Positions 1 to 64,000 of a stretch of DNA of 64,000 bases are shown here, piece after piece. Below the pieces are notes generated by a model. The model had not been told where the DNA came from. It made no database searches and saw only the letters and a list, made by a program, of their open reading frames with translations. The stretch's first letter is position 1, and each line of letters begins with the position of its first letter. Origin of the DNA: an uncultured SAR86 cluster bacterium. GTDB taxonomy: Bacteria; Pseudomonadota; Gammaproteobacteria; Magnimaribacterales; D2472. The position numbers and the translations under genes were made by a program. The stretch is from assembly GCA_902630885.1 (NCBI GenBank), contig CACOWI010000001.1, positions 124,001 to 188,000 on the forward strand. Direction: 5' to 3'.

Positions 1-294
1 AATCCGCCACCATCAGCATCCGGTAGACAAATTAAGTTTAAGCATGTTCATTTTGGGGGCACACATCCAACTACGCTTGTCATTCATTCAAATCAAGATA
101 AAAAAATTCCAAAAAATTACCGTAAATATTTAGAAAATTCATTTAGAGCTGAACTAGGCTTGAAAAGTATTCAGCTCAAGATTATTTTTAGAAAATCTGA
201 TAATCCTTTTGAAGGAAAGAAAAACAAACTATCTGAAAGGCAAGTCAAGAAAAGAAAACGCTTAATTACTTACAATAAGAAGAATAAAAAATAA
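1..294 (+). CDS. der: GTPase Der, C-terminal part (partial at the window edge)
   Basis: The reading frame is open from base 1 to a TAA at 292-294 and gives 97 residues. It matches the KH-like C-terminal domain of the ribosome-assembly GTPase Der (EngA), which acts in 50S subunit maturation. Family landmarks are a PPP/GRxIKFKHVHFGG-like strand, the VIHSNQ turn, NYRKYLENSFR and the FRKSDNPFEGK segment, followed by a lysine-rich tail typical of Der. Both GTPase domains lie outside the window, so their integrity cannot be judged. The next gene, sdhC, starts about 90 bases downstream. Confidence 0.88.
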   Translation, partial: NPPPSASGRQIKFKHVHFGGTHPTTLVIHSNQDKKIPKNYRKYLENSFRAELGLKSIQLKIIFRKSDNPFEGKKNKLSERQVKKRKRLITYNKKNKK

Positions 295-386
295 CTCTAT
301 TATTAGATAATAAGTAATTTGATTAGAAAATCTGCTGTATAATCAATGCTAATAATTAATTATTGAAATTTGTAATTAAGCACACA

Positions 387-773
387 ATGCAAGAAAGACC
401 AGTATATCTTGACCTAACGAAGATTAGGTTACCCATGTCAGCATTTATATCGATTACTCATCGATTATCTGGCATGTATGTTTTTTTTATTACTTTGCCG
501 CTAATTTTGCATATTATTAATAAAACAACATCGTCAAAATCAGAATACGAAAAAATTTTAGTTGATATTACATCGATCTCATTTTTTTCATTTTTTGTTT
601 TTATCAGCATTGCAGTGCTCTGGTATCATGTTTTAACAGGTGTACGGCACTTGATTATGGATTTTTTTCATATCGGTGAATCTTTAACTGGCTCTCATTA
701 TTCGTCTATTTTTACAGTTATACTTTGGTCATTAACTTCTCTTATTTTGTTTGGATATCTTTTTGTATTATGA
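387..773 (+). CDS. sdhC: Succinate dehydrogenase cytochrome b556 subunit (SdhC)
   Basis: This is the larger membrane anchor of complex II. It helps bind heme b and ubiquinone in the inner membrane. The 128-residue product opens with QERPVYLDL, the normal SdhC start, then SITHRLSG at about residues 22-29. Three hydrophobic segments follow, and His81 in YHVLTGVRHLIMD matches the heme-ligand motif. The ATG at 387 is chosen because it places the RPVxLDL motif at the N-terminus as in relatives; an in-frame TTG at 363 would add eight residues. No good ribosome binding site is seen for either. It overlaps sdhD as ATGA and is the first gene of the TCA-cycle run. Confidence 0.9.
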   Translation: MQERPVYLDLTKIRLPMSAFISITHRLSGMYVFFITLPLILHIINKTTSSKSEYEKILVDITSISFFSFFVFISIAVLWYHVLTGVRHLIMDFFHIGESLTGSHYSSIFTVILWSLTSLILFGYLFVL

Positions 774-1129
774 GGGGCTCATTAATTTGGAATTCTCAAA
801 GATATAGTTCTCTGATAATTCTTTGTTACTTAGTTTATATTGCAAGTTTTATAATCTCTCAAGATGAAATTAATTTTTTTTCATGGTCGAATTTTTTTCT
901 TTCATTTGAAGTAAGATTCTTAACGTCATTTATATTCATAATGATTGTTGTCCACGCCTATATTGGATTATGGACAGTTGGAACGGATTATTTAACATCT
1001 AGGACTCTTGGTTTTCTTAATAAATCTATTGCAAAAAGGGCAAAACTAATGAGAAATACCTATTTTTTTACCTTTGGATTCCTAGGAATAGTTTATTTAA
1101 GCTCAATTTTGTATATAATATGGTTATAA
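770..1129 (+). CDS. sdhD: Succinate dehydrogenase membrane anchor subunit (SdhD)
   Basis: This is the second membrane anchor of succinate dehydrogenase, pairing with SdhC to hold heme b and the quinone site. The 119-residue protein has three hydrophobic helices. VHAYIGLWTVGTDY at about residues 61-74 is the SdhD signature, with His62 in the heme-ligand position. The ATG at 770 overlaps the sdhC stop as ATGA, which argues for translational coupling; a TTG at 725 in the same frame would lengthen the overlap for no gain. The N-terminus is otherwise poorly conserved, as is usual for SdhD. Confidence 0.88.
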   Translation: MRGSLIWNSQRYSSLIILCYLVYIASFIISQDEINFFSWSNFFLSFEVRFLTSFIFIMIVVHAYIGLWTVGTDYLTSRTLGFLNKSIAKRAKLMRNTYFFTFGFLGIVYLSSILYIIWL

Positions 1130-1157
1130 ATAATAATGATATATAATTATAAAGTTT

Positions 1158-2942
1158 ATGAATAATATATTTACCAACAATATTAAAAAGATCGAATTCG
1201 ACGCATTAATTGTTGGTGGAGGTGGCTCAGGCATGCGAGCATCACTTGAGTTAGCAAAATCTGGTTTAAAAACGGCTGTAGTATCCAAAGTATTTCCAAC
1301 AAGATCTCATACTGTTTCAGCACAAGGTGGAATTACCTGTGCAATAGCTAGCGCTGATCCAAACGATGATTGGAGATGGCACATGTATGACACTGTAAAA
1401 GGTGCAGATTTTATTGGAGACCAAGACGCGATTGAATATTTATGCTCTGAAGGTCCAAAAGCAGTATTTGAATTGGAGCATATGGGTTTACCATTCTCAA
1501 GATTTGAAAATGGAAGAATTTATCAGAGGCCATTCGGCGGCCAATCTAAAGATTTTGGAAAAGGTGGTCAAGCTGCTAGAACATGTGCAGCTGCTGACAG
1601 AACAGGACATGCTCTTCTTCATACGTTGTATCAGAATAATGTTAAAGAAGGCACGAACTTTCTGAATGAATGGTTTGCTGTTGATCTTGTAAAAAATTCT
1701 AAAGATCAGGTCACAGGAGTTATTGCATTCTCTATTGAAAATGGCGAAGTTGCATATCTAAAAGCTCAAGCAACTGTTCTTGCTACTGGTGGAGCTGGAA
1801 GAATATATGCATCCACTACAAATGCTCTTATAAATACTGGAGATGGTTTAGCAATGGCACTAAGAGCAGGATTTCCAGCACAAGATATGGAAATGTGGCA
1901 ATTTCATCCAACCGGAATATACGGTGCTGGCTCATTGGTTACTGAAGGTTGCAGAGGTGAAGGCGGCTTCTTGATCAATAAAGATGGCGAAAGATTTATG
2001 GAGAGATATGCACCAAATGTGAAAGATTTGGCTGGAAGAGATGTTGTAGCAAGATCAATGGTTCTTGAAATACTTGAGGGTAGAGGTTGTGGTGAAAACA
2101 ATGATCATATATACCTAAAACTTGATCATCTTGGTGCTGAAGTTTTAAATTCCAAGTTGCCAGGTATTTGTGAATTATCAAGAACCTTTGCTCATGTAGA
2201 TCCAGTTTATGAACCAATACCTGTGGTACCAACTTGTCATTATATGATGGGAGGAACTCCTACGAATATTTCTGGCCAGGCATTTTCTAGAATTAATGAT
2301 CAAGATTATTTAATACCAGGACTTTTCTCAGCAGGAGAGGCTGCATGTGTTTCTGTGCATGGAGCAAATAGATTAGGAGGCAATTCATTATTAGACCTAG
2401 TTGTTTTTGGAAGAGCAACTGGAAAACATATTCAAAGTGAACTGAAATCTGGTGGCGGTGTCGAATCTGCAACAAAAAGTGATATTGATAATTCACTAGA
2501 AAGATTGAATAAATTAAATGAATCATCAAATGGATTTGATCCTGCTGATGTTAAGAAAGAACTACAAGAATGCATGCAAAATTATTTTGGTGTATTTAGA
2601 AGAGGAGAATTTATGCAGAAAGGCTTAGATCAACTCAATGAACTAAAAGAAAAAGTAGATAATCTCCATCTAAAAGATAAAAGTGATGCTTTTAATACAA
2701 GCAGAGTTGAAGCAATTGAATTACAAAATTTATTTGAGGTTGCTGAATCAACAGCAGTATCAGCATTTAAAAGAACTGAAAGTAGAGGCGCGCATGCCAG
2801 AGACGATTATCCTGATAGGGATGACGAAAATTGGTTATGTCATACAATTTATGATCCGATCACTAAAGAAGTTTCAAAACGTGGTGTTAATTTCGAACCA
2901 AATAAGGTCGAAGCTTTTCCACCAAAAGTTAGGACATATTAA
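1158..2942 (+). CDS. sdhA: Succinate dehydrogenase flavoprotein subunit (SdhA)
   Basis: This is the catalytic subunit that oxidises succinate to fumarate and passes electrons to the iron-sulfur subunit. The 594-residue protein has the N-terminal dinucleotide fold [10 protein letters not shown]. It also has His51 in [11 protein letters not shown], the residue that carries covalent FAD in this family. [21 protein letters not shown]-type active-site sequence lies near residues 250-275, and [19 protein letters not shown] near 405-425. Length is normal for bacterial SdhA. The stop TAA shares its last base with the sdhB start. Confidence 0.97.
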
Positions 2943-3682
2943 TGTTTGGTAATAAATTACAAGTTAATTTGTATAGATATAATCCTGAAGAGGATAAGTT
3001 TCCTTACATGAAAAAATATGTAATTGAGAAGCCTAAAAGAGATATTATGATCTTAGATCTTTTGCATTTACTAAAAGAGGAAGATCAGTCGATTTCATAC
3101 AGAAGATCATGTAGAGAGGGGGTTTGTGGTTCAGATGGTATGAACATTAATGGTAAAAACGGTCTTGCATGTATCACACCAATCTCATCTGTAGTAAAAA
3201 GAAATAAGATAGAACTTAGACCGCTTCCTGGATTACCTGTGATTAGAGATTTAGTTGTTGATATGACTGAGTTTTATGCCCAATATGAAAAAATAAAACC
3301 TTTTCTTCAAAATGAAACAACTGCGCCAGAGCAAGAAAGACTTCAGTCTCCTGAAGAAAGAGATAAGTTGGATGGTCTCTATGAATGTATTTTATGTGCA
3401 TGTTGTTCAACAAGCTGTCCTTCTTTTTGGTGGAATCCTGATAAATTTGTTGGTCCGGCAGCACTTCTTCAAGCATATAGATTTTTAGCGGATTCAAGAG
3501 ATTTAAAAACTGAAGAAAGGCTTGAAGCACTCTCTGATCCTTTTAGTGTTTATAGATGTCACGGAATAATGAATTGTGTAAATGTTTGTCCAAAAGGTCT
3601 TAATCCTAATAAAGCAATTGGTGAAATAAAATCGATGTTACATAAAAATAAAAAGGATATAATTGTCACTGACGGGGTATAA
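2942..3682 (+). CDS. sdhB: Succinate dehydrogenase iron-sulfur subunit (SdhB)
   Basis: This subunit carries electrons from FAD in SdhA to the quinone site. The ferredoxin-like [2Fe-2S] motif [11 protein letters not shown] with downstream GLAC sits at residues 56-77. The [4Fe-4S] motif [12 protein letters not shown] is at about 149-160, and the [3Fe-4S] motif [17 protein letters not shown] is near 206-222. The length of 246 residues is usual. The start overlaps the sdhA stop by one base (TAATG), consistent with tight stoichiometric coupling. Confidence 0.97.
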
Positions 3683-3702
3683 CAAAGACAACAAAATACA
3701 AA

Positions 3703-6513
3703 ATGACAATATCAATGAAGGAGCTTTGGGGGAGCTCACATGTCTCAGCAGGACACGCAGCTTATCTAGAAAGTTTGTATGAAACTTTTATAAATAACCC
3801 TGAAAATCTATCAAAAGAATGGTTTGATTTTTTTACTAATCTTCCAAAAAATTCTAACTCCAATGGAGAAATATCCCACCAGGAGATAATTAAAGAATTT
3901 AAAAACCTCTCAAGAGCAAAGGTATCAAATACTGGCAAAGAAGCTTTAGATGAAAGGCAAGGAAAAGTTATTAGATTAATTCAGTCGTATAGAAATAGAG
4001 GTCATCTAAAAGCAAGTCTCGATCCTCTGGGTATGATGGAAAGAAGAGTTATAGAAGATTTAAATATTGAGTTTCACGGTTTGTCGCATGATGATTTAGA
4101 TCAAGAGTTTTATACAGATACTTTTACGGAATCAAATAAACTTACTTTAAGAGAAATTATAAATAGACTTGAAGATGTTTATTGTGGAAATATTGGAATT
4201 GAGTGCAATCATATTCTTGATTCAAGTGAAAGAAGGTGGTTTCAAAGGAAGTTTGAATCAAAATTAACTGAATATAGTTTTAGTGCTGATGAAAAACTTA
4301 ATATTTATGAAAGACTTAATTCTGCTGAGGGTCTTGCAAAGTATTTGTCTGCAAAATATCCAGGTATGAAAAGATTCGGAATTGATGGAGCTGAAGCATT
4401 AGTTCCACTTGTTGAAAGCGTTATTCAAAACTGCGGATCAATGGGAGCTACACAAATTTGTTTTGGGATGGCACACAGGGGAAGGTTAAACCTTCTTGTA
4501 AATGTTTTGGGTAAACTTCCATCAGAGCTATTCTCTGCTTTTGATGAAGATACTGAATTGGAGGGAGCATCTACAGGAGATGTGAAATATCATCTAGGTT
4601 TTTCATCTAACTTTGAAACACCTGGTGGTGAAGTTCATGTCTCACTTTTTAATAATCCGTCTCACTTAGAGATTGTAGATCCAGTAGTAATTGGATCTGT
4701 TCGAGCAAGACAGGATCGAATTGGAGATAAAGATAGATCAAATGTCGTCCCAATTTTACTTCATGGAGATGCTTCTTTTTCAGGACAAGGAGTTGTCATG
4801 GAATCGCTTCAAATGTCACAGACTAGAGGATTCAATGTTGGCGGAACAATTCATATTATTGTTAATAATCAAATTGGATTCACAACTAGTAACATTAATG
4901 ATTCAAGATCAACTGACTATTCATCTGATGTAGCCAAGATTATTCAGGCTCCTGTTATACATGTAAATGGAGACGATCCAGAAATGGTTGTCAATGCAGC
5001 AAAAATTGCATGTAAGTACAGAAATAAATTTAAGAAAGATATAGTTATAGATTTATTTTGTTACCGAAGAAGAGGACACAACGAAGCGGACGATCCTTCT
5101 GCAACTCAACCTTTAATGTATAACAAAATTTCAAAACATCCATCTGTTCTTAGTCAATATGAAAAATATTTAATTGACAATGGAGTATTAACATCTGAAG
5201 AGGCAAAAAAAATTAAAGGTGATTACAGAAAATCTTTAGAAGGTGGAGAAAGTGTTGCAAAAAATTTAGCAAAAAATCCTAATGACCAACTTTGGTTTGA
5301 TTGGGAGCCATATATGGATGTTAAGTGGTGGCCAAAAGTTGATACAAAGTTTAATGAAAACAGCTTTAAAAAACTTGGTAAGGATATTTGCAAAGTACCA
5401 AAATCATTTAATCTAGGATCACAAGCAAAAAAAATATTTGATGATAGATTAAAAATGAATAACGGAGAAATCCCCCTTAATTGGGGATTTGCTGAAAGTA
5501 TGGCTTATGCGACTCTTTTGAAAGAGGGCTACCCAATCAGACTAACAGGCCAAGATGTAAGAAGAGGGACATTTTCACATAGGCATGCCTGCGTTTTTGA
5601 TTCAAAGACTGGCATGGGTCACATACCTTTATCAGATATAGCAGAAAAAAATAAATCAAAATTTGACATATATGACTCGCTTCTATCAGAGGAGGCAGTT
5701 TTGGCATTTGAATACGGATATTCTGCAACTTGGCCAAGCGGTCTTGCTATATGGGAGGCTCAGTTTGGTGATTTTGCAAATGGTGCTCAAGTTGTAATTG
5801 ATCAGTTTATAGTATCTGCCCAACATAAATGGGAGAGATTGTCCGGCCTTGTTATGCTTTTACCACATGGATATGAAGGTCAAGGACCTGAACATAGCAG
5901 TGCAAGAATTGAAAGATTTTTACAACTTTGTGCATCTGAAAATATTCAAGTTTGTGTGCCAAGTTCGCCTAAGCAAATTTATCATTTATTAAGAAGACAA
6001 GCGATAAGAAAAATGAGAACACCTCTTGTAGTAATATCACCAAAAAGTTTACTCAGAAATCCATTGGCTGTGTCTAGCATTGATGAATTAACAAATGGAA
6101 CCTTTGACTGCGTAATTGATGATGATATTAAAAAACCAGAGGCTGTGAAAAGATTAATTCTTTGTTCGGGTAAAGTTTTTTATGATTTATCAGAAAAAAG
6201 AAAAAATGAAAAACGTGATGACATTGCCATTATAAGAATAGAACAACTATACCCATTCCCATATGATGATCTTGAAGAAATCCTAACAAAGTATCAAAAT
6301 GTAAAAGAATTTATTTGGTGTCAGGAAGAGCCTTTAAATCAAGGAGCGTGGTTTAGCCATAGACACAGAATTCAAAGAGTTTTAGATAGACTTGGAGATG
6401 ATATTGAGGTTAGTTTGATAAGTAGACCAGCTGCTGCAGCACCAGCAGTTGGATTAATGAAACTTCATCTCCAACAGCAAGAGCAGTTAGTAAATGAGGC
6501 AATTGTTAAATGA
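3703..6513 (+). CDS. sucA: 2-oxoglutarate dehydrogenase E1 component
   Basis: This thiamin-diphosphate enzyme decarboxylates 2-oxoglutarate and transfers the succinyl group to the lipoyl arm of SucB. The 936-residue length is normal. The N-terminal [10 protein letters not shown]-type segment that anchors E1 to the complex is present. The ThDP signature runs from GDASFSGQG (about residue 355) to NNQIGFTTS (about 390), and [10 protein letters not shown] follows. The transketolase-like half contains [13 protein letters not shown] and the C-terminal EEPLNQGAW segment. The stop overlaps the sucB start by four bases. Confidence 0.97.
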
Positions 6514-7724
6514 GCATAAAAATTAAAGCACCTACTTTTCCAGAATCAGTAGCTGATGGAACAATTGCGAACTGGGTTAAAAAAGAAGGAGACAATGTCA
6601 GTCAAGATGATGTCATTGCAGAGATTGAGACTGATAAGGTTGTTCTTGAAGTTATAGCTCAATCTGATGGAAAAATATCAAAAATAATTAAAGACGAAGG
6701 TGAGATTGTTCAAAGCTCTGAGGTTATTGGAGAGTTTGATGAACTATCAGATATATCAGAAGTAAAAGAGAAAATTGAAGAGAAAGTTGAAGAAAAGGTT
6801 CAAGATAAAAAAGAACAAAAAAAAGAAGAGTCCCCTGATAAGACAGAAAATGTAAGAAAAATTGGCCCTGCAGCTAAAAAGATTATTTCAGAGGAAAATA
6901 TAGACTCCAACGAAATAAAATCATCTGGAAAAGGCAATCGAATAACAAAAGCAGATGTTATTAATCATATGAACTCTAAGAATGAAGAGAGCTCAGCCGT
7001 TATCAGTTCTTCTTTTAATGATGATAGGCCAGAAAAGCGTGTGCCAATGTCAAGGTTAAGATCAACAATTGCTAAAAGACTAGTATCAGTTAAACAAGAA
7101 ACAGCAATGCTAACAACTTTTAATGAGGTTGATATGTTGCCTATTAAAGAATTAAGGTCAAAATATGGAACAGAATTTGAGAAAGAGCATGGGGTAAAAC
7201 TTGGATTTATGGGATTTTTTGTGATTGCTGCAGTTCAGGCACTTAAAAAATTTCCTGTAGTAAATGCATCTATAGATGGTGATGATATTGTTTATCACGG
7301 TTTTCAAGATATTGGTGTTGCAGTTTCCACAGACAGAGGTCTTGTTGTCCCAGTAATTAAAGATGCGGATACAAAATCACTTCCAGAGATTGAAAAATCA
7401 ATTCTTGAATATTCTGATAAGGCAAGAAACGGCAAGCTTTCAATAGATGAAATGCAAGGAGGAACTTTTACTATTTCAAATGGAGGTATATTTGGATCAC
7501 TGCTTTCAACACCTATTTTGAATGCGCCACAAACAGCTATATTGGGAATGCATGCAATCCAAGAAAGACCAGTAGCGATAAATGGCGAGGTTGTTATAAG
7601 ACCAATGATGTATCTTGCTATGAGTTATGATCACAGATTGCTTGATGGAAAAGAGGCTGTAACCTTTTTGGTATCAATCAAAGAGCAGTTAGAATCTCCA
7701 GAGAGATTGTTATTAAATTTGTAA
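6510..7724 (+). CDS. sucB: Dihydrolipoyl succinyltransferase, E2 of 2-oxoglutarate dehydrogenase
   Basis: This is the core of the 2-oxoglutarate dehydrogenase complex, moving succinyl from E1 to CoA. The 404-residue protein has one lipoyl domain with the acceptor lysine at about K43 in [12 protein letters not shown] charged Lys/Glu linker follows, then a peripheral-subunit-binding domain near residues 117-154 ([11 protein letters not shown] to RITKADV). The catalytic acyltransferase domain ends with DHRLLDG, with His near 375. The start ATG overlaps the sucA stop (ATGA). The position directly after sucA supports succinyl rather than acetyl specificity. Confidence 0.95.
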
Positions 7725-7734
7725 TGTTTTGAAT

Positions 7735-9150
7735 ATGTTTGATGTAGTTGTCATAGGAAGCGGTCCAGCAGGATATGTTGCTGCAATAAGAGCCTCTCAG
7801 CTAGGTCTTAAGACTCTATGTATTGAAGAATTATCAAATGACAAAGGTAAGCCAAATTTTGGTGGAACATGTCTTAATGTTGGTTGTATCCCCTCAAAAT
7901 CACTTTTGGATTCATCTCATAGATACTATGAGGCTAAAAAAAATTTGAGTGATCATGGCATTCAACTTGAAAACGTTAAGCTAGATCTAAAAACAATGAT
8001 GAAACGTAAAGACGATATTGTTTCAAAATTAACTGGAGGAATAGACGGTTTATTTTTATCAAATAAAGTAGAAAGTATTTGTGGCACAGGAAGAGTAATT
8101 TCAAAAAATATTGTCCAAATCGATAAACCAGATGGCTCAAATGAAAAAGTTGATGCTAAAAATATAATTATTGCTACTGGTTCTGTTCCAATAGAGATCC
8201 CATCTGCTACCTTCGGTAATAATATTGTTGATAGTACTGGAGCTCTTGCATTTGAGAGTGTTCCAAAGACATTAGGTGTGGTTGGTGCTGGAATTATTGG
8301 TTTAGAGTTAGGAAGTGTTTGGTCAAGACTAGGCTCTGAAGTAACTGTTATAGAGGCATTAGATGATTTTCTGCCAATGACAGATCTTGATATTTCTAAG
8401 GATTCTTTAAAAGAATTTAAAAAACAAGGATTGGACATTCAATTAGGTTCAAAGGTCACAAGCACAAAAGAGTTAAAAAATTCAGTAAAAGTTAAATATG
8501 AGCAAAAAGGAAATGAAATAGAGGTTGAATTTGATAAATTAATTGTTGCTGTAGGCAGAAAACCAAATTCTGAAAAAGTCCTACCAAAAAATTTAGACAT
8601 AAAAATTAAAGATGGATTTATAGAAGTTAATGAATATTGCCAAACTTCTGTGGAAAATATTTGGGCTGTAGGAGATGTGGTTAGGGGCCCAATGCTCGCT
8701 CATAAAGGCAGTGAGGAAGGCATAATGGTTGCTGACAGAATTGCTAACAAGCATACAAAAGTTAATTATGAATTAGTTCCAAATGTAATATATTCTCATC
8801 CTGAGATAGCTTGGGTTGGGAAAACTGAAAATGAATTAAAACTAAATGGAATCAAATATAAAGTTGGCAAATTTCCTTTTGCTGCAAGTGGAAGAGCTCT
8901 TGCTGTAGATCAATCGGTAGGTTTTGTTAAAGTACTTTCTGATATTGAAACAGATTCTATACTTGGAGTTCATGTTTTTGGACCTGCAGCAGCTGAAATT
9001 GTTCAACAAGCACTAATTTCAATGGAATTTGGATCGAGCGCTGAAGATATTGCACTTACTATGTTCAGTCATCCGACTGTTTCTGAAGCTTTTCATGAGG
9101 CGGCTTTGTCAGTGAATAACCAGGCAATTCACATAGGAAATAAAAGATAA
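7735..9150 (+). CDS. lpd: Dihydrolipoyl dehydrogenase (E3)
   Basis: This flavoprotein reoxidises the lipoyl arms of 2-oxo-acid dehydrogenase complexes with NAD+. The 471-residue product has the FAD fold [13 protein letters not shown] and the redox disulfide CLNVGC (Cys46/Cys51). The NAD fold [11 protein letters not shown] is near residue 184, and the C-terminal [11 protein letters not shown] motif carries the catalytic His-Glu pair, with His near 454. ATG at 7735 is preferred over an in-frame TTG at 7729 because it starts directly at the FAD-binding strand. It sits between sucB and sucC, and its last base overlaps the sucC start (TAATG). Confidence 0.95.
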
Positions 9151-10310
9151 TGAACCTCCATGAATATCAAGGCAAAGTTTTATTTGCAGAATATAATCTA
9201 CCCGTTTCAAAAGGAAAAGTTATATTCAGCGCTGACGAAGTAATAGATGCTTGTAATGAAATTGGGGGCTCCAAATGGGTTGTTAAAGCTCAAGTTCATG
9301 CAGGTGGAAGAGGGAAATCCGGCGGAGTTGAATTAATTAGTTCTCCTGAAGATGGTATTAAATTTGCAGAAAAGTGGATTGGAAAAAATCTTGTTACTTA
9401 TCAAACTGATAGCAAGGGACAACCAGTCAATTCAATTTTGGTAGAAGAGTGTACCAACATTGCAAAAGAACTTTATTTGAGTGCTGTAATTGATAGAGAA
9501 TCTCAAAAAATAGTATTTATTGGCTCTAGTGAGGGTGGAGTTAATATTGAAGATGTTGCAAAAAATATGCCTGAAAAGATTATTTATCAAGGCGTAGTTT
9601 TCGGTGATGATTCCCTATCTGATGATGCCTCAAACATAGCACAAGTATTGAAATTAAATGACAGCCAAACCAAACAATTTATACCAATGATAGATAATCT
9701 ACTAAGATTGTTTGTTGAAAAGGATCTGAGCTTATTAGAAATTAATCCACTTGTTATTACTGAAAATGGAGACCTGCTATGTTTGGATGCTAAAGTAAAC
9801 ATCGATTCAAATGCACTTTTTAGGCAGCCTGAATTAGAAGAAATGTATGATGAATCCCAAGAAGATCCTCAAGAGGCAGAAGCTGCTAGAAATGATTTAA
9901 GCTATGTTTCCCTTGATGGAAATATAGGATGCATGGTGAACGGTGCTGGATTGGCTATGGGTACAATGGATACAATAAAATTTTATGGTGGCAACCCTGC
10001 AAATTTTCTCGATGTAGGTGGGACTGCAACTCAGGAGAGAGTCGCCAAAGCATTTAAAATAATACTCGAAGATCCAGACGTCAAAGTTGTTTTAGTGAAT
10101 ATATTTGGGGGTATTGTAAGGTGTGATTTAATTGCTGAAGGAATTATTGCTGCTATTAAAGAAGTTGAAGTAAAAATTCCTGTTGTTGTTCGATTGGAAG
10201 GTAATAGTGCTGACAAAGGATCAAAAATCTTATCTAAAGCAGATATTAAAATAGAAAGTATTAATGATTTAGCTAATGCGGCTAAGAAAGCAGTAGACTT
10301 TGCAAAATGA
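9150..10310 (+). CDS. sucC: Succinyl-CoA synthetase beta subunit
   Basis: This subunit of succinyl-CoA ligase binds ADP or GDP and succinate and makes one NTP per cycle turn. The 386-residue protein begins [12 protein letters not shown], the classic SucC opening. It has an ATP-grasp domain with [13 protein letters not shown] near residue 50, the EINPLV metal-binding segment near 195, and [12 protein letters not shown] in the C-terminal CoA-ligase domain. Length is normal. It overlaps lpd by one base and sucD by four bases, so the pair is probably made in equal amounts. Confidence 0.97.
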
Positions 10311-11179
10311 GCATTCTTGTTAATAAAGATACAAGATTAATTGTTCAAGGCTTTACAGGGTCCCAAGGCACACTTCATTCTGAGCAGTCTATAGATTATG
10401 GAACAAACATTGTTGGAGGAGTTACACCTGGGAAAGGCGGAACAGAACATTTAGGACAACCGGTATTTAATTCAGTAAAAGAAGCTGTTGATAAATTAGA
10501 TCCAAATGCATCAATTATCTTTGTTCCCGCAAAGTTCTGTAAAGAATCAATAATAGAGTCAGCTGAAGCTGGTGTTAAGTTAATTGTTTGTATTACAGAG
10601 GGTATTCCTACTCTTGATATGCTTGAGGTTAAAAAAAGAATAGATGATTTAGGAGTTAGATTAATTGGACCAAACTGCCCAGGCGTAATCACGCCCGGCG
10701 AAGCTAAGCTTGGAATAATGCCAGGCAACATCCATAAACCAGGTTCAATTGGTATTATCTCAAGATCTGGAACTCTCACTTATGAGGCAGTGAAACAAAC
10801 AACAGATCTTGGTTTTGGGCAAAGTAGTTGTGTTGGCATTGGTGGTGATCCTATTCCAGGCTCATCTTTTATTGATATGTTGAAACTGTTTGAAGATGAT
10901 GATCAAACTGAAGCAATTGTTCTTGTTGGTGAAATTGGCGGCACTGCAGAAGAGGCCGCAGCAGAGTATATTAAAAATAATGTTACTAAACCTGTGATTT
11001 CTTACATTGCTGGACAAACTGCTCCAGCAGGAAAAAGAATGGGACATGCAGGAGCTATAATTGCTGGTGGAAAAGGAACTGCGAAGGATAAAATTAAAAA
11101 GTTGGAGGAATGTGGAGTTCACATTGCAGATAATTTAGTTTCAATAGGTTCTAAAGTGGCTGAGGTTCTCGACCGCTAA
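10307..11179 (+). CDS. sucD: Succinyl-CoA synthetase alpha subunit
   Basis: This subunit binds CoA and carries the phosphohistidine of succinyl-CoA synthetase. The 290-residue protein has the CoA-binding Rossmann fold with [10 protein letters not shown] near the N-terminus and [13 protein letters not shown] in the middle. The phospho-acceptor His247 lies in [15 protein letters not shown]. It closes the TCA-cycle run. Its last 29 bases overlap the 3' end of the convergent MATE gene, so no separate terminator fits between them. Confidence 0.97.
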
Positions 11180-12524
11180 TCTTTTTTATATATGACTTCA
11201 TAATCCATCTCAGTCTGAAAATTGATAAAAAAGAAAAAATTGTAAGCCCAATAATCATTCCAAACCACATCCCCTTTGCCCCCAAAGGATCACCAAACCC
11301 AAAATTAGTAAGATAATAACCAATTGGCATTGCAAAAATCCAATATGAAATCATTAGTAAAATCATTGGAATAAAAGTATCTTTATAACCACGAAGACTA
11401 CCTAAGGCACCCATTTGAATGCCATCAGGTAATTGAAAAATTGCTGCAAATAAAATTAAACTTACTGCTAACTCCAATACCGGAAGTTCAGTTGTATACA
11501 ATCCAACAATAAAAGATCCGAAAGAGAGAATAATGATACTATTTATTAATGCACCTGTTATACATAGTATTATTGTTGAGGTAGCAGCAGTCTTTGCTTG
11601 AAATGGATTTTTTTCACCTATCAAGTTACCGACTCTTGTTGAAGAAGCCAAACCTATCGCTAAAGGAACCATAAAAAATAAGCTAGCAATATTTATTGCA
11701 ACAGAATGACTGGCAACAACTATCTCTCCTAAAACACTTAAAATTATTGCAGCTCCAGAAAACATACTTAATTCAATAAAAATACCAAGCCCAATTGGTA
11801 AACCAAGTTTAAGGACTTCCTTTGTTGTATCTAATGATGGCTTAGAAAATTTTGAGAAAGGCTCTGTTCTTTTATAATTCTTTGAAAAACCAATATATAC
11901 AAGTATTGATATCATCATCAAGAAAGAAACAATTGATGTCGCAATACCACATCCAACACCCCCAAGCTTTGGAGCACCAAACCATCCATAAACAAATATA
12001 AGATCCAAAGGAATATTTAAGAGCATTCCAGAAAAGGCAATATAAAAAACGGGTTTAGTATACGTCATGCCTTCGCTATAACATCTTAAGCAAGTGAATA
12101 TAGTTACAAAAAACCAGCCAATTGAGACTGCCTTTAGGTAATCTATAGTTATAGAGGTAATTGAACTTTTTATTGGTAATAAATTAATGATTATGTCCAT
12201 ATTAAAAAAAATGAACGCCATTAAAAGACCAAGTCCTGCAGCCACCCATAGAATTTCTCTTAGCTTTTGACCTATTTCTAAAAATTTCTTTGCTCCATAT
12301 AGCTGGGCAACAATTGGAGTCACAGCAAAAATTATTCCTGTAAAGAAGAACCAAATTGTATTAGAGAAGGCTGTTCCAACTGCAAGCCCTGCAAGATCAT
12401 TAGCACTTGCCCTTCCTGCAATAATTGTGTCAGTAGTACCCATCAAAGCATACGAGAGTTGCGAACCAAAAATTGGTATACCTATTCTGATTAATTGTTT
12501 GAATTCAAAAAAATACTTTGCCAT
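11151..12524 (-). CDS. MATE family multidrug/Na+ efflux transporter
   Basis: The 457-residue protein is a polytopic membrane protein with about twelve hydrophobic helices in two related halves, the layout of the MATE (NorM-like) exporters that expel cationic drugs or metabolites using a Na+ or H+ gradient. The N-terminal [20 protein letters not shown] matches the family pattern of a helix ending in a TxD motif, and [11 protein letters not shown] is the usual loop 2 motif. Its substrate cannot be told from sequence. It converges on sucD with a 29-base overlap and is divergent from the acyltransferase gene that starts about 60 bases away. Confidence 0.9.
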
Positions 12525-12572
12525 GTTAAATAATTTTTTTTTGCGTACTTTATCATATTAAAATATCAATTT

Positions 12573-12578
12573 AAGGAG
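12573..12578 (+). promoter_or_regulatory. Ribosome binding site deciding an ATT start
   Basis: AAGGAG, a near-perfect Shine-Dalgarno sequence, lies six bases before ATT at 12585. Few genes in this window have so clear a site, and no conventional start codon lies downstream until 12909. This is the main evidence for non-canonical initiation of the acyltransferase gene. Confidence 0.7.
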
Positions 12579-12584
12579 AAAATT

Positions 12585-13304
12585 ATTCGAAAAGATAATC
12601 GACCATATTGGCTCAAAAAATACACTACAAAATTAAATAAAATATATGTAAGGCATTTTTTAAAACCTCAATTTAAGCACCTTGGAAAGGGCGGAGCATA
12701 TTTCAAACCAAGATATATAAAAGTATTCGGATACAACGTCAGCATTGATGATTACCCTACAATAATTGGCGCAAGTGATGCAAAAGTTCAACTAACCGCA
12801 TGGAATATTGGCGATCACAAAGGTGAGATAACAATTGGAAAGTATTCTCTAATAACACCAGGAGTTAGGATCATATCAGCAGAAAAAATTGAAATAGGAG
12901 AAGCATGCATGATTGCTCATGGAGCATATATTTCTGATGCAGATTGGCATGGCATTTATGACAGAGCTGAACCAGTTGGTAAAACTAAACCTATAAAGTT
13001 TGAAGATAACGTATGGATTGGCGATAGTGCAATTATTTGTAAAGGAGTTACTATTGGAAAAAATAGTATTATTGGAGCCGGAGCTGTTGTAACAAAGAAT
13101 GTCCCAAAAAATAGTGTATTTGCTGGAAATCCTGCAAAACTGGTTAAAAAACTTGATCAAGAAGACTTTAATACAAGAAAAGATTTTTTCAGTGATCCAA
13201 AAAAATTAGCGCATGATTTTGACATGCTTGACAGATATTCATTGAAAAGTAATACATTTTTAAATTGGCTAAAAAGTATATTTTTTCCTGACAATACTCA
13301 TTAA
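12585..13304 (+). CDS. Hexapeptide-repeat acyltransferase (WcaF/LacA-like), probable ATT start
   Basis: The product is a left-handed beta-helix acyltransferase of the sugar or lipid O-acetyltransferase type. The C-terminal part has repeated hexapeptides such as IGDSAIICKGVTIGKNSIIGAG and the terminal GNPAKLVKK, with a probable catalytic His in SDADWHG. The first ATG in frame is at 12909, in the middle of the fold. The frame is open with good coding character back to 12534 without any ATG, GTG or TTG. A strong AAGGAG at 12573-12578 sits six bases before an ATT at 12585, giving 239 residues that begin IRKDNRPYWLKKY, which resembles the N-terminus of related acyltransferases as I remember them. 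The ATT start is inferred. An adjacent ATT at 12582 is less well spaced. Confidence 0.8.
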   Translation: MRKDNRPYWLKKYTTKLNKIYVRHFLKPQFKHLGKGGAYFKPRYIKVFGYNVSIDDYPTIIGASDAKVQLTAWNIGDHKGEITIGKYSLITPGVRIISAEKIEIGEACMIAHGAYISDADWHGIYDRAEPVGKTKPIKFEDNVWIGDSAIICKGVTIGKNSIIGAGAVVTKNVPKNSVFAGNPAKLVKKLDQEDFNTRKDFFSDPKKLAHDFDMLDRYSLKSNTFLNWLKSIFFPDNTH

Positions 13305-13388
13305 AAATATTCATAGTTTATAAAAAATAAATAGTTTCTATAAAATCTAATTTCTATCTAATTACACTCTTTTTAATTACAATTAGGT

Positions 13389-13784
13389 ATGTCAAATCAT
13401 ACTAAAACAGATAATGAGTGGAAAAAGCTTCTGAGTGATGAATCATTCAGAGTGACTAGACAAGCTGGTACTGAAAAACCGTTCACTGGTAAATACTGGA
13501 ATTTTAATGAAAATGGTGTATATAAATGTATATGTTGTGGAGAAAATCTTTTTGAATCAGATACAAAATTTGATGCTGGATGTGGCTGGCCAAGCTTTTT
13601 TGTTCCTGTAGATGAAAATTGTATCAATGAGTTTGAAGATAAATCATTCGGAATGGTAAGAACTGAAGTTAAATGCTCTAATTGCGATGCTCACCTCGGA
13701 CATGTTTTTAATGATGGACCTCAACCAACTGGCTTGAGATATTGTATAAATTCTGCATCCCTAGATTTTGAACAAAACCAATAA
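13389..13784 (+). CDS. msrB: Peptide-methionine (R)-S-oxide reductase MsrB
   Basis: The enzyme reduces methionine-R-sulfoxide in proteins, an oxidative-damage repair step in the cytoplasm. The 131-residue length fits. The two zinc-binding pairs are CICCGE (about residue 47) and [12 protein letters not shown] (about 95). GCGWPSFF is the substrate pocket and RYCINSASL carries the catalytic cysteine. The end of the gene overlaps the murJ start by 17 bases. Confidence 0.95.
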
Positions 13785-15336
13785 ATTAAATAAAAAACCC
13801 TCCAGTGGATTATTTAATAATCTAGGGAAAGTTGTATCTGGTACAGGCCTCTCCAGAATATTTGGTTTAATAAGAGATATTTCAACAACAAATCTCTTAG
13901 GCGCGTCAATCTTTCATGATATTTTTGTAATTTGCCTAAAAATTCCAAATTTATTTAGGCGGTTTTTTGCCGAGGGAGCTTTTAATCAAGCGTTCATTCC
14001 TATATACAGCGATTATGAGAAAGAAAATGATTTAGTTAATACTCGTGATTTTTTAAACTCTCTAGCTGGCATTCTCATAACTGCTTTGTTTGTTTTCACA
14101 ATATTTGTATTAATTTTTGCACCAATATTTATTTTTATTTTTGCTCCTGGATTTTATTTTGATCCTGTGAAAAAAGATTTATCAATAAATATTTTAAGAA
14201 TAATGTTTCCATATCTTGCATTGATATCTCTAGTAGCTTTTGCTGGAGGAATTCAAAATACTCACAAAAGATTTTCGATCCCTGCATATACTCCAATATT
14301 TTTTAATTTATCACTCATAATTGCAGCAATCATAGTTGCGCCAATGTATGAGATGCCAATTTACGTTCTTGCATGGGGTGTCTTATTAGCTGGTGTTCTT
14401 CAACTATTGATTCAGATCTTACCCCTATGGAGATTAAATAGACTACCAATCCCTAAAATTAATATAGACAACCCAGGTTTAAAAAATTTTTTTAGATTGA
14501 TTATTCCTGCAGTTTTAGCTGGAGGAATAATCCAAATTAATTTACTTGTTGATACAATTTTTGCTTCTCTACTTGAAACAGGAAGCCCAACATGGCTGTA
14601 TGTATCTGATAGATTGATTCAGTTTCCCATGGGTATTTTTGCAATTGCAATTGGTACAGTTTTATTACCGACTTTATCCAAATTTGATTTAAATTATGAA
14701 AAAGATGAATTCATTTTAGGAATTCAAAAAGGTCAAAAATTTGTACTATATATTGCTATTCCATCTTTAATAGGATTATTTTTTTGTGCTGAAGATTTAA
14801 TCAGCACAATTTTTTATAGAGGTGCCTTTTCATCAATGGATGTTATTAATTCTTCTTACAGCTTGATGGCATTCTCATTTGGATTACCTTTTTTTATGCT
14901 TATGAAAGTTCTGACTCCTGCTTTTTTTGCTAGAAAGGATACTAAAACTCCAATGTATGTGGCATTAATGTCATTAGTTTTAAATGCTTTATTTAATTAC
15001 TATCTAGCATTTATTCTAGATTATGGGCATATTGGTATTGCAATTGGGAGTTCTTTGGCAGCTATATTTAGTGTTTTGGCATTAGAAATCGTTTTATACA
15101 GAGATGGATTTGTTAAATCACCAAGTATTTTTAATAAATTTAACTTAAATCTATTTATTTCTAGTTTATTTCTTATTACCTTTTTGTATTTTTATACTTC
15201 TCAGATGGATTTTTTGAAACTAACCCAGGTTGAAAGAATATTTTACTTATCAATTGAAGTAGTAGTTTCAATATTAATTTATTTTTCAATTTCAAGATTA
15301 ATACTAAATAAACCATTAAGATTTTTATTTGATTAA
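13768..15336 (+). CDS. murJ: Lipid II flippase MurJ
   Basis: MurJ moves the peptidoglycan precursor lipid II across the inner membrane. The 522-residue protein has about 14 hydrophobic helices. It contains the family signature [21 protein letters not shown] and [11 protein letters not shown]. Translation appears to start at TTG 13768, inside the 3' end of msrB, because no ATG or GTG occurs before the conserved [14 protein letters not shown] segment. It is followed at once by ribF, an order common in gammaproteobacteria (murJ-ribF-ileS-lspA-ispH). Confidence 0.95.
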
Positions 15337-15337
15337 T

Positions 15338-16300
15338 ATGTATTTAATTAGAGGACAACATAACCTTAGCTTGTTTCAATCAAGATATCCTGATATTCCT
15401 TTATCAGGAACAATAGGAAACTTTGACGGATTGCATTTAGGGCATCAAGCAATTTTGGAAAAAATAAAGAATAATGCAAAGAAAAATAATGCAAAAACAA
15501 TAGTTTTTTTTACTGAGCCTCATGCTGCAGAGTATTTCTCAAAGGTAAGAGATAACAATCAAACTCCACCTCCAAGAATATGTCCATGGAGGGAAAAAGT
15601 GAAACTTCTTAAAAAAAGTAAAATAGATTTTGCTTGCTTTTTAAAATTCAATAATGAACTTAGAACGATGTCGCCAAATGAATTCATATCTGAAATTTTA
15701 GATTCGATTAATCTAGTAAGTTTTACTGTAGGAGATGATTTCCGATTTGGTGCTGATAGAAAAGGCGACACTGATTTGTTGAGAAATTGGGGAAATCAAA
15801 ATGGCATTATGGTAGAAAATACTGAAACAATTGTATTAGATGGCCAAAGAGTCAGTAGTACAAGAATTAGAGAAGAACTCTTAAATAATAATTTTAAGGG
15901 CGCTGAAAAACTACTTGGTAGGCCATACACTTTTTCTGGAAAAGTTGTTCATGGTCAACATCTTGGAAGGACAATTAATATTCCAACAGCAAATATATGG
16001 CTACCAAATCAAAGATTACCAATAAAGGGAGTTTATGCCGTTAAATGCAGACTAAATAGTATTAATTTAAATGGAATAGCTAATATGGGTGTTAGGCCAA
16101 CGGTTGGAGGTGAAAAGCCTGTATTGGAAGTGCACTTATTTGAATTTAACGAAAATATTTATTCTCAGAGACTTCGGGTTAAATTTGTAGAAAAAATAAG
16201 AGATGAAAAGAAATTTGATAATTTAGACATGTTAAAATCTCAAATCCAAGAGGATATATCGATAGCAAAAAAAATTTTACAAACTCCCAATGACAGTTAA
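15338..16300 (+). CDS. ribF: Bifunctional riboflavin kinase / FAD synthetase
   Basis: RibF phosphorylates riboflavin to FMN and adenylates it to FAD. The 320-residue product has an N-terminal nucleotidyltransferase domain with GNFDGLHLGHQAI. VGDDFRFGADRKGD and SSTRIREEL follow. The C-terminal flavokinase domain has GRPYTFSGKVVHGQHLGRTINIPTAN and GVYAVK. ATG at 15338 lies one base after the murJ stop and is preferred over a TTG at 15329. It overlaps ileS by 11 bases. Confidence 0.95.
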   Translation: MYLIRGQHNLSLFQSRYPDIPLSGTIGNFDGLHLGHQAILEKIKNNAKKNNAKTIVFFTEPHAAEYFSKVRDNNQTPPPRICPWREKVKLLKKSKIDFACFLKFNNELRTMSPNEFISEILDSINLVSFTVGDDFRFGADRKGDTDLLRNWGNQNGIMVENTETIVLDGQRVSSTRIREELLNNNFKGAEKLLGRPYTFSGKVVHGQHLGRTINIPTANIWLPNQRLPIKGVYAVKCRLNSINLNGIANMGVRPTVGGEKPVLEVHLFEFNENIYSQRLRVKFVEKIRDEKKFDNLDMLKSQIQEDISIAKKILQTPNDS

Positions 16301-19061
16301 CTACAGAGATACATTAAATCTTCCAGACACTGAGTTTTCAATGAAAGCTGGATTACCCAGAAAAGAGCCAGAAATATTAGAAATGTGGTCCAAAAAAGAT
16401 TTATATGGAAAGATTAGAAAAAAATATGAGGATAAAGAATTATTTCTTTTACATGATGGACCTCCTTATGCAAATGGAGATATACATCTTGGACATTCGG
16501 TCAATAAAATCCTTAAGGACATAACTATTAAATATAAAACCCTTAAAGGTTTTAATGCTCCTTATATACCTGGATGGGATTGTCATGGTCTTCCAATTGA
16601 ACTTAACGTTGAAAAGAAACATGGAAAAAACAGTGAACTTGTTAAAAATAAAGAAAGTTTTCAAAAAGCATGTAAGGAATATGCTGAAAGCCAAATATTT
16701 AAGCAATTAGAGGACTTTAAAAGATTGGGTGTATTCGGTGATTGGGAAAATACCTATAAATCACTAGATTCTAAATTTGAAGCAGACATTGTTAGATCTT
16801 TAGGCAAAATTTTTAAAGAAGGCCATTTAGAAAAAGGTGAAAAGCCTGTTCACTGGTGCCAAGACTGCGGGTCATCTTTAGCAGAGGCAGAAGTTGAATA
16901 TATCGATAAGACATCAAAATCTATAGATGTTGCATTTAAGGTAGACGAAAAATCTTTAAAAAATGTAAAAAATATATTCAATATTGAAAACATAGAAGAA
17001 ATTTCATTTGTTATTTGGACTACAACACCTTGGACGATACCCTCAAATGTAGCAGTATGTATAAATCCAGAATTTAAATACTCACTCATAGAAATGAATA
17101 ATAAGTTTTATGTAATTGCTTATGAGATGATTGATCAATGTTCAGATAGATGGCAACAAAAAATTGATGTTGTATCGACAGCAGAGGGCAAAGAATTAAA
17201 GGATATTAATCTTAAACATCCATTTCTAGAAAGAAAATCTGTTCTTCTTCATGGAGATCATGTAACAACAGAAACAGGAACTGGATGTGTTCACACTGCA
17301 CCTGCTCATGGTATGGACGATCATTTAATATGTAAAAAAAATAAAATTGATACAATCAAATCTCTTAACAATAAAGCTTTCTTTAAAGAAGAACTGGATT
17401 TTATTGCAGGCCTTCCAGCTATAAAAGCAGACCCACTTATAGTTGAAAAATTACAAGAACACGATTCATTAATCAATATTGAGGATTATCATCATTCTTA
17501 TCCTCATTGCTGGAGGCACAAAACGCCTCTTATTTTTACATCTACTCCTCAGTGGTTTATTTCAATGAAGAAAAATAATCTTATTGATGGTGCTTTAGAA
17601 AATATTAAAAGTGTGAATTGGGAGCCCTCATGGGGCCTTCAAAGAATTGAATCTATGCTTATTGATAGGCCAGATTGGTGTATTTCTAGACAAAGAAATT
17701 GGGGAGTTCCTATAACTTTAGTTGTTCATAAAGATACTGGCGAAATCCATCCTAAACAGAGTGAATTATTTGAAAAATTTGCAAAAATTATTGAAAAAGA
17801 CGGAATTTCAGCATGGGATAAATTGAATTTGAAAGATTTTATTTCTGATCATGAAGAATATATCAAAACCTCTGATTCCCTTGATGTTTGGTTTGATTCT
17901 GGAGTAACACATTATGCAGTATCTTCAAAAAGATTTGGAAACAATGTTATTTCAGACCTTTACCTTGAAGGCTCTGATCAACATAGGGGCTGGTTCCAAT
18001 CATCACTGTTAACAAGCATTGCTATGAACAATACTGCACCATATAAGGCAGTTTTAACTCACGGTTTTGTTGTGGATGAGCAAGGAAGAAAACAATCAAA
18101 ATCTCTTGGAAATGTTGTCTCACCTCAAAAAGTATGGGACAGCTTAGGAGCAGATATTTTAAGACTTTGGGTGGCTTCAACAGATTTTAGAAGTGAAATG
18201 GTGGCGTCTGACGAAATATTAAAGAGAACCTCTGATCAATATAGACGTATCAGAAATACTTTTAGATTTATTTTAGGCAATTTGAGTGATTTTGATGATA
18301 AAAGTAAGGTTGAGCCTGAGAGTCAAGTTGAATTAGATAAATGGATTATCAATGAAACAAAAGTTCTTCAAAAAGAAGTCTTAAAATTATACGAATCATA
18401 TTCTTACCATAAGGCAATTCAAAAAATACATAACTTCTGTGTCACTGAATTGGGAGGTATATACCTTGATATCATTAAGGACAGGCTATATACATGCAAA
18501 AATGATTCTTCAGCCAGAAGATCATGTCAAACTAGCCTTGATTTTATTTTAAATACATTGGTAAGACTCATTGCTCCAATTCTTTCCTACACAGCAGAAG
18601 AAATTTGGCAAACAAGCAATAGATTAAATTGTCAGGAGGACTCAGTTTTCCTAACAAATTTTGATATTTCTGAAATGAACTCTGAATCTAATATTGATCA
18701 GTCTGAGTGGAAGAGAATTTTTGAAATTAAAGACGCTGTTAATCAATCAATTGAAGAGATGAGAAATGAGAATAAACTTAAAGGATCACTCGATTCAGTC
18801 GTAGAAATCCAAGCTACCTCAAATGATATACAAATTCTAAAGAAACTTGGTGATGAACTTCATTTTTTGTTTATTTCTTCAGAGGCAAGTATAAGAGAGG
18901 GAAAAACCTTTGGAATTAAAATTAAATCTTCAAAAAACTCCAAATGTGTAAGGTGTTGGCATAGACATTCATCAGTAGGATCTTACGAAAATCATGCTGA
19001 GTTGTGTAATAGATGCGTTGATAATATAGAAAATGATGGTGAGCAAAGAAAATCTTTATAA
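16290..19061 (+). CDS. ileS: Isoleucyl-tRNA synthetase
   Basis: This class I synthetase charges tRNA-Ile. The 923-residue protein has the HIGH-type motif HLGH in GDIHLGHSVNKI, the editing (CP1) domain with TTTPWTIPSN, and the KMSKS-type motif as KQSKS in GRKQSKSLGNVV. A C-terminal zinc finger with CVRCWH and CNRCVDN places it among eubacterial-type IleRS. The gene overlaps both ribF and lspA, in keeping with one operon. Confidence 0.97.
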   Translation: MTVNYRDTLNLPDTEFSMKAGLPRKEPEILEMWSKKDLYGKIRKKYEDKELFLLHDGPPYANGDIHLGHSVNKILKDITIKYKTLKGFNAPYIPGWDCHGLPIELNVEKKHGKNSELVKNKESFQKACKEYAESQIFKQLEDFKRLGVFGDWENTYKSLDSKFEADIVRSLGKIFKEGHLEKGEKPVHWCQDCGSSLAEAEVEYIDKTSKSIDVAFKVDEKSLKNVKNIFNIENIEEISFVIWTTTPWTIPSNVAVCINPEFKYSLIEMNNKFYVIAYEMIDQCSDRWQQKIDVVSTAEGKELKDINLKHPFLERKSVLLHGDHVTTETGTGCVHTAPAHGMDDHLICKKNKIDTIKSLNNKAFFKEELDFIAGLPAIKADPLIVEKLQEHDSLINIEDYHHSYPHCWRHKTPLIFTSTPQWFISMKKNNLIDGALENIKSVNWEPSWGLQRIESMLIDRPDWCISRQRNWGVPITLVVHKDTGEIHPKQSELFEKFAKIIEKDGISAWDKLNLKDFISDHEEYIKTSDSLDVWFDSGVTHYAVSSKRFGNNVISDLYLEGSDQHRGWFQSSLLTSIAMNNTAPYKAVLTHGFVVDEQGRKQSKSLGNVVSPQKVWDSLGADILRLWVASTDFRSEMVASDEILKRTSDQYRRIRNTFRFILGNLSDFDDKSKVEPESQVELDKWIINETKVLQKEVLKLYESYSYHKAIQKIHNFCVTELGGIYLDIIKDRLYTCKNDSSARRSCQTSLDFILNTLVRLIAPILSYTAEEIWQTSNRLNCQEDSVFLTNFDISEMNSESNIDQSEWKRIFEIKDAVNQSIEEMRNENKLKGSLDSVVEIQATSNDIQILKKLGDELHFLFISSEASIREGKTFGIKIKSSKNSKCVRCWHRHSSVGSYENHAELCNRCVDNIENDGEQRKSL

Positions 19062-19518
19062 CTATAGATTTATATTGATTATTATTTTCTTAATATCACT
19101 TGATATATCCTCTAAATTTATTGCCAACAATAATTTGCTGTTTGGTCAGTCAATAGCCACGTTTATTCCATTTATTGAATATTTACTACTTTATAACTCC
19201 GGTATTGCATTTGGAATATTGGATAATAGAGGAGATTTAGCATCAAATTTATTATTGATATTAACAATAATCATAACTCTTTATCTTATATGGATGATTG
19301 TCAATGAGACCAAAGATAGAAACAAGATTGCATTGTCATTTATTGCTGGAGGTGCAATTGGAAATGTTCTTGATAGAATTAATGATGGAAGCGTAACAGA
19401 CTTTCTTCATCTGAAAATATATAATTATTCACTTTTCGTTTTTAATTTAGCTGATGCATTTATAACGATTGGAGCAATATTAATTATATACTTTGAATTA
19501 AAAGATTATTTGAAATGA
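19033..19518 (+). CDS. lspA: Lipoprotein signal peptidase
   Basis: This aspartyl membrane protease removes the signal peptide from diacylglyceryl-prolipoproteins. The 161-residue product has four hydrophobic segments. The catalytic aspartates lie in GNVLDRINDGSVTDFLHL and FNLADAFITIG, and YNSGIAFGIL is the conserved NxGxAF motif. The start lies inside ileS, giving a 29-base overlap; ATG codons at 19033 and 19036 and GTG at 19039 are all possible. It is followed by ispH with a four-base overlap. Confidence 0.93.
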   Translation: MMVSKENLYNYRFILIIIFLISLDISSKFIANNNLLFGQSIATFIPFIEYLLLYNSGIAFGILDNRGDLASNLLLILTIIITLYLIWMIVNETKDRNKIALSFIAGGAIGNVLDRINDGSVTDFLHLKIYNYSLFVFNLADAFITIGAILIIYFELKDYLK

Positions 19519-20453
19519 CAAAAGAAATAAAATTAGCCAATCCTAGGGGTTTTTGTGCTGGTGTTGACAGAGCCATAGACATTGTAAATAAAGCTCTTGA
19601 AATCTATGGAGCACCTGTATATGTAAAACATGAAGTTGTTCATAATAAAGTAGTCGTTGAAGATTTAAGAAATAGGGGTGCTATATTTGTTGAAGAGATT
19701 GATGAAATACCTGATGATTCACTAGTAATTTTTAGTGCCCATGGCGTATCTAGTGAGGTTGAAGATGCTACAAAAGCTAGAAATTTAAATTTTTTTGATG
19801 CCACATGTCCTTTAGTAACTAAGGTTCATATGGAAGTTAGAAAACATGCAAAAGCAAACAGAGATATTATTTTAATAGGTCACGAGGGCCATCCTGAAGT
19901 TGAGGGCACAATGGGCCGTCATATAAATTCTGAGAATAGTTCAATTTTTTTAGTTCAGGATGAGAATGATGCCTTAACTATAAACGTCAATAAAAAAGAA
20001 AGACTAGCTCTTGTTACTCAGACCACTCTCAGTGTTGATGAAACAATGTCAATAATTGATATTCTTAAAAAAAGATTTCCAAGCATAGAAATTCCAAAAA
20101 AAGATGATATTTGTTATGCAACACAAAACAGACAAGATGCTGTAAAACAACTTGCTCTTGAATCAGATTACATAGTTGTGGTTGGTTCAAAAAATAGCTC
20201 AAATTCAAACAGATTAAAGGAGCTTGCTGAAAAATGTGGATGCAAATCAGCTTTAATAGATGAGTTTTCAGACTTAGATTTAGAGGATATTCAAAATTGT
20301 AAAAGTATTGCTGTTACAGCTGGAGCATCTGCTCCAGAGTCTAGGGTCATGGAGATCGCAAAATCTTTAGAAAATTATTTTGATGCAAAGCTTGTTGAAG
20401 ATGGAGAAGATAACGAGAATGTTTATTTTAAAATGCCTCCTGGGTTGAGATAA
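19515..20453 (+). CDS. ispH: 4-hydroxy-3-methylbut-2-enyl diphosphate reductase IspH
   Basis: IspH makes IPP and DMAPP in the last step of the MEP isoprenoid pathway using an iron-sulfur cluster. The 312-residue protein has cluster cysteines in PRGFCAGVDRA, DATCPLVTKVH and the later cysteine-containing segments. HEVVHNKVVVEDL and GAS APESRVMEIA-type motifs mark substrate binding. The ATGA overlap with lspA couples translation. It is followed without a gap by ampD. Confidence 0.96.
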   Translation: MTKEIKLANPRGFCAGVDRAIDIVNKALEIYGAPVYVKHEVVHNKVVVEDLRNRGAIFVEEIDEIPDDSLVIFSAHGVSSEVEDATKARNLNFFDATCPLVTKVHMEVRKHAKANRDIILIGHEGHPEVEGTMGRHINSENSSIFLVQDENDALTINVNKKERLALVTQTTLSVDETMSIIDILKKRFPSIEIPKKDDICYATQNRQDAVKQLALESDYIVVVGSKNSSNSNRLKELAEKCGCKSALIDEFSDLDLEDIQNCKSIAVTAGASAPESRVMEIAKSLENYFDAKLVEDGEDNENVYFKMPPGLR

Positions 20454-20993
20454 ATGCAAATTGAAAATCATATTTTTCAAAACATAAAATTTCTACAATC
20501 TCCAAATTTCAACGAAAGACCTAAAAATTCAATAATTAGTTTGATTGTTATTCATTCAATAAGTCTTCCTCCTAATGTATACGGAAATGAATATGTTGAA
20601 GATTTTTTTATGAACAAACTCAAAATATCTGATCATGATTATTTTGATGAGATCAAAGATTTAAAAGTATCATCGCATGTATACATAAAGAGAACTGGTG
20701 AAATAATTCAATTCGTACCTTTTAATATGAGAGCATGGCATGCAGGTAATTCTTCATATAAGGGTGTTGATGACTGTAACAACTATTCAATAGGAATTGA
20801 GCTTGAAGGGGCAGATGACGATAACTTTTCAAATAATCAATATGAAAAATTAATTCAAATTTCAAAACTAATTATTAAGAATTATCCAGAAATAAATAAA
20901 GATAAAATCGTAGGACATTCTGAAATTTCACCTGGCAGGAAAACAGATCCTGGACATAAGTTTGAATGGAATAGATATTTAAATGCGCTATGA
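20454..20993 (+). CDS. ampD: 1,6-anhydro-N-acetylmuramyl-L-alanine amidase AmpD
   Basis: AmpD cleaves the stem peptide from anhydromuropeptides during cell-wall recycling in the cytoplasm. The 179-residue protein has the zinc ligands in VIHSIS, VGHSEISPGRKTDPG, and the substrate motif RAWHAGNSSYKG. No signal peptide is seen, matching the cytosolic enzyme. The neighbour ampG overlaps by four bases and imports the substrate, so the pair forms a recycling unit. Confidence 0.93.
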   Translation: MQIENHIFQNIKFLQSPNFNERPKNSIISLIVIHSISLPPNVYGNEYVEDFFMNKLKISDHDYFDEIKDLKVSSHVYIKRTGEIIQFVPFNMRAWHAGNSSYKGVDDCNNYSIGIELEGADDDNFSNNQYEKLIQISKLIIKNYPEINKDKIVGHSEISPGRKTDPGHKFEWNRYLNAL

Positions 20994-22255
20994 ATAAAAA
21001 AGATTATCTAAAAATGATTTCATTTACAGGCTTTGGATTTTCTTCTGGTTTGCCATATGTGTTAATTTTAATAACTCTTACAGCTTGGTTAAGAGATATA
21101 GGGATAGATTTGAGCCTCATTGGTTTTATAAGCTGGATTAGTCTAGCTTACTCAATAAAATTTCTATGGGCGCCCTTTGTTGATAGATTTTCAGTTCCTT
21201 TATTAAATATTTTTGGATCACGAAGAAGCTGGATTGTTTTAATGCAAATTATAATAATTATCTCTTTATTAACACTTTCAAATGTAAATCCAATAACTAA
21301 TTTAACTTTTTTTGCATTTATTGCATTGATTATTGCATTAGCTGGTTCGATTCAGGATATAGCAATAGATGCTTTCAGAATTGAGAGTGCAAAACTCGAA
21401 GATCAAGGAAATTTAGCAGCTGGATATCAATTTGGATACAGAATAGCAATTTTGGTTGGATCTTCTCTTGCATTAATAATTGCATCAAACTTTTCATGGG
21501 CATTTGCATATCAATTAATGGCGTTAATATTTGTTGTAAACATAGTTTTATCCATGTTAGTTTCAAGTGAGTCAAAAAATATTGAACTTAAAAAATTAGG
21601 TCATGTTGATTCAATTATTGAGCCACTGAAAGACTTTTTTTCAAGATTTGGGATCAAAATGGCCTCGATTCTACTTTTTATAGTTGCAACTTATAGATTA
21701 ACTGACATTGTAATGGGCCCGATGGCTAATCCATTTTATATTGATCTAGGCTACTCACTTGAGGAAATTGGTTACATTGTGAAAGTGGTTGCACTTTTTG
21801 CAACGATTTTTGGAGTTTTTCTTGGCGGTATTTTAATAAAAAAAATTGGTTTATATAAATCTTTAATAATTGGTGCTATTTTGGTAATGGCAACTAATTT
21901 GTTTTTTTCTTATGCAGCTTTGAGCGAAAAAAATTTAACGTTATTAGCTTCAATAGTTGCCTCAGATAGCATTGCAGCTGGAATAGTTGGCACTGTAAAT
22001 ATAACTTTTTTAACAAGTCTGGTCTCCCAAAAATATACAGGATTTCAGTACGCGTTATTAACTTCATTAATGGCATTTTTAGGAAAAGTATTTGCTGGAT
22101 TCTCGGGATTGATTGTTGAGACCTTTCAAAGCCTATATGGCTTCTCCTATGGATGGATGTCTTTTTATATATTCACATCTATGTTGGCTATACCTGCAAT
22201 TCTAATGATCTATCATAATAGAAGTTTTTTTATCTTAAATAGTGCAAATCAATAG
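20990..22255 (+). CDS. ampG: Muropeptide permease AmpG (MFS)
   Basis: AmpG imports GlcNAc-anhydromuropeptides released from the cell wall. The 421-residue protein has about 12 hydrophobic helices. The N-terminal FSSGLPYVLILITLTAWLRD and the loop WAPFVDRFSVPLL, with GSIQDIAIDAFRIE in the fourth helix region, fit the AmpG group of the major facilitator family. It overlaps ampD, whose enzyme acts on its substrate. Its end overlaps the start of the broken VanZ-like gene. Confidence 0.9.
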   Translation: MNKKDYLKMISFTGFGFSSGLPYVLILITLTAWLRDIGIDLSLIGFISWISLAYSIKFLWAPFVDRFSVPLLNIFGSRRSWIVLMQIIIIISLLTLSNVNPITNLTFFAFIALIIALAGSIQDIAIDAFRIESAKLEDQGNLAAGYQFGYRIAILVGSSLALIIASNFSWAFAYQLMALIFVVNIVLSMLVSSESKNIELKKLGHVDSIIEPLKDFFSRFGIKMASILLFIVATYRLTDIVMGPMANPFYIDLGYSLEEIGYIVKVVALFATIFGVFLGGILIKKIGLYKSLIIGAILVMATNLFFSYAALSEKNLTLLASIVASDSIAAGIVGTVNITFLTSLVSQKYTGFQYALLTSLMAFLGKVFAGFSGLIVETFQSLYGFSYGWMSFYIFTSMLAIPAILMIYHNRSFFILNSANQ

Positions 22256-22574
22256 AAGTATATTTTATTTTTCATTGCTTATGGTGTTTTCATTAAGCGT
22301 TGTAAATGCTGATGACATTCCAAAATTTAATTCATTATCTTTATTATCTGACAAATAAGTACATTTATTAATTTATGCATACCTAAGCTATGTTGGATTT
22401 ATGTGCAAATTTCAAATTTCAAATCTGACTTTAGCATTTTATATTTTTATATTTGGAGCATTTATTGAATTGATGCATCTTTTTCATCCCTATAGATATT
22501 TTGAGTATTTTGACTTACTTGCAATCCTCTTTGGAGTTACAATTGCGTTTTTAATTAATAAGTTAAAAAGTTGA
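22242..22574 (+). pseudogene. VanZ-like membrane protein, broken by an in-frame TAA
   Basis: One frame starting at GTG 22242 reads 38 residues (hydrophobic start, then FNSLSLLSDK) to TAA at 22356-22358. It then continues in the same frame for 71 residues to TGA at 22572-22574. Without the stop, the joined protein has four hydrophobic segments, an SDK-x-VHLLIYAYLSYVGF segment and FGAFIELMHLFHPYRYFEYFDLLA, the pattern of VanZ-like family proteins, which usually read DKLxHFxxYxxL and IExxQxFxPxRxFExxDLLAN. Changing TAA to TTA (Leu) would restore the consensus, so a single substitution explains the break. An internal ATG at 22401 might allow a short C-terminal product. Sequencing error is possible. 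The stretch between ampG and groES otherwise holds nothing I can identify. Confidence 0.72.
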
Positions 22575-22650
22575 ATTGCCTATTGATTTATATTTTTTAG
22601 CCCTTAATTATTGGATATGATAAATTTTAGTAATTTATATGGAGAGATAA

Positions 22651-22938
22651 ATGAAATTGAGACCATTACATGACAATGTTCTTGTAAAAAGAACAGAAGA
22701 AGAGGAAACATCCTCTGGTGGAATAATTCTATCAGGCTCTGCAAAAGAAAAACCTTCCCAAGGTAAGGTTGTTGCAGTCGGTCCTGGAAAGGTATCTGAT
22801 TCAGGTGAATCTGTATCTATGAATGTATCTGTTGGTGATACTGTTATTTTTGGCCAATATGGCGGCAATGAAATTAAGTTAGATGGCGAAGAATACCTCA
22901 TTTTAAGTGAAAGAGATATTTTCGGTGTTGTGGAATAA
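22651..22938 (+). CDS. groES: Co-chaperonin GroES
   Basis: GroES caps the GroEL chamber during ATP-driven protein folding. The 95-residue protein has RPLHDNVLVKRTEEEETSSGGI with the mobile loop, then VGDTVIFGQYGG and the closing YLILSERDIFGVVE. GGAGAG-like ribosome binding sequence (GGAGAG) precedes the ATG by five bases. No CIRCE element and no convincing sigma-32 promoter was found upstream. groEL follows after 24 bases. Confidence 0.97.
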   Translation: MKLRPLHDNVLVKRTEEEETSSGGIILSGSAKEKPSQGKVVAVGPGKVSDSGESVSMNVSVGDTVIFGQYGGNEIKLDGEEYLILSERDIFGVVE

Positions 22939-22959
22939 ATTTTAAGAATAGGGAGATAA

Positions 22960-24606
<1,647 letters not shown>

Positions 24607-24628
24607 TACTTTAATTCATTCAAAAATT

Positions 24629-24653
24629 TGGGGCATTTAGCCCCATTTTTTTT
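24629..24653 (+). terminator. Rho-independent terminator after groEL
   Basis: A six-base-pair GC-rich stem, TGGGGC with GCCCCA, encloses an ATTTA loop and is followed by a run of eight T. A run of A precedes it. It lies just after the groEL stop and is the clearest intrinsic terminator in the window. Confidence 0.9.
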
Positions 24654-24696
24654 GTATAATTAATTTAATAATAACTTTCTAATTGGAGCTATTTAA

Positions 24697-24873
24697 ATGA
24701 AAGCGTTATATTTTTTACCAATTTTTTCAATAAATTTATTTGCTCATGTTAACAACTCAATACATTCTCATTTTATTGAGAATTTAATTTATTTAATTGT
24801 GTTATTTGCATACATTTGTCTTGGTATTTCATTACTTTTACTTATGAGAGCTATTTATAGGAGGTTTGTATGA
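24697..24873 (+). CDS. Small membrane protein of the nickel-SOD operon (58 residues)
   Basis: The frame encodes 58 residues. A hydrophobic N-terminal segment ends in INLFAH and may be a signal peptide or first helix. A short histidine-bearing stretch follows (HVNNSIHSHF), then a strong membrane helix and a basic end RAIYRRFV. It is preceded by a GGAG-type site, TTGGAGCT. Its stop overlaps the sodN start as ATGA, so the two are almost surely co-translated. I do not recognise a family. The three histidines and the operon position make a link to nickel handling or to anchoring the SodX protease possible, but that is inference. Confidence 0.7.
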   Translation: MKALYFLPIFSINLFAHVNNSIHSHFIENLIYLIVLFAYICLGISLLLLMRAIYRRFV

Positions 24874-25334
24874 AAATTAGAGATGTAAAAGCACATTGCG
24901 ACATACCTTGTGCAGTTTATGATCCTGGTGTTGCACAATATGCAGCCTTAAGTGTGGTAAGGTTTTTAGATCTAATTGGCGAGATGCCAGAAAATATCGA
25001 TTCAAAAAAAGATCTTGCTCATTTAACCAGACTTGTTCAACAAAAAGAAGAACATGCAATAGAAGTCAAAGATGCTGTAAGAACAATTTGGGGTGATTAT
25101 TTTAAGGAGCCTCAAATGGAAAAGTTTCCTGAAATACACGAACTGTGTCATTCAATAATGATGACTGCTTCAAAATGTAAACAGGACATTGATCGTCAGA
25201 ATGGCTTAGATTTAGTTGAGAAAGTAAATAGATTTGCTGAAATATTTTGGGCAACAAAAGATGTCAACACAGAAACTAAAAAATCACTAAATCCTCCTCA
25301 TATGGATATCATTGTGCCTGTCTTAAGTGATTAG
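24870..25334 (+). CDS. sodN: Nickel-containing superoxide dismutase
   Basis: Ni-SOD converts superoxide to hydrogen peroxide and oxygen. The 154-residue protein has the nickel-hook sequence HCDIPCAVYDP beginning at residue 9, where His, the first Cys and Cys14 are the nickel ligands once the leader is removed. The leader here is only eight residues (MKIRDVKA). The body shows the four-helix pattern with QKEEHAIEVKDAVRTIWGDYF and the C-terminal PPHMDIIVP. A TAGGAGG ribosome binding site precedes the ATG. The next gene overlaps by eight bases and encodes the expected maturation protease. Confidence 0.95.
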   Translation: MKIRDVKAHCDIPCAVYDPGVAQYAALSVVRFLDLIGEMPENIDSKKDLAHLTRLVQQKEEHAIEVKDAVRTIWGDYFKEPQMEKFPEIHELCHSIMMTASKCKQDIDRQNGLDLVEKVNRFAEIFWATKDVNTETKKSLNPPHMDIIVPVLSD

Positions 25335-25599
25335 CATTCATAGAGTTAGGGGTTCAAGTATGACCCCTAATTTTAATGATAAAGACTTTGTCTTAAGCCT
25401 TAATTGTTTTTATTCAATTAATAGAGGAGACGTGGTTTTGGTTAAAATACCAAACATTGGGATTGTTATTAAGAGAGTAGGTTGTATAGAAAAAAATAAA
25501 ATAAAGCTCCATGGCGACAATCATGAATATAAATCAAATATTTATGATAACTTTTTTGATCTGAACTTAGTTCAAGGAAAGGTATTTTTTAAATTTTAA
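25327..25599 (+). CDS. sodX: Nickel-SOD maturation protease (S24/S26-like)
   Basis: This small signal-peptidase-like enzyme removes the SodN leader to expose the nickel-binding His. The 90-residue product has the catalytic serine in RGSSMTP (Ser11) and the general-base lysine in VIKRVG (about Lys49), followed by LHGDNHEYKSN, the usual GDN motif. It starts at GTG 25327, overlapping sodN by eight bases. No membrane anchor is visible, so it may act in the cytoplasm or with the small membrane protein upstream. Its end overlaps the end of the convergent CorC-like gene by eleven bases. Confidence 0.9.
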   Translation: MISIHRVRGSSMTPNFNDKDFVLSLNCFYSINRGDVVLVKIPNIGIVIKRVGCIEKNKIKLHGDNHEYKSNIYDNFFDLNLVQGKVFFKF

Positions 25600-26842
25600 T
25601 AATTTTAATTTTAGAAATGAAATTATCATCTAATTCTAATATTTCAAATCTATATTTTTCAATTTCAATACAAAGATTAGATTGAGGAATTTGATCTAAA
25701 TATTCAGTTATTAAACCATTAATTGTCTTTGAACTCTCTTCTGGAATATCCCAATTAACATAATTATTCAAATCCCTGATTTTTGAGTTTCCATCGGTCA
25801 ATATAGAACCGTCTTTTAATTTAATAAATTCTTTTTCCAACTCCTCCTTATCACCACCGAATTTACCAGTGATCTCTTTGAAAATGTCTTCAACAGATAT
25901 TAGTCCTTCAATTTCACCGTATTCATCGACGACCAAAGCAATACTTTGATTGCTTGCTAAAAATTCTCTCAACTGCTTCATTAATAGAGTTGATTGAGAT
26001 ACAAAATATGTTTTTTGAAGCATTTTACTAACATCTTTTTTCATATTAAATTTTTCAAGAAACTCATGAGAATCTTTTAAATGAAGAACACCAATCATAT
26101 TATCGATTGTCTCTTTAAAGACAGGTAGTCTTGTATATTCAGTAGATTGGATAATTTTTGTTGCATTCTCATAATCCATCTCCACATCAATTCCAATAAT
26201 CTCCGATGTAGGAATCATAATATCTTCTACAATCAATTCTTCCATGCCAAGAACCGATGAAAGCATTTTTCTGTACTGTTTTGGAATAAGATCTCCCGAT
26301 TCTTCAAGGAGAGTTCTAAGTTCCTCAGTATTAAGATTTTCATTTAACGTTGCATCTTTTGCATCTAATTTAAATAATTTAAGAATTTGTCTGCTTAAAA
26401 AATTTGTAAGAAATATTAGCGGCTTGAAAATATAAACCAGAAGATTCAATATAAAAGATGACCTTGTAGCAAAACTCTCAGGTTTAATCGCTGCCATTGT
26501 TTTAGGAGTAATTTCGGAAAAAATTAAGATAACAATTGTCAATATTATTGACCCTAGAACAACATTACCTCCAAAATAATTTAACATCATTATAGTTACA
26601 ATTGCTGATGCTAGGATGTTTGCGAAATTATTTCCAACCAATATTGCTGAAAGCAATTGGTCAGGTCTTTTTAAAAGATCTAATGCTCTTCTTGCACTTA
26701 TCTTAGATTTTTTAGACATATTTCTTAGCTTAATTTTATTTGCAGCCATCATTCCAGTTTCGGAACCAGAAAAAAAACCGCTAAGAATTAATAAAAATAC
26801 AAGCGTTGAGAAAAGAGCTATAAGCGAGGGATCATCTTGCAT
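25589..26842 (-). CDS. Hemolysin C/CorB-like CBS-domain membrane protein
   Basis: The 417-residue protein has an N-terminal DUF21 (CNNM-type) membrane domain with SGFFSGSETGMMAANKIKLR, then paired CBS domains (about residues 190-320) with EDIMIPTSEI and VDEYGEIEGLISVEDIFKEI. A C-terminal CorC/HlyC transporter-associated domain follows. Relatives are YfjD/CorB-type proteins linked to magnesium and cobalt homeostasis. The ATG at 26842 is chosen because it overlaps the upstream stop as TGATG; an ATG 51 bases further upstream is also in frame. It lies downstream of the ypjD-like gene, the usual gammaproteobacterial order. Confidence 0.88.
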   Translation of the reverse strand: MQDDPSLIALFSTLVFLLILSGFFSGSETGMMAANKIKLRNMSKKSKISARRALDLLKRPDQLLSAILVGNNFANILASAIVTIMMLNYFGGNVVLGSIILTIVILIFSEITPKTMAAIKPESFATRSSFILNLLVYIFKPLIFLTNFLSRQILKLFKLDAKDATLNENLNTEELRTLLEESGDLIPKQYRKMLSSVLGMEELIVEDIMIPTSEIIGIDVEMDYENATKIIQSTEYTRLPVFKETIDNMIGVLHLKDSHEFLEKFNMKKDVSKMLQKTYFVSQSTLLMKQLREFLASNQSIALVVDEYGEIEGLISVEDIFKEITGKFGGDKEELEKEFIKLKDGSILTDGNSKIRDLNNYVNWDIPEESSKTINGLITEYLDQIPQSNLCIEIEKYRFEILELDDNFISKIKIIKI

Positions 26843-27408
26843 CAGGAGCCAACCAAATATGAATTCATATAATATGCACCCAATACAGCCCACATTGATA
26901 CAAAAAGACTTCTTGTCGCATACTTAATTGGGAAATTTGCATACTGCACACCCACAAATGTTATTACAAAAATAAACCAGGCAATAAAAGTAAAAATAGC
27001 TTTAAATACTAAATTAGCTGAAAAAATAGTTTGTAGGGTAAATCCTGAAACCAATGCCAATGATAAAAATAATAATCCTATTCCAAGTAATTTAAAGACA
27101 ATTTTATAATTCCTCTCTACAGAAAAAGGCTCAACATTTATTAAATCACCTTTTTTTACTTTTCTTACTTTTCTTTCAAGAATTATGATTTCATTGTATG
27201 CGATAAATATGAATAGAAGGCTTAAACCAGTTACCATAAAATGAATAGTTGGCATGAAAGATATCATTTCGTATGTCGATAAATAAATCAAAACATATGA
27301 AAATGCTGCTATAAATCCAGCAATATAAAGAGATTTCTCCCTTTTGTAAAAAAATCTAATAATAAAATATATAACTATACTTATAGTTACTTGTGTAATA
27401 AAACTCAT
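26842..27408 (-). CDS. CcsA/YpjD-like integral membrane protein, short form
   Basis: The 188-residue protein has about six hydrophobic helices. The central KLLGIGLLFLSLALVSGF and the position next to the CorB-like gene and upstream of rpsP match YpjD, a relative of cytochrome c assembly protein CcsA. It is shorter than the roughly 260 residues I expect. The segment VFKAIFTFIAWFIFV has Phe-Lys where relatives usually have His-Lys, so a heme role looks doubtful. Function is unknown. Confidence 0.65.
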   Translation of the reverse strand: MSFITQVTISIVIYFIIRFFYKREKSLYIAGFIAAFSYVLIYLSTYEMISFMPTIHFMVTGLSLLFIFIAYNEIIILERKVRKVKKGDLINVEPFSVERNYKIVFKLLGIGLLFLSLALVSGFTLQTIFSANLVFKAIFTFIAWFIFVITFVGVQYANFPIKYATRSLFVSMWAVLGAYYMNSYLVGS

Positions 27409-27512
27409 TAAAAACTAAGATTAATTAAAACTTTGCATAATAATACTATCAATATTAGCAAGGTTACCCTAAAATACACATCTTTTTAAACTATTTTGAA
27501 ATATTTTTTAGT

Positions 27513-28247
27513 ATGGTAATAATAAGATTAGCTAGAAGTGGGGCCAAGAAAAATCCTTACTATTTTATCACTGTTGCTGACGAAAGACGTCCTAGAGACG
27601 GTGCTTTTATTGAAAGATTAGGTTTTTTTAATCCTTCAGCAAATGGTAAAGAAGAAAGGCTAAGAATTGATCTAGAAAAAATAGATGAGTGGGTATCAAA
27701 GGGTGCGCAGTTAAGTGAAAGAGTAAGCGCATTAATTAAAGAAGCCAAATTAACTCCTGAGGAATTTGCAGCTAAAGTTGAAGCTAAAAAAGCTAAAGCT
27801 GCTGCTAAAAAAGCTGCATTAGCAGAAAAACTAGCTAAGGAAGCAGAAGAAGCAGCTGCAGAAGAAGCACCTGCTGAAAAAGAAGCTCCTGCTCAAGAAG
27901 GACCTGCTGAAGATGCACCTGCCGAAGAAGAAGCACCTGCTGAAAAAGAAGCTCCTGCTCAAGAAGCACCTGCCGAAGAAGAAGCTCCTGCAGAGGAAGA
28001 AGCTCCTGCAGAGGAAGAAGCTCCTGCAGAGGAAGAAGTACCTGCAGAGGAAGAAGCCCCAGCAGAAGAAGCACCTGCAGAGGAAGAAGCCCCAGTAGAA
28101 GAAGCTCCTGCAGAGGAAGAAGCACCTGCAGAAGAAGAAGCCCCAGAAGAAGAAGCACCTGCAGAGGAAGAAGCCCCAGCAGAAGAAGCACCTGCAGAGG
28201 AAGAAGCACCTGCTGAAGAAGATTCTTCAGAAGATGAAAAAAAATAA
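27513..28247 (+). CDS. rpsP: Ribosomal protein bS16 with a long acidic C-terminal repeat extension
   Basis: Residues 1 to about 80 are a normal small-subunit protein S16 ([31 protein letters not shown]). A Lys/Ala-rich helical stretch covers about 81-112. Then residues 113-237 are almost only Ala, Pro and Glu in repeats of the type APAEEE, ending EDEKK. The whole protein is 244 residues against about 80 in E. coli. A similar extension is on L19 three genes away. Basic-then-acidic segments suggest a flexible tail reaching from the ribosome. The downstream rimM overlaps by 14 bases; ffh, often found next to rpsP, is absent here. Confidence 0.95.
27849..28223 (+). repeat. Ala-Pro-Glu coding repeat array in rpsP
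   Basis: About 375 bases consist of degenerate tandem units of 12 to 18 bases, such as GAAGAAGCACCTGCAGAG, encoding variants of EEAPAE. Several neighbouring units are identical at base level, which points to recent expansion by slippage or unequal exchange. A second array of similar units lies in rplS at 29868-30077 in the same orientation. Confidence 0.9.
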
Positions 28248-28755
28248 TTTAGTTTGTATTGCTAACATAGGAAAACCAAGAGGTTTAAAAGGAGAGTTTT
28301 TTCTTAACTCTTTTTGTTCACCAAAGGAAAATATTCTTAATTATATTGATGATATTTTCTCAGATGACAAAAGTGATTTATCAATAGAATACATAAAAAA
28401 AAGTAATTCAAAATTTCTAGCTAAAATAAAAAATGTAGATAATGTTGATGACATAAAAAAACTTACCAATATTAAGCTTTATATATCAACAAAAAATCTT
28501 CCTGATCTTAAACCTGATGAAGTATATTGGCATGACTTAAAAGGAATGATTGTAATAGGACTCAATAAAAATGAAATATTGGGAGAGGTAAAAGAACTTA
28601 ATAATTTTGGCGCTAATGATTGTTTGGTAGTAAAACCAACAATTGATTCAGTAGATGATAAAGAAAGACTTATACCGTTTATAAAAGAAAAATTTATAGA
28701 TTCTGTCGATAAGAAAGAAAAAATTTTAAAAGTTCATTGGCAAAGCGATTACTAA
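28234..28755 (+). CDS. rimM: 16S rRNA processing protein RimM
   Basis: RimM helps mature the 3' domain of 16S rRNA during 30S assembly and contacts S19. The 173-residue protein has the N-terminal barrel with [16 protein letters not shown] and the PRC-barrel part with [28 protein letters not shown] and [14 protein letters not shown]. It lies in the standard rpsP-rimM-trmD-rplS order, overlapping the end of rpsP. Confidence 0.93.
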
Positions 28756-28756
28756 A

Positions 28757-29488
28757 ATGAATATAAATGTTCTAACAATTTTCCCAGAAATATTTAAAGT
28801 TTTAAATTCTGGTGTCATTTCAAAAGCAATGAAAAAAGATTTATTGTCAATCAATCCAATGGATATTAGAAAAAATGCAACAAATAAGCATAAGAATGTT
28901 GATTCAAAACCATATGGAGGTGGTGAAGGAATGGTTATCATGGCAGAACCATTAATTAAATCTATAAAGGAAATTGATAAAAAAAAACGTGGACCAGTTA
29001 TCTATATGTCACCACAAGGGCAATTATTAACGCAAAAAAAAGTAATTTCATTTTCTAAACTTAAAAATTTAACCATTATTTGTGGGAGATACGAAGGAAT
29101 TGATCAACGAGTAATCGATAACTATGTTGATGAGGAGGTATCAATAGGAGATTTTGTTTTGAGTGGAGGAGAATATGCAGCAATATGTTTAATTGATGCA
29201 ATTTCAAGACATATACCAGGCACTCTTGGTAATAAAGATTCTTATTTAAAGGACACTTTTTCTAATGGATTGCTGAAGGAAGATGTTTATGCCAAACCTG
29301 AAATTGTCGATTCCTACAATGTTCCTGATATATTATTATCCGGAAACCATGGAAAGATTGAGGCGTGGAAATCTGAGATGTCATTACTTAAAACATTTAC
29401 AAAAAGACCTGATTTACTCAAAAAAATAAAATTAACAAAAAAACAAAAAAAACTCTTGGAAGAATGGTCATCTAAGGCTATCCTATAG
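28757..29488 (+). CDS. trmD: tRNA (guanine37-N1)-methyltransferase TrmD
   Basis: TrmD methylates G37 of tRNAs that read CNN codons and so guards the reading frame. The 243-residue SPOUT-class enzyme begins MNINVLTIFPEIF. It has KPYGGGEGM, ICGRYEGIDQRVID and the trefoil-knot SAM site SIGDFVLSGGEYAA. It follows rimM by one base and precedes rplS by 19 bases. Confidence 0.97.
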   Translation: MNINVLTIFPEIFKVLNSGVISKAMKKDLLSINPMDIRKNATNKHKNVDSKPYGGGEGMVIMAEPLIKSIKEIDKKKRGPVIYMSPQGQLLTQKKVISFSKLKNLTIICGRYEGIDQRVIDNYVDEEVSIGDFVLSGGEYAAICLIDAISRHIPGTLGNKDSYLKDTFSNGLLKEDVYAKPEIVDSYNVPDILLSGNHGKIEAWKSEMSLLKTFTKRPDLLKKIKLTKKQKKLLEEWSSKAIL

Positions 29489-29507
29489 CCCTTTTTAGGC
29501 AAATATT

Positions 29508-30455
29508 ATGAGCGATAACCAAGAAAATAAGAAAAAAGGTTTTTTTTCCCGATTATTTGGCGGCTCAACATCGCCTGAAGAACCAAAAAAAGAAGAAGTC
29601 AGCGAATTAGAAACTGTTGAAATCCCATCTAAATCAGCTCTTAATAAAATGAAAAAAGCTGACATAGTAGCGGTAGCTAAAGAAAATGGACTTGAGCTTG
29701 ACATCAATCTAACAAAAGCAAAATTACTGGATGCATGGGACATGCACTTTAACAAATCATCATCACCAAGCGCAGTAGATGATGCTGCAGATGTAATGGC
29801 TGAGTCAGCTGCTAAGCAGAAGGCATCTGCAAATGAAGATGACCAAACTGAAGAAACTATTTCACAAGAAGAAGCACCTGCCGAAGAAGAAGCCCCAGCA
29901 GAAGAAGCTCCTGCTGAAGAAGAAGCACCAGCTGAAGAAGCACCTGCTGAAGAAGAAGCTCCTGCAGAGGAAGAGGCGCCAGCTGAAGAAGAAGCACCTG
30001 CTGAAGAAGCACCAGCTGAAGAAGAAGCTCCTGCAGAGGAAGAGGCACCAGCTCAAGAAGAAGAATCTGCTGAAGAAAAGCTTACAGTTTCTCTTGAAGA
30101 AAAAACTCCTTCACAAATAATTAATGAATTTGAATCAAAACAAATGAAATCTGATCTTCCTGAATTTAGGCCTGGAGATACTGTTGTTGTATCAGTGAAA
30201 GTTAGAGAAGGTGAGAGAACAAGATTACAAGCTTTTGAAGGTGTTGTGATGGGTGTAAAAAAAGCAGGATTGAATTCTTCTTTTATAGTGAGAAAAATTT
30301 CCAGTGGAATTGGTGTTGAGAGAACTTTTCAAACTCATAGCCCAATGATTGATTCTATTAAAGTAAAAAGAAAAGGTGATGTTCGTCAGGCTAAGCTATT
30401 CTATCTTAGAGAAAGATCCGGTAAATCTGCAAGAATTAAAGAACGTTTAGAATAG
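29508..30455 (+). CDS. rplS: Ribosomal protein bL19 with a long acidic N-terminal extension
   Basis: The C-terminal 113 residues (about 203-315) are a complete large-subunit protein L19, with [20 protein letters not shown] and the ending [13 protein letters not shown]. Ahead of it lie 200 extra residues. A charged start ([13 protein letters not shown]) comes first, then a helical stretch at about 44-78 ([17 protein letters not shown], then KAKLLDAW) that resembles SAP or Rho-N type helix-extended-helix folds. An Ala-Pro-Glu repeat array spans 121-190. No internal start with a good site would give the standard L19 alone. The extension mirrors the one on S16. Confidence 0.93.
29868..30077 (+). 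repeat. Ala-Pro-Glu coding repeat array in rplS
   Basis: About 210 bases of tandem units encode APAEEE and APAEE variants. Units such as CCTGCTGAAGAAGAAGC are close in sequence to those of the rpsP array and lie in the same direction about 1.6 kb further on. The coding phase is the same, so exchange between the arrays would keep frame. Confidence 0.9.
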
Positions 30456-30459
30456 CAAA

Positions 30460-31347
30460 ATGCAAATAACTAACAAGGAAGATTCTAACCTTAGATCTTT
30501 TTTGAATTATCTTTTAGTAGATAAAGGACTTTCAAAAAATACAGTAAAAGCATACGAAACAGACATCTCATCTTTTTTTCGTTGGTTAATTAACAAAGAT
30601 CTTGAATATAAAAATCTTCAGGAGGAGCATGTTAATCAATATATTTCATTCTTATTTCAAAAAAAAATGAAAAGCTCCTCAGTCAATAGAAAAATATCAT
30701 CAATAAAATCATTTTATATATTTTTAGTTAAAAGAAATTTTATAAAAAACACTCCCCTTAATGACGTAGTAACACCCAAGCAAGAAAAATATTTGCCAGA
30801 ATCAATGTCTGAGGACGAAGTTGATAAATTACTTAATAGTCCGAATGTTGCTAATAAAATTGAGAATAGAGATAAGGCAATGATTGAGATGTTATACGCC
30901 ACAGGTATGAGAATTTCTGAGTTAGTAAATCTTAAGATGACTGATGTAGATATGAACAGGTGTGTAGTAAAAGTTTTTGGAAAAGGATCTAAGGAAAGAT
31001 TAGTTCCTTTTGGAGAAACAGCTCTTGATTCATTGAAAGCATATTTAAGCGAAAGAGAGCAATCCTCTTCAAAAGAAATTTTTCTTTCAAATAGAGGAAA
31101 AAAAATGACTAGAGTTGCATTTTGGCAAAGAGTGAAGATTTACCTTGTAAGGGAGAATTTAAAAAATTCAATATCTCCTCATACTTTAAGACATGCTTTT
31201 GCAACACACTTGTTAAATAGGGGAGCCGATCTTAGATCTGTTCAACTACTTTTAGGCCATAGTGACTTATCAACTACTCAAATATATACTCATATAGCAA
31301 AACAAAGGTTAAGTGATGTTCTTAAAAAACATCATCCAAGAGGTTAA
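30460..31347 (+). CDS. xerD: Tyrosine recombinase XerD
   Basis: XerD with XerC resolves chromosome dimers at dif under FtsK control. The 295-residue protein has an N-terminal SAM-like core-binding domain (FLNYLLVDKGLSKNTVKAY). The catalytic domain has Arg in ATGMRISELVNL, HTLRHAFATHLL with the His-x-x-Arg, LLGHSDLSTTQIYTHI with the last His and the nucleophilic Tyr. The gene order with dsbC-hom-thrC after it is the one seen in Pseudomonas and supports XerD over XerC or an integron enzyme. Confidence 0.93.
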   Translation: MQITNKEDSNLRSFLNYLLVDKGLSKNTVKAYETDISSFFRWLINKDLEYKNLQEEHVNQYISFLFQKKMKSSSVNRKISSIKSFYIFLVKRNFIKNTPLNDVVTPKQEKYLPESMSEDEVDKLLNSPNVANKIENRDKAMIEMLYATGMRISELVNLKMTDVDMNRCVVKVFGKGSKERLVPFGETALDSLKAYLSEREQSSSKEIFLSNRGKKMTRVAFWQRVKIYLVRENLKNSISPHTLRHAFATHLLNRGADLRSVQLLLGHSDLSTTQIYTHIAKQRLSDVLKKHHPRG

Positions 31348-31348
31348 T

Positions 31349-32167
31349 ATGTTTAAAAATTATTTCGTATTTACGTTACTAACATATGTATCACTTTCAC
31401 TTGTTTCTCAGGACTTGTTAGATTCAGAAACTCTAAATAGATGTAAGCATGAAAATTGTCATAAAGAACAAATTGAAAAAATTGTTTCAATGATAATTCC
31501 TAAAGAATCATCTATTGAATCTATTGAAAAATCAGCATTCCCCGGAATTTACAAAGTTTATTATGGAGATTTGCAACCTCTTTATGTATCTGAAGACGGT
31601 ATGTATTTTATCTATGGTCAGATGTTTAAAATAGATATGCGAGTTGCTGGGGTTTCAGGTGATCAATATGGCACCTTCAAAGGATATGAGCCTTTCATTC
31701 AGAATTTAACTGAAAAAGACGAATTAGAAAAAAGAACTCTCCTTATGAAAGAGATCAAAAATAGCGAGTTGATTAGTTTTGAGGCTGAGAAGGAGATATA
31801 TGAAGTAACTGTATTTACTGATGTGGATTGTGGGTACTGCAGAAAACTTCATAATGAAATAGATGAATATAATAAAATAGGTATATCAATAAGATATGCC
31901 GCATTTCCGAGATCCGGATTAGGTACCGATACATTTAATAAAATGGTAGGAGCATGGTGCTCACAAGATTCAAAAATGGCGATATCAAAATTAAAAGAAG
32001 GCAAATCGTTAGATTTAAGTTTTTGCGATTCTCAACCCGTTTCAAAACATTATGCAATTGGAAAAAAAATTGGAATCACTGGCACTCCGGCAATAGTAAC
32101 AAAAAGTGGTGCGCTTTTGCCAGGATACTTATCTCCTGAAGATTTATATAAAAAATTAAAGAGCTAG
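31349..32167 (+). CDS. dsbC: Periplasmic thiol:disulfide isomerase DsbC
   Basis: DsbC reshuffles wrong disulfides in the periplasm and is kept reduced by DsbD. ATG 31349 gives 272 residues with a signal peptide ending near SLSLVSQ; an earlier ATG at 31313 in frame would overlap xerD by 35 bases and spoil the signal. The thioredoxin-like domain has the active site DCGYC (Cys161/Cys164), a further Cys pair near GAWCSQ and LSFCDSQP, and the cis-proline loop TGTPAI. The extra pair RCKHENC near residue 32 is outside the usual layout. Confidence 0.9.
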   Translation: MFKNYFVFTLLTYVSLSLVSQDLLDSETLNRCKHENCHKEQIEKIVSMIIPKESSIESIEKSAFPGIYKVYYGDLQPLYVSEDGMYFIYGQMFKIDMRVAGVSGDQYGTFKGYEPFIQNLTEKDELEKRTLLMKEIKNSELISFEAEKEIYEVTVFTDVDCGYCRKLHNEIDEYNKIGISIRYAAFPRSGLGTDTFNKMVGAWCSQDSKMAISKLKEGKSLDLSFCDSQPVSKHYAIGKKIGITGTPAIVTKSGALLPGYLSPEDLYKKLKS

Positions 32168-32170
32168 ATT

Positions 32171-33430
32171 ATGAAAAATCTTAAGATTGGAATATGTGGT
32201 TGGGGAAATGTTGCTACTGGTCTTTTTAAAACTCTTCAAACTAATGCAGATCAAATAAAAAAAAGATGTAATCTAGAAATTGAAATTATTGCAATTGGAG
32301 CAAGGCGAGACAATCCTAAATGTGATCCAGGCAATGCAATTATTGAAAGAGATATCTTTAAAATTATGGATCATGACATCGATGTTCTTGTTGAGCTAAT
32401 TGGGGGTGTTGATGTTGCACGTGATTTAATTCTCAAAGCACTTAATAATCAAAAAAATGTAGTTACCGCTAATAAGGCAGTTATATTTAATCATGGAGAC
32501 GAGCTTTTTAGTGTTGCAAACAAAAATGGAGTGAAGTTACTTTATGAATCTTCTGTTTGTGCAGGAACACCAATAATAAAACTTCTTAATCAAGAGTTAG
32601 CTGCAAGTAAAATTTCTAAAATCTCAGGCATGCTTAACGGCACCTCAAATTATATTTTATCTAATATGGAAGAAGGCATGGAGTTTGAACCAACCTTAAA
32701 ACTTGCCCAAGAAAAGGGATACGCAGAACCTGACCCGTCATTTGATATTGAAGGTACTGATGCCGCTCATAAAATAGGAATATTGTCGTCACTTGCCTTT
32801 GGAAGTTCTTTGCCTCCAAAAGATTTTTATATTGAGGGCATTAATGGAATTCATAAAAGTGACTTTGAGTATGCTCATGAAATGGGTTTCACAATTAAAC
32901 ATCTTGCAGTCGCGAAATTAACAAATAATTCAATCGATTTAAGAGCTCATCCAGCTCTCGTAAAGCTTGATTCATATCTTGCTAATTTAAAAGGAGTAAG
33001 GAACGGAATTGAAGTGGAAACTGACTTGCTTGGCACGTTACATATTGCAGGATCAGGAGCCGGACAAGAGGCTACTGCGTCTGGTGTCATTTCCGACTTA
33101 ATTTATTTATCAGATTCAAAAATTAAAGATGTTAATAATATTAATGAGAGCATTGAGCTCGTTAAATTTATTGATTTAAATTTTCAATATTACTTCTACA
33201 TTGAAGCTAGTGATGTATCCGATATGATGCCTTCTATTTCATCTATTTTTACAAACAAAGGTGTTAGTATTGAGTCAATTAGTCAAAAAGAAAATCTTAA
33301 TAATGACTTAGTGCCAATTATAATTATCACGGATCTTCTCAAAGAAAAAGATCATCATGAATTAGTTAATAATTTATTAGAGTTAGATTCAGTTAATACA
33401 GTAAGATCTATAAGGATCGAAGCACAATAA
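32171..33430 (+). CDS. hom: Homoserine dehydrogenase
   Basis: The enzyme reduces aspartate semialdehyde to homoserine on the way to threonine and methionine. The 419-residue protein has the NAD(P) fold GICGWGNVATGL, then ELIGGVDVARDLILKAL, the family signature NGTSNYILSNM with the catalytic region DPSFDIEGTDAAHKI, and a C-terminal ACT-like domain (about 335-419) for feedback control. It is a single-function form, not fused to aspartokinase. thrC follows after one base, while thrB is not nearby. Confidence 0.95.
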   Translation: MKNLKIGICGWGNVATGLFKTLQTNADQIKKRCNLEIEIIAIGARRDNPKCDPGNAIIERDIFKIMDHDIDVLVELIGGVDVARDLILKALNNQKNVVTANKAVIFNHGDELFSVANKNGVKLLYESSVCAGTPIIKLLNQELAASKISKISGMLNGTSNYILSNMEEGMEFEPTLKLAQEKGYAEPDPSFDIEGTDAAHKIGILSSLAFGSSLPPKDFYIEGINGIHKSDFEYAHEMGFTIKHLAVAKLTNNSIDLRAHPALVKLDSYLANLKGVRNGIEVETDLLGTLHIAGSGAGQEATASGVISDLIYLSDSKIKDVNNINESIELVKFIDLNFQYYFYIEASDVSDMMPSISSIFTNKGVSIESISQKENLNNDLVPIIIITDLLKEKDHHELVNNLLELDSVNTVRSIRIEAQ

Positions 33431-33431
33431 A

Positions 33432-34817
33432 ATGTTATTTCATAGCACTAGAGGTAATGACAATAACAAGACTTTTGAAGAGATTTTAATGCAAGGTCTT
33501 GCAGATGATGGCGGTCTTTTTATGCCAGATTCTTGGCCACAGGTAGACATAGACCATTTGAAAGGCCTTAATAATTTTATTGATGTAGCCAAACATATAG
33601 TGCCCATGTATACAAATTCGTCGTTTTCAACCGATGAAGTGCATGAGGTCCTTGATAATACTTGGCATGATTTTGAAGAAAAAGATTACATAAATATTGT
33701 CGATATAAACGAATCTTTATCAGTGCTGGAATTGTTTCATGGTCCAACAGCTGCATTCAAAGATTTTGGATTACAACTCGCTGCTGCATTCTTTAACAAG
33801 ACATTACAAGATCAGAATAAGACAGCTATAGTTTTTGGTGCTACCTCCGGTGATACCGGATCAGCAGCGATTGATGCCTGTAAGGAATTTAGTGCAATTA
33901 AAAGTTTTATTCTTATCCCAGACGGCAACATGTCAGATATTCAAAGAAAACAAATGACAACAGTAAATAAACCAAATGTTTTTCCCATTCTTGCTAGTGG
34001 GTCTTTTGATGATTGTCAGGATGTAGTAAAAAAAGGATTTAAGGATAGATCTTTCTTAAAAGATGGGCAATATTTATTGGCAATAAACTCAATTAATTGG
34101 GTGAGAATAATTGGTCAAATATGCTATTACTTTTATGCTTCATTAAAGACAAACAGATTTTCAGAACCATTAAACTTTTCAGTTCCAACAGGTAATTTTG
34201 GTAATGTATTTTCATGTTACGCAGCTTCAAAAATGGGAATGCCTCTTTCAAAAATAGTCGTTGCAGTTAATAGTAATGATATTTTAGATAGATTTTTTCA
34301 ACACAATGATTATTCTAAAAACAAAGTAAGTGAAACAATATCACCAAGTATGGATATTAGTGTTGCGAGCAACTTTGAAAGATTAATCTATGATTTTTAC
34401 CTCAACAGAGATTCAGAGTTATGTTCAAATTTATATTCCAAATTTCCCGTTGAAAGCATCAGCTTAGATGAAGACATCTGGAAAAAGTCATCAAGTCTTT
34501 TTATGAGCTTTAGTGTTGATGATAATTCTACATTCAAATGCATGAAGAATTACTTCGATAATTTAGGCTATACAATGGATCCTCATACTGCTGTAGGTGC
34601 TGATGCTGTATCTAAATTAAATGATAGACTCGAAAATAAAACAGTTATTCTTTCAACTGCTCATCCTGCAAAATTTCCAAATGCCCTAGAAAAAGCTGGC
34701 ATTAATTTGACAACCATACCCAAAAATTTAGAAAAGGTTCTCGATAAAAAAGAAATTTCATTTAAATTAAGCCCATTTGATAATTCAATTTTTGAATTTA
34801 TACAACAAAACAGTTAA
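33432..34817 (+). CDS. thrC: Threonine synthase
   Basis: This PLP enzyme turns O-phosphohomoserine into threonine. The 461-residue protein has the PLP lysine in PTAAFKDFG (about Lys114), [12 protein letters not shown] for phosphate binding, and [13 protein letters not shown]. It is the longer type of threonine synthase found in gammaproteobacteria and fungi. It is probably made from one mRNA with hom. Confidence 0.95.
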
Positions 34818-34819
34818 TT

Positions 34820-35917
34820 ATGGATCTTCAAGAATTAAAACTTTCATTATCTGATATGGAAGCAAGATTGAAAGACGTTAAAGATAATGTTCTTTTTATT
34901 GATGACAAAAAAACCAGATTAAATGAAATAGATAACAATTTGTCAAAAGAAGAAGTATGGTCAGATTTAGCACTCTCACAGAAGCTTAGTAAAGAAAAAA
35001 CAACGTTAGAAAAAAGCATAAAAATGTTTGATGACGTATCAAGAAAACTTTCTGATTCAGTTGTCCTATTAGAAGTATCAATTGAAGAAAATGATGATAG
35101 TTCCATAGATGATATTTTAAGTGAAAGAAATGAAATTATGGCTGTACTTGAAGAGCTTGAATTTAGCAAAATGTTTAGCAACAAAATGGATTCATCATCT
35201 GCATTTGTGGAGATTCAATCAGGATCAGGCGGAACTGAAGCACAAGATTGGGCTGAAATGCTGCTAAGAATGTATACAAAGTGGGCAGAAAGTAGGGGTT
35301 TTACTACTGAGTTGGTTGAAATATCTCATGGTGATGTTGCTGGCATAAAGTCAGCCTCACTGTATGTTGAGGGTGATCATGCATATGGATGGCTTAGAAC
35401 TGAAACTGGAATACATAGGCTGGTTAGGAAATCTCCATTTGACTCAGGAAATAGAAGACATACATCCTTTGCTTCAGTATTTATTTCACCAGAAATAGAT
35501 GATTCCATTGAGATAAACATAAATAAAGCAGATTTAAGAGTAGATACTTATAGAGCCTCAGGAGCTGGTGGACAGCATGTTAATAAAACCGACTCAGCTG
35601 TAAGATTAACTCATATACCAACTGGATTGGTTGCTCAATCGCAAAGTGATAGGTCTCAACATAAAAATAAAGAAAATGCATTAAAACAATTAAAATCTAA
35701 GCTTTACGAGTTAGAATTACAGAAACAAAATGAAGAACAGCAAATTCTTGAAGACAGTAAGTCAGACATAGGTTGGGGGAGTCAAATAAGATCATATGTG
35801 CTAGACCAATCAAGAATCAAGGATTTGAGAACAAATTATGAAACAGGAAACACAACAGCAGTTTTAAATGGTGATTTAGATGATTTCATGAAGTCATCCT
35901 TAAAAGCAGGCGTATAA
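34820..35917 (+). CDS. prfB: Peptide chain release factor 2
   Basis: RF2 reads UGA and UAA and releases the finished chain. The 365-residue protein has the stop-recognition SPF motif in [12 protein letters not shown] and the GGQ loop in [16 protein letters not shown] near residue 250. The whole length is in one frame: at the place where many prfB genes shift (after about residue 25) this one reads VLFIDDKK with no in-frame UGA, so programmed frameshift autoregulation is absent. Confidence 0.95.
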
Positions 35918-37408
35918 ATGGATAAAGAAAATATAAGTGGCGAAAAAGCCCTCATTGAAGAAAGACGTAAAAAGCTCGATCAACTAAGAGACAGAGGAGA
36001 TGCTTACGGCAATTCTTTTAAGCCAAAAAATAATGCATTAAATCTTCATGAAGAATATGGCGATATTTCAAAAGAAGATCTAGCGAAAAAGAATATAAAA
36101 GATATCTCTGTAGCCGGTCGAATTGTTTTAAAAAGAGTTATGGGCAATGCAAGCTTTGCTACTTTAAGAGATTCATCTGGCGATATTCAAATATATGTAA
36201 CAAAAAATAATGTTGATGAAAGTGTATATGAAGATTTTAAAACATGGGATCTAGGAGATATTGTTGGAGTATCTGGTTCTTTGTTTCGCACCAAAACTGA
36301 TGAATTAACTATTGATGTATGGGATTTGGAAATGATAACAAAGTCATTACGCCCAATGCCAGAAAAGTTTAAAGGCCTAACAGATATAGAAGCAAGATAT
36401 AGACAAAGATATCTAGATTTGATGACAAATAATGAAACAAAAGAAGTCTTTATTAAAAGAACAAAAATCATTGATTCTCTCAGAAAAAAAATGAATGAAT
36501 GTGGCTATTTGGAAGTCGAGACGCCAATGATGCATCCCTTAGCTGGTGGAGCAGTAGCACGACCATTTGTAACTCAACATAATGCTCTTGGACAAGATCT
36601 TTATTTAAGAATCGCGCCTGAATTGTATTTGAAAAGACTATTAGTTGGTGGCTTTGATCGTGTGTTTGAAATTAATAGAAGTTTTAGGAATGAGGGCTTA
36701 TCTACAAAACATAACCCTGAATTTACCATGATGGAGTGGTATCAAGCCTATGCCAGTATGCAAGATCAGATGGATTTAACAAAAGATATTATTTTGAATG
36801 CCGCTAAAGCAGCTGAATGTAAATCAAAAATTGAGTGGGGTGATATTAAAATTGACCTTAATAATTTTAAACAATCTACTCTCACAGATTTAGTCATCGA
36901 ATTTAATAAAGAATTAAGTAAAGATGACATAAGTGATAAGAAAAAACTTCAAAATATTTTGACCAGCAATAAAGTAAAAGTTGAAAAAAGTTGGGGTGTT
37001 GGCAGAATTCTCTTAGAGGTATTCGAAGCAACCGTAGAAAGCAACCTCATTGATCCAACATTTGTTACTGAGTATCCTGTTGAGGTTTCACCATTATCTA
37101 GAAGAAACGAAGAAAATCCTGATTATGCTGATAGATTTGAATTATTTATCGGTGGAAAAGAGTTTGCTAATGGTTTTTGTGAGCTGAATGATCCTGACGA
37201 CCAAGCCTCAAGATTTGAAGAACAAGTAGCTGCAAAAGATTCTGGTGATAAAGAGGCTATGGACTATGATCAAGATTACATTACTGCTCTTGAACACGGT
37301 ATGCCACCAGCAGTAGGTGTTGGAATGGGTGTTGATAGGTTAGTTATGCTATTAACTAATCAGTCATCTATAAGAGATGTATTATTGTTTCCCCAATTAA
37401 AATCTTAA
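35918..37408 (+). CDS. lysS: Lysyl-tRNA synthetase (class II)
   Basis: The enzyme charges tRNA-Lys. The 496-residue protein has an N-terminal OB fold anticodon domain (SVAGRIVLKRVMGNASFATLRD), motif 1 and 2 sequences (EVETPMMHPLAGGAVARPF; FRNEGLSTKHNPEFTMMEWY) and motif 3 GVGMGVDRLVMLLT. The ATG directly follows the prfB TAA; prfB-lysS is a common pair. Confidence 0.97.
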   Translation: MDKENISGEKALIEERRKKLDQLRDRGDAYGNSFKPKNNALNLHEEYGDISKEDLAKKNIKDISVAGRIVLKRVMGNASFATLRDSSGDIQIYVTKNNVDESVYEDFKTWDLGDIVGVSGSLFRTKTDELTIDVWDLEMITKSLRPMPEKFKGLTDIEARYRQRYLDLMTNNETKEVFIKRTKIIDSLRKKMNECGYLEVETPMMHPLAGGAVARPFVTQHNALGQDLYLRIAPELYLKRLLVGGFDRVFEINRSFRNEGLSTKHNPEFTMMEWYQAYASMQDQMDLTKDIILNAAKAAECKSKIEWGDIKIDLNNFKQSTLTDLVIEFNKELSKDDISDKKKLQNILTSNKVKVEKSWGVGRILLEVFEATVESNLIDPTFVTEYPVEVSPLSRRNEENPDYADRFELFIGGKEFANGFCELNDPDDQASRFEEQVAAKDSGDKEAMDYDQDYITALEHGMPPAVGVGMGVDRLVMLLTNQSSIRDVLLFPQLKS

Positions 37409-37418
37409 CTTAAAATTA

Positions 37419-37880
37419 TTACCATCTAAACTTATCGAAATTTTCTGGGTTTGCCCAACCCTTAGGATTATTCCAAGTTCTTTTATTGTTGTAAGTTTTT
37501 AAGTTATATGAAAAACATTTTAATTTATTATTTTTATCAAACAGCTCTGTTTGAAATCCGAGTCTTAGCATAGTTTCATTAGTCTCATCATCATTACTAA
37601 AGTCGGTGAATATTGCAATTTTGTGACTTATAAGATTTTTAATTGTTCCGATATTGGATTCAGATGTTCGCATATCATCAAGAATTAAAAATAAATCAAA
37701 GTTTTCATTTGATACTTTTTCAATACTAGTTCCTATAGATAAAGATTCTATGTTGAGCTTTTCTATTCTTTTAATTAGTTTAGATATATCTTGCGCTGTA
37801 AAAATAAAAATATTTTTTGGATTTTCATCCGCAATGATATTTGTAATATAGCTATGAAGGATTTTTTCTTTCTTTGTCAT
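37419..37880 (-). CDS. DUF6231-like conserved protein
   Basis: The 153-residue soluble protein has no catalytic motif that I know. It has alternating strands and helices (NIFIFTAQD, FDLFLILDD, HKIAIFTDF), a layout of a small Rossmann or receiver-like fold, and a conserved-looking aromatic end, NPKGWANPENFDKFRW. I link it to the DUF6231 family of gammaproteobacteria from that C-terminal motif; this is from memory. Its start overlaps the mdh stop by four bases (ATGA), so it is co-transcribed with mdh. Confidence 0.6.
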   Translation of the reverse strand: MTKKEKILHSYITNIIADENPKNIFIFTAQDISKLIKRIEKLNIESLSIGTSIEKVSNENFDLFLILDDMRTSESNIGTIKNLISHKIAIFTDFSNDDETNETMLRLGFQTELFDKNNKLKCFSYNLKTYNNKRTWNNPKGWANPENFDKFRW

Positions 37881-38875
37881 TTCATGAGATGTTTAACAGC
37901 GTCTCTCTCTGAAAGAAGCTCATCTATGGATACCTTAAATTTGGTTTTTGCAAAATCAGATAAAGAAATATCTCTTTTTATTTCAATTGTGCCATCATCA
38001 AGAGTCATTAATGGATAACCGCAAATAATTCCCTCAGGTACATCGTATGCTCCATCACTTGCAATGGCGGCGCTAAAGCAATTGCCAGGCTCAGTAGGAT
38101 TCTCGCATGCAATAACAGTATCAATTGCTGCTTTTGCAGCAGATGTTGCAGAGGAAGCGCCCCTTGCGTCTATTACAGCTTTGCCTCTTTGTTGGACATT
38201 TGGAATGAATTCTGATTCAATCCAATTCATATCATTAATTACTGAGCTTCCCAGATCTCCAGATATAAGAGCATTTTCTGAGTCAGGATACATAGTTGGA
38301 CTGTGATTTCCCCAGATAATCATATTTTTTACATCGGATACATTATTATTTGTTTTTTTTGCGAGGATTGATTTTGCTCTATTAGAATCAAGCATAGTCA
38401 TTGCCATCCAAAGTTGATTATCATTATTTGCTGCATTTTTCCCAATAAATGCATTAGTATTTGCAGGATTTCCAACAACTAAAATTTTGGCATTATCTTT
38501 TCCATAACTTCCAATAGCTTTACCTTGTTCAACAAAAATACCACCATTAATACTTAAAAGATCTGACCTTTCTTCAATTTTCTTACCGTTATAAACGATC
38601 CCCCTTGGTATACTTCCCACAAGCAAAAACCAATCAGCATCTTTTGATGCTTCTTCAAAATTATCGGTATAAGTAACTTTTCCCATCTGGGGGAAATATG
38701 AATCTTCTAATTCCATTACCAAACCCTTTAATTTATCAACGACTTGAGGGATCTCTACTAACGCTAAATCAACAATCTTATCTCCAAATGTATTCCCATC
38801 GATTAATCTTGGTATCAAAGAATATGCAATCTGACCTGCAGCACCTGTAACAACGACTTTTATAGATTTGTCCAT
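37877..38875 (-). CDS. mdh: Malate dehydrogenase
   Basis: This NAD-dependent enzyme oxidises malate to oxaloacetate and completes the TCA set found at the start of the window. The 332-residue protein has VTGAAGQIAYSL for NAD binding, LVGSIPRG, VVGNPANTNA and the catalytic His in WGNHSPTMYPD. The sequence is of the cytosolic-like MDH type (about 330 residues), not the E. coli type of about 312. An AAGGAATTTA stretch precedes the ATG. It stands outside the sdh-suc run. Confidence 0.95.
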   Translation of the reverse strand: MDKSIKVVVTGAAGQIAYSLIPRLIDGNTFGDKIVDLALVEIPQVVDKLKGLVMELEDSYFPQMGKVTYTDNFEEASKDADWFLLVGSIPRGIVYNGKKIEERSDLLSINGGIFVEQGKAIGSYGKDNAKILVVGNPANTNAFIGKNAANNDNQLWMAMTMLDSNRAKSILAKKTNNNVSDVKNMIIWGNHSPTMYPDSENALISGDLGSSVINDMNWIESEFIPNVQQRGKAVIDARGASSATSAAKAAIDTVIACENPTEPGNCFSAAIASDGAYDVPEGIICGYPLMTLDDGTIEIKRDISLSDFAKTKFKVSIDELLSERDAVKHLMK

Positions 38876-38902
38876 TAAATTCCTTAAAAAAACTGAATAT
38901 AT

Positions 38903-38908
38903 ATTATA
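38903..38908 (-). promoter_or_regulatory. Candidate -10 element of mdh
   Basis: On the minus strand the sequence reads TATAAT, a perfect -10 hexamer, about 28 bases before the mdh start codon. No good -35 is at 17 bases. In so AT-rich a region this can occur by chance. Confidence 0.3.
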
Positions 38909-39019
38909 TTCTTAAATCAATTTGTAATCCTTAGTTTTGTATCGTAGTAAATGATATTTTTTTTGATTAAAATACCAACAATTCAATTCAAAGTTTCTTA
39001 ATTATATTGGAGAAAAGAC

Positions 39020-39919
39020 ATGACAATTAGATTTGATGATAAGGTTGCAATAGTTACAGGTGCCGGTGGCGGTATTGGGAAAGAACATGCTCTTGAGTTA
39101 GCAAGACGAGGAGCTAAAGTTGTTGTGAATGATCTCGGTGGAACAGTTGATGGAAGTGGAGCTAGCGATGCGGCAAATGAGGTTGTAGATATTATTAAAT
39201 CTGAAGGCGGTGATGCAATGGCTAACGGAGCAAGTGTTACTGATCTAGAGGCTGTTAAAGACATGGTTAGTCAAACGATGGAGAAATGGGGAAGAATTGA
39301 TATTTTGGTGAATAATGCTGGCATTCTTAGAGATAAAAGCTTTCATAAAGTAACTTTGGAAGATTTTAATTTAGTCATGGATGTTCATTTTCAAGGCAGC
39401 TTAAATTGTACACATACAATTTTTCCAATAATGAGAGAACAGGAATATGGACGAATCGTTTTTACAAGCTCTTCTAGTGGTGTTTTTGGAAACTTTGGAC
39501 AAACGAATTATGGCTCTGCAAAAATGGCTATGGTCGGACTTATGAATACATTAAAAATAGAAGGACAAGGCAAAAATGTTTACACAAATTCAATTACGCC
39601 TGTTGCTTACACAAGAATGACTGAGGGTCTAATTCCTGAAGACTTCGGTAAAAATCTTCAACCTGAATTTGTTACTCCTGCAGTTATTTATCTATCAAGT
39701 GAGAATGCTCCCAATGGCGCAATTATGGCTGCTGGCGCAGGAGTTTTTTCAAGGATATTTATACATGAAACTATGGGAGTATCTTTGGGAATGGCCGAAG
39801 ATATGACACCTGAAAATATTGAAGCTAATTGGGATAAAATTTCTGATATGAGTGACGCAAGAGCTCTTCAAAACGGAGGAGAGCAGACTCTTAAATTCTT
39901 TGAATTAATAAATAAATAA
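39020..39919 (+). CDS. SDR-family 3-hydroxyacyl-CoA dehydrogenase-like protein
   Basis: The 299-residue short-chain dehydrogenase has the NAD(P) motif TGAGGGIGKEHALELA, VNDLGG with Asp after the second strand (NAD preference), NNAGIL, and the catalytic Ser (SSSSG) with Tyr-x-x-x-Lys in YGSAKMA. The GG-TVDG insertion after VNDLGG and the C-terminal part resemble the dehydrogenase unit of peroxisomal multifunctional enzyme type 2. A role in fatty-acid or sterol beta-oxidation is therefore likely, but the substrate is not known. TTGGAGAAA precedes the ATG. It meets the gst gene tail to tail with no gap. Confidence 0.85.
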   Translation: MTIRFDDKVAIVTGAGGGIGKEHALELARRGAKVVVNDLGGTVDGSGASDAANEVVDIIKSEGGDAMANGASVTDLEAVKDMVSQTMEKWGRIDILVNNAGILRDKSFHKVTLEDFNLVMDVHFQGSLNCTHTIFPIMREQEYGRIVFTSSSSGVFGNFGQTNYGSAKMAMVGLMNTLKIEGQGKNVYTNSITPVAYTRMTEGLIPEDFGKNLQPEFVTPAVIYLSSENAPNGAIMAAGAGVFSRIFIHETMGVSLGMAEDMTPENIEANWDKISDMSDARALQNGGEQTLKFFELINK

Positions 39920-40531
39920 TTATTTTGCAAAACTAGGTCTTAATGCAATGTTATTTACGTAATTAGATAAATTTTTATAATCGTTTATATCTATTTTATT
40001 GAGCCTGACAAGAAACTGAAGTGATGTTACTGTCTGAATGTCGGCATATGAAAATTTACCACAGGCAATGTATTCTTTATCTGCAATTATTTCATCGTAA
40101 TATTTTAGTGATTTGATTGCCAACTCTCTTTGAGCCAATCCAAATTCGTTATTTTGATTTTCAAGTTCACTCATATGTGGATGAGTATGTCTAAACCCAA
40201 ACATTAAAGGCATCATAAGTTCAAATGATATTCTTGAGTACCACATTTCTATCTGTGCAATCTCGTTTTCATCAATACCAAATAAGTTAGGATCAGGATG
40301 TAAACACTCTAAGTATCTGCATATGGCTGTTGTTTCAAGTATTACCTCTCCGTTATCTAACACCAATGCTGGTATTCGAGAGTTTGGGGCAATTTCTTTA
40401 TATTCTGAAGTTTTATGCTCCAATTTACCAAGATCAAGGTTCTTAACTTCAATGTTCTCAATACCTTTTTCGGCAATAAAGATAAGAACCTTTCGAGGAC
40501 TTGGAGCTACTGGACTTGAATATAATTTCAA
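39920..40531 (-). CDS. Glutathione S-transferase family protein
   Basis: The 203-residue protein has an N-terminal thioredoxin-like domain (KLYSSPVAPSPRKVLIFIAEKG) with Ser near the active site, the cis-Pro RIPAL and ETTAICRYLE for glutathione binding, then a helical C-terminal domain with FSYADIQTVTSL. The substrate is unknown. It starts four bases after the nrdB stop and probably belongs to the nrdA-nrdB transcript, which suggests a link to the thiol state, though that is inference. Confidence 0.85.
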   Translation of the reverse strand: MKLYSSPVAPSPRKVLIFIAEKGIENIEVKNLDLGKLEHKTSEYKEIAPNSRIPALVLDNGEVILETTAICRYLECLHPDPNLFGIDENEIAQIEMWYSRISFELMMPLMFGFRHTHPHMSELENQNNEFGLAQRELAIKSLKYYDEIIADKEYIACGKFSYADIQTVTSLQFLVRLNKIDINDYKNLSNYVNNIALRPSFAK

Positions 40532-40535
40532 GTCT

Positions 40536-41813
40536 TTATTCCCAGTTTAATGCACCACCAACTTGATATTCCGTAACCCTTGTTTCAAAGAAATTCTTTT
40601 CTTTTCTTAGGTCAATAATTTCAGACATCCAAGGGAATGGATTAGTTACTCCTGTGAATTCTTCTTCTAGACCAAGTTGTGTGAGTCTTCTGTTAGCAAT
40701 AAACTTGAGATATTCTTCCATCATAGAAGCATTCATACCAAGCACGCCTCTTGGCATTGTATCTCTTGCATACTGTATCTCTAGTTCAGTACCTTCTAAT
40801 ATCATCTGGGCCGCATCAGATTTCATTTGTTCATCCCATAAATGAGGATTTTCTATTTTTATTTGGTTTATCACATCAATACCAAAGTTTACATGCATAG
40901 ATTCATCTCTAAGTATGTACTGAAACTGTTCTGCAGTTCCCGTCATTTTATTTCTTCTTCCCATAGAGAGTATTTGTGTAAATCCGCAATAGAAGAAGAT
41001 ACCCTCCAATACACAGTAAAAAGCAATTAGGTTTCTTAATAGCTGCTTATCTGTTTCTTCGGTTCCTGTTTTGAAATCAGGATCTGATATTTCTTGAGTA
41101 TACTTTAAGCCCCATGATGCCTTTCTTGCAACACATGGAACTTCTCTATACATGTTGAAGATTTCTCCCTCATCCATACCCAAAGACTCAATACAATATT
41201 GATATGCATGTGTGTGAATTGCTTCTTCAAGACTTTGTCTAAGAATATATTGTCTGCATTCTGGGTTCGTAATTAGTCTGTATAGTGCAAGAACAAGATT
41301 ATTTGCCACAAGTGAGTCTGCGGTTGAAAAGAAACCTAAATTTCTTTTAACTATAACTCTTTCGTCTTCTGTTAGCCCATCTTCAGATTTCCATAAGACA
41401 ATATCGTTTGTCATATTAATTTCTTGAGGCATCCAGTGATTAGCACTTCCATCAAGATATTTTTGCCATGCCCAGTCATACTTGAAAGGCACTAGTTGAT
41501 TTAGATCAGCTTTACAATTAATCATCATTTTTTGATCAACCTGAACTCGACCAGCATTTGCCATCATCTCATCAAGTTCTTCGTTACCTGCTGCTTCGTC
41601 AATTTCATTTACAGCTTTTCTAGCAGCTTCTGCTCTTGATCCTTCACCAATATTTTCATTAGTTCGAGGAGCATCAGTTTCAACTGGTTGTTGAACAGCT
41701 GATTTTTCTTCAGCTACTGCTTCTGCAGTTTGTTTTACCACCTCATTGTTTACCTGTGGTGATGCCTGAGGAGTTGAGTTTTCCTCTTTTCCATAGTCGT
41801 CCCAATTTAACAT
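40536..41813 (-). CDS. nrdB: Ribonucleotide reductase small subunit (class Ia)
   Basis: NrdB houses the diiron-tyrosyl radical that starts nucleotide reduction. ATG 41813 is chosen: AAGGAGAAATAAT precedes it, and the start MLNWDDYG is typical, while an earlier in-frame start lacks a site. The 425-residue product has a linker-like N-terminal 75 residues, then TADSLVANN (first iron ligand), [12 protein letters not shown] with Glu, His and the radical Tyr, DESMHVNFG and the C-terminal [10 protein letters not shown] that docks on NrdA. It lies 16 bases after nrdA. Confidence 0.95.
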
Positions 41814-41829
41814 ATTATTTCTCCTTAGT

Positions 41830-44700
41830 TTATTGACATGCCTCACAATCTGGATCATCCAGAGAGCAGGCTGTTGGAACTGGAGCGGGTGCTCCTAATT
41901 CTTTTGCAGAAGACTGACCTGCATCAGAGCTCACTGCGTTTAATTTTCCTTGTTGAACAGTTGATTTTTCTGTTGATGTTGCTGCAATTGACCTAAGATA
42001 ATATGTTGTCTTCAGTCCAGAGTACCAAGCCATTCTGTATGTGATATCTAATTTCTTACCATCAGCATTTCCAATATATAGGTTTAGTGATTGAGCTTGA
42101 TCTATCCATTTTTGTCTTCGGCTTGCTGATTCAACAATGTATCTAGGCTCTACTTCAAATGCTGTAGAAAAAAGTTTTTTTATGTCTTCTGGTATTCTTG
42201 AAATTTCTGATAAGCTTCCTTCAAAATATTTCAGATCATTAATCATTACATCATCCCATAAGTCTAGTTCTTTTAATTTTCTTACAAGATGTGGATTAAC
42301 AATTGTAAATTCACCTGAAAGGTTAGATTTAACATATAAGTTCTGATACGTGGGTTCAATTGATTGTGTTACACCAGTAATATTTGAGATAGTCGCTGTG
42401 GGTGCAATCGCCATAACATTGGAATTCCTCATTCCATCTTTTTTAACTTTCTTTCTAAGTGTTTCCCAATCCAATGTTTCTGATCTGTCAACGTTTAAAT
42501 ATTCACTACCTCTGTTTTCCTCGAGGATATTCAATGAATCTTTTGGCAGTATTCCTTTGCTCCATAGGGAACCATCAAAACTTTCATACGCACCTCTCTC
42601 TTTTGCTAACTCTGTTGAGGCATATATCGCGTTATAACTAATTAACTCCATGCTTCTATCAGCAAAATCAACAGCCTCATCACTGCAGTAAGGTATATTT
42701 TGTAAATAAAGCGCATCCTGAAAACCCATAAGACCAAGTCCAATAGGTCTATGTTTTAGGTTTGAATTTTTTGCGGTATCAACAGAATAGTAATTAATAT
42801 TTATGACGTTATCTAGCATTCTTATTGCTGTGGAGACTGTTTGCTTGATTTTCTCTTCATCAAGCTTTCCTTCCTTCATATGATTAGCAAGATTAACTGA
42901 TCCTAAATTACAGACAGCAATCTCATTATCAGCACTTGTGTTGAGAGTTATTTCAGTACAAAGATTTGATGAATGCACAACACCAGAATGTTGTTGAGGA
43001 GACCTTAAATTGCATGAATCTTTAAATGTAATCCAAGGATGTCCTGTTTCGAATAACATCGTAAGCATCTTTCTCCAAAGTTCTTTTGCAGGTATAGACT
43101 TAAACTGATCTATCTCACCGTTCTTAGCTTTTTCTTCATATTCTTCATACTTTTCTTCAAAAGCTTTACCGATTAGATCATGAAGATCTGGTGCTTCTCC
43201 AGGGGAAAAGAGAGTCCAGTTTTCATCTTTTTCAACCCTTTTCATAAATAAATCAGGAACCCAGTTTGCGGTATTCATATCGTGAGTTCTTCTTCTCTCA
43301 TCACCAGTATTCTTTCTGAGCTCTAAAAACTCCTCGATATCTAAATGCCAAGTTTCAAGATATCCACACATTGCTCCTTTTCTTTTTCCGCCTTGATTTA
43401 CAGCAACAGCAGTATCATTTGCAACTTTCAAGAAGGGGACAACCCCCTGACTTTTACCATTTGTTCCTTTTATATATGAGTTCATTGCTCTTACTGGAGT
43501 CCAGTCATTTCCTAGGCCTCCTGCCCATTTGGAAAGCAATGCATTGTCTTTCATTGCTGAGAAGATACCGTCTAAGTCATCAGGTATTGTTGTCAAATAG
43601 CACGAAGACAATTGTGGTCTTTTCGTTCCAGAGTTAAATAATGTTGGCGTAGAGCTCATATAATCAAAACTAGATAGAAGTTTGTAAAACTCAATAGCTC
43701 TTTCTTCTCTTTTGTTCTCCTCAAGAGCAAGCCCCATAGAAACTCTCATAAAAAATACTTGAGGTAGCTCATATCTTACGTCATCGCAATGAATAAAGTA
43801 TCTGTCATAGAGGGTTTGAAGGCCTAAATACGTGAATTGATTATCTCTTGTGTAATCTATTGCCTTCCCTAGCTTTTCAAGGTCAAAGGTTTTAAGTTCA
43901 GGATTCAAAATATCAAGCTCTATACCTTTATCAATGTATGCTTTAAATGCCTTAGGATAGTTCGATTCCATCTCCTGATATGTTGATTCTTCCGCAACAC
44001 CAAGGAAGTTTAATGCTTCACTTCTAATTTGATCCATAAGTATTCTTGCTGTCACAAAAGAGTAATTAGGTTCTTTTTCAACCTTTGTTCTAGCTGACAT
44101 AACGAGGCTTGTTCTCATATCTGAAATCGATACTCCGTCATATAGATTCTTTAAAGCTTCGTCTAAAACCTCATTAACTGAGACTTCTTCTAAGCCTTCA
44201 CAAGCATCACTTATCAATCCTGCAACCTTTTCAACATCAAGAGGAACAAGGCTTCCATCACTTTTTGTGATATTTATACCAGGTACATCAGGAAGATCTA
44301 TCTCAATTTTTTCTTTTTTTCTCTCTTGTGTTCTTTCAGCTCTATATAGTATGTAGCTTTTCGCTACGTCAAGTTCTTCTGATCTCATAAGCTGAAGTTC
44401 TACTTGGTCTTGTATCTCTTCTATATGGAGAGTACCACCCGACGGCATTCTTCTTTTAAAAACTTCTACAACAGCATCTGTTAATTGACCAACCTTTTTA
44501 TGAATTCTTTCGCTTGCTGCAGCATTACCAGATTCAACAGCTAAAAATGCTTTTGTTATAGCTACTTTTATCTTATCGTCTTCAAATGGTACAACTTTAC
44601 CATTCCTTTTAATTACTCTTAGCTTACCAGGCGCTGTAGTTTCTATATCACTAATAGATTGGTTTACATTTTCTTTTTGATTTTGTTGTTGAACTTCCAT
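41830..44700 (-). CDS. nrdA: Ribonucleotide reductase large subunit (class Ia), two ATP-cones
   Basis: NrdA reduces ribonucleoside diphosphates. The 956-residue protein has two ATP-cone regions, the first at about residues 27-120 ([21 protein letters not shown]) and a second at about 145-235 ([20 protein letters not shown]), so activity control by ATP/dATP is likely. The catalytic cysteine loop [17 protein letters not shown] and the C-terminal redox pair in [12 protein letters not shown] are present. It is regulated by two NrdR boxes upstream. The double cone occurs in Pseudomonas NrdA. Confidence 0.96.
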
Positions 44701-44812
44701 TATTTTATTTATCCGCTATCTAATTACTTTTTTAAAAAAGTTATATAGTTTTTTTTTGTTGGAAAAATTTAAGTAATTTTGTAGTAACGTAAATTTTATC
44801 TCCTACCATCTA

Positions 44813-44840
44813 ACTATACTTATTGTAGATAAAGAATCAA
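44813..44840 (-). promoter_or_regulatory. Candidate nrdAB promoter
   Basis: On the minus strand TTGATT (44840-44835) and TATAGT (44818-44813) are 16 bases apart, about 115 bases before the nrdA start. The first NrdR box lies eight bases upstream of this -35, which suits repression. The AT-rich context limits the weight of the match. Confidence 0.4.
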
Positions 44841-44847
44841 GTAAAAA

Positions 44848-44863
44848 ACACAATATATTGTGA
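44848..44863. promoter_or_regulatory. NrdR box 1
   Basis: ACACAATATATTGTGA fits the NrdR consensus acaCwAtATaTwGtgt closely and is nearly palindromic. It lies 148 bases upstream of nrdA. NrdR is an ATP-cone repressor of ribonucleotide reductase genes. Confidence 0.88.
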
Positions 44864-44878
44864 CAATTTCATTTTTTT

Positions 44879-44894
44879 ACACAATATAGTGTAT
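44879..44894. promoter_or_regulatory. NrdR box 2
   Basis: ACACAATATAGTGTAT is a second NrdR-type box, 31 bases (three helical turns) from the first, the usual spacing of NrdR box pairs. It lies between nrdA and the divergent glpK. The gap 44701-44961 has no gene and holds these boxes, a promoter and one DnaA box. Confidence 0.88.
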
Positions 44895-44933
44895 AAAACA
44901 TGTTTTTTTTCTGTTGGAAATAAGTGTATAAAT

Positions 44934-44942
44934 TGTGGATAA
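44934..44942 (-). promoter_or_regulatory. DnaA box in the nrdA-glpK gap
   Basis: TGTGGATAA is the exact complement of the strong DnaA box TTATCCACA. DnaA boxes upstream of nrdAB regulate that operon in E. coli, so a link of nucleotide supply to replication start is plausible here. It is also only 19 bases from the glpK start. Confidence 0.6.
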
Positions 44943-44961
44943 TTAAAGATAGAGTAATCAT

Positions 44962-46410
44962 ATGAAAAACTTTCTATCAATAGACCAAGGGACAACAAGC
45001 TCAAGATCAATAATTTTTGATGAAAATTTAAATTTAGTAATTGATGCTCAAGAAGAATATGATCTAAATTATCCTGAAGATGGATGGGTCGAGCTTGATC
45101 CTAAGAAAATATTAGAAACAGTAACAAATACAGTTAACAAAGTTGTTAGTGATAATGTAAGTATTGAGGCTTGTGGTATTACAAATCAAAGGGAAACCAC
45201 AATAGTTTGGTCAAAATCAACAGGTGAGGCAATTTATCCTGGAATTGTTTGGCAAGACAGAAGAACACATGAATATTGTGCTCAGCTAAAATCTAATGGC
45301 CATGAATCGATTGTAAAAGAGAAAACCGGTTTGCTTCTTGATCCATATTTTTCAGCTACAAAAATTAAATGGATTCTAGACAATGTTGACGGCGCCAGAG
45401 AAAGCGCAAAGAAAGGAGAATTATTATTTGGTACTGTTGATTCATATCTTGTATATATGCTTTCAAAAGAAAAAAATCATTTTACAGACGTCACTAATGC
45501 ATCAAGAACACTTCTTTTTAATATTAAAAATATGGCTTGGGATGAAGAATTGCTAGATTTATTTGAAATTCCAAAAAATATGATGCCTAAAGTTTTAGGT
45601 TGCGATGGTAATTTTGGAAATTTAGAAATAAATGACAACGAAATTCCTATTAGAGGAGTTATTGGTGACCAACAATCAGCTCTTGTCGGACAAAGTTGCT
45701 TCAAAAATGGAGATATGAAATCTACATATGGAACAGGTTGTTTTTTAATGGTTAATACTGAAGACAAGCCTGTAAATATTGATGAGGGTTTGCTTACAAC
45801 AGTAGCATATCAATTAAACAATAAAGTTCATTATGCCATTGAGGGCAGCATTTACTCTTCAGGCAATATAATAAAATGGCTCAGAGATAAGATGAAATTT
45901 TTTGATAGCGCAAATCAAAGTGAAAAATATCTCAATAAAGAAGGTAACAGTAACAATGTTCTTTTTTTACCTGCTTTTAATGGCCTAGGTGCGCCATATT
46001 GGAATTCGGATGTAAGAGGCGGTTTTTATGGAATAACACAGGATACCTCAGTTGAAGATATGGTAACTGCAGCTTTTCATTCAATTTCTTTTCAAACCAG
46101 AGAAATAACATCTATTCTTCAAAAATATGATATTAAAATATCCAATCTTTCAGTGGATGGAGGCATGGTGCAAAATGACTCATTCTGTCAATTACTTGCT
46201 GACACACTAAATAAAGAAGTTCTTCAACCAAAAAATGTTGAATCTACAGCCATTGGTGCATGTAAAGTTTGCATGCTTGCATCGGGATTAGATATAGATA
46301 ACTTAAATAAAGATGATGCTTCTTCTTTTAAACCAAATATTGATTTAACTCAAACTTACACTAACGCTTTTAATGATTGGAAGTCATATGTTGAAAAATC
46401 AATTAATTAA
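44962..46410 (+). CDS. glpK: Glycerol kinase
   Basis: The enzyme phosphorylates glycerol to glycerol-3-phosphate. The 482-residue FGGY-family protein begins FLSIDQGTTSSRSIIFDE and has WQDRRTHEYC, GVIGDQQSALVGQ and the second signature GLGAPYWNSDVRGGFYGIT. Length is slightly under the usual 500. No glpF or glpD lies nearby. It ends four bases before the end of the convergent ABC ATPase gene. Confidence 0.95.
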   Translation: MKNFLSIDQGTTSSRSIIFDENLNLVIDAQEEYDLNYPEDGWVELDPKKILETVTNTVNKVVSDNVSIEACGITNQRETTIVWSKSTGEAIYPGIVWQDRRTHEYCAQLKSNGHESIVKEKTGLLLDPYFSATKIKWILDNVDGARESAKKGELLFGTVDSYLVYMLSKEKNHFTDVTNASRTLLFNIKNMAWDEELLDLFEIPKNMMPKVLGCDGNFGNLEINDNEIPIRGVIGDQQSALVGQSCFKNGDMKSTYGTGCFLMVNTEDKPVNIDEGLLTTVAYQLNNKVHYAIEGSIYSSGNIIKWLRDKMKFFDSANQSEKYLNKEGNSNNVLFLPAFNGLGAPYWNSDVRGGFYGITQDTSVEDMVTAAFHSISFQTREITSILQKYDIKISNLSVDGGMVQNDSFCQLLADTLNKEVLQPKNVESTAIGACKVCMLASGLDIDNLNKDDASSFKPNIDLTQTYTNAFNDWKSYVEKSIN

Positions 46411-46413
46411 GAG

Positions 46414-47034
46414 CTAGCTAATACTTATTTCTCTATTTATTTCAAAATTTTCGTTTGATCTCATGTCGTGAGATATAAGAAGACATGGTATTTGGAATAA
46501 CTCAATGACATTTTTTATTATTTCTTGTACAGCAAAAATATTATTTTTATCAAGATTAGAAAAGGGCTCATCTAACAAAAGAATATTTGGTTTCATCAAG
46601 ATAGCTCTTAATATGGCCACTCTTTGTTGCTGACCACCTGATAATTCGTGAGGCATTTTATCTAAAAGTTCCAAAAGGTCTAGCTTTGATATCAATTCAT
46701 TACAAAGTTCATTATTTTCAGTTTTAAGCGCATACTCAATATTTTTTTGTGCATTAATATGAGGAAATAGAGCAAAATCTTGAAAAACGTATCCAATTTC
46801 TCTTTTTTCAGTATTTAAAGAGAAATCTCTTTCATTAAAAATTACGTCTTTAAGTTTTATCGTTCCTTTTTGAGGGGTAATGAGGCCTGCAATAACATTA
46901 AAAAGTGTGCTTTTACCAATTCCACTTTCTCCAGATATCAATCCAATTTGATTTGCTTCAACTACGAAAGATAAATTTTCTACCAGAGGAGACTCATCAT
47001 AAGAAAAAGTTAAATTTTTGACTTGAATACTCAT
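46414..47034 (-). CDS. ABC transporter ATP-binding protein (orphan)
   Basis: The 206-residue ATPase has Walker A GESGIGKST, the signature HELSGGQQQRVAIL, Walker B ILLLDEPFSNLD and the switch His in LISHDM. Length and sequence fit importers of the ThiQ or molybdate/iron type. No permease or binding protein gene is next to it, so the partner and substrate cannot be named. It is convergent with glpK and divergent from serA. Confidence 0.85.
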   Translation of the reverse strand: MSIQVKNLTFSYDESPLVENLSFVVEANQIGLISGESGIGKSTLFNVIAGLITPQKGTIKLKDVIFNERDFSLNTEKREIGYVFQDFALFPHINAQKNIEYALKTENNELCNELISKLDLLELLDKMPHELSGGQQQRVAILRAILMKPNILLLDEPFSNLDKNNIFAVQEIIKNVIELFQIPCLLISHDMRSNENFEINREISIS

Positions 47035-47110
47035 ATGTACAAATAATATATGTCAATTTTGTATATAATGCTCCTGTTTTTCTACTAATGTTTTAACTAA
47101 TTTTATCTAT

Positions 47111-48283
47111 ATGTATACATATAAAATCTATAATAGTGTTGCTGAGCAAGGTATTGACAGTTTAAAAAAGAACGGATTTGTAGAACACAAACATGATCCA
47201 GATGTATTGGTCATGAGAAGTCACCATTTGGTTGAGGATGATTTTAACCCATCATTGAAATGTATTTGCAGAGCAGGAGCAGGCGTTAATCATATTCCTT
47301 TAGAAATGGCCACAAAAAAAGGCGTTGCTGTCTTTAATACTCCGGGGGGGAATGCAAATGCTGTAAAAGAGCTCGTTATTTGCGGACTATTATTGTCTTC
47401 TAGAGGGATAATTCAAGGGCATAAATTTACACAAAGTATAAAAGATACTAATCATGATGATGTAACAAACCTAGTTGAATCAAATAAAAAAAACTTTAAA
47501 GGAAGTGAGTTAAAGGGAAAAACAATTGGGATAATTGGATTGGGGTCGATAGGTTCGCTTTTAGCGCAATCAGTTGAGAGTATGGGTATGAAAATTATTG
47601 GTTATGATCCAAATATTTCAATCGATTCAGCTTGGCAATTGCCTAAAGATGTCGAGAAGGCAGATGATTTAAAATATTTGTTATCTAATTCTGACTACAT
47701 ATCAATTCATGTTCCTTTGATAGAAGAAACAAAAAGTTTGATTAATAAAGACAATATTAAATATATAAAAAATGGATCAAAATTAATAAATTTATCTAGA
47801 GGGGCAATCGTAAATAATGATGATATCCTGGAAGCTTTAAAAAATAAAAAAATTAGTTGCTTTGTAACTGATTTCCCAACGCCTGATATGATAAAAAGAT
47901 CAAATGAGTTTGATGATGTAATTTTAATGCCTCATCTTGGAGCAAGCACAAAAGAAGCAGAAATAAATTGTTCAATCATGGCAGCAGAACAAGCAAATAG
48001 ATTTTTAAAAGATGGAGAAATAATTAATTCCGTAAATTTTCCAAGAGTAAGGCTTGGAAGAACAACAGAAAACAGACTGGTTATTGTTCATAAAGACCAG
48101 CCTGGAGTTTTAGGTCGCATCACGGCTGAAATCGCTACAGAAAATTTAAATATTGCCGACATGATCAATAAAAGCAGGAACGAAATTGCTATAACATTAA
48201 TTGATCTTGGTGAGGGGCCTTCAAAAAATCTTATAGATAATATCAAGAAAATGAAAAGAGTTTTTAGCATCCGAAAATGTTAG
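47111..48283 (+). CDS. serA: D-3-phosphoglycerate dehydrogenase
   Basis: SerA starts serine synthesis from 3-phosphoglycerate. The 390-residue protein has the substrate-binding CRAGAGVNHIP, the NAD motif GIIGLGSIGSLLA, LSRGAIVNNDDILEAL with the catalytic Arg and Glu regions, and His in MPHLGASTKEAE. A C-terminal ACT domain (about 315-390, VIVHKDQPGVLGRITAEIA) is likely for serine control. There is no intervening domain. Confidence 0.92.
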   Translation: MYTYKIYNSVAEQGIDSLKKNGFVEHKHDPDVLVMRSHHLVEDDFNPSLKCICRAGAGVNHIPLEMATKKGVAVFNTPGGNANAVKELVICGLLLSSRGIIQGHKFTQSIKDTNHDDVTNLVESNKKNFKGSELKGKTIGIIGLGSIGSLLAQSVESMGMKIIGYDPNISIDSAWQLPKDVEKADDLKYLLSNSDYISIHVPLIEETKSLINKDNIKYIKNGSKLINLSRGAIVNNDDILEALKNKKISCFVTDFPTPDMIKRSNEFDDVILMPHLGASTKEAEINCSIMAAEQANRFLKDGEIINSVNFPRVRLGRTTENRLVIVHKDQPGVLGRITAEIATENLNIADMINKSRNEIAITLIDLGEGPSKNLIDNIKKMKRVFSIRKC

Positions 48284-48540
48284 AAAATATACTTTTTTTA
48301 AAAATTTTATAAAAACATCTGTCTAAATTTTTAATTTGTATTGCTTTAGTCTAAAAATACTTGTCAACAGAGCAAAATGATGATAATGAAGAAGCTAATT
48401 TAAGATCTTTTTTTTGTACACTTATTTGCTTAAAATTACGTAAGTAGTTGATATAAGGCTATATTTATCTTTTTTGTACAAAATTTGTACAACTTAGACA
48501 AAAACCTTATTCTAAAGCACTTAATATGGTATAAATAAAG

Positions 48541-48549
48541 TTATCCATA
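48541..48549 (+). promoter_or_regulatory. DnaA box (TTATCCATA)
   Basis: One mismatch from the strong DnaA box TTATCCACA. It is three bases from the next box. Confidence 0.6.
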
Positions 48550-48552
48550 ACT

Positions 48553-48561
48553 TTATCCACA
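48553..48561 (+). promoter_or_regulatory. DnaA box (TTATCCACA)
   Basis: An exact strong DnaA box. With the inverted one at 48567-48575 it forms a palindrome with ten-base arms and a three-base TTT centre. Confidence 0.7.
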
Positions 48562-48566
48562 GTTTC

Positions 48567-48575
48567 TGTGGATAA
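48567..48575 (-). promoter_or_regulatory. DnaA box, inverted (TGTGGATAA)
   Basis: An exact DnaA box on the minus strand, ending 14 bases before the ung start codon. The close head-to-head pair would suit paired DnaA binding. Confidence 0.7.
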
Positions 48576-48589
48576 AATTTATAACAAAA

Positions 48590-49267
48590 ATGAACAAAAA
48601 AAATAATAAATTGCTATTACCAAAAGACTGGGAGAATGTCTTAGATCGGGAATCTTTTCTATCATCAATTGATGCACCAATAAAGTTCATAAATAAAGAA
48701 ATTGAGAAAAATAAAATTATTTGCCCGCCATATAATGAAATATTTAATGCCTTCAAATACTGTTCTTTTTCATTAACCAAAGTGGTCATATTTGGACAAG
48801 ATCCTTACTTCCAAAAGGATATTGCAAATGGATTAGCTTTCTCTGCAAGAAAAAGTCAACCAATACCATCGTCTCTTAAAAATATATACAAAGAAATTGA
48901 AAATGACGTTGGTGAATCTCAGAACAAAGATGGGTGTTTAAAAAACTGGGCAAGACAAGGCGTGCTTTTATTAAATTCATCTTTGACCGTTGAGCTCTCA
49001 AAACCTGGATCACATTCTTCAATTGGTTGGCAGTTTTTTATTGAAAATGTTTTGAAAGTTCTAATGAAAAAAAGAAATATAGTTTTTATTTTATGGGGCA
49101 ATCATGCACATAAATATTCAAAGTTTATTGATCATAAAAACAATTTAGTTTTGTTGTCAGCTCATCCGTCTCCACTTTCAGCTCATAAAGGTTTTTTTGG
49201 TTCAAAGCATTTTTCAAAATGTAATAACTATTTAAAAATTAATAATAAGAATAAAATTATTTGGTAA
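48590..49267 (+). CDS. ung: Uracil-DNA glycosylase
   Basis: Ung removes uracil from DNA. The 225-residue protein has the catalytic Asp71 in GQDPYF, ANGLAFSA, and the C-terminal HPSPLSAHKGFFG loop with the catalytic His. The first motif is normally GQDPYH; here the last residue is Phe74. Length is normal. DnaA boxes lie directly in front. It is convergent with ygfZ, with two bases between. Confidence 0.93.
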   Translation: MNKKNNKLLLPKDWENVLDRESFLSSIDAPIKFINKEIEKNKIICPPYNEIFNAFKYCSFSLTKVVIFGQDPYFQKDIANGLAFSARKSQPIPSSLKNIYKEIENDVGESQNKDGCLKNWARQGVLLLNSSLTVELSKPGSHSSIGWQFFIENVLKVLMKKRNIVFILWGNHAHKYSKFIDHKNNLVLLSAHPSPLSAHKGFFGSKHFSKCNNYLKINNKNKIIW

Positions 49268-49269
49268 TT

Positions 49270-50061
49270 TTACAAAATCGAGATAATTTCAGATATTTTC
49301 TTAACTTCTTCAGTATCATCTTTTTTTATAATGCCATTGAACACTTTCTTGTCATCAATAGTGATAATTTTTCCAAGAATTTTTATAAGATCATTTTCAA
49401 GAAAATCATTATTTGCTATGAAAGTACAAAACTTTCTTCTATCAACTCCTAAATATTTCATCCTAGCGACAATCTCCTGCCCTCTGAAGCAACCTTTTTC
49501 AAAAGAGACCCTTTGCTTATCATAATTAATTTCAAGCGGCCTAAACTTACGAGAATCAGATTCCTCAAGATAAAAAATGCCATTAATTTTGCTAGCCGCG
49601 TTCCAAATATCTAAATTGATTGTATTTTTATTCTCAAAGTCTGGCTTTTGCAGATATATACTTAATTCAAAATCATCATTTGAGTGAAAAAAGTAACTGG
49701 AATTTCCTTTTTTGTTAATTTCACCAATAATTTTGTAATCAGAGATCTCAAAAATTACAGATGCAAATTTTGCAAAAACCTCTAATTCATTTTTAAAAAT
49801 ATTAACAAAATCTTTATGAATTATTATGAAAAAATTGTTATCTTCTTTTAAAACAACAAAATCTGCTACAACTAGGCCCTTATGGTCACATATACATGAC
49901 AATTGCAATTTATTATCATCTAATAGATTTATGTCTGATGTGAGTTGACCCTGAAGAAAGTCTATGACTTTAGTCTGTTCTCCGTTAATCTTTAAAGCGC
50001 GCCAGTCAGATATTTCAAGCGATCCAGGAGTTATAAAGTTATTATCAGTAGCTATTTTCAA
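49270..50061 (-). CDS. ygfZ: Folate-binding protein YgfZ
   Basis: YgfZ helps iron-sulfur enzymes assemble or be repaired with tetrahydrofolate. The 263-residue protein has the family motif KGCFRGQEIVARMKYLG with the key cysteine, and an N-terminal WRALKINGEQTKVIDFLQGQLTSDI. It is shorter than E. coli YgfZ (about 326). It is divergent from sdhE, the common ygfZ-sdhE arrangement. Confidence 0.9.
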   Translation of the reverse strand: MKIATDNNFITPGSLEISDWRALKINGEQTKVIDFLQGQLTSDINLLDDNKLQLSCICDHKGLVVADFVVLKEDNNFFIIIHKDFVNIFKNELEVFAKFASVIFEISDYKIIGEINKKGNSSYFFHSNDDFELSIYLQKPDFENKNTINLDIWNAASKINGIFYLEESDSRKFRPLEINYDKQRVSFEKGCFRGQEIVARMKYLGVDRRKFCTFIANNDFLENDLIKILGKIITIDDKKVFNGIIKKDDTEEVKKISEIISIL

Positions 50062-50095
50062 GTAAAATTAAAAAAATAAAATAACAGTTTAACCA

Positions 50096-50353
50096 ATGAG
50101 CAGAGAAATAAACAGAATTAAGTGGAAATGTCGAAGGGGTATGAGAGAAATTGATTTACTCTTAAGAGAGTTTTCAAGAAATTCAATGGAAAATCTTGGG
50201 GAAAATGATTTATCTATTTTTGATGAGATATTAAACTATGACGATCAAAAATTATATGATTTTATATTTAAAAATCAGCCTATAGGCAACAAAAAGCATG
50301 AAGTTTTTATAAATAAAAATTTAAAAACTTTTTCAAAAATGGGAAACTTTTAA
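50096..50353 (+). CDS. sdhE: Succinate dehydrogenase flavinylation factor SdhE
   Basis: SdhE promotes covalent FAD attachment to SdhA. The 85-residue protein has the conserved RIKWKCRRGMREIDLLL with the RGxxE motif and a helical remainder ending near DFIFKNQP. It serves the sdhA gene at the start of the window. It is divergent from ygfZ. Confidence 0.9.
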   Translation: MSREINRIKWKCRRGMREIDLLLREFSRNSMENLGENDLSIFDEILNYDDQKLYDFIFKNQPIGNKKHEVFINKNLKTFSKMGNF

Positions 50354-50390
50354 GCATTTTATTTGTCAGAAAAGTAGGAAACATATTTAT

Positions 50391-50966
50391 ATGAAAAAAA
50401 ATTCACATGATATTGATTCCGAACTTATAAAAAAGGCAAAACAAGGAAACCATGGAGCATTTAATATTTTGATGAGCAAATATTACCCAAGAGTTTACGC
50501 TACTATTTTCTCTTTCATAAAATCAAAAGAGGACTCAGAAGACTTATCTCAACAAACTTTTATTAAAGTTTGGCAGCAACTAGACTCATTTAGGGGAGAT
50601 AGTGCTTTTTTTACATGGGTATACAGAATTGCAATAAATCTTGCCAAAAATTTTGTCACTAGCTCTGGATTTAAAAAACAAAAAATAAATACCTCTATTG
50701 AGGATACAGAAATAGACATAAGTTCTTTTAATGATATTGAATCAGCCGTAATTCATAACGAGTCGCTTGAGGAGATAAATGGTTACATCGATACATTACC
50801 TGAATCATTAAAGACTGCTTTTGTTTTAAGGGAGGTCGAGGGAAAAAGCTATGAAGATATAGCCAAAATAACCCAAACGCCCATTGGAACAGTTCGCTCA
50901 AGAATTTTTAGAGCAAGAGAATCAATTGTTGAATTCATTAAAAAGGAAATAATCACTAATGAGTAA
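50391..50966 (+). CDS. rpoE: RNA polymerase sigma-E factor (RpoE/AlgU)
   Basis: This ECF sigma factor directs the envelope-stress response. The 191-residue protein has region 2 (YYPRVYATIFSFIKSKEDSEDLSQQTF, then FFTWVYRIAINLAKN) and region 4 (LPESLKTAFVLREVEGKSYEDIA, TPIGTVRSRIFRARE). It overlaps rseA by eight bases, with the DegP-type protease just behind, the usual regulon head. I found no clear sigma-E promoter before it. Confidence 0.95.
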   Translation: MKKNSHDIDSELIKKAKQGNHGAFNILMSKYYPRVYATIFSFIKSKEDSEDLSQQTFIKVWQQLDSFRGDSAFFTWVYRIAINLAKNFVTSSGFKKQKINTSIEDTEIDISSFNDIESAVIHNESLEEINGYIDTLPESLKTAFVLREVEGKSYEDIAKITQTPIGTVRSRIFRARESIVEFIKKEIITNE

Positions 50967-51645
50967 CATAAAAGAAAAAATTTCAGCAATGTATGATGGA
51001 GAGCTCAAAAGTTCAGAAATTGATGAGTTGATTGAGATTTTGAATAAGAACAAAGATATGCAAAAGCAATTATCTTTATATAGCCTTATAAATGTTGCTG
51101 CTAACCATCATTCAAATGAATTAAGCCCGATTGCAAACATAAAGAAATTTTCTAAAGAAATTTTTTCTAATATTTGGTTTTCAAATGGACTTACTGCTGC
51201 GGCGACTTTATTAATAACTTTAACTTTTATTAATAATTCTGATCTTTCAAGATTGAATGAAAATATTGATTCTACAAATCAGATTTCTGATGCTATTAAT
51301 AGTAAAGAGGCGCAATTAATTGCTCAGAGATCTGAAGAATATATTACTGACCATGTTATGAAGGTTTTAAATGATCCAAGTTATATGAACACTTCAAATA
51401 GAATTGATTTAAGAAACGTTGGTTTCAACGTAAATTCCAAGGATGGATACTCATATATTAAAGGTAAGGAAAAATTCCAGTTACGCATTGAAAATAAAAA
51501 TTTTGGACTTAAAAATATAAGGTATTGGAAACATGGAAACAAAATGATATATCTTGTTCCGCTTGATAATGGTAAAGTTGTTACACTTTACGGTAATATA
51601 TCTATCTCATCAGCTCGAGAAATTGCAAAATCATTAAATAAATAA
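50959..51645 (+). CDS. rseA: Anti-sigma-E factor RseA/MucA-like
   Basis: The 228-residue protein has a cytoplasmic N-terminal part (KISAMYDGELKSSEIDELIEIL) like RseA, one membrane helix near residues 75-92 (LTAAATLLITLTFI), and a periplasmic part that reaches the end. It should hold RpoE at the membrane until cut by DegS and RseP. The sequence is divergent, so the call rests on the N-terminal pattern and the gene order. No rseB lies behind it. Confidence 0.82.
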   Translation: MSNIKEKISAMYDGELKSSEIDELIEILNKNKDMQKQLSLYSLINVAANHHSNELSPIANIKKFSKEIFSNIWFSNGLTAAATLLITLTFINNSDLSRLNENIDSTNQISDAINSKEAQLIAQRSEEYITDHVMKVLNDPSYMNTSNRIDLRNVGFNVNSKDGYSYIKGKEKFQLRIENKNFGLKNIRYWKHGNKMIYLVPLDNGKVVTLYGNISISSAREIAKSLNK

Positions 51646-51658
51646 ACTCTTTAAATTT

Positions 51659-51688
51659 ATGAAAATATTAACTATGAAAATATTAACT
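51659..51688 (+). repeat. 15-base tandem duplication at the start of degP
   Basis: ATGAAAATATTAACT occurs twice in a row and encodes MKILT twice. Both copies carry an in-frame ATG. It looks like a recent slippage event at the start codon. Confidence 0.9.
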
Positions 51689-53068
51689 AAAAGCTTTTTA
51701 ATTTTAATAATTACCTCTTCCGTAAATCTTCTCGGCCAATTGCCTGAAAATATTGCGGAATTAGTTGATCAATCTGCACCTGCGGTTGTAAACATCACTG
51801 CAAAAAAAGAAGTTTCACAAAGATCTTCTTTTGGATATGGCGGAATACCAGATGAAATGCTCGAGAGATTTGGAATTCCTAGAGATTATAGAGAAATGCC
51901 CCAACAAAGAAGAGAGTCGGTTTCATTTGGTTCAGGCTTCATTCTTAAAAATAATTATATTCTTACAAATTTTCATGTCGTTGAAGATGCTACAGAGGTG
52001 CTAGTGTCTCTTTCAGACAGGCGCGAGTTTAAAGCTGAGGTTGTTGGTGTTGATCCATTGTCAGATCTTGCTGTGTTAGAAGTTGAAGGAAAAAACTTAC
52101 CAGTAGTAGATGTAGGTAATAGCGATAAATTAAATGTTGGAGATTGGGTAATTGCTATTGGATCTCCATTTAGCTTCGATTTTTCAGTAACTGCTGGAAT
52201 TGTAAGCGCTAAAGGAAGAAGTATTCAGAATAATAATATTGGGAATTATGTTCCATTTCTTCAAACTGATGTTGCTATTAACCCTGGAAATTCAGGCGGG
52301 CCACTATTCAATCTTGATGGAGATGTAGTTGGAATTAACTCTCAAATATATTCAAGAAGTGGTGGTTATCAAGGATTAGCATTTGCTATACCCATCAATG
52401 TTGCCATTGATGTAGCTGATCAGATTATTAATAATGGTGAAGTATCCCGAGGCTATTTAGGTGTAAGAATGAGCGAGGTTGATAGTGACCTAGCAGACGC
52501 GCTTGGAATGGCTAAGCCATATGGAGCTCTTATAAATGATGTTGAGGAAGGCGAATCAGCTGATAAGGCTGGATTAGTCCCTGGTGACGTAATTATTGAA
52601 TTTGATAATAAAGAAATTAAATTCAGCTCAGATCTTCCTCATGTTGTTGGTCAGATCAGACCAGATTCTTATGCAAAAGCAAAAGTTATAAGAGATGGAA
52701 AAGAAATTACTCTAGATTTCACATTAGGAGAACTTCCTGTAAATAGTGAACAATTTATACCTGCAAAAACTCAGCAATCATCAGATCCACTTGGATTAAA
52801 AGTAGCAGATATAGACAGGAATAATCCATCAATGACAAATATGCCGGAAGGTGCAATAGTTTCAAGAGTTAATCCTAATTCAGCTGCATCTGGAAAAGTC
52901 AATCGAGGCGACATAATTACTATGATTCAGTATAAAGGAAGAAAATATAATGTTTATGATGTAGATTCATTTAACCAAGCAATAGGTAATTTTTCATCCG
53001 GCGACAAGATTGCTATCCATTTGATTAGAAATGGAACAAGGTTGATACGTTCTGTAACACTTAATTAA
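51659..53068 (+). CDS. degP: Periplasmic serine protease DegP/MucD
   Basis: This protease and chaperone handles misfolded envelope proteins. The 469-residue protein has a signal peptide and a trypsin-like domain with His106 in TNFHVVED, Asp136 in DPLSDLAVLEV and Ser212 in NPGNSGGPLF. Two PDZ domains follow (about 260-350 and 375-469). The start region repeats a 15-base unit, so both ATG 51659 and ATG 51674 could be used. It follows rseA, as mucD does in pseudomonads. Confidence 0.93.
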   Translation: MKILTMKILTKSFLILIITSSVNLLGQLPENIAELVDQSAPAVVNITAKKEVSQRSSFGYGGIPDEMLERFGIPRDYREMPQQRRESVSFGSGFILKNNYILTNFHVVEDATEVLVSLSDRREFKAEVVGVDPLSDLAVLEVEGKNLPVVDVGNSDKLNVGDWVIAIGSPFSFDFSVTAGIVSAKGRSIQNNNIGNYVPFLQTDVAINPGNSGGPLFNLDGDVVGINSQIYSRSGGYQGLAFAIPINVAIDVADQIINNGEVSRGYLGVRMSEVDSDLADALGMAKPYGALINDVEEGESADKAGLVPGDVIIEFDNKEIKFSSDLPHVVGQIRPDSYAKAKVIRDGKEITLDFTLGELPVNSEQFIPAKTQQSSDPLGLKVADIDRNNPSMTNMPEGAIVSRVNPNSAASGKVNRGDIITMIQYKGRKYNVYDVDSFNQAIGNFSSGDKIAIHLIRNGTRLIRSVTLN

Positions 53069-53122
53069 TAAATATTATTGTTTACTTATTTTTGCAGTTT
53101 GCTTGTAAAATAGCTGCAAATT

Positions 53123-54910
53123 ATGAAGAACATAAGAAATTTTTCGGTAATAGCTCATATTGATCATGGCAAATCAACACTGTCGGATAGGTTAATTGAG
53201 GTTTGTGGAGGACTTTCTTCAAGAGAAATGGCAGATCAAATTCTTGATTCAATGGATATTGAAAGAGAGAGAGGCATTACAATTAAAGCTCAGGCAGTAT
53301 CACTTACGTATAAAAAAGATGGTAAGGAATATCTTTTAAATTTTATTGATACACCTGGACATGTTGATTTTTCATATGAAGTATCTAGGTCACTATCTGC
53401 ATGCGAAGGCGCTCTTTTGGTTGTTGACGGATCTCAGGGGGTCGAGGCTCAAACTTTAGCAAATTGTTACACAGCTGTTGAAGAGGGACTAGAGGTTGTG
53501 CCTGTTATTAACAAGATCGATCTACCTCAAGCAGAGCCAGAGAGGGTAAAGTTAGAGATAGAAGAAATGGTAGGCATTAACGCGTCTGAGGCTCCATTAG
53601 TAAGCGCAAAAACAGGTGATGGAATAGATGATTTACTTAAAAAATTAGTGGAGGAGATTCCCAGTCCTGAAGGAAGCCCCGATGAAAAATTACAAGCATT
53701 GATAGTTGATTCTTGGTTTGATTCTTATTTGGGAGTAGTTTCGTTGATAAGAATAAAGAATGGGACTATAAAAAAAGGTCAAAAGTTCCAAATTCATTCC
53801 AACGGACAGTCACACATTGTTGATGATATTGGAATTTTTTCTCCAAAAAAGGTATCCAAAAAAGAACTATCTGCTGGCGAGGTAGGATATTTAGTTGCAG
53901 GCATCAAGGACATAAAAGGTGCTCCAGTCGGAGATACTTTAATTGACTCTAATGATGATTCAACAAAAGCTTTGCCAGGTTTTAAGAAAGTAAATCCAAA
54001 AGTATTTGCATCTTTATTTACATTAAATTCTGACGATTATGAAAAGTTTAGAGATGCTTTATCAAAACTAGTTTTAAACGATAGTTCTCTAATATATGAA
54101 CCAGAGGTTTCAGATGCATTGGGATTTGGCTTCAGATGTGGCTTTCTAGGAACATTGCATATGGAAGTTGTTCGAGAGAGGCTTGAGAGAGAATATGATC
54201 TAGATTTAATATCAACAGCACCTTCAGTGGAATATGAGGTATTGAAAACCGATGGAGAAATTTTAAAGTGTGATAATCCTTCTCAGCTCCCAACCCCAAA
54301 TGAAATAGATGAAATTAGGGAGCCTATTGTGAGTATCACAATAATTTCCCCTAATGAATATGTTGGAAACATCATTACATTGTGTACTTCAAAAAGAGGC
54401 ACTCAAAAAGATATGAAATATTTTGGAAATCAGGTTTCAATTGTATTTGAAATGCCGCTTTCATCAGTAATAATTGATTTTTTTGATCAAATTAAATCAT
54501 CAACCAAGGGTTTTGCTTCAATAGAATACTCTCTAATAGGTTTTCAAAAGTCCGATTTAACAAAAATAGACGTTCTTATAAACAATAATAAGATCGACGC
54601 ATTATCAATGATTGTTCATAAATCGTTTTCTACTTCAAAGGCCAGAGAAATTGCAAAAAATCTCCAAAAATTAATACCAAGGCAGATGTTCGATGTTCCT
54701 ATTCAGGTTGCACTTGGTGCTAAAATTATATCTAGAGAGACAGTGAAAGCATACAGAAAAAATGTAACCGCTAAGCTTTATGGTGGGGATGTAACAAGAA
54801 AAATGAAATTATTAGAGAAACAAAAACAAGGTAAAAAGAAAATGAAACAATTAGGTAAGGTTTCAATACCTCAAGATGCTTTCTTAAATTATTTTAACTC
54901 GGAGCAATAA
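53123..54910 (+). CDS. lepA: Elongation factor 4 (LepA)
   Basis: LepA is a translational GTPase that affects ribosome movement and initiation. The 595-residue protein has G1 [10 protein letters not shown]3 DTPGHVDF, G4 NKID, and the LepA-specific C-terminal domain ([26 protein letters not shown]). It is followed by lepB after one base, the standard order. The upstream gap holds a seven-base inverted repeat TTTGCAG/CTGCAAA at 53091-53120 of unknown use. Confidence 0.96.
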
Positions 54911-54911
54911 G

Positions 54912-55859
54912 ATGTTATCTGACCCATTATTCATTGTTGGTTCCATTGGTATGGCCTTATGTCTCTTAAGTTGGATAAAATTCTCTATTGAAAAAAATGA
55001 GATTGAACCTTTTGTTGTGAGATATATTTCTTCAATTTCCCTAATTTCTGGTCTAGCCTTATTAATAAGCATTTTTAATAATTCAGGTGATCTTAGTATT
55101 GTTTTGCTTTTTGGTTCCATAATATCTTTATTGATTATGATACTTGGCTATTTTTTAAAGAACACAGAAATAGTTTCAACTTCTAGAGGATATTTCATAC
55201 CAATATTTTTAATTTTTATTCTAAGAACTTTCTTATATGAACCTTATCAGATTCCATCAGGCTCAATGGAACCTCAGTTGAGGCAGGGCGATTTTTTATT
55301 AGTAAATAAATTTGCTTATGGTCTCAAAGTTCAAAGAGTAGGCATGCCGAGATTTTTTGTCAAAGATCCACAATATGGTGATCCAGTTGTTATTATTCCA
55401 GAAAATAATCCTGTTCCATATATAAAACGACTAATTGGAAAGCCTGGAGATGTGGTAAGAATTATTAATAAGAAAATTTATATAAATGATGAGCTTTTGG
55501 ATAGAAAATTCATCAAATCAGAAGAAATAATTACAAAAAGAAACTTTTTATACAGCAATGGCAATTCTGAGATAAGGGAGTTTGAGGCTATTGGTGACTT
55601 GTATACAGAAAGCATTGGTGAAGCAAGTTATGTTATTCGTAATATAAGAGGTCAAAATAAACGGCCTCCTGAACAGTGGACTGTACCTCAAGGGTATTAT
55701 TTTGTAATGGGTGATAATAGAGATAATTCTAATGACAGCACCAAAGATGTTGGGTTTGTTCCAAGAGAAAATTTTTTTGGTAGAGCTGACTACCTATGGA
55801 TGACGTGGGAATGTTATTTTTGCGTACCTTCATTTGAAAAAGCAGGAAAAATTAACTAA
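54912..55859 (+). CDS. lepB: Signal peptidase I
   Basis: LepB cleaves signal peptides of exported proteins at the inner membrane. The 315-residue protein has three hydrophobic stretches in its first 110 residues, the catalytic Ser118 in PSGSMEPQ, the base Lys172 in YIKRLIGKPGD, and the GDNRDNSNDS box. The membrane part is longer than the two helices in E. coli. Its last base overlaps the rnc start. Confidence 0.95.
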   Translation: MLSDPLFIVGSIGMALCLLSWIKFSIEKNEIEPFVVRYISSISLISGLALLISIFNNSGDLSIVLLFGSIISLLIMILGYFLKNTEIVSTSRGYFIPIFLIFILRTFLYEPYQIPSGSMEPQLRQGDFLLVNKFAYGLKVQRVGMPRFFVKDPQYGDPVVIIPENNPVPYIKRLIGKPGDVVRIINKKIYINDELLDRKFIKSEEIITKRNFLYSNGNSEIREFEAIGDLYTESIGEASYVIRNIRGQNKRPPEQWTVPQGYYFVMGDNRDNSNDSTKDVGFVPRENFFGRADYLWMTWECYFCVPSFEKAGKIN

Positions 55860-56518
55860 TGTCATTAAAAGATCTTGAAAAAAGCATAAATTATAAATTT
55901 AAAGATATAGAGCTTTTAAAACTAGCTTTAACTCATAAAAGTTTTGATAACAAATCTAATAATGAAAGATTAGAGTATTTAGGCGATTCAATACTTACTT
56001 CATCCATATCAAAATATCTTTTTTTAAAGTTTCCTAATCAAAGAGAAGGATTATTGACAAGAATGAGGTCATTTATTGTAAAAGGTGAAACTCTCACTAA
56101 AAAGGCAACTGAATTAAAGCTTAATCAATATATTGAAATATCTAAAGGAACTGCAAATTTATCTGATCATAGAAAATTTTCAATTTTAGAGGGATCAATA
56201 GAATCAATCATTGGCGCAGTATTTCTTGATAGTAATTGGGATAATGTAGATAACTTTATTTTGGAGTTATTTGCTAATGAACTTTCAATTATTGAAGCCA
56301 ACCAAGAGTTTAGAGATTCCAAGACTGAGCTTCAAGAGCTATTACAATCAAAAAAATTAAAACTTCCAATATATATGACTATCGAATCTGATGATGGCTT
56401 TGATTGCAAACTTGAATTGCCAGAAGGTTTATTTGAAGCATCTGGAAACTCAAAAAGGCAAGCTGAAATTGCAGCTGCAAAAGAAGCTTTAATTCACCTA
56501 AAAAGAAATAATGTCTAA
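55859..56518 (+). CDS. rnc: Ribonuclease III
   Basis: RNase III cuts double-stranded RNA in rRNA and mRNA processing. The 219-residue protein has the catalytic motif NERLEYLGDSIL, the metal site Glu in GSIESIIGAVFLD, and a C-terminal double-stranded-RNA-binding domain (about 148-217) with SKRQAEIAAAKEAL. It overlaps era by eight bases. Confidence 0.95.
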   Translation: MSLKDLEKSINYKFKDIELLKLALTHKSFDNKSNNERLEYLGDSILTSSISKYLFLKFPNQREGLLTRMRSFIVKGETLTKKATELKLNQYIEISKGTANLSDHRKFSILEGSIESIIGAVFLDSNWDNVDNFILELFANELSIIEANQEFRDSKTELQELLQSKKLKLPIYMTIESDDGFDCKLELPEGLFEASGNSKRQAEIAAAKEALIHLKRNNV

Positions 56519-57419
56519 AGAATATTGTGGTTATATTTCAATTATAGGTAAACCTAACGTAGGAAAATCCTCAATTCTCAACGCAATATTAGAAAAAAAA
56601 GTCTCTATTACGTCCAGAAAATCACAAACCACAAGAAATAATATCCTTGGCACTAAAACCGATAAAAATAAACAAATGATTTTTATTGATACTCCTGGGA
56701 TGCATATAAAGTCAGAAAAAACTATGAATAAAATCCTTAATAGATCAGCTCAGAGCATTATTGAGGATTCAGATATAGTTCTTTTTGTTGTCCAGAGGCT
56801 CAGCTTCGATAAAAATGATGAATTAATAATAAATAAGCTGAAAGATATTAACCAAAAAGTTCTTTGTGTCATAAATAAGATTGACCAAGTTGATAATAAA
56901 AATAAATTACTTCCTTTTTTGCAAATGATCTCATCTGTTTATTCATTTGAAGAAATTTTGATGGTCTCAGCAAAGACTTCAGATGGCATAGATGGGCTTG
57001 TTTCAATTATTAAAGAAAATATTCCAGAAAATCCTCATATTTATTCGGATGACTTGGATTTACATAAAATTGATCAAAAATTTATTTATTCTGAACTAAT
57101 TAGAGAAAAAATCATAAGAAAACTTGGAGATGAGCTTCCACACGATACTTTTGTTGAAATAGAAAAAATTAATGATAAAAATAATGTAACTGAAGTTTAC
57201 GCAACCATTTATGTAAATAGGAAATCACAAAAACAAATTGTTATAGGTTCTGATGGAGAGGTGCTTAAAAAAATTGGTAAGCAGGCCAGAGCTGATATAG
57301 AGAAACTAATTAATAAAAAAGTTTTTCTCAAGACTTGGGTTAAAGTTAAAAAGAATTGGAATACAGATTCGGGATTTATTAAAAGCCTTGGTGTCGGTGG
57401 TAACTATGAGTCAAACTAA
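56511..57419 (+). CDS. era: GTPase Era
   Basis: Era supports 16S rRNA maturation and 30S assembly. The 302-residue protein has GKPNVGKSSI (G1), DTPGMH (G3), NKIDQV (G4), SAKTSDG (G5) and a KH domain with the ending GDELPHDTFVEIEKIN and RADIEKLINKKVFLKTWVKVK. It is part of rnc-era-recO and overlaps the recO start. Confidence 0.95.
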   Translation: MSKEYCGYISIIGKPNVGKSSILNAILEKKVSITSRKSQTTRNNILGTKTDKNKQMIFIDTPGMHIKSEKTMNKILNRSAQSIIEDSDIVLFVVQRLSFDKNDELIINKLKDINQKVLCVINKIDQVDNKNKLLPFLQMISSVYSFEEILMVSAKTSDGIDGLVSIIKENIPENPHIYSDDLDLHKIDQKFIYSELIREKIIRKLGDELPHDTFVEIEKINDKNNVTEVYATIYVNRKSQKQIVIGSDGEVLKKIGKQARADIEKLINKKVFLKTWVKVKKNWNTDSGFIKSLGVGGNYESN

Positions 57420-58098
57420 TAATGATAATTGCTTTCTTTTGCATCAAAGAGCATATGGTGAAACTAGTATCATTGCAGATGTTTTCACTCAGAATAGTGG
57501 GAAAATATCTTTAGTTGTAAAGGGAGCTAAAAAACCAAAATCTAAATTTTTTGGTTATTTAGTTCCATTTCAAAAACTGAATGTAACTTATTCGGGAAGA
57601 TCCGAGCTAAAGACGCTAACGAGCATTGATAGAGATCTTTCAAACAATTCAAATACTCTTTCAAAAGTAAGCTATAGCCTTCTTTATATAAATGAACTTC
57701 TTACAAAACTTCTGCCAAAAGATGCTAAACATGAAGAATTATTCAATCTTTATGATGAATTCCTAGAAAAAATTAACAAAAAAAATAATTTGGAGATATC
57801 TTTAAGACATTTTGAATTAGATTTACTTGACTTGCTCGGGTATGGTTTTGATTATGATTCAGAGATTGATTCAAATGAACCTATTGAACCAGAAACATCA
57901 TATGTGTTTGTTTCTGAGAAAGGTTTTAGAAAATCAAAAAACTCAAATTTCACTGGCAAAGATATAATAAATCTTAAAAACCGCAAGCTTAAAGATGTTC
58001 CATTGAGATACCTAAAAGAAATTACGACAAAAGCAATTAGTATTTGCCTTGAAGGAAGAGATCTTGCTAGCCGTAAAATTTTTAGATCAATAAAATAA
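57406..58098 (+). CDS. recO: DNA repair protein RecO
   Basis: RecO helps load RecA on gaps with RecR. The 230-residue protein has an N-terminal OB fold (CFLLHQRAYGETSIIADVFTQ, then GKISLVVKGAKKPKSKF) and a helical domain with FELDLLDLLGYG. ATG 57406 overlaps era by 14 bases and is preferred to an upstream TTG or GTG. pdxJ, often between recO and acpS, is missing. Confidence 0.9.
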   Translation: MSQTNNDNCFLLHQRAYGETSIIADVFTQNSGKISLVVKGAKKPKSKFFGYLVPFQKLNVTYSGRSELKTLTSIDRDLSNNSNTLSKVSYSLLYINELLTKLLPKDAKHEELFNLYDEFLEKINKKNNLEISLRHFELDLLDLLGYGFDYDSEIDSNEPIEPETSYVFVSEKGFRKSKNSNFTGKDIINLKNRKLKDVPLRYLKEITTKAISICLEGRDLASRKIFRSIK

Positions 58099-58475
58099 TG
58101 ATATTTGGAATTGGTACTGACATAGTTGAAATTAAGAGAATTGAAGATATAGCTTCGTTGGATAAGTTTGCATCGAAAATACTTAGTAAGAATGAGAAAG
58201 ATTTTTATAAGTCTTTAACAGATATAAAACAAGTAAGATATATTTCAAAACAATTTGCAGGAAAAGAAGCTATATCTAAAGCTTTGGGAACAGGCATTGG
58301 CAATGATGCTCAATTTAAAAATATTGAAATATTAAGAGATGATCAAGGTGCTCCAGTCTTTAATGCACTTAATAAACTTGAGAATGCTATCAGCCTCTTG
58401 GGTATAACTAAAACACATGTTAGTCTTGCAGATGAAAGAAATTATGCTATTGCTATTGCGATATTAGAAAAGTGA
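58098..58475 (+). CDS. acpS: Holo-[acyl-carrier-protein] synthase
   Basis: AcpS attaches phosphopantetheine to acyl carrier protein. The 125-residue protein has GIGTDIVEIKRIE at the N-terminus and the second motif FAGKEAISKALGTGIG, plus the ending THVSLADERNYAIA. Its first base is the last of recO, and its TGA overlaps the GTG of adk. Confidence 0.94.
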   Translation: MIFGIGTDIVEIKRIEDIASLDKFASKILSKNEKDFYKSLTDIKQVRYISKQFAGKEAISKALGTGIGNDAQFKNIEILRDDQGAPVFNALNKLENAISLLGITKTHVSLADERNYAIAIAILEK

Positions 58476-59116
58476 ATAATATTATTTTATTGGGCCCTCC
58501 TGGGGCAGGAAAAGGAACTCAAGCAGATTTAATATGCGAAATGTGTGATATTCCAAAAATAAGCACAGGTGATATGTTAAGAGAGGCTGTTGCATCAGGG
58601 AGTGATTTAGGCATTAAGGTATCGGAGATTCTTGATTCTGGTGCCTTAGTTTCTGATGATATTATAGGGTCCTTAATTCAAGAAAGGCTTCTAAAGCCAG
58701 ATTGTGCAAATGGATCTCTTTTTGATGGCGTCCCAAGAACAATAGGCCAAGCGGAGCAACTTGCTGAGATGAAAATTAATTTCACACATGTAATTGAAAT
58801 CTTTGTAGAGGATGAAGTCATAGTCAAAAGAATGTCTGGCAGAAGAGTTCATCCTGCATCAGGAAGGAATTATCACATTGATCATAATCCACCAAAAAAT
58901 AGTGGATTTGATAATGAGACTGGCGAACCTTTAGTTCAAAGAGAGGATGATAAACCAGATACAGTTCTTAAAAGATTGAATGTTTATCATGAGCAAACCA
59001 AACCTCTTACAACTTTCTATAAAAGTCAAAGTAAAGCTAAGCTTTTAAAATTCATTAAGGTTGATGGCTCTAATAGTGTTGATAAAGTTTTCAAAGAAAT
59101 ATCATCTCAAATATAG
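58472..59116 (+). CDS. adk: Adenylate kinase
   Basis: Adk balances ATP, ADP and AMP. The 214-residue protein starts at GTG 58472 and has the P-loop GPPGAGKGT, STGDMLREAV, the LID stretch GRRVHPASGRNYH and DKPDTVLKRL. The motif normally DGFPRT reads DGVPRT, with Val87 for Phe. The GTG start overlaps the acpS stop by four bases. Confidence 0.95.
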   Translation: MNNIILLGPPGAGKGTQADLICEMCDIPKISTGDMLREAVASGSDLGIKVSEILDSGALVSDDIIGSLIQERLLKPDCANGSLFDGVPRTIGQAEQLAEMKINFTHVIEIFVEDEVIVKRMSGRRVHPASGRNYHIDHNPPKNSGFDNETGEPLVQREDDKPDTVLKRLNVYHEQTKPLTTFYKSQSKAKLLKFIKVDGSNSVDKVFKEISSQI

Positions 59117-59118
59117 CT

Positions 59119-59550
59119 GTGAAAATTTTAGCTATAAAAAGTTCTGGTGATAGAACATCAATAGGCCTAATGCTGAATGATGAAATTAATTCTTTTTCAA
59201 TGGATCATGGTCGAAAAGAGAGACCAAATTGGGAAATGTTTTTAGAAAATGTTGGCCATAAAAAAATTTTCAATCTACATGAAATAGATCTATTTGCATT
59301 TGAAAACAATCAAAATTCTTATACTGCCACAAGAATTACAGCTAGTTATTTAAAAGGTATTTCAATTGCACTTAAAAAACCATTGATTTCAATTGAAGAT
59401 GACACAGAACATAATCTTGAAATAGATGAACTATTAATAATTGCGAGAGATAAGTTTTTATCAACCGACAGTAATAAAAACAGATTTGATCCGAAAAACG
59501 CTAATCCAATCTACAACAATGACATTAAGTTTAAAAAATTAGATGAGTGA
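59119..59550 (+). CDS. Short, divergent TsaB-like protein
   Basis: The first 95 residues resemble TsaB, the scaffold partner of TsaD in making t6A of tRNA: MKILAIKSSGDRTSIGL for the ASKHA start, and TATRITASYLKGISIALKKPLISIE. The usual GPGSFTGVR segment is replaced by ENNQNSYTATR. The protein is 143 residues against about 230, so most of the second domain is lost. It starts at GTG after adk and overlaps uppP by eight bases. It may be a reduced TsaB or a decaying gene. Confidence 0.6.
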   Translation: MKILAIKSSGDRTSIGLMLNDEINSFSMDHGRKERPNWEMFLENVGHKKIFNLHEIDLFAFENNQNSYTATRITASYLKGISIALKKPLISIEDDTEHNLEIDELLIIARDKFLSTDSNKNRFDPKNANPIYNNDIKFKKLDE

Positions 59551-60328
59551 TATTTTATTGAGTTTTATCTTAGGTCTAGTTCAAGGCCTTACTGAATTTT
59601 TACCTATATCAAGCTCAGCTCACTTGTTATTTCCTTCACTAATATTTGGATCAAATGACCTAGGATTGTATTTTGATATATCAGTTCACGCTGGAACATT
59701 AGCTGCAGTAATTTATTATTTTAAAAATGATATATTCTTGATGTCAAAATCAATTTTTTTGAATGAAAATTCCAATGAAAATAAAAACCTGGCGCTTTAT
59801 TTAGTTATTGCCACAATACCAATAGTAATTTTTGGATTTATATTTAAAGATTTCATTAGTCAGAGGATATTCAGTACCGATAATATTGCAATATCCAACA
59901 TAATATTTGCATCAATTTTACTTGTTGCTTTTTTAAACAATAAAGGAAAAAAAACTCTTGTAAGCATCACTGTTTTAAGTGCTTTATTTATTGGATTGTT
60001 TCAATGTTTTGCATTAATACCTGGCGCCTCAAGATCAGGAGCCGCAATAACTGCAGGACTTTTTATAGGATTAAGCCTAAAGGATGCTTCAAAATTCTCC
60101 TTTTTGCTGGCTATACCAACAATTTTAGGTGCCTTAACTTTGCTTGTTCTTGATTTAAATAATGAGAATGTTGCCTTTGAACTGCTCAATTTAAGTATTG
60201 GCTTTTTAACATCAATGATTTGTGCATTTCTTACCATAAAGATATTTTTAAAGGTAGTTGAAAAAATTGGCATGATACCTTTTGTAGTATATAGAGTATT
60301 GCTAGGGATATTTTTACTAATAATTTAA
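59543..60328 (+). CDS. uppP: Undecaprenyl-diphosphate phosphatase UppP (BacA)
   Basis: UppP recycles the carrier lipid for peptidoglycan and other polymers. The 261-residue membrane protein has the signature GLVQGLTEFLPISSSAHL near residue 12 and PGASRSGAAITAGLF near 158-172. About eight hydrophobic segments are present. It follows the TsaB-like gene with an eight-base overlap and directly precedes the rsmJ-like gene. Confidence 0.95.
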   Translation: MSDILLSFILGLVQGLTEFLPISSSAHLLFPSLIFGSNDLGLYFDISVHAGTLAAVIYYFKNDIFLMSKSIFLNENSNENKNLALYLVIATIPIVIFGFIFKDFISQRIFSTDNIAISNIIFASILLVAFLNNKGKKTLVSITVLSALFIGLFQCFALIPGASRSGAAITAGLFIGLSLKDASKFSFLLAIPTILGALTLLVLDLNNENVAFELLNLSIGFLTSMICAFLTIKIFLKVVEKIGMIPFVVYRVLLGIFLLII

Positions 60329-61060
60329 ATGCAAATCTACATTAAAGATGATGTTTCTAATGAGTTTATAAAAAGCATTACAACTTTTTATAAACTAGAA
60401 CAAGTTTTAGACAAACCAACCTCAAATCATTATTTTATGTATGATTCAACCGGGTTATCTTTTGTGAAAGATTCCTCAAAACCAAAAGAGATTTTACATA
60501 TTGATTTTTTGAAAGGATCTTTAGGCTGGCGAATGAAGAGAGCAAGTCATGAAAGAAATTTGAAAAAAGCTCTGGGCAAAATTGACAAACAACTTTTGAT
60601 ATTTGATGCCACTGCAGGCTTATTGACGGACTCTATGATTTTTCTTTCATTAGGCCATAAAGTCATTGCTGTTGAGCAGAGCAATATAATTTTTTCTCTT
60701 GTAAAAGATGCGATCATAAGAGCAGAAACAAAAATACCAGAACTAAAAAATTTGGTATTTTTAAATGATAATTCACTAGATGTTTATAAAAGTATGACTG
60801 AAGAAATTGATGTAATTTATTTAGATCCTATGTATCCAATGTTAAAAAAAAATACAAAAAAATCTGGCAAAATAGAATTCATTAAAAAGATTTTAGAATT
60901 AGAAAATTTTAGGGATGAAAAAGACTATCTTATCCAGAAATTTTTTGATGTTGATTACAAAAAAATTATTTTAAAAAGACCTTTAAAACACAGAAAAAAT
61001 TATAGTAATATTAATTATCAGGTATTTGGCAAAACTACGAGATTTGATATTTATTTATGA
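60329..61060 (+). CDS. rsmJ: RsmJ-like 16S rRNA methyltransferase
   Basis: RsmJ methylates G1516 of 16S rRNA at N2. The 243-residue protein has the HIDFLKGSLGWRMKRASHERN lead-in, a SAM-binding IFDATAGLLTDSMIFLSLGHKVIAVEQ and the catalytic-type motif YLDPMYPML. The SAM motif of relatives reads DATAGLGRD; here it is DATAGLLTD. Length is close to normal. It overlaps the next gene by four bases. Confidence 0.78.
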   Translation: MQIYIKDDVSNEFIKSITTFYKLEQVLDKPTSNHYFMYDSTGLSFVKDSSKPKEILHIDFLKGSLGWRMKRASHERNLKKALGKIDKQLLIFDATAGLLTDSMIFLSLGHKVIAVEQSNIIFSLVKDAIIRAETKIPELKNLVFLNDNSLDVYKSMTEEIDVIYLDPMYPMLKKNTKKSGKIEFIKKILELENFRDEKDYLIQKFFDVDYKKIILKRPLKHRKNYSNINYQVFGKTTRFDIYL

Positions 61061-62124
61061 TAGAAATTAAAGAAGACTCAATAATTCTTACTGACGATGA
61101 CAATAAATTTGATCTCCCTTTTTTATGGCTTAGAGATAATTGTCAATGTGATGAATGTAGAATTACTGAGACTCAAGAAAAGCAATTTTTACTTCATTCA
61201 GTTCCTGTAGATATTACACCAAAACATGCTGAGGAAATTGATAATATTATTAAGGTTGTTTGGCCTGATGATCATGAAACTATAATTCCTATTGAGCTAA
61301 TAAAAAATTCGTTTAAACCTAGATACCCCAATCATTGTGAGTGGCCAAATGGATTCGAACCTAAAAAATTTTCATGGTCAGATTTTCTTGATAATAAAAA
61401 GGTCGCAATTGAGGCCTTAAAAACATTTGTAACTTATGGAGTGATTATTCTCAAAGATGCACCTAAGGAATCAAACTCACTAGAGTTCCTTGCTAAAAGA
61501 CTTGGACCAATAAATGAAGTTCTATTTGAAAGAATCCATAATGTTTCAGTTACAGGCCATGTCTACAACGTAGCGCATACTCCTAAAGGGCTCCCGCCAC
61601 ATAATGATTTTGCAAGTTATAAGTCTCAACCAAGCGTTCAGGTTTTACACATGCTAGAAAATGAATGTGAGGGGGGAGAATCGATAATTGTAGATGGATG
61701 GCAAGTAGCAAAAGATTTAAGAGATGAAATCCCAGAATATTTTTCAATTCTTCAAAAATTTAATGTTCCTTTTAGAGAATTTGATGAAGAAAATGAAACA
61801 TATGCTGAAGCTCCTCTTATTCAATGTGCAAGTGATGGATCAATTGAGAGTTTCAGATTCTCAAATCAACTTATGCAAATGATAGATCCCAGAAAAGAAG
61901 GTATTAGAGAATTTTACAAAGCCTATCACGAAGTTTCATCTAGAGTTCATCAAGATAAATATCGCTCAACTTTTAGACTTAATGGTGGAGAGGCTCTAGT
62001 TGTTGCAAGCTTAAGAGTTTTACATGCTCGTGAACCTTTTGTACCTAATGGCAAAAGACATCTTCAAGATGCATATTTTACTTACGATAATGCAGCAAAT
62101 AATATTGTCTTGTTGTCGCATTAA
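61057..62124 (+). CDS. Gamma-butyrobetaine hydroxylase-like 2-oxoglutarate dioxygenase
   Basis: The 355-residue protein has an N-terminal DUF971-type zinc segment (LWLRDNCQCDECRI) and a C-terminal TauD/CAS-type fold. The iron ligands are HND in PPHNDFAS and a distal His in RVLHARE, with a 2-oxoglutarate Arg nearby. This fits gamma-butyrobetaine or trimethyllysine hydroxylase relatives. A role in carnitine or betaine use is likely, but no other carnitine gene is here to support it. Confidence 0.85.
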   Translation: MIEIKEDSIILTDDDNKFDLPFLWLRDNCQCDECRITETQEKQFLLHSVPVDITPKHAEEIDNIIKVVWPDDHETIIPIELIKNSFKPRYPNHCEWPNGFEPKKFSWSDFLDNKKVAIEALKTFVTYGVIILKDAPKESNSLEFLAKRLGPINEVLFERIHNVSVTGHVYNVAHTPKGLPPHNDFASYKSQPSVQVLHMLENECEGGESIIVDGWQVAKDLRDEIPEYFSILQKFNVPFREFDEENETYAEAPLIQCASDGSIESFRFSNQLMQMIDPRKEGIREFYKAYHEVSSRVHQDKYRSTFRLNGGEALVVASLRVLHAREPFVPNGKRHLQDAYFTYDNAANNIVLLSH

Positions 62125-62376
62125 GTGAAATTATCAGAAGCAGATATATCTAGGATTATTGAAATGGCTTGGGAAGATAGAACTCCATTCGATGCAATAG
62201 AGGCTCAATTCGATGTTACGCTCGATGAGGTTGTAAAAATTATGAGAGAAAATCTAGCCAAAAATAGCTTTAATTTATGGCGTAAAAGAGTAAGAGGAAG
62301 AAAAACAAAGCACTCAGAATTGAGAAACTTTAAAGTTGGCAGACATCACTCACATGACCAGAACAAACATAAGTAA
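62125..62376 (+). CDS. TIGR03643-family small protein
   Basis: The 83-residue protein starts at GTG right after the dioxygenase stop. MAWEDRTPFDAIEAQF and SFNLWRKRVRGRKTKH match the TIGR03643 family of small, basic gammaproteobacterial proteins of unknown function. The helix-turn-helix-like first part (DRTPFDAIEAQFDVTLDEVVKIM) and basic end suggest nucleic-acid contact, which is inference. Confidence 0.82.
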   Translation: MKLSEADISRIIEMAWEDRTPFDAIEAQFDVTLDEVVKIMRENLAKNSFNLWRKRVRGRKTKHSELRNFKVGRHHSHDQNKHK

Positions 62377-62662
62377 CGATAAGATTAAATTCTATAATCT
62401 CCATAAATCATTCTTTAGTGACATAGATAATACTACCTGTGAGGTTTCTGATAAAAATGTAATTATCAATGAGATTTGCAAAGAAAATCCTGATCCAGCA
62501 TCTGTTCAGCTAGAATTTAATGACCGTGACTATTATTTTATATATTATTGGGATGGTTATTCACTGGCAGAAAAGTGTGAGATTAAAGACTACAAAACTG
62601 CACTTATACAATTTAAGAAATATGCTAAGAGACTGGCTAAAAATTTGAAGCGTTATAAATAA
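62354..62662 (+). CDS. Hypothetical protein (102 residues)
   Basis: ATG 62354 gives 102 residues and overlaps the previous gene by 23 bases; a TTG at 62336 is also in frame. The protein is soluble with aromatic residues in DYYFIYYWDGYSLAEKCEI and a basic tail KRLAKNLKRYK. I do not recognise it. It is the last gene before a hairpin terminator. Confidence 0.6.
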   Translation: MTRTNISNDKIKFYNLHKSFFSDIDNTTCEVSDKNVIINEICKENPDPASVQLEFNDRDYYFIYYWDGYSLAEKCEIKDYKTALIQFKKYAKRLAKNLKRYK

Positions 62663-62687
62663 AAATGCGGTCTAGATGACCGCATTT
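62663..62687. terminator. Hairpin terminator between convergent genes
   Basis: A perfect ten-base-pair stem, AAATGCGGTC with GACCGCATTT, encloses TAGAT. It lies between two genes that end towards each other. T-rich flanks are short, so it may be a weak bidirectional terminator. Confidence 0.75.
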
Positions 62688-62711
62688 ATAAATTGTGTGC
62701 AATTAGGCGCT

Positions 62712-64000
62712 TTAATATCCATCACCACCACCGCCGCCGCTGCCACCATTGCCACTGCTGTCTGCGACATAATGTGATTTAGCTTTAAACATTTCATCAG
62801 ATGTTGAGTTTTCTGCGCCATGAAAACCCTGTGCACCTGGCATATAAAATGTTAGTCCTGGGTACTCATGAAAAGTATGGGTGTGATCATCTGTATTTTG
62901 ACGAGTTAAATAAACTTTATGTGTATATCCTGAGGCACCTTTAAATGGACCTGTTGAAACAGTACCTTTTATTTGAAGTGCTCCAGATGCACTAGTCACA
63001 TCAATTTTAGCTTGTTCAAAAGACGATACCTTGACTATTTTGCCACTCGCATACATATTGTTGTGAAAATCACAATATGGATATAGTGTGTCTGGCGTGC
63101 TAGAGCTGACAGTTAAAGTTAAAGTATCTTTGTTCCATCCCTCAGCTGTTCCAATTTCACCCGCGTCTGTACTGGTAGCATTTTGTTGAGTAGAAATTTT
63201 AAAAGGATGACCTGAAGTAACTGAACTAGCAGCGTCAAATTTTACTACGTCACCTTCTTTAACATAAATAATAAATTCAGTACTTCTAGCATTTACATTA
63301 TCTACAATATAATTTGAAGAGGCGTTATTAGAAAGCGTATAAGTTGTAGTGGTCATGTCGGCTTCATTATCCGTGATCGTACCTCCGTCCCATGATGTAT
63401 CTTGGTTGATCCAATCTATTGTATTAAAAACTAATTTATCAATAGCAGTTGATGATGCAGTCCCATCCATGACTGATGCCATTAAAGTTTTAAGTTCTGA
63501 AACACCAGCCTTTGCAAAATGCGAATGAGCATTTGAGGAGTTTGCATTAATTTTTTGCATGTAAGCTGATATTCCTGCTGAAAGGTCAATTAACTGATCG
63601 CTTGTTGGAGCAAAATCCGTGTCCTCAGAGAGACTTGTCAACATATCTTTTATGAATGTTGTATCACCTAAAGAAGTTTCTGAACTAGATCTGTTAACAA
63701 GAGATTTAGCAAGAGTATTTCCAGGACTATCACTTGAAAAACTGTAAACTCCTTTAAGGACTTCATTTAGAACCACTAGTTGAGTATTAACAACTGCAGC
63801 TTTGTTTTGTATTGAGTTATCAAGATTTGAGAAAGGATTATTAAATCTGATCATAAATGATGAATCTAGTCCCAATTTTGTTTTAAAAGTGTCATAGTCA
63901 GTGCTTTTATTGTATTCGTTCATCATTGAGCTTATTGGCGAAACAACAAAAGATTGATCAGTAACAGGTTGACTCAAGGCAAGACTATCACCCTCACTAA
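62712..64000 (-). CDS. Large surface-type protein, C-terminal part with cupredoxin-like segment (partial)
   Basis: The frame is open through the right edge, so at least 429 residues of a longer protein are seen; there is no reason to trust a start within the window. Near its left part VVSPISSMMNEY and the long SSxxT-rich helices resemble the VISPLTTL-type units of large marine adhesins. Residues about 225-325 form a cupredoxin-like segment, FIIYVKEGDVVKFD, GHPF and YPYCDFHNNMYASG, where Cys, His and Met look like copper ligands. A histidine-rich stretch DDHTHTFHEYPG follows, then a glycine-rich end GGSGGGGGDGY. Transport by a type I system or surface display is inference. Confidence 0.6.
   Translation of the reverse strand, partial: SEGDSLALSQPVTDQSFVVSPISSMMNEYNKSTDYDTFKTKLGLDSSFMIRFNNPFSNLDNSIQNKAAVVNTQLVVLNEVLKGVYSFSSDSPGNTLAKSLVNRSSSETSLGDTTFIKDMLTSLSEDTDFAPTSDQLIDLSAGISAYMQKINANSSNAHSHFAKAGVSELKTLMASVMDGTASSTAIDKLVFNTIDWINQDTSWDGGTITDNEADMTTTTYTLSNNASSNYIVDNVNARSTEFIIYVKEGDVVKFDAASSVTSGHPFKISTQQNATSTDAGEIGTAEGWNKDTLTLTVSSSTPDTLYPYCDFHNNMYASGKIVKVSSFEQAKIDVTSASGALQIKGTVSTGPFKGASGYTHKVYLTRQNTDDHTHTFHEYPGLTFYMPGAQGFHGAENSTSDEMFKAKSHYVADSSGNGGSGGGGGDGY

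Follow-up and report, generated by a model that had tools for sequence, protein, structure and literature searches.

To our knowledge, the reactivation of DnaA has been worked out almost solely in E. coli, where it is performed by two loci, DARS1, in the bioD-uvrB intergenic region, and DARS2, in that between rppH and mutH. The core of both is made up of three DnaA boxes (I to III), with one and the same spacing at the two loci, and box I is reversed (PMC5742627), and the head-to-head pair formed by boxes I and II is functionally essential (PMC10380432). The ADP-DnaA assembles on boxes I-III, the complex is remodelled through DNA bending by IHF and the action of Fis, and the ADP leaves (PMC4245941, PMC8682772). 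The DARS1 core reads TTATCCACT-ATTCC-TGTGGATAA-CCA-TGTGTATTA and that of DARS2 TTATTCACC-TTTTC-TGTGGATAG-AGT-TGTGAAGAA, the latter having been placed at L213:651-685 by deletion primers (PMC4585315). Another E. coli triple, which precedes mutH (L213:967-1001) at ~280 bp from the DARS2 core, reads TTATCCCAG-CTTTC-TGTGGATAA-CAT-GGTGTAAGA, with the same 5/3 spacing, and has the IHF-like AATCAGATAATTG 84 bp beyond it. This triple was considered as the DARS2 core and rejected, given the position set by those primers, and it is possibly a relic of the class-wide layout described below.

The locus analyzed here lies between a serA-like gene and ung in a stretch of 64,000 nucleotides (the window; G000:C1:124001-188000) of a 1.06-Mb SAR86 genome that is 79% complete. 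The features found there are as follows, in positions of the window:

47111-48283, + strand: serA-like 2-hydroxyacid dehydrogenase gene, the upstream neighbour (Pfam)
48361-48369, + strand: distal DnaA-like box, TTGTCAACA, 171 bp from box III
48441-48453, - strand: IHF-like site, TATCAACTACTTA, motif WATCARNNNNTTR, 87 bp from box III
48476-48490, strandless: predicted Fis site, the 15-mer GTACAAAATTTGTAC, which fits the consensus GNNYANNNNNTRNNC, 50 bp from box III
48527-48535, + strand: extended -10-like sequence TGGTATAAA, found by eye, possibly the ung promoter, which ends just 5' of box III
48541-48549, + strand: DnaA box III, TTATCCATA, with one mismatch to TTATNCACA
48553-48561, + strand: DnaA box II, TTATCCACA, 3 bp from box III
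48567-48575, - strand: DnaA box I, TTATCCACA, which faces box II head-to-head across 5 bp
48590-49267, + strand: ung, uracil-DNA glycosylase, 225 aa (Pfam UDG, 4.8e-20)

The whole element, from the distal box to box I, occupies 48361-48575, and its core (boxes III, II and I) spans 35 bp and ends 14 bp before the ung ATG (48590). An earlier note on this DNA had described three DnaA boxes in 35 bases, two of them exact and palindromic, within an unusually long non-coding gap of 306 bases, and this description holds; the intergenic gap between the serA stop codon (48283) and the ung ATG is the third longest in the window, where the median positive gap is 22 bp.

Read on the reverse strand, the SAR86 core is TTATCCACA-GAAAC-TGTGGATAA-AGT-TATGGATAA, which is identical to DARS1 and DARS2 in the orientation of the boxes and in their spacing, boxes I and II being separated by 5 bp and boxes II and III by 3 bp. 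Three features of layout that characterize a DARS are found, namely three boxes with box I opposite to II and III, the 5/3 spacing, and an intergenic position between the origin and the terminus. The likeness to DARS2 extends to consensus sites predicted for IHF and Fis beyond box III, the additional DnaA box approximately 170 bp away, and the location before a DNA-repair gene. On the other hand, the sites follow the order core, Fis (50 bp) and IHF (87 bp) in SAR86, whereas in DARS2 the IHF sites, at 58 and 74 bp, come before the essential Fis sites, and the distal box of DARS2, at 176 bp, has the opposite orientation to that of SAR86; the neighbour ung, so close to the end of the element, is a further difference. 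With DARS1, the element shares the geometry of the core and a distance to the origin of roughly a third of the genome. We know of no report of IHF or Fis sites in DARS1 (101 bp), and the SAR86 element differs from it in having consensus Fis and IHF-like sites.

The element at 48361-48575 is, in our judgement, probably a DARS2-type DnaA-reactivating control locus of SAR86, a reading drawn from features that can be read in the DNA itself, that is, the geometry, spacing and conservation of the sites, their distance from the origin, and the loss of the IHF-like site in the family that yielded no IHF gene. As the order of the sites differs from that of E. coli DARS2, the element is classed only as working like DARS2, with a core of DARS geometry and a function presumed by analogy with E. 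coli.

The significance of the boxes does not lie in their number, given that exact single DnaA boxes are not above chance in the window (3 seen, 4.2 expected), nor enriched genome-wide, with 10 exact boxes against 9 matches of the reversed control pattern; it lies, therefore, in the close head-to-head arrangement and its conservation. Among 27 congeneric species, pairwise identity is 1.0 for boxes I-III and likewise for the distal box, in comparison with 0.86 for the Fis-like site, 0.81 for the IHF-like site, 0.55-0.73 for the other spacer, and 0.41 for the fourfold-degenerate sites of ung. Box II is identical in 91/91 SAR86 loci and box I in 90/91, while box III reads TTATCCATA, TTATCCCAA, TTATCCAAA or TTTTCCCCA within the order. 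The pattern GTTATCCATAACTTTATCCACAG (up to three mismatches) has matches in 89 of the 203 genomes of the order, never more than one in each, and the DARS-type core pattern (up to one mismatch) in 138 of the 203, with zero matches of the reversed control in either case; together with 19 genomes of genus g5 that are matched only by GTTATCCATAACTTTATCCACAG, this amounts to 157 by our own count. Most of the order genomes that lack a core match are incomplete assemblies, and some good assemblies, such as the complete genome G176 of family f3, also lack one. This conservation among relatives, which the earlier note had named as a check, supports the presence of a candidate DnaA-binding site in the ung gap. 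The SAR86 ung element is also found almost unchanged on a contig of a "Flavobacteriales" MAG (L303), which is thus probably a misbinned SAR86 contig.

Boxes II and I together form a near-perfect inverted repeat (48551-48577), which could be taken for an RNA hairpin or a terminator. This is scarcely credible, however, given that box III, outside the repeat, is equally invariant, that the repeat is not followed by a T-run, that the stem never varies in a compensatory way, and that Rfam provided no credible match (two matches were far below the gathering scores).

Most genomes contain a single core, and each of the four SAR86 families has it upstream of ung. In a pattern search that made no use of ung, this gene was directly downstream in 65 of the 70 loci retrieved; of the other five, four represent an additional core of family f3, close to gcvT and an aminotransferase gene, and one is a weak chance match (L210). 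The gene on the other side of the element varies, with an old-yellow-enzyme gene (named by eye) lying between serA and the element in g5, g7 and f2. The f3 genomes concerned (loci L229, L231, L232, L233) carry the second DARS-type core besides that of ung, between the glycine-cleavage genes and an aspartate aminotransferase gene, and its box I is TTATCCACT-like, as in E. coli DARS1.

The flanking sites are also found at nearly fixed distances. A Fis-consensus 15-mer is present 49-51 bp from box III in 73/73 loci of family f1, 12/12 of f2, 18/19 of f4 and 1/7 of f3, that is, in 103/104 in f1, f2 and f4 together, against approximately 0.2 loci in total in shuffled sequence, these being consensus matches only, in related and hence not independent genomes. 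The IHF-like site, in a WATCAR form of the motif that was picked after inspecting the sequences and to which the same limits apply, lies 84-87 bp from box III in 69/73 loci of f1, 11/12 of f2 and 4/7 of f3 (84/92), and in 1/19 of f4, with approximately 0.1 loci in shuffled sequence. In the rest of the order, the distal box reads TTGCCCACA, TTACACACA, TTACGCACA, TTTTACACA or TTTCACACA, at 166-178 bp.

Family f4 has thus kept the core and the Fis site and has nearly lost the IHF-like site. A search for HU/IHF-type genes in two complete f4 genomes found a single gene in each, with HU as its best match, and no IHF gene; most of the good genomes of f1-f3 have three such genes, and those examined have IhfA or IhfB as their best match, although only one examined IHF-like gene reaches the curated cut-off and several of the IHF assignments are below it. 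The loss of the site in the family in which IHF was not found, which counts as one evolutionary event, points to IHF as the probable ligand. The source genome encodes Fis (48% identity to E. coli Fis), and the search of this 79%-complete genome found no IHF, its sole HU/IHF gene being HU, which is probably due to the incomplete assembly.

Two other readings of the palindrome upstream of the core were set aside. An operator for LexA or another regulator at TTGTACAA seems unlikely, given half-sites that differ between genera (GTAC, GATC, GGTT) while the Fis positions stay, and, in the case of an RNA structure, the inner positions 4/12 are non-complementary as often as complementary, with nothing credible in Rfam. 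A second palindrome, TTGTACAAATTATGTACAA, is found just outside the window (G000:C1:188826-188851), by a tRNA-like sequence and a queA-like gene, and fits the Fis consensus, probably by chance.

Outside SAR86, the exact core was found in 99 of 369 genomes sampled over the class Gammaproteobacteria, with zero matches of the control. In a set of 49 such loci, each with sufficient flanking sequence, 38 have TTATNCACA at 160-178 bp (0.09 in shuffles), 22 have a 15-mer that fits the Fis consensus at 49-52 bp (0.10), and 11 have WATCARNNNNTTR at 83-87 bp, in the same orientation (0.00); IHF sites with one mismatch are likewise most frequent at 85-86 bp. SAR86 thus carries, at ung, a layout that is common to the class. 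The neighbours of the class loci include priA (17/50), rpmE (7/50) and the unrelated genes lon, rimO-like, proS-like, hemN-like and peptidases, and none of these 50 loci adjoins dnaA, dnaN, mnmG or ung. Two genomes, G216 (L390/L391) and G339 (L394/L395), have two cores each, one at rpmE and the other at priA. A Hydrogenothermaceae MAG (L263) presents a dense tandem array of TTATCCACA with the same three-box match at a contig end, which looks like an origin region.

These neighbours bear on the possibility that the element is a complex cell-cycle promoter, at which DnaA (as a repressor at +1), Fis and IHF would regulate ung, with no role in DnaA reactivation. Such a promoter would fit the location of the core immediately upstream of ung wherever an ung-type SAR86 locus was checked, the window included, the extended -10-like sequence that most of the genus keeps directly upstream of box III, and the presence of the same element before priA in many other gammaproteobacteria. 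It would not account for the same layout at rpmE and the unrelated genes, nor for the head-to-head 5/3 bp geometry, which is a DARS hallmark unlike ordinary DnaA-regulated promoters, and the -10-like hexamer is gone in G007 and G010, where the boxes stay. We thus regard a promoter without further function as unlikely. The main argument for a DnaA-control locus is this independence from the neighbouring gene; the exact DARS geometry and the accompanying Fis, IHF and DnaA sites point the same way. Given how close box I is to the start of ung, the transcription of this gene is probably influenced by DnaA occupancy as well.

The array of a core, a Fis site at ~50 bp, an IHF site at ~85 bp and a DnaA box at ~169 bp may represent an ancestral gammaproteobacterial DnaA-control locus that moved between priA, rpmE and ung, with E. 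coli DARS2 as a rearranged descendant and f4 running without IHF, a tentative proposal to which we give somewhat less than an even chance. An array of four DnaA boxes with Fis and IHF sites is, in this form, not described in the literature searched, which contains no link of SAR86 or ung with DARS, nor of DARS or DnaA boxes with priA-rpmE; the conservation of DARS is reportedly described by Fujimitsu 2009, which lay outside the search results.

If the DARS2-type locus works as in E. coli, from whose DARS biochemistry the binding of ADP-DnaA, the nucleotide exchange and the roles of IHF and Fis are carried over here, ADP-DnaA would bind to the head-to-head pair of boxes I and II, helped by box III. 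The bending of the DNA by IHF, ~87 bp away, would, together with Fis at ~50 bp, bring together the core and the distal box at 171 bp, upon which ADP would leave DnaA, and ATP-DnaA would be regenerated for the following round of initiation at oriC, near dnaA. The distal box may act as a sensor of ATP-DnaA.

For the cluster, the earlier note had offered two readings, a replication origin or a DnaA-controlled ung promoter. A likeness to E. coli oriC does exist, given that the DnaA boxes cluster next to AT-rich DNA and that oriC binds IHF and Fis, for which the SAR86 sites are predicted, although the boxes of oriC are arranged head-to-tail (PMC10380432), and the SAR86 element, unlike oriC, lies far from dnaA and has neither a skew switch nor conserved AT-rich repeats. 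Two T-rich GTACA repeats are indeed present, at 48404-48421 and 48466-48480, but are not conserved as such, the second one overlapping the conserved Fis-like site, and the "13-mer" GATCTTTTTTTT, which the note had matched to one of the repeats, lies in an unconserved stretch; the AT-rich sequence by the boxes where unwinding repeats were sought (48383-48440) is unconserved in the genus.

The GC skew has no switch at ung on the 213-kb contig C1, where it is positive on both sides, with a dip over the reversed nrdA. The local flip is found instead at dnaA on contig C8, with a negative skew over the 50 kb to the left of this gene and a positive one just to the right, where only 7 kb of the contig remain. 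This contig has an origin-type cluster at rpmH|dnaA (mnmG-mnmE-yidC<>dnaA-dnaN-recF-gyrB), in which the atp genes and parB-parA-rsmG-mnmG-mnmE-yidC are on one strand and dnaA-dnaN-recF-gyrB on the other (all genes except dnaA were named from gene order and by eye), and the rpmH-dnaA gap contains a DnaA-box block that is conserved in the genus. In the near-complete genome G008 (~1.28 Mb, two contigs), the cumulative skew, computed from sequence stretches with ~90 kb left out, has its minimum at 280-400 kb and its maximum at ~1.1 Mb, with dnaA at 406 kb; this raw skew partly reflects gene orientation, and the gene-strand-corrected skew was too noisy for use. G027 has 423 kb between ung and dnaA, with ung in a positively skewed arm. 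Two of the checks named by the earlier note, the GC skew and the location of dnaA, thus turned out against its origin reading, to which we assign a negligible chance, and the site at ung is not the origin; what survives of the earlier interpretation is a candidate DnaA-binding site, given the conserved boxes, and possibly control of the ung promoter by DnaA.

Complete genomes whose sequence begins at dnaA have the element at 0.314 (G122), 0.341 (G126), 0.260 (G039), 0.356 (G190) and 0.368 (G195) of the genome from this gene, that is, between the origin and the terminus, which falls inside, or close to, the range covered by E. coli DARS1 and DARS2. This distance of 0.26-0.37 also bears on a datA-like site, which would promote the IHF-dependent hydrolysis of DnaA-ATP, or a site of DnaA titration. 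The DnaA boxes and the single IHF-like site recall the boxes and IHF site of E. coli datA, but datA is near the origin, at 94.7 min (PMC10380432), has the opposite effect on DnaA, and the head-to-head DARS core is not reported for it, so we consider this possibility quite improbable.

If the DARS2-type reading is true, the recharging of DnaA would be an ancient part of gammaproteobacterial cell-cycle control, given that the same core and the fixed spacing of the Fis, IHF and DnaA sites recur both in streamlined, uncultured bacteria of the ocean and throughout the class. The layout would also provide a sequence signature for locating such sites in any genome, and family f4, with no detectable IHF, would be a natural experiment on the role of this protein at such sites. 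For work on SAR86 growth rates by peak-to-trough ratios, a false origin candidate is removed.

Finally, in the same window, the gap upstream of nrdA (44701-44961) contains two NrdR-box-like palindromes, ACACAATATATTGTG and ACACAATATAGTGT, and an exact DnaA box (44934-44942). In the relative G008, two copies of TGTGGATAA are found in the nrdA upstream gap, an arrangement reminiscent of the DnaA-regulated nrdAB of E. coli.
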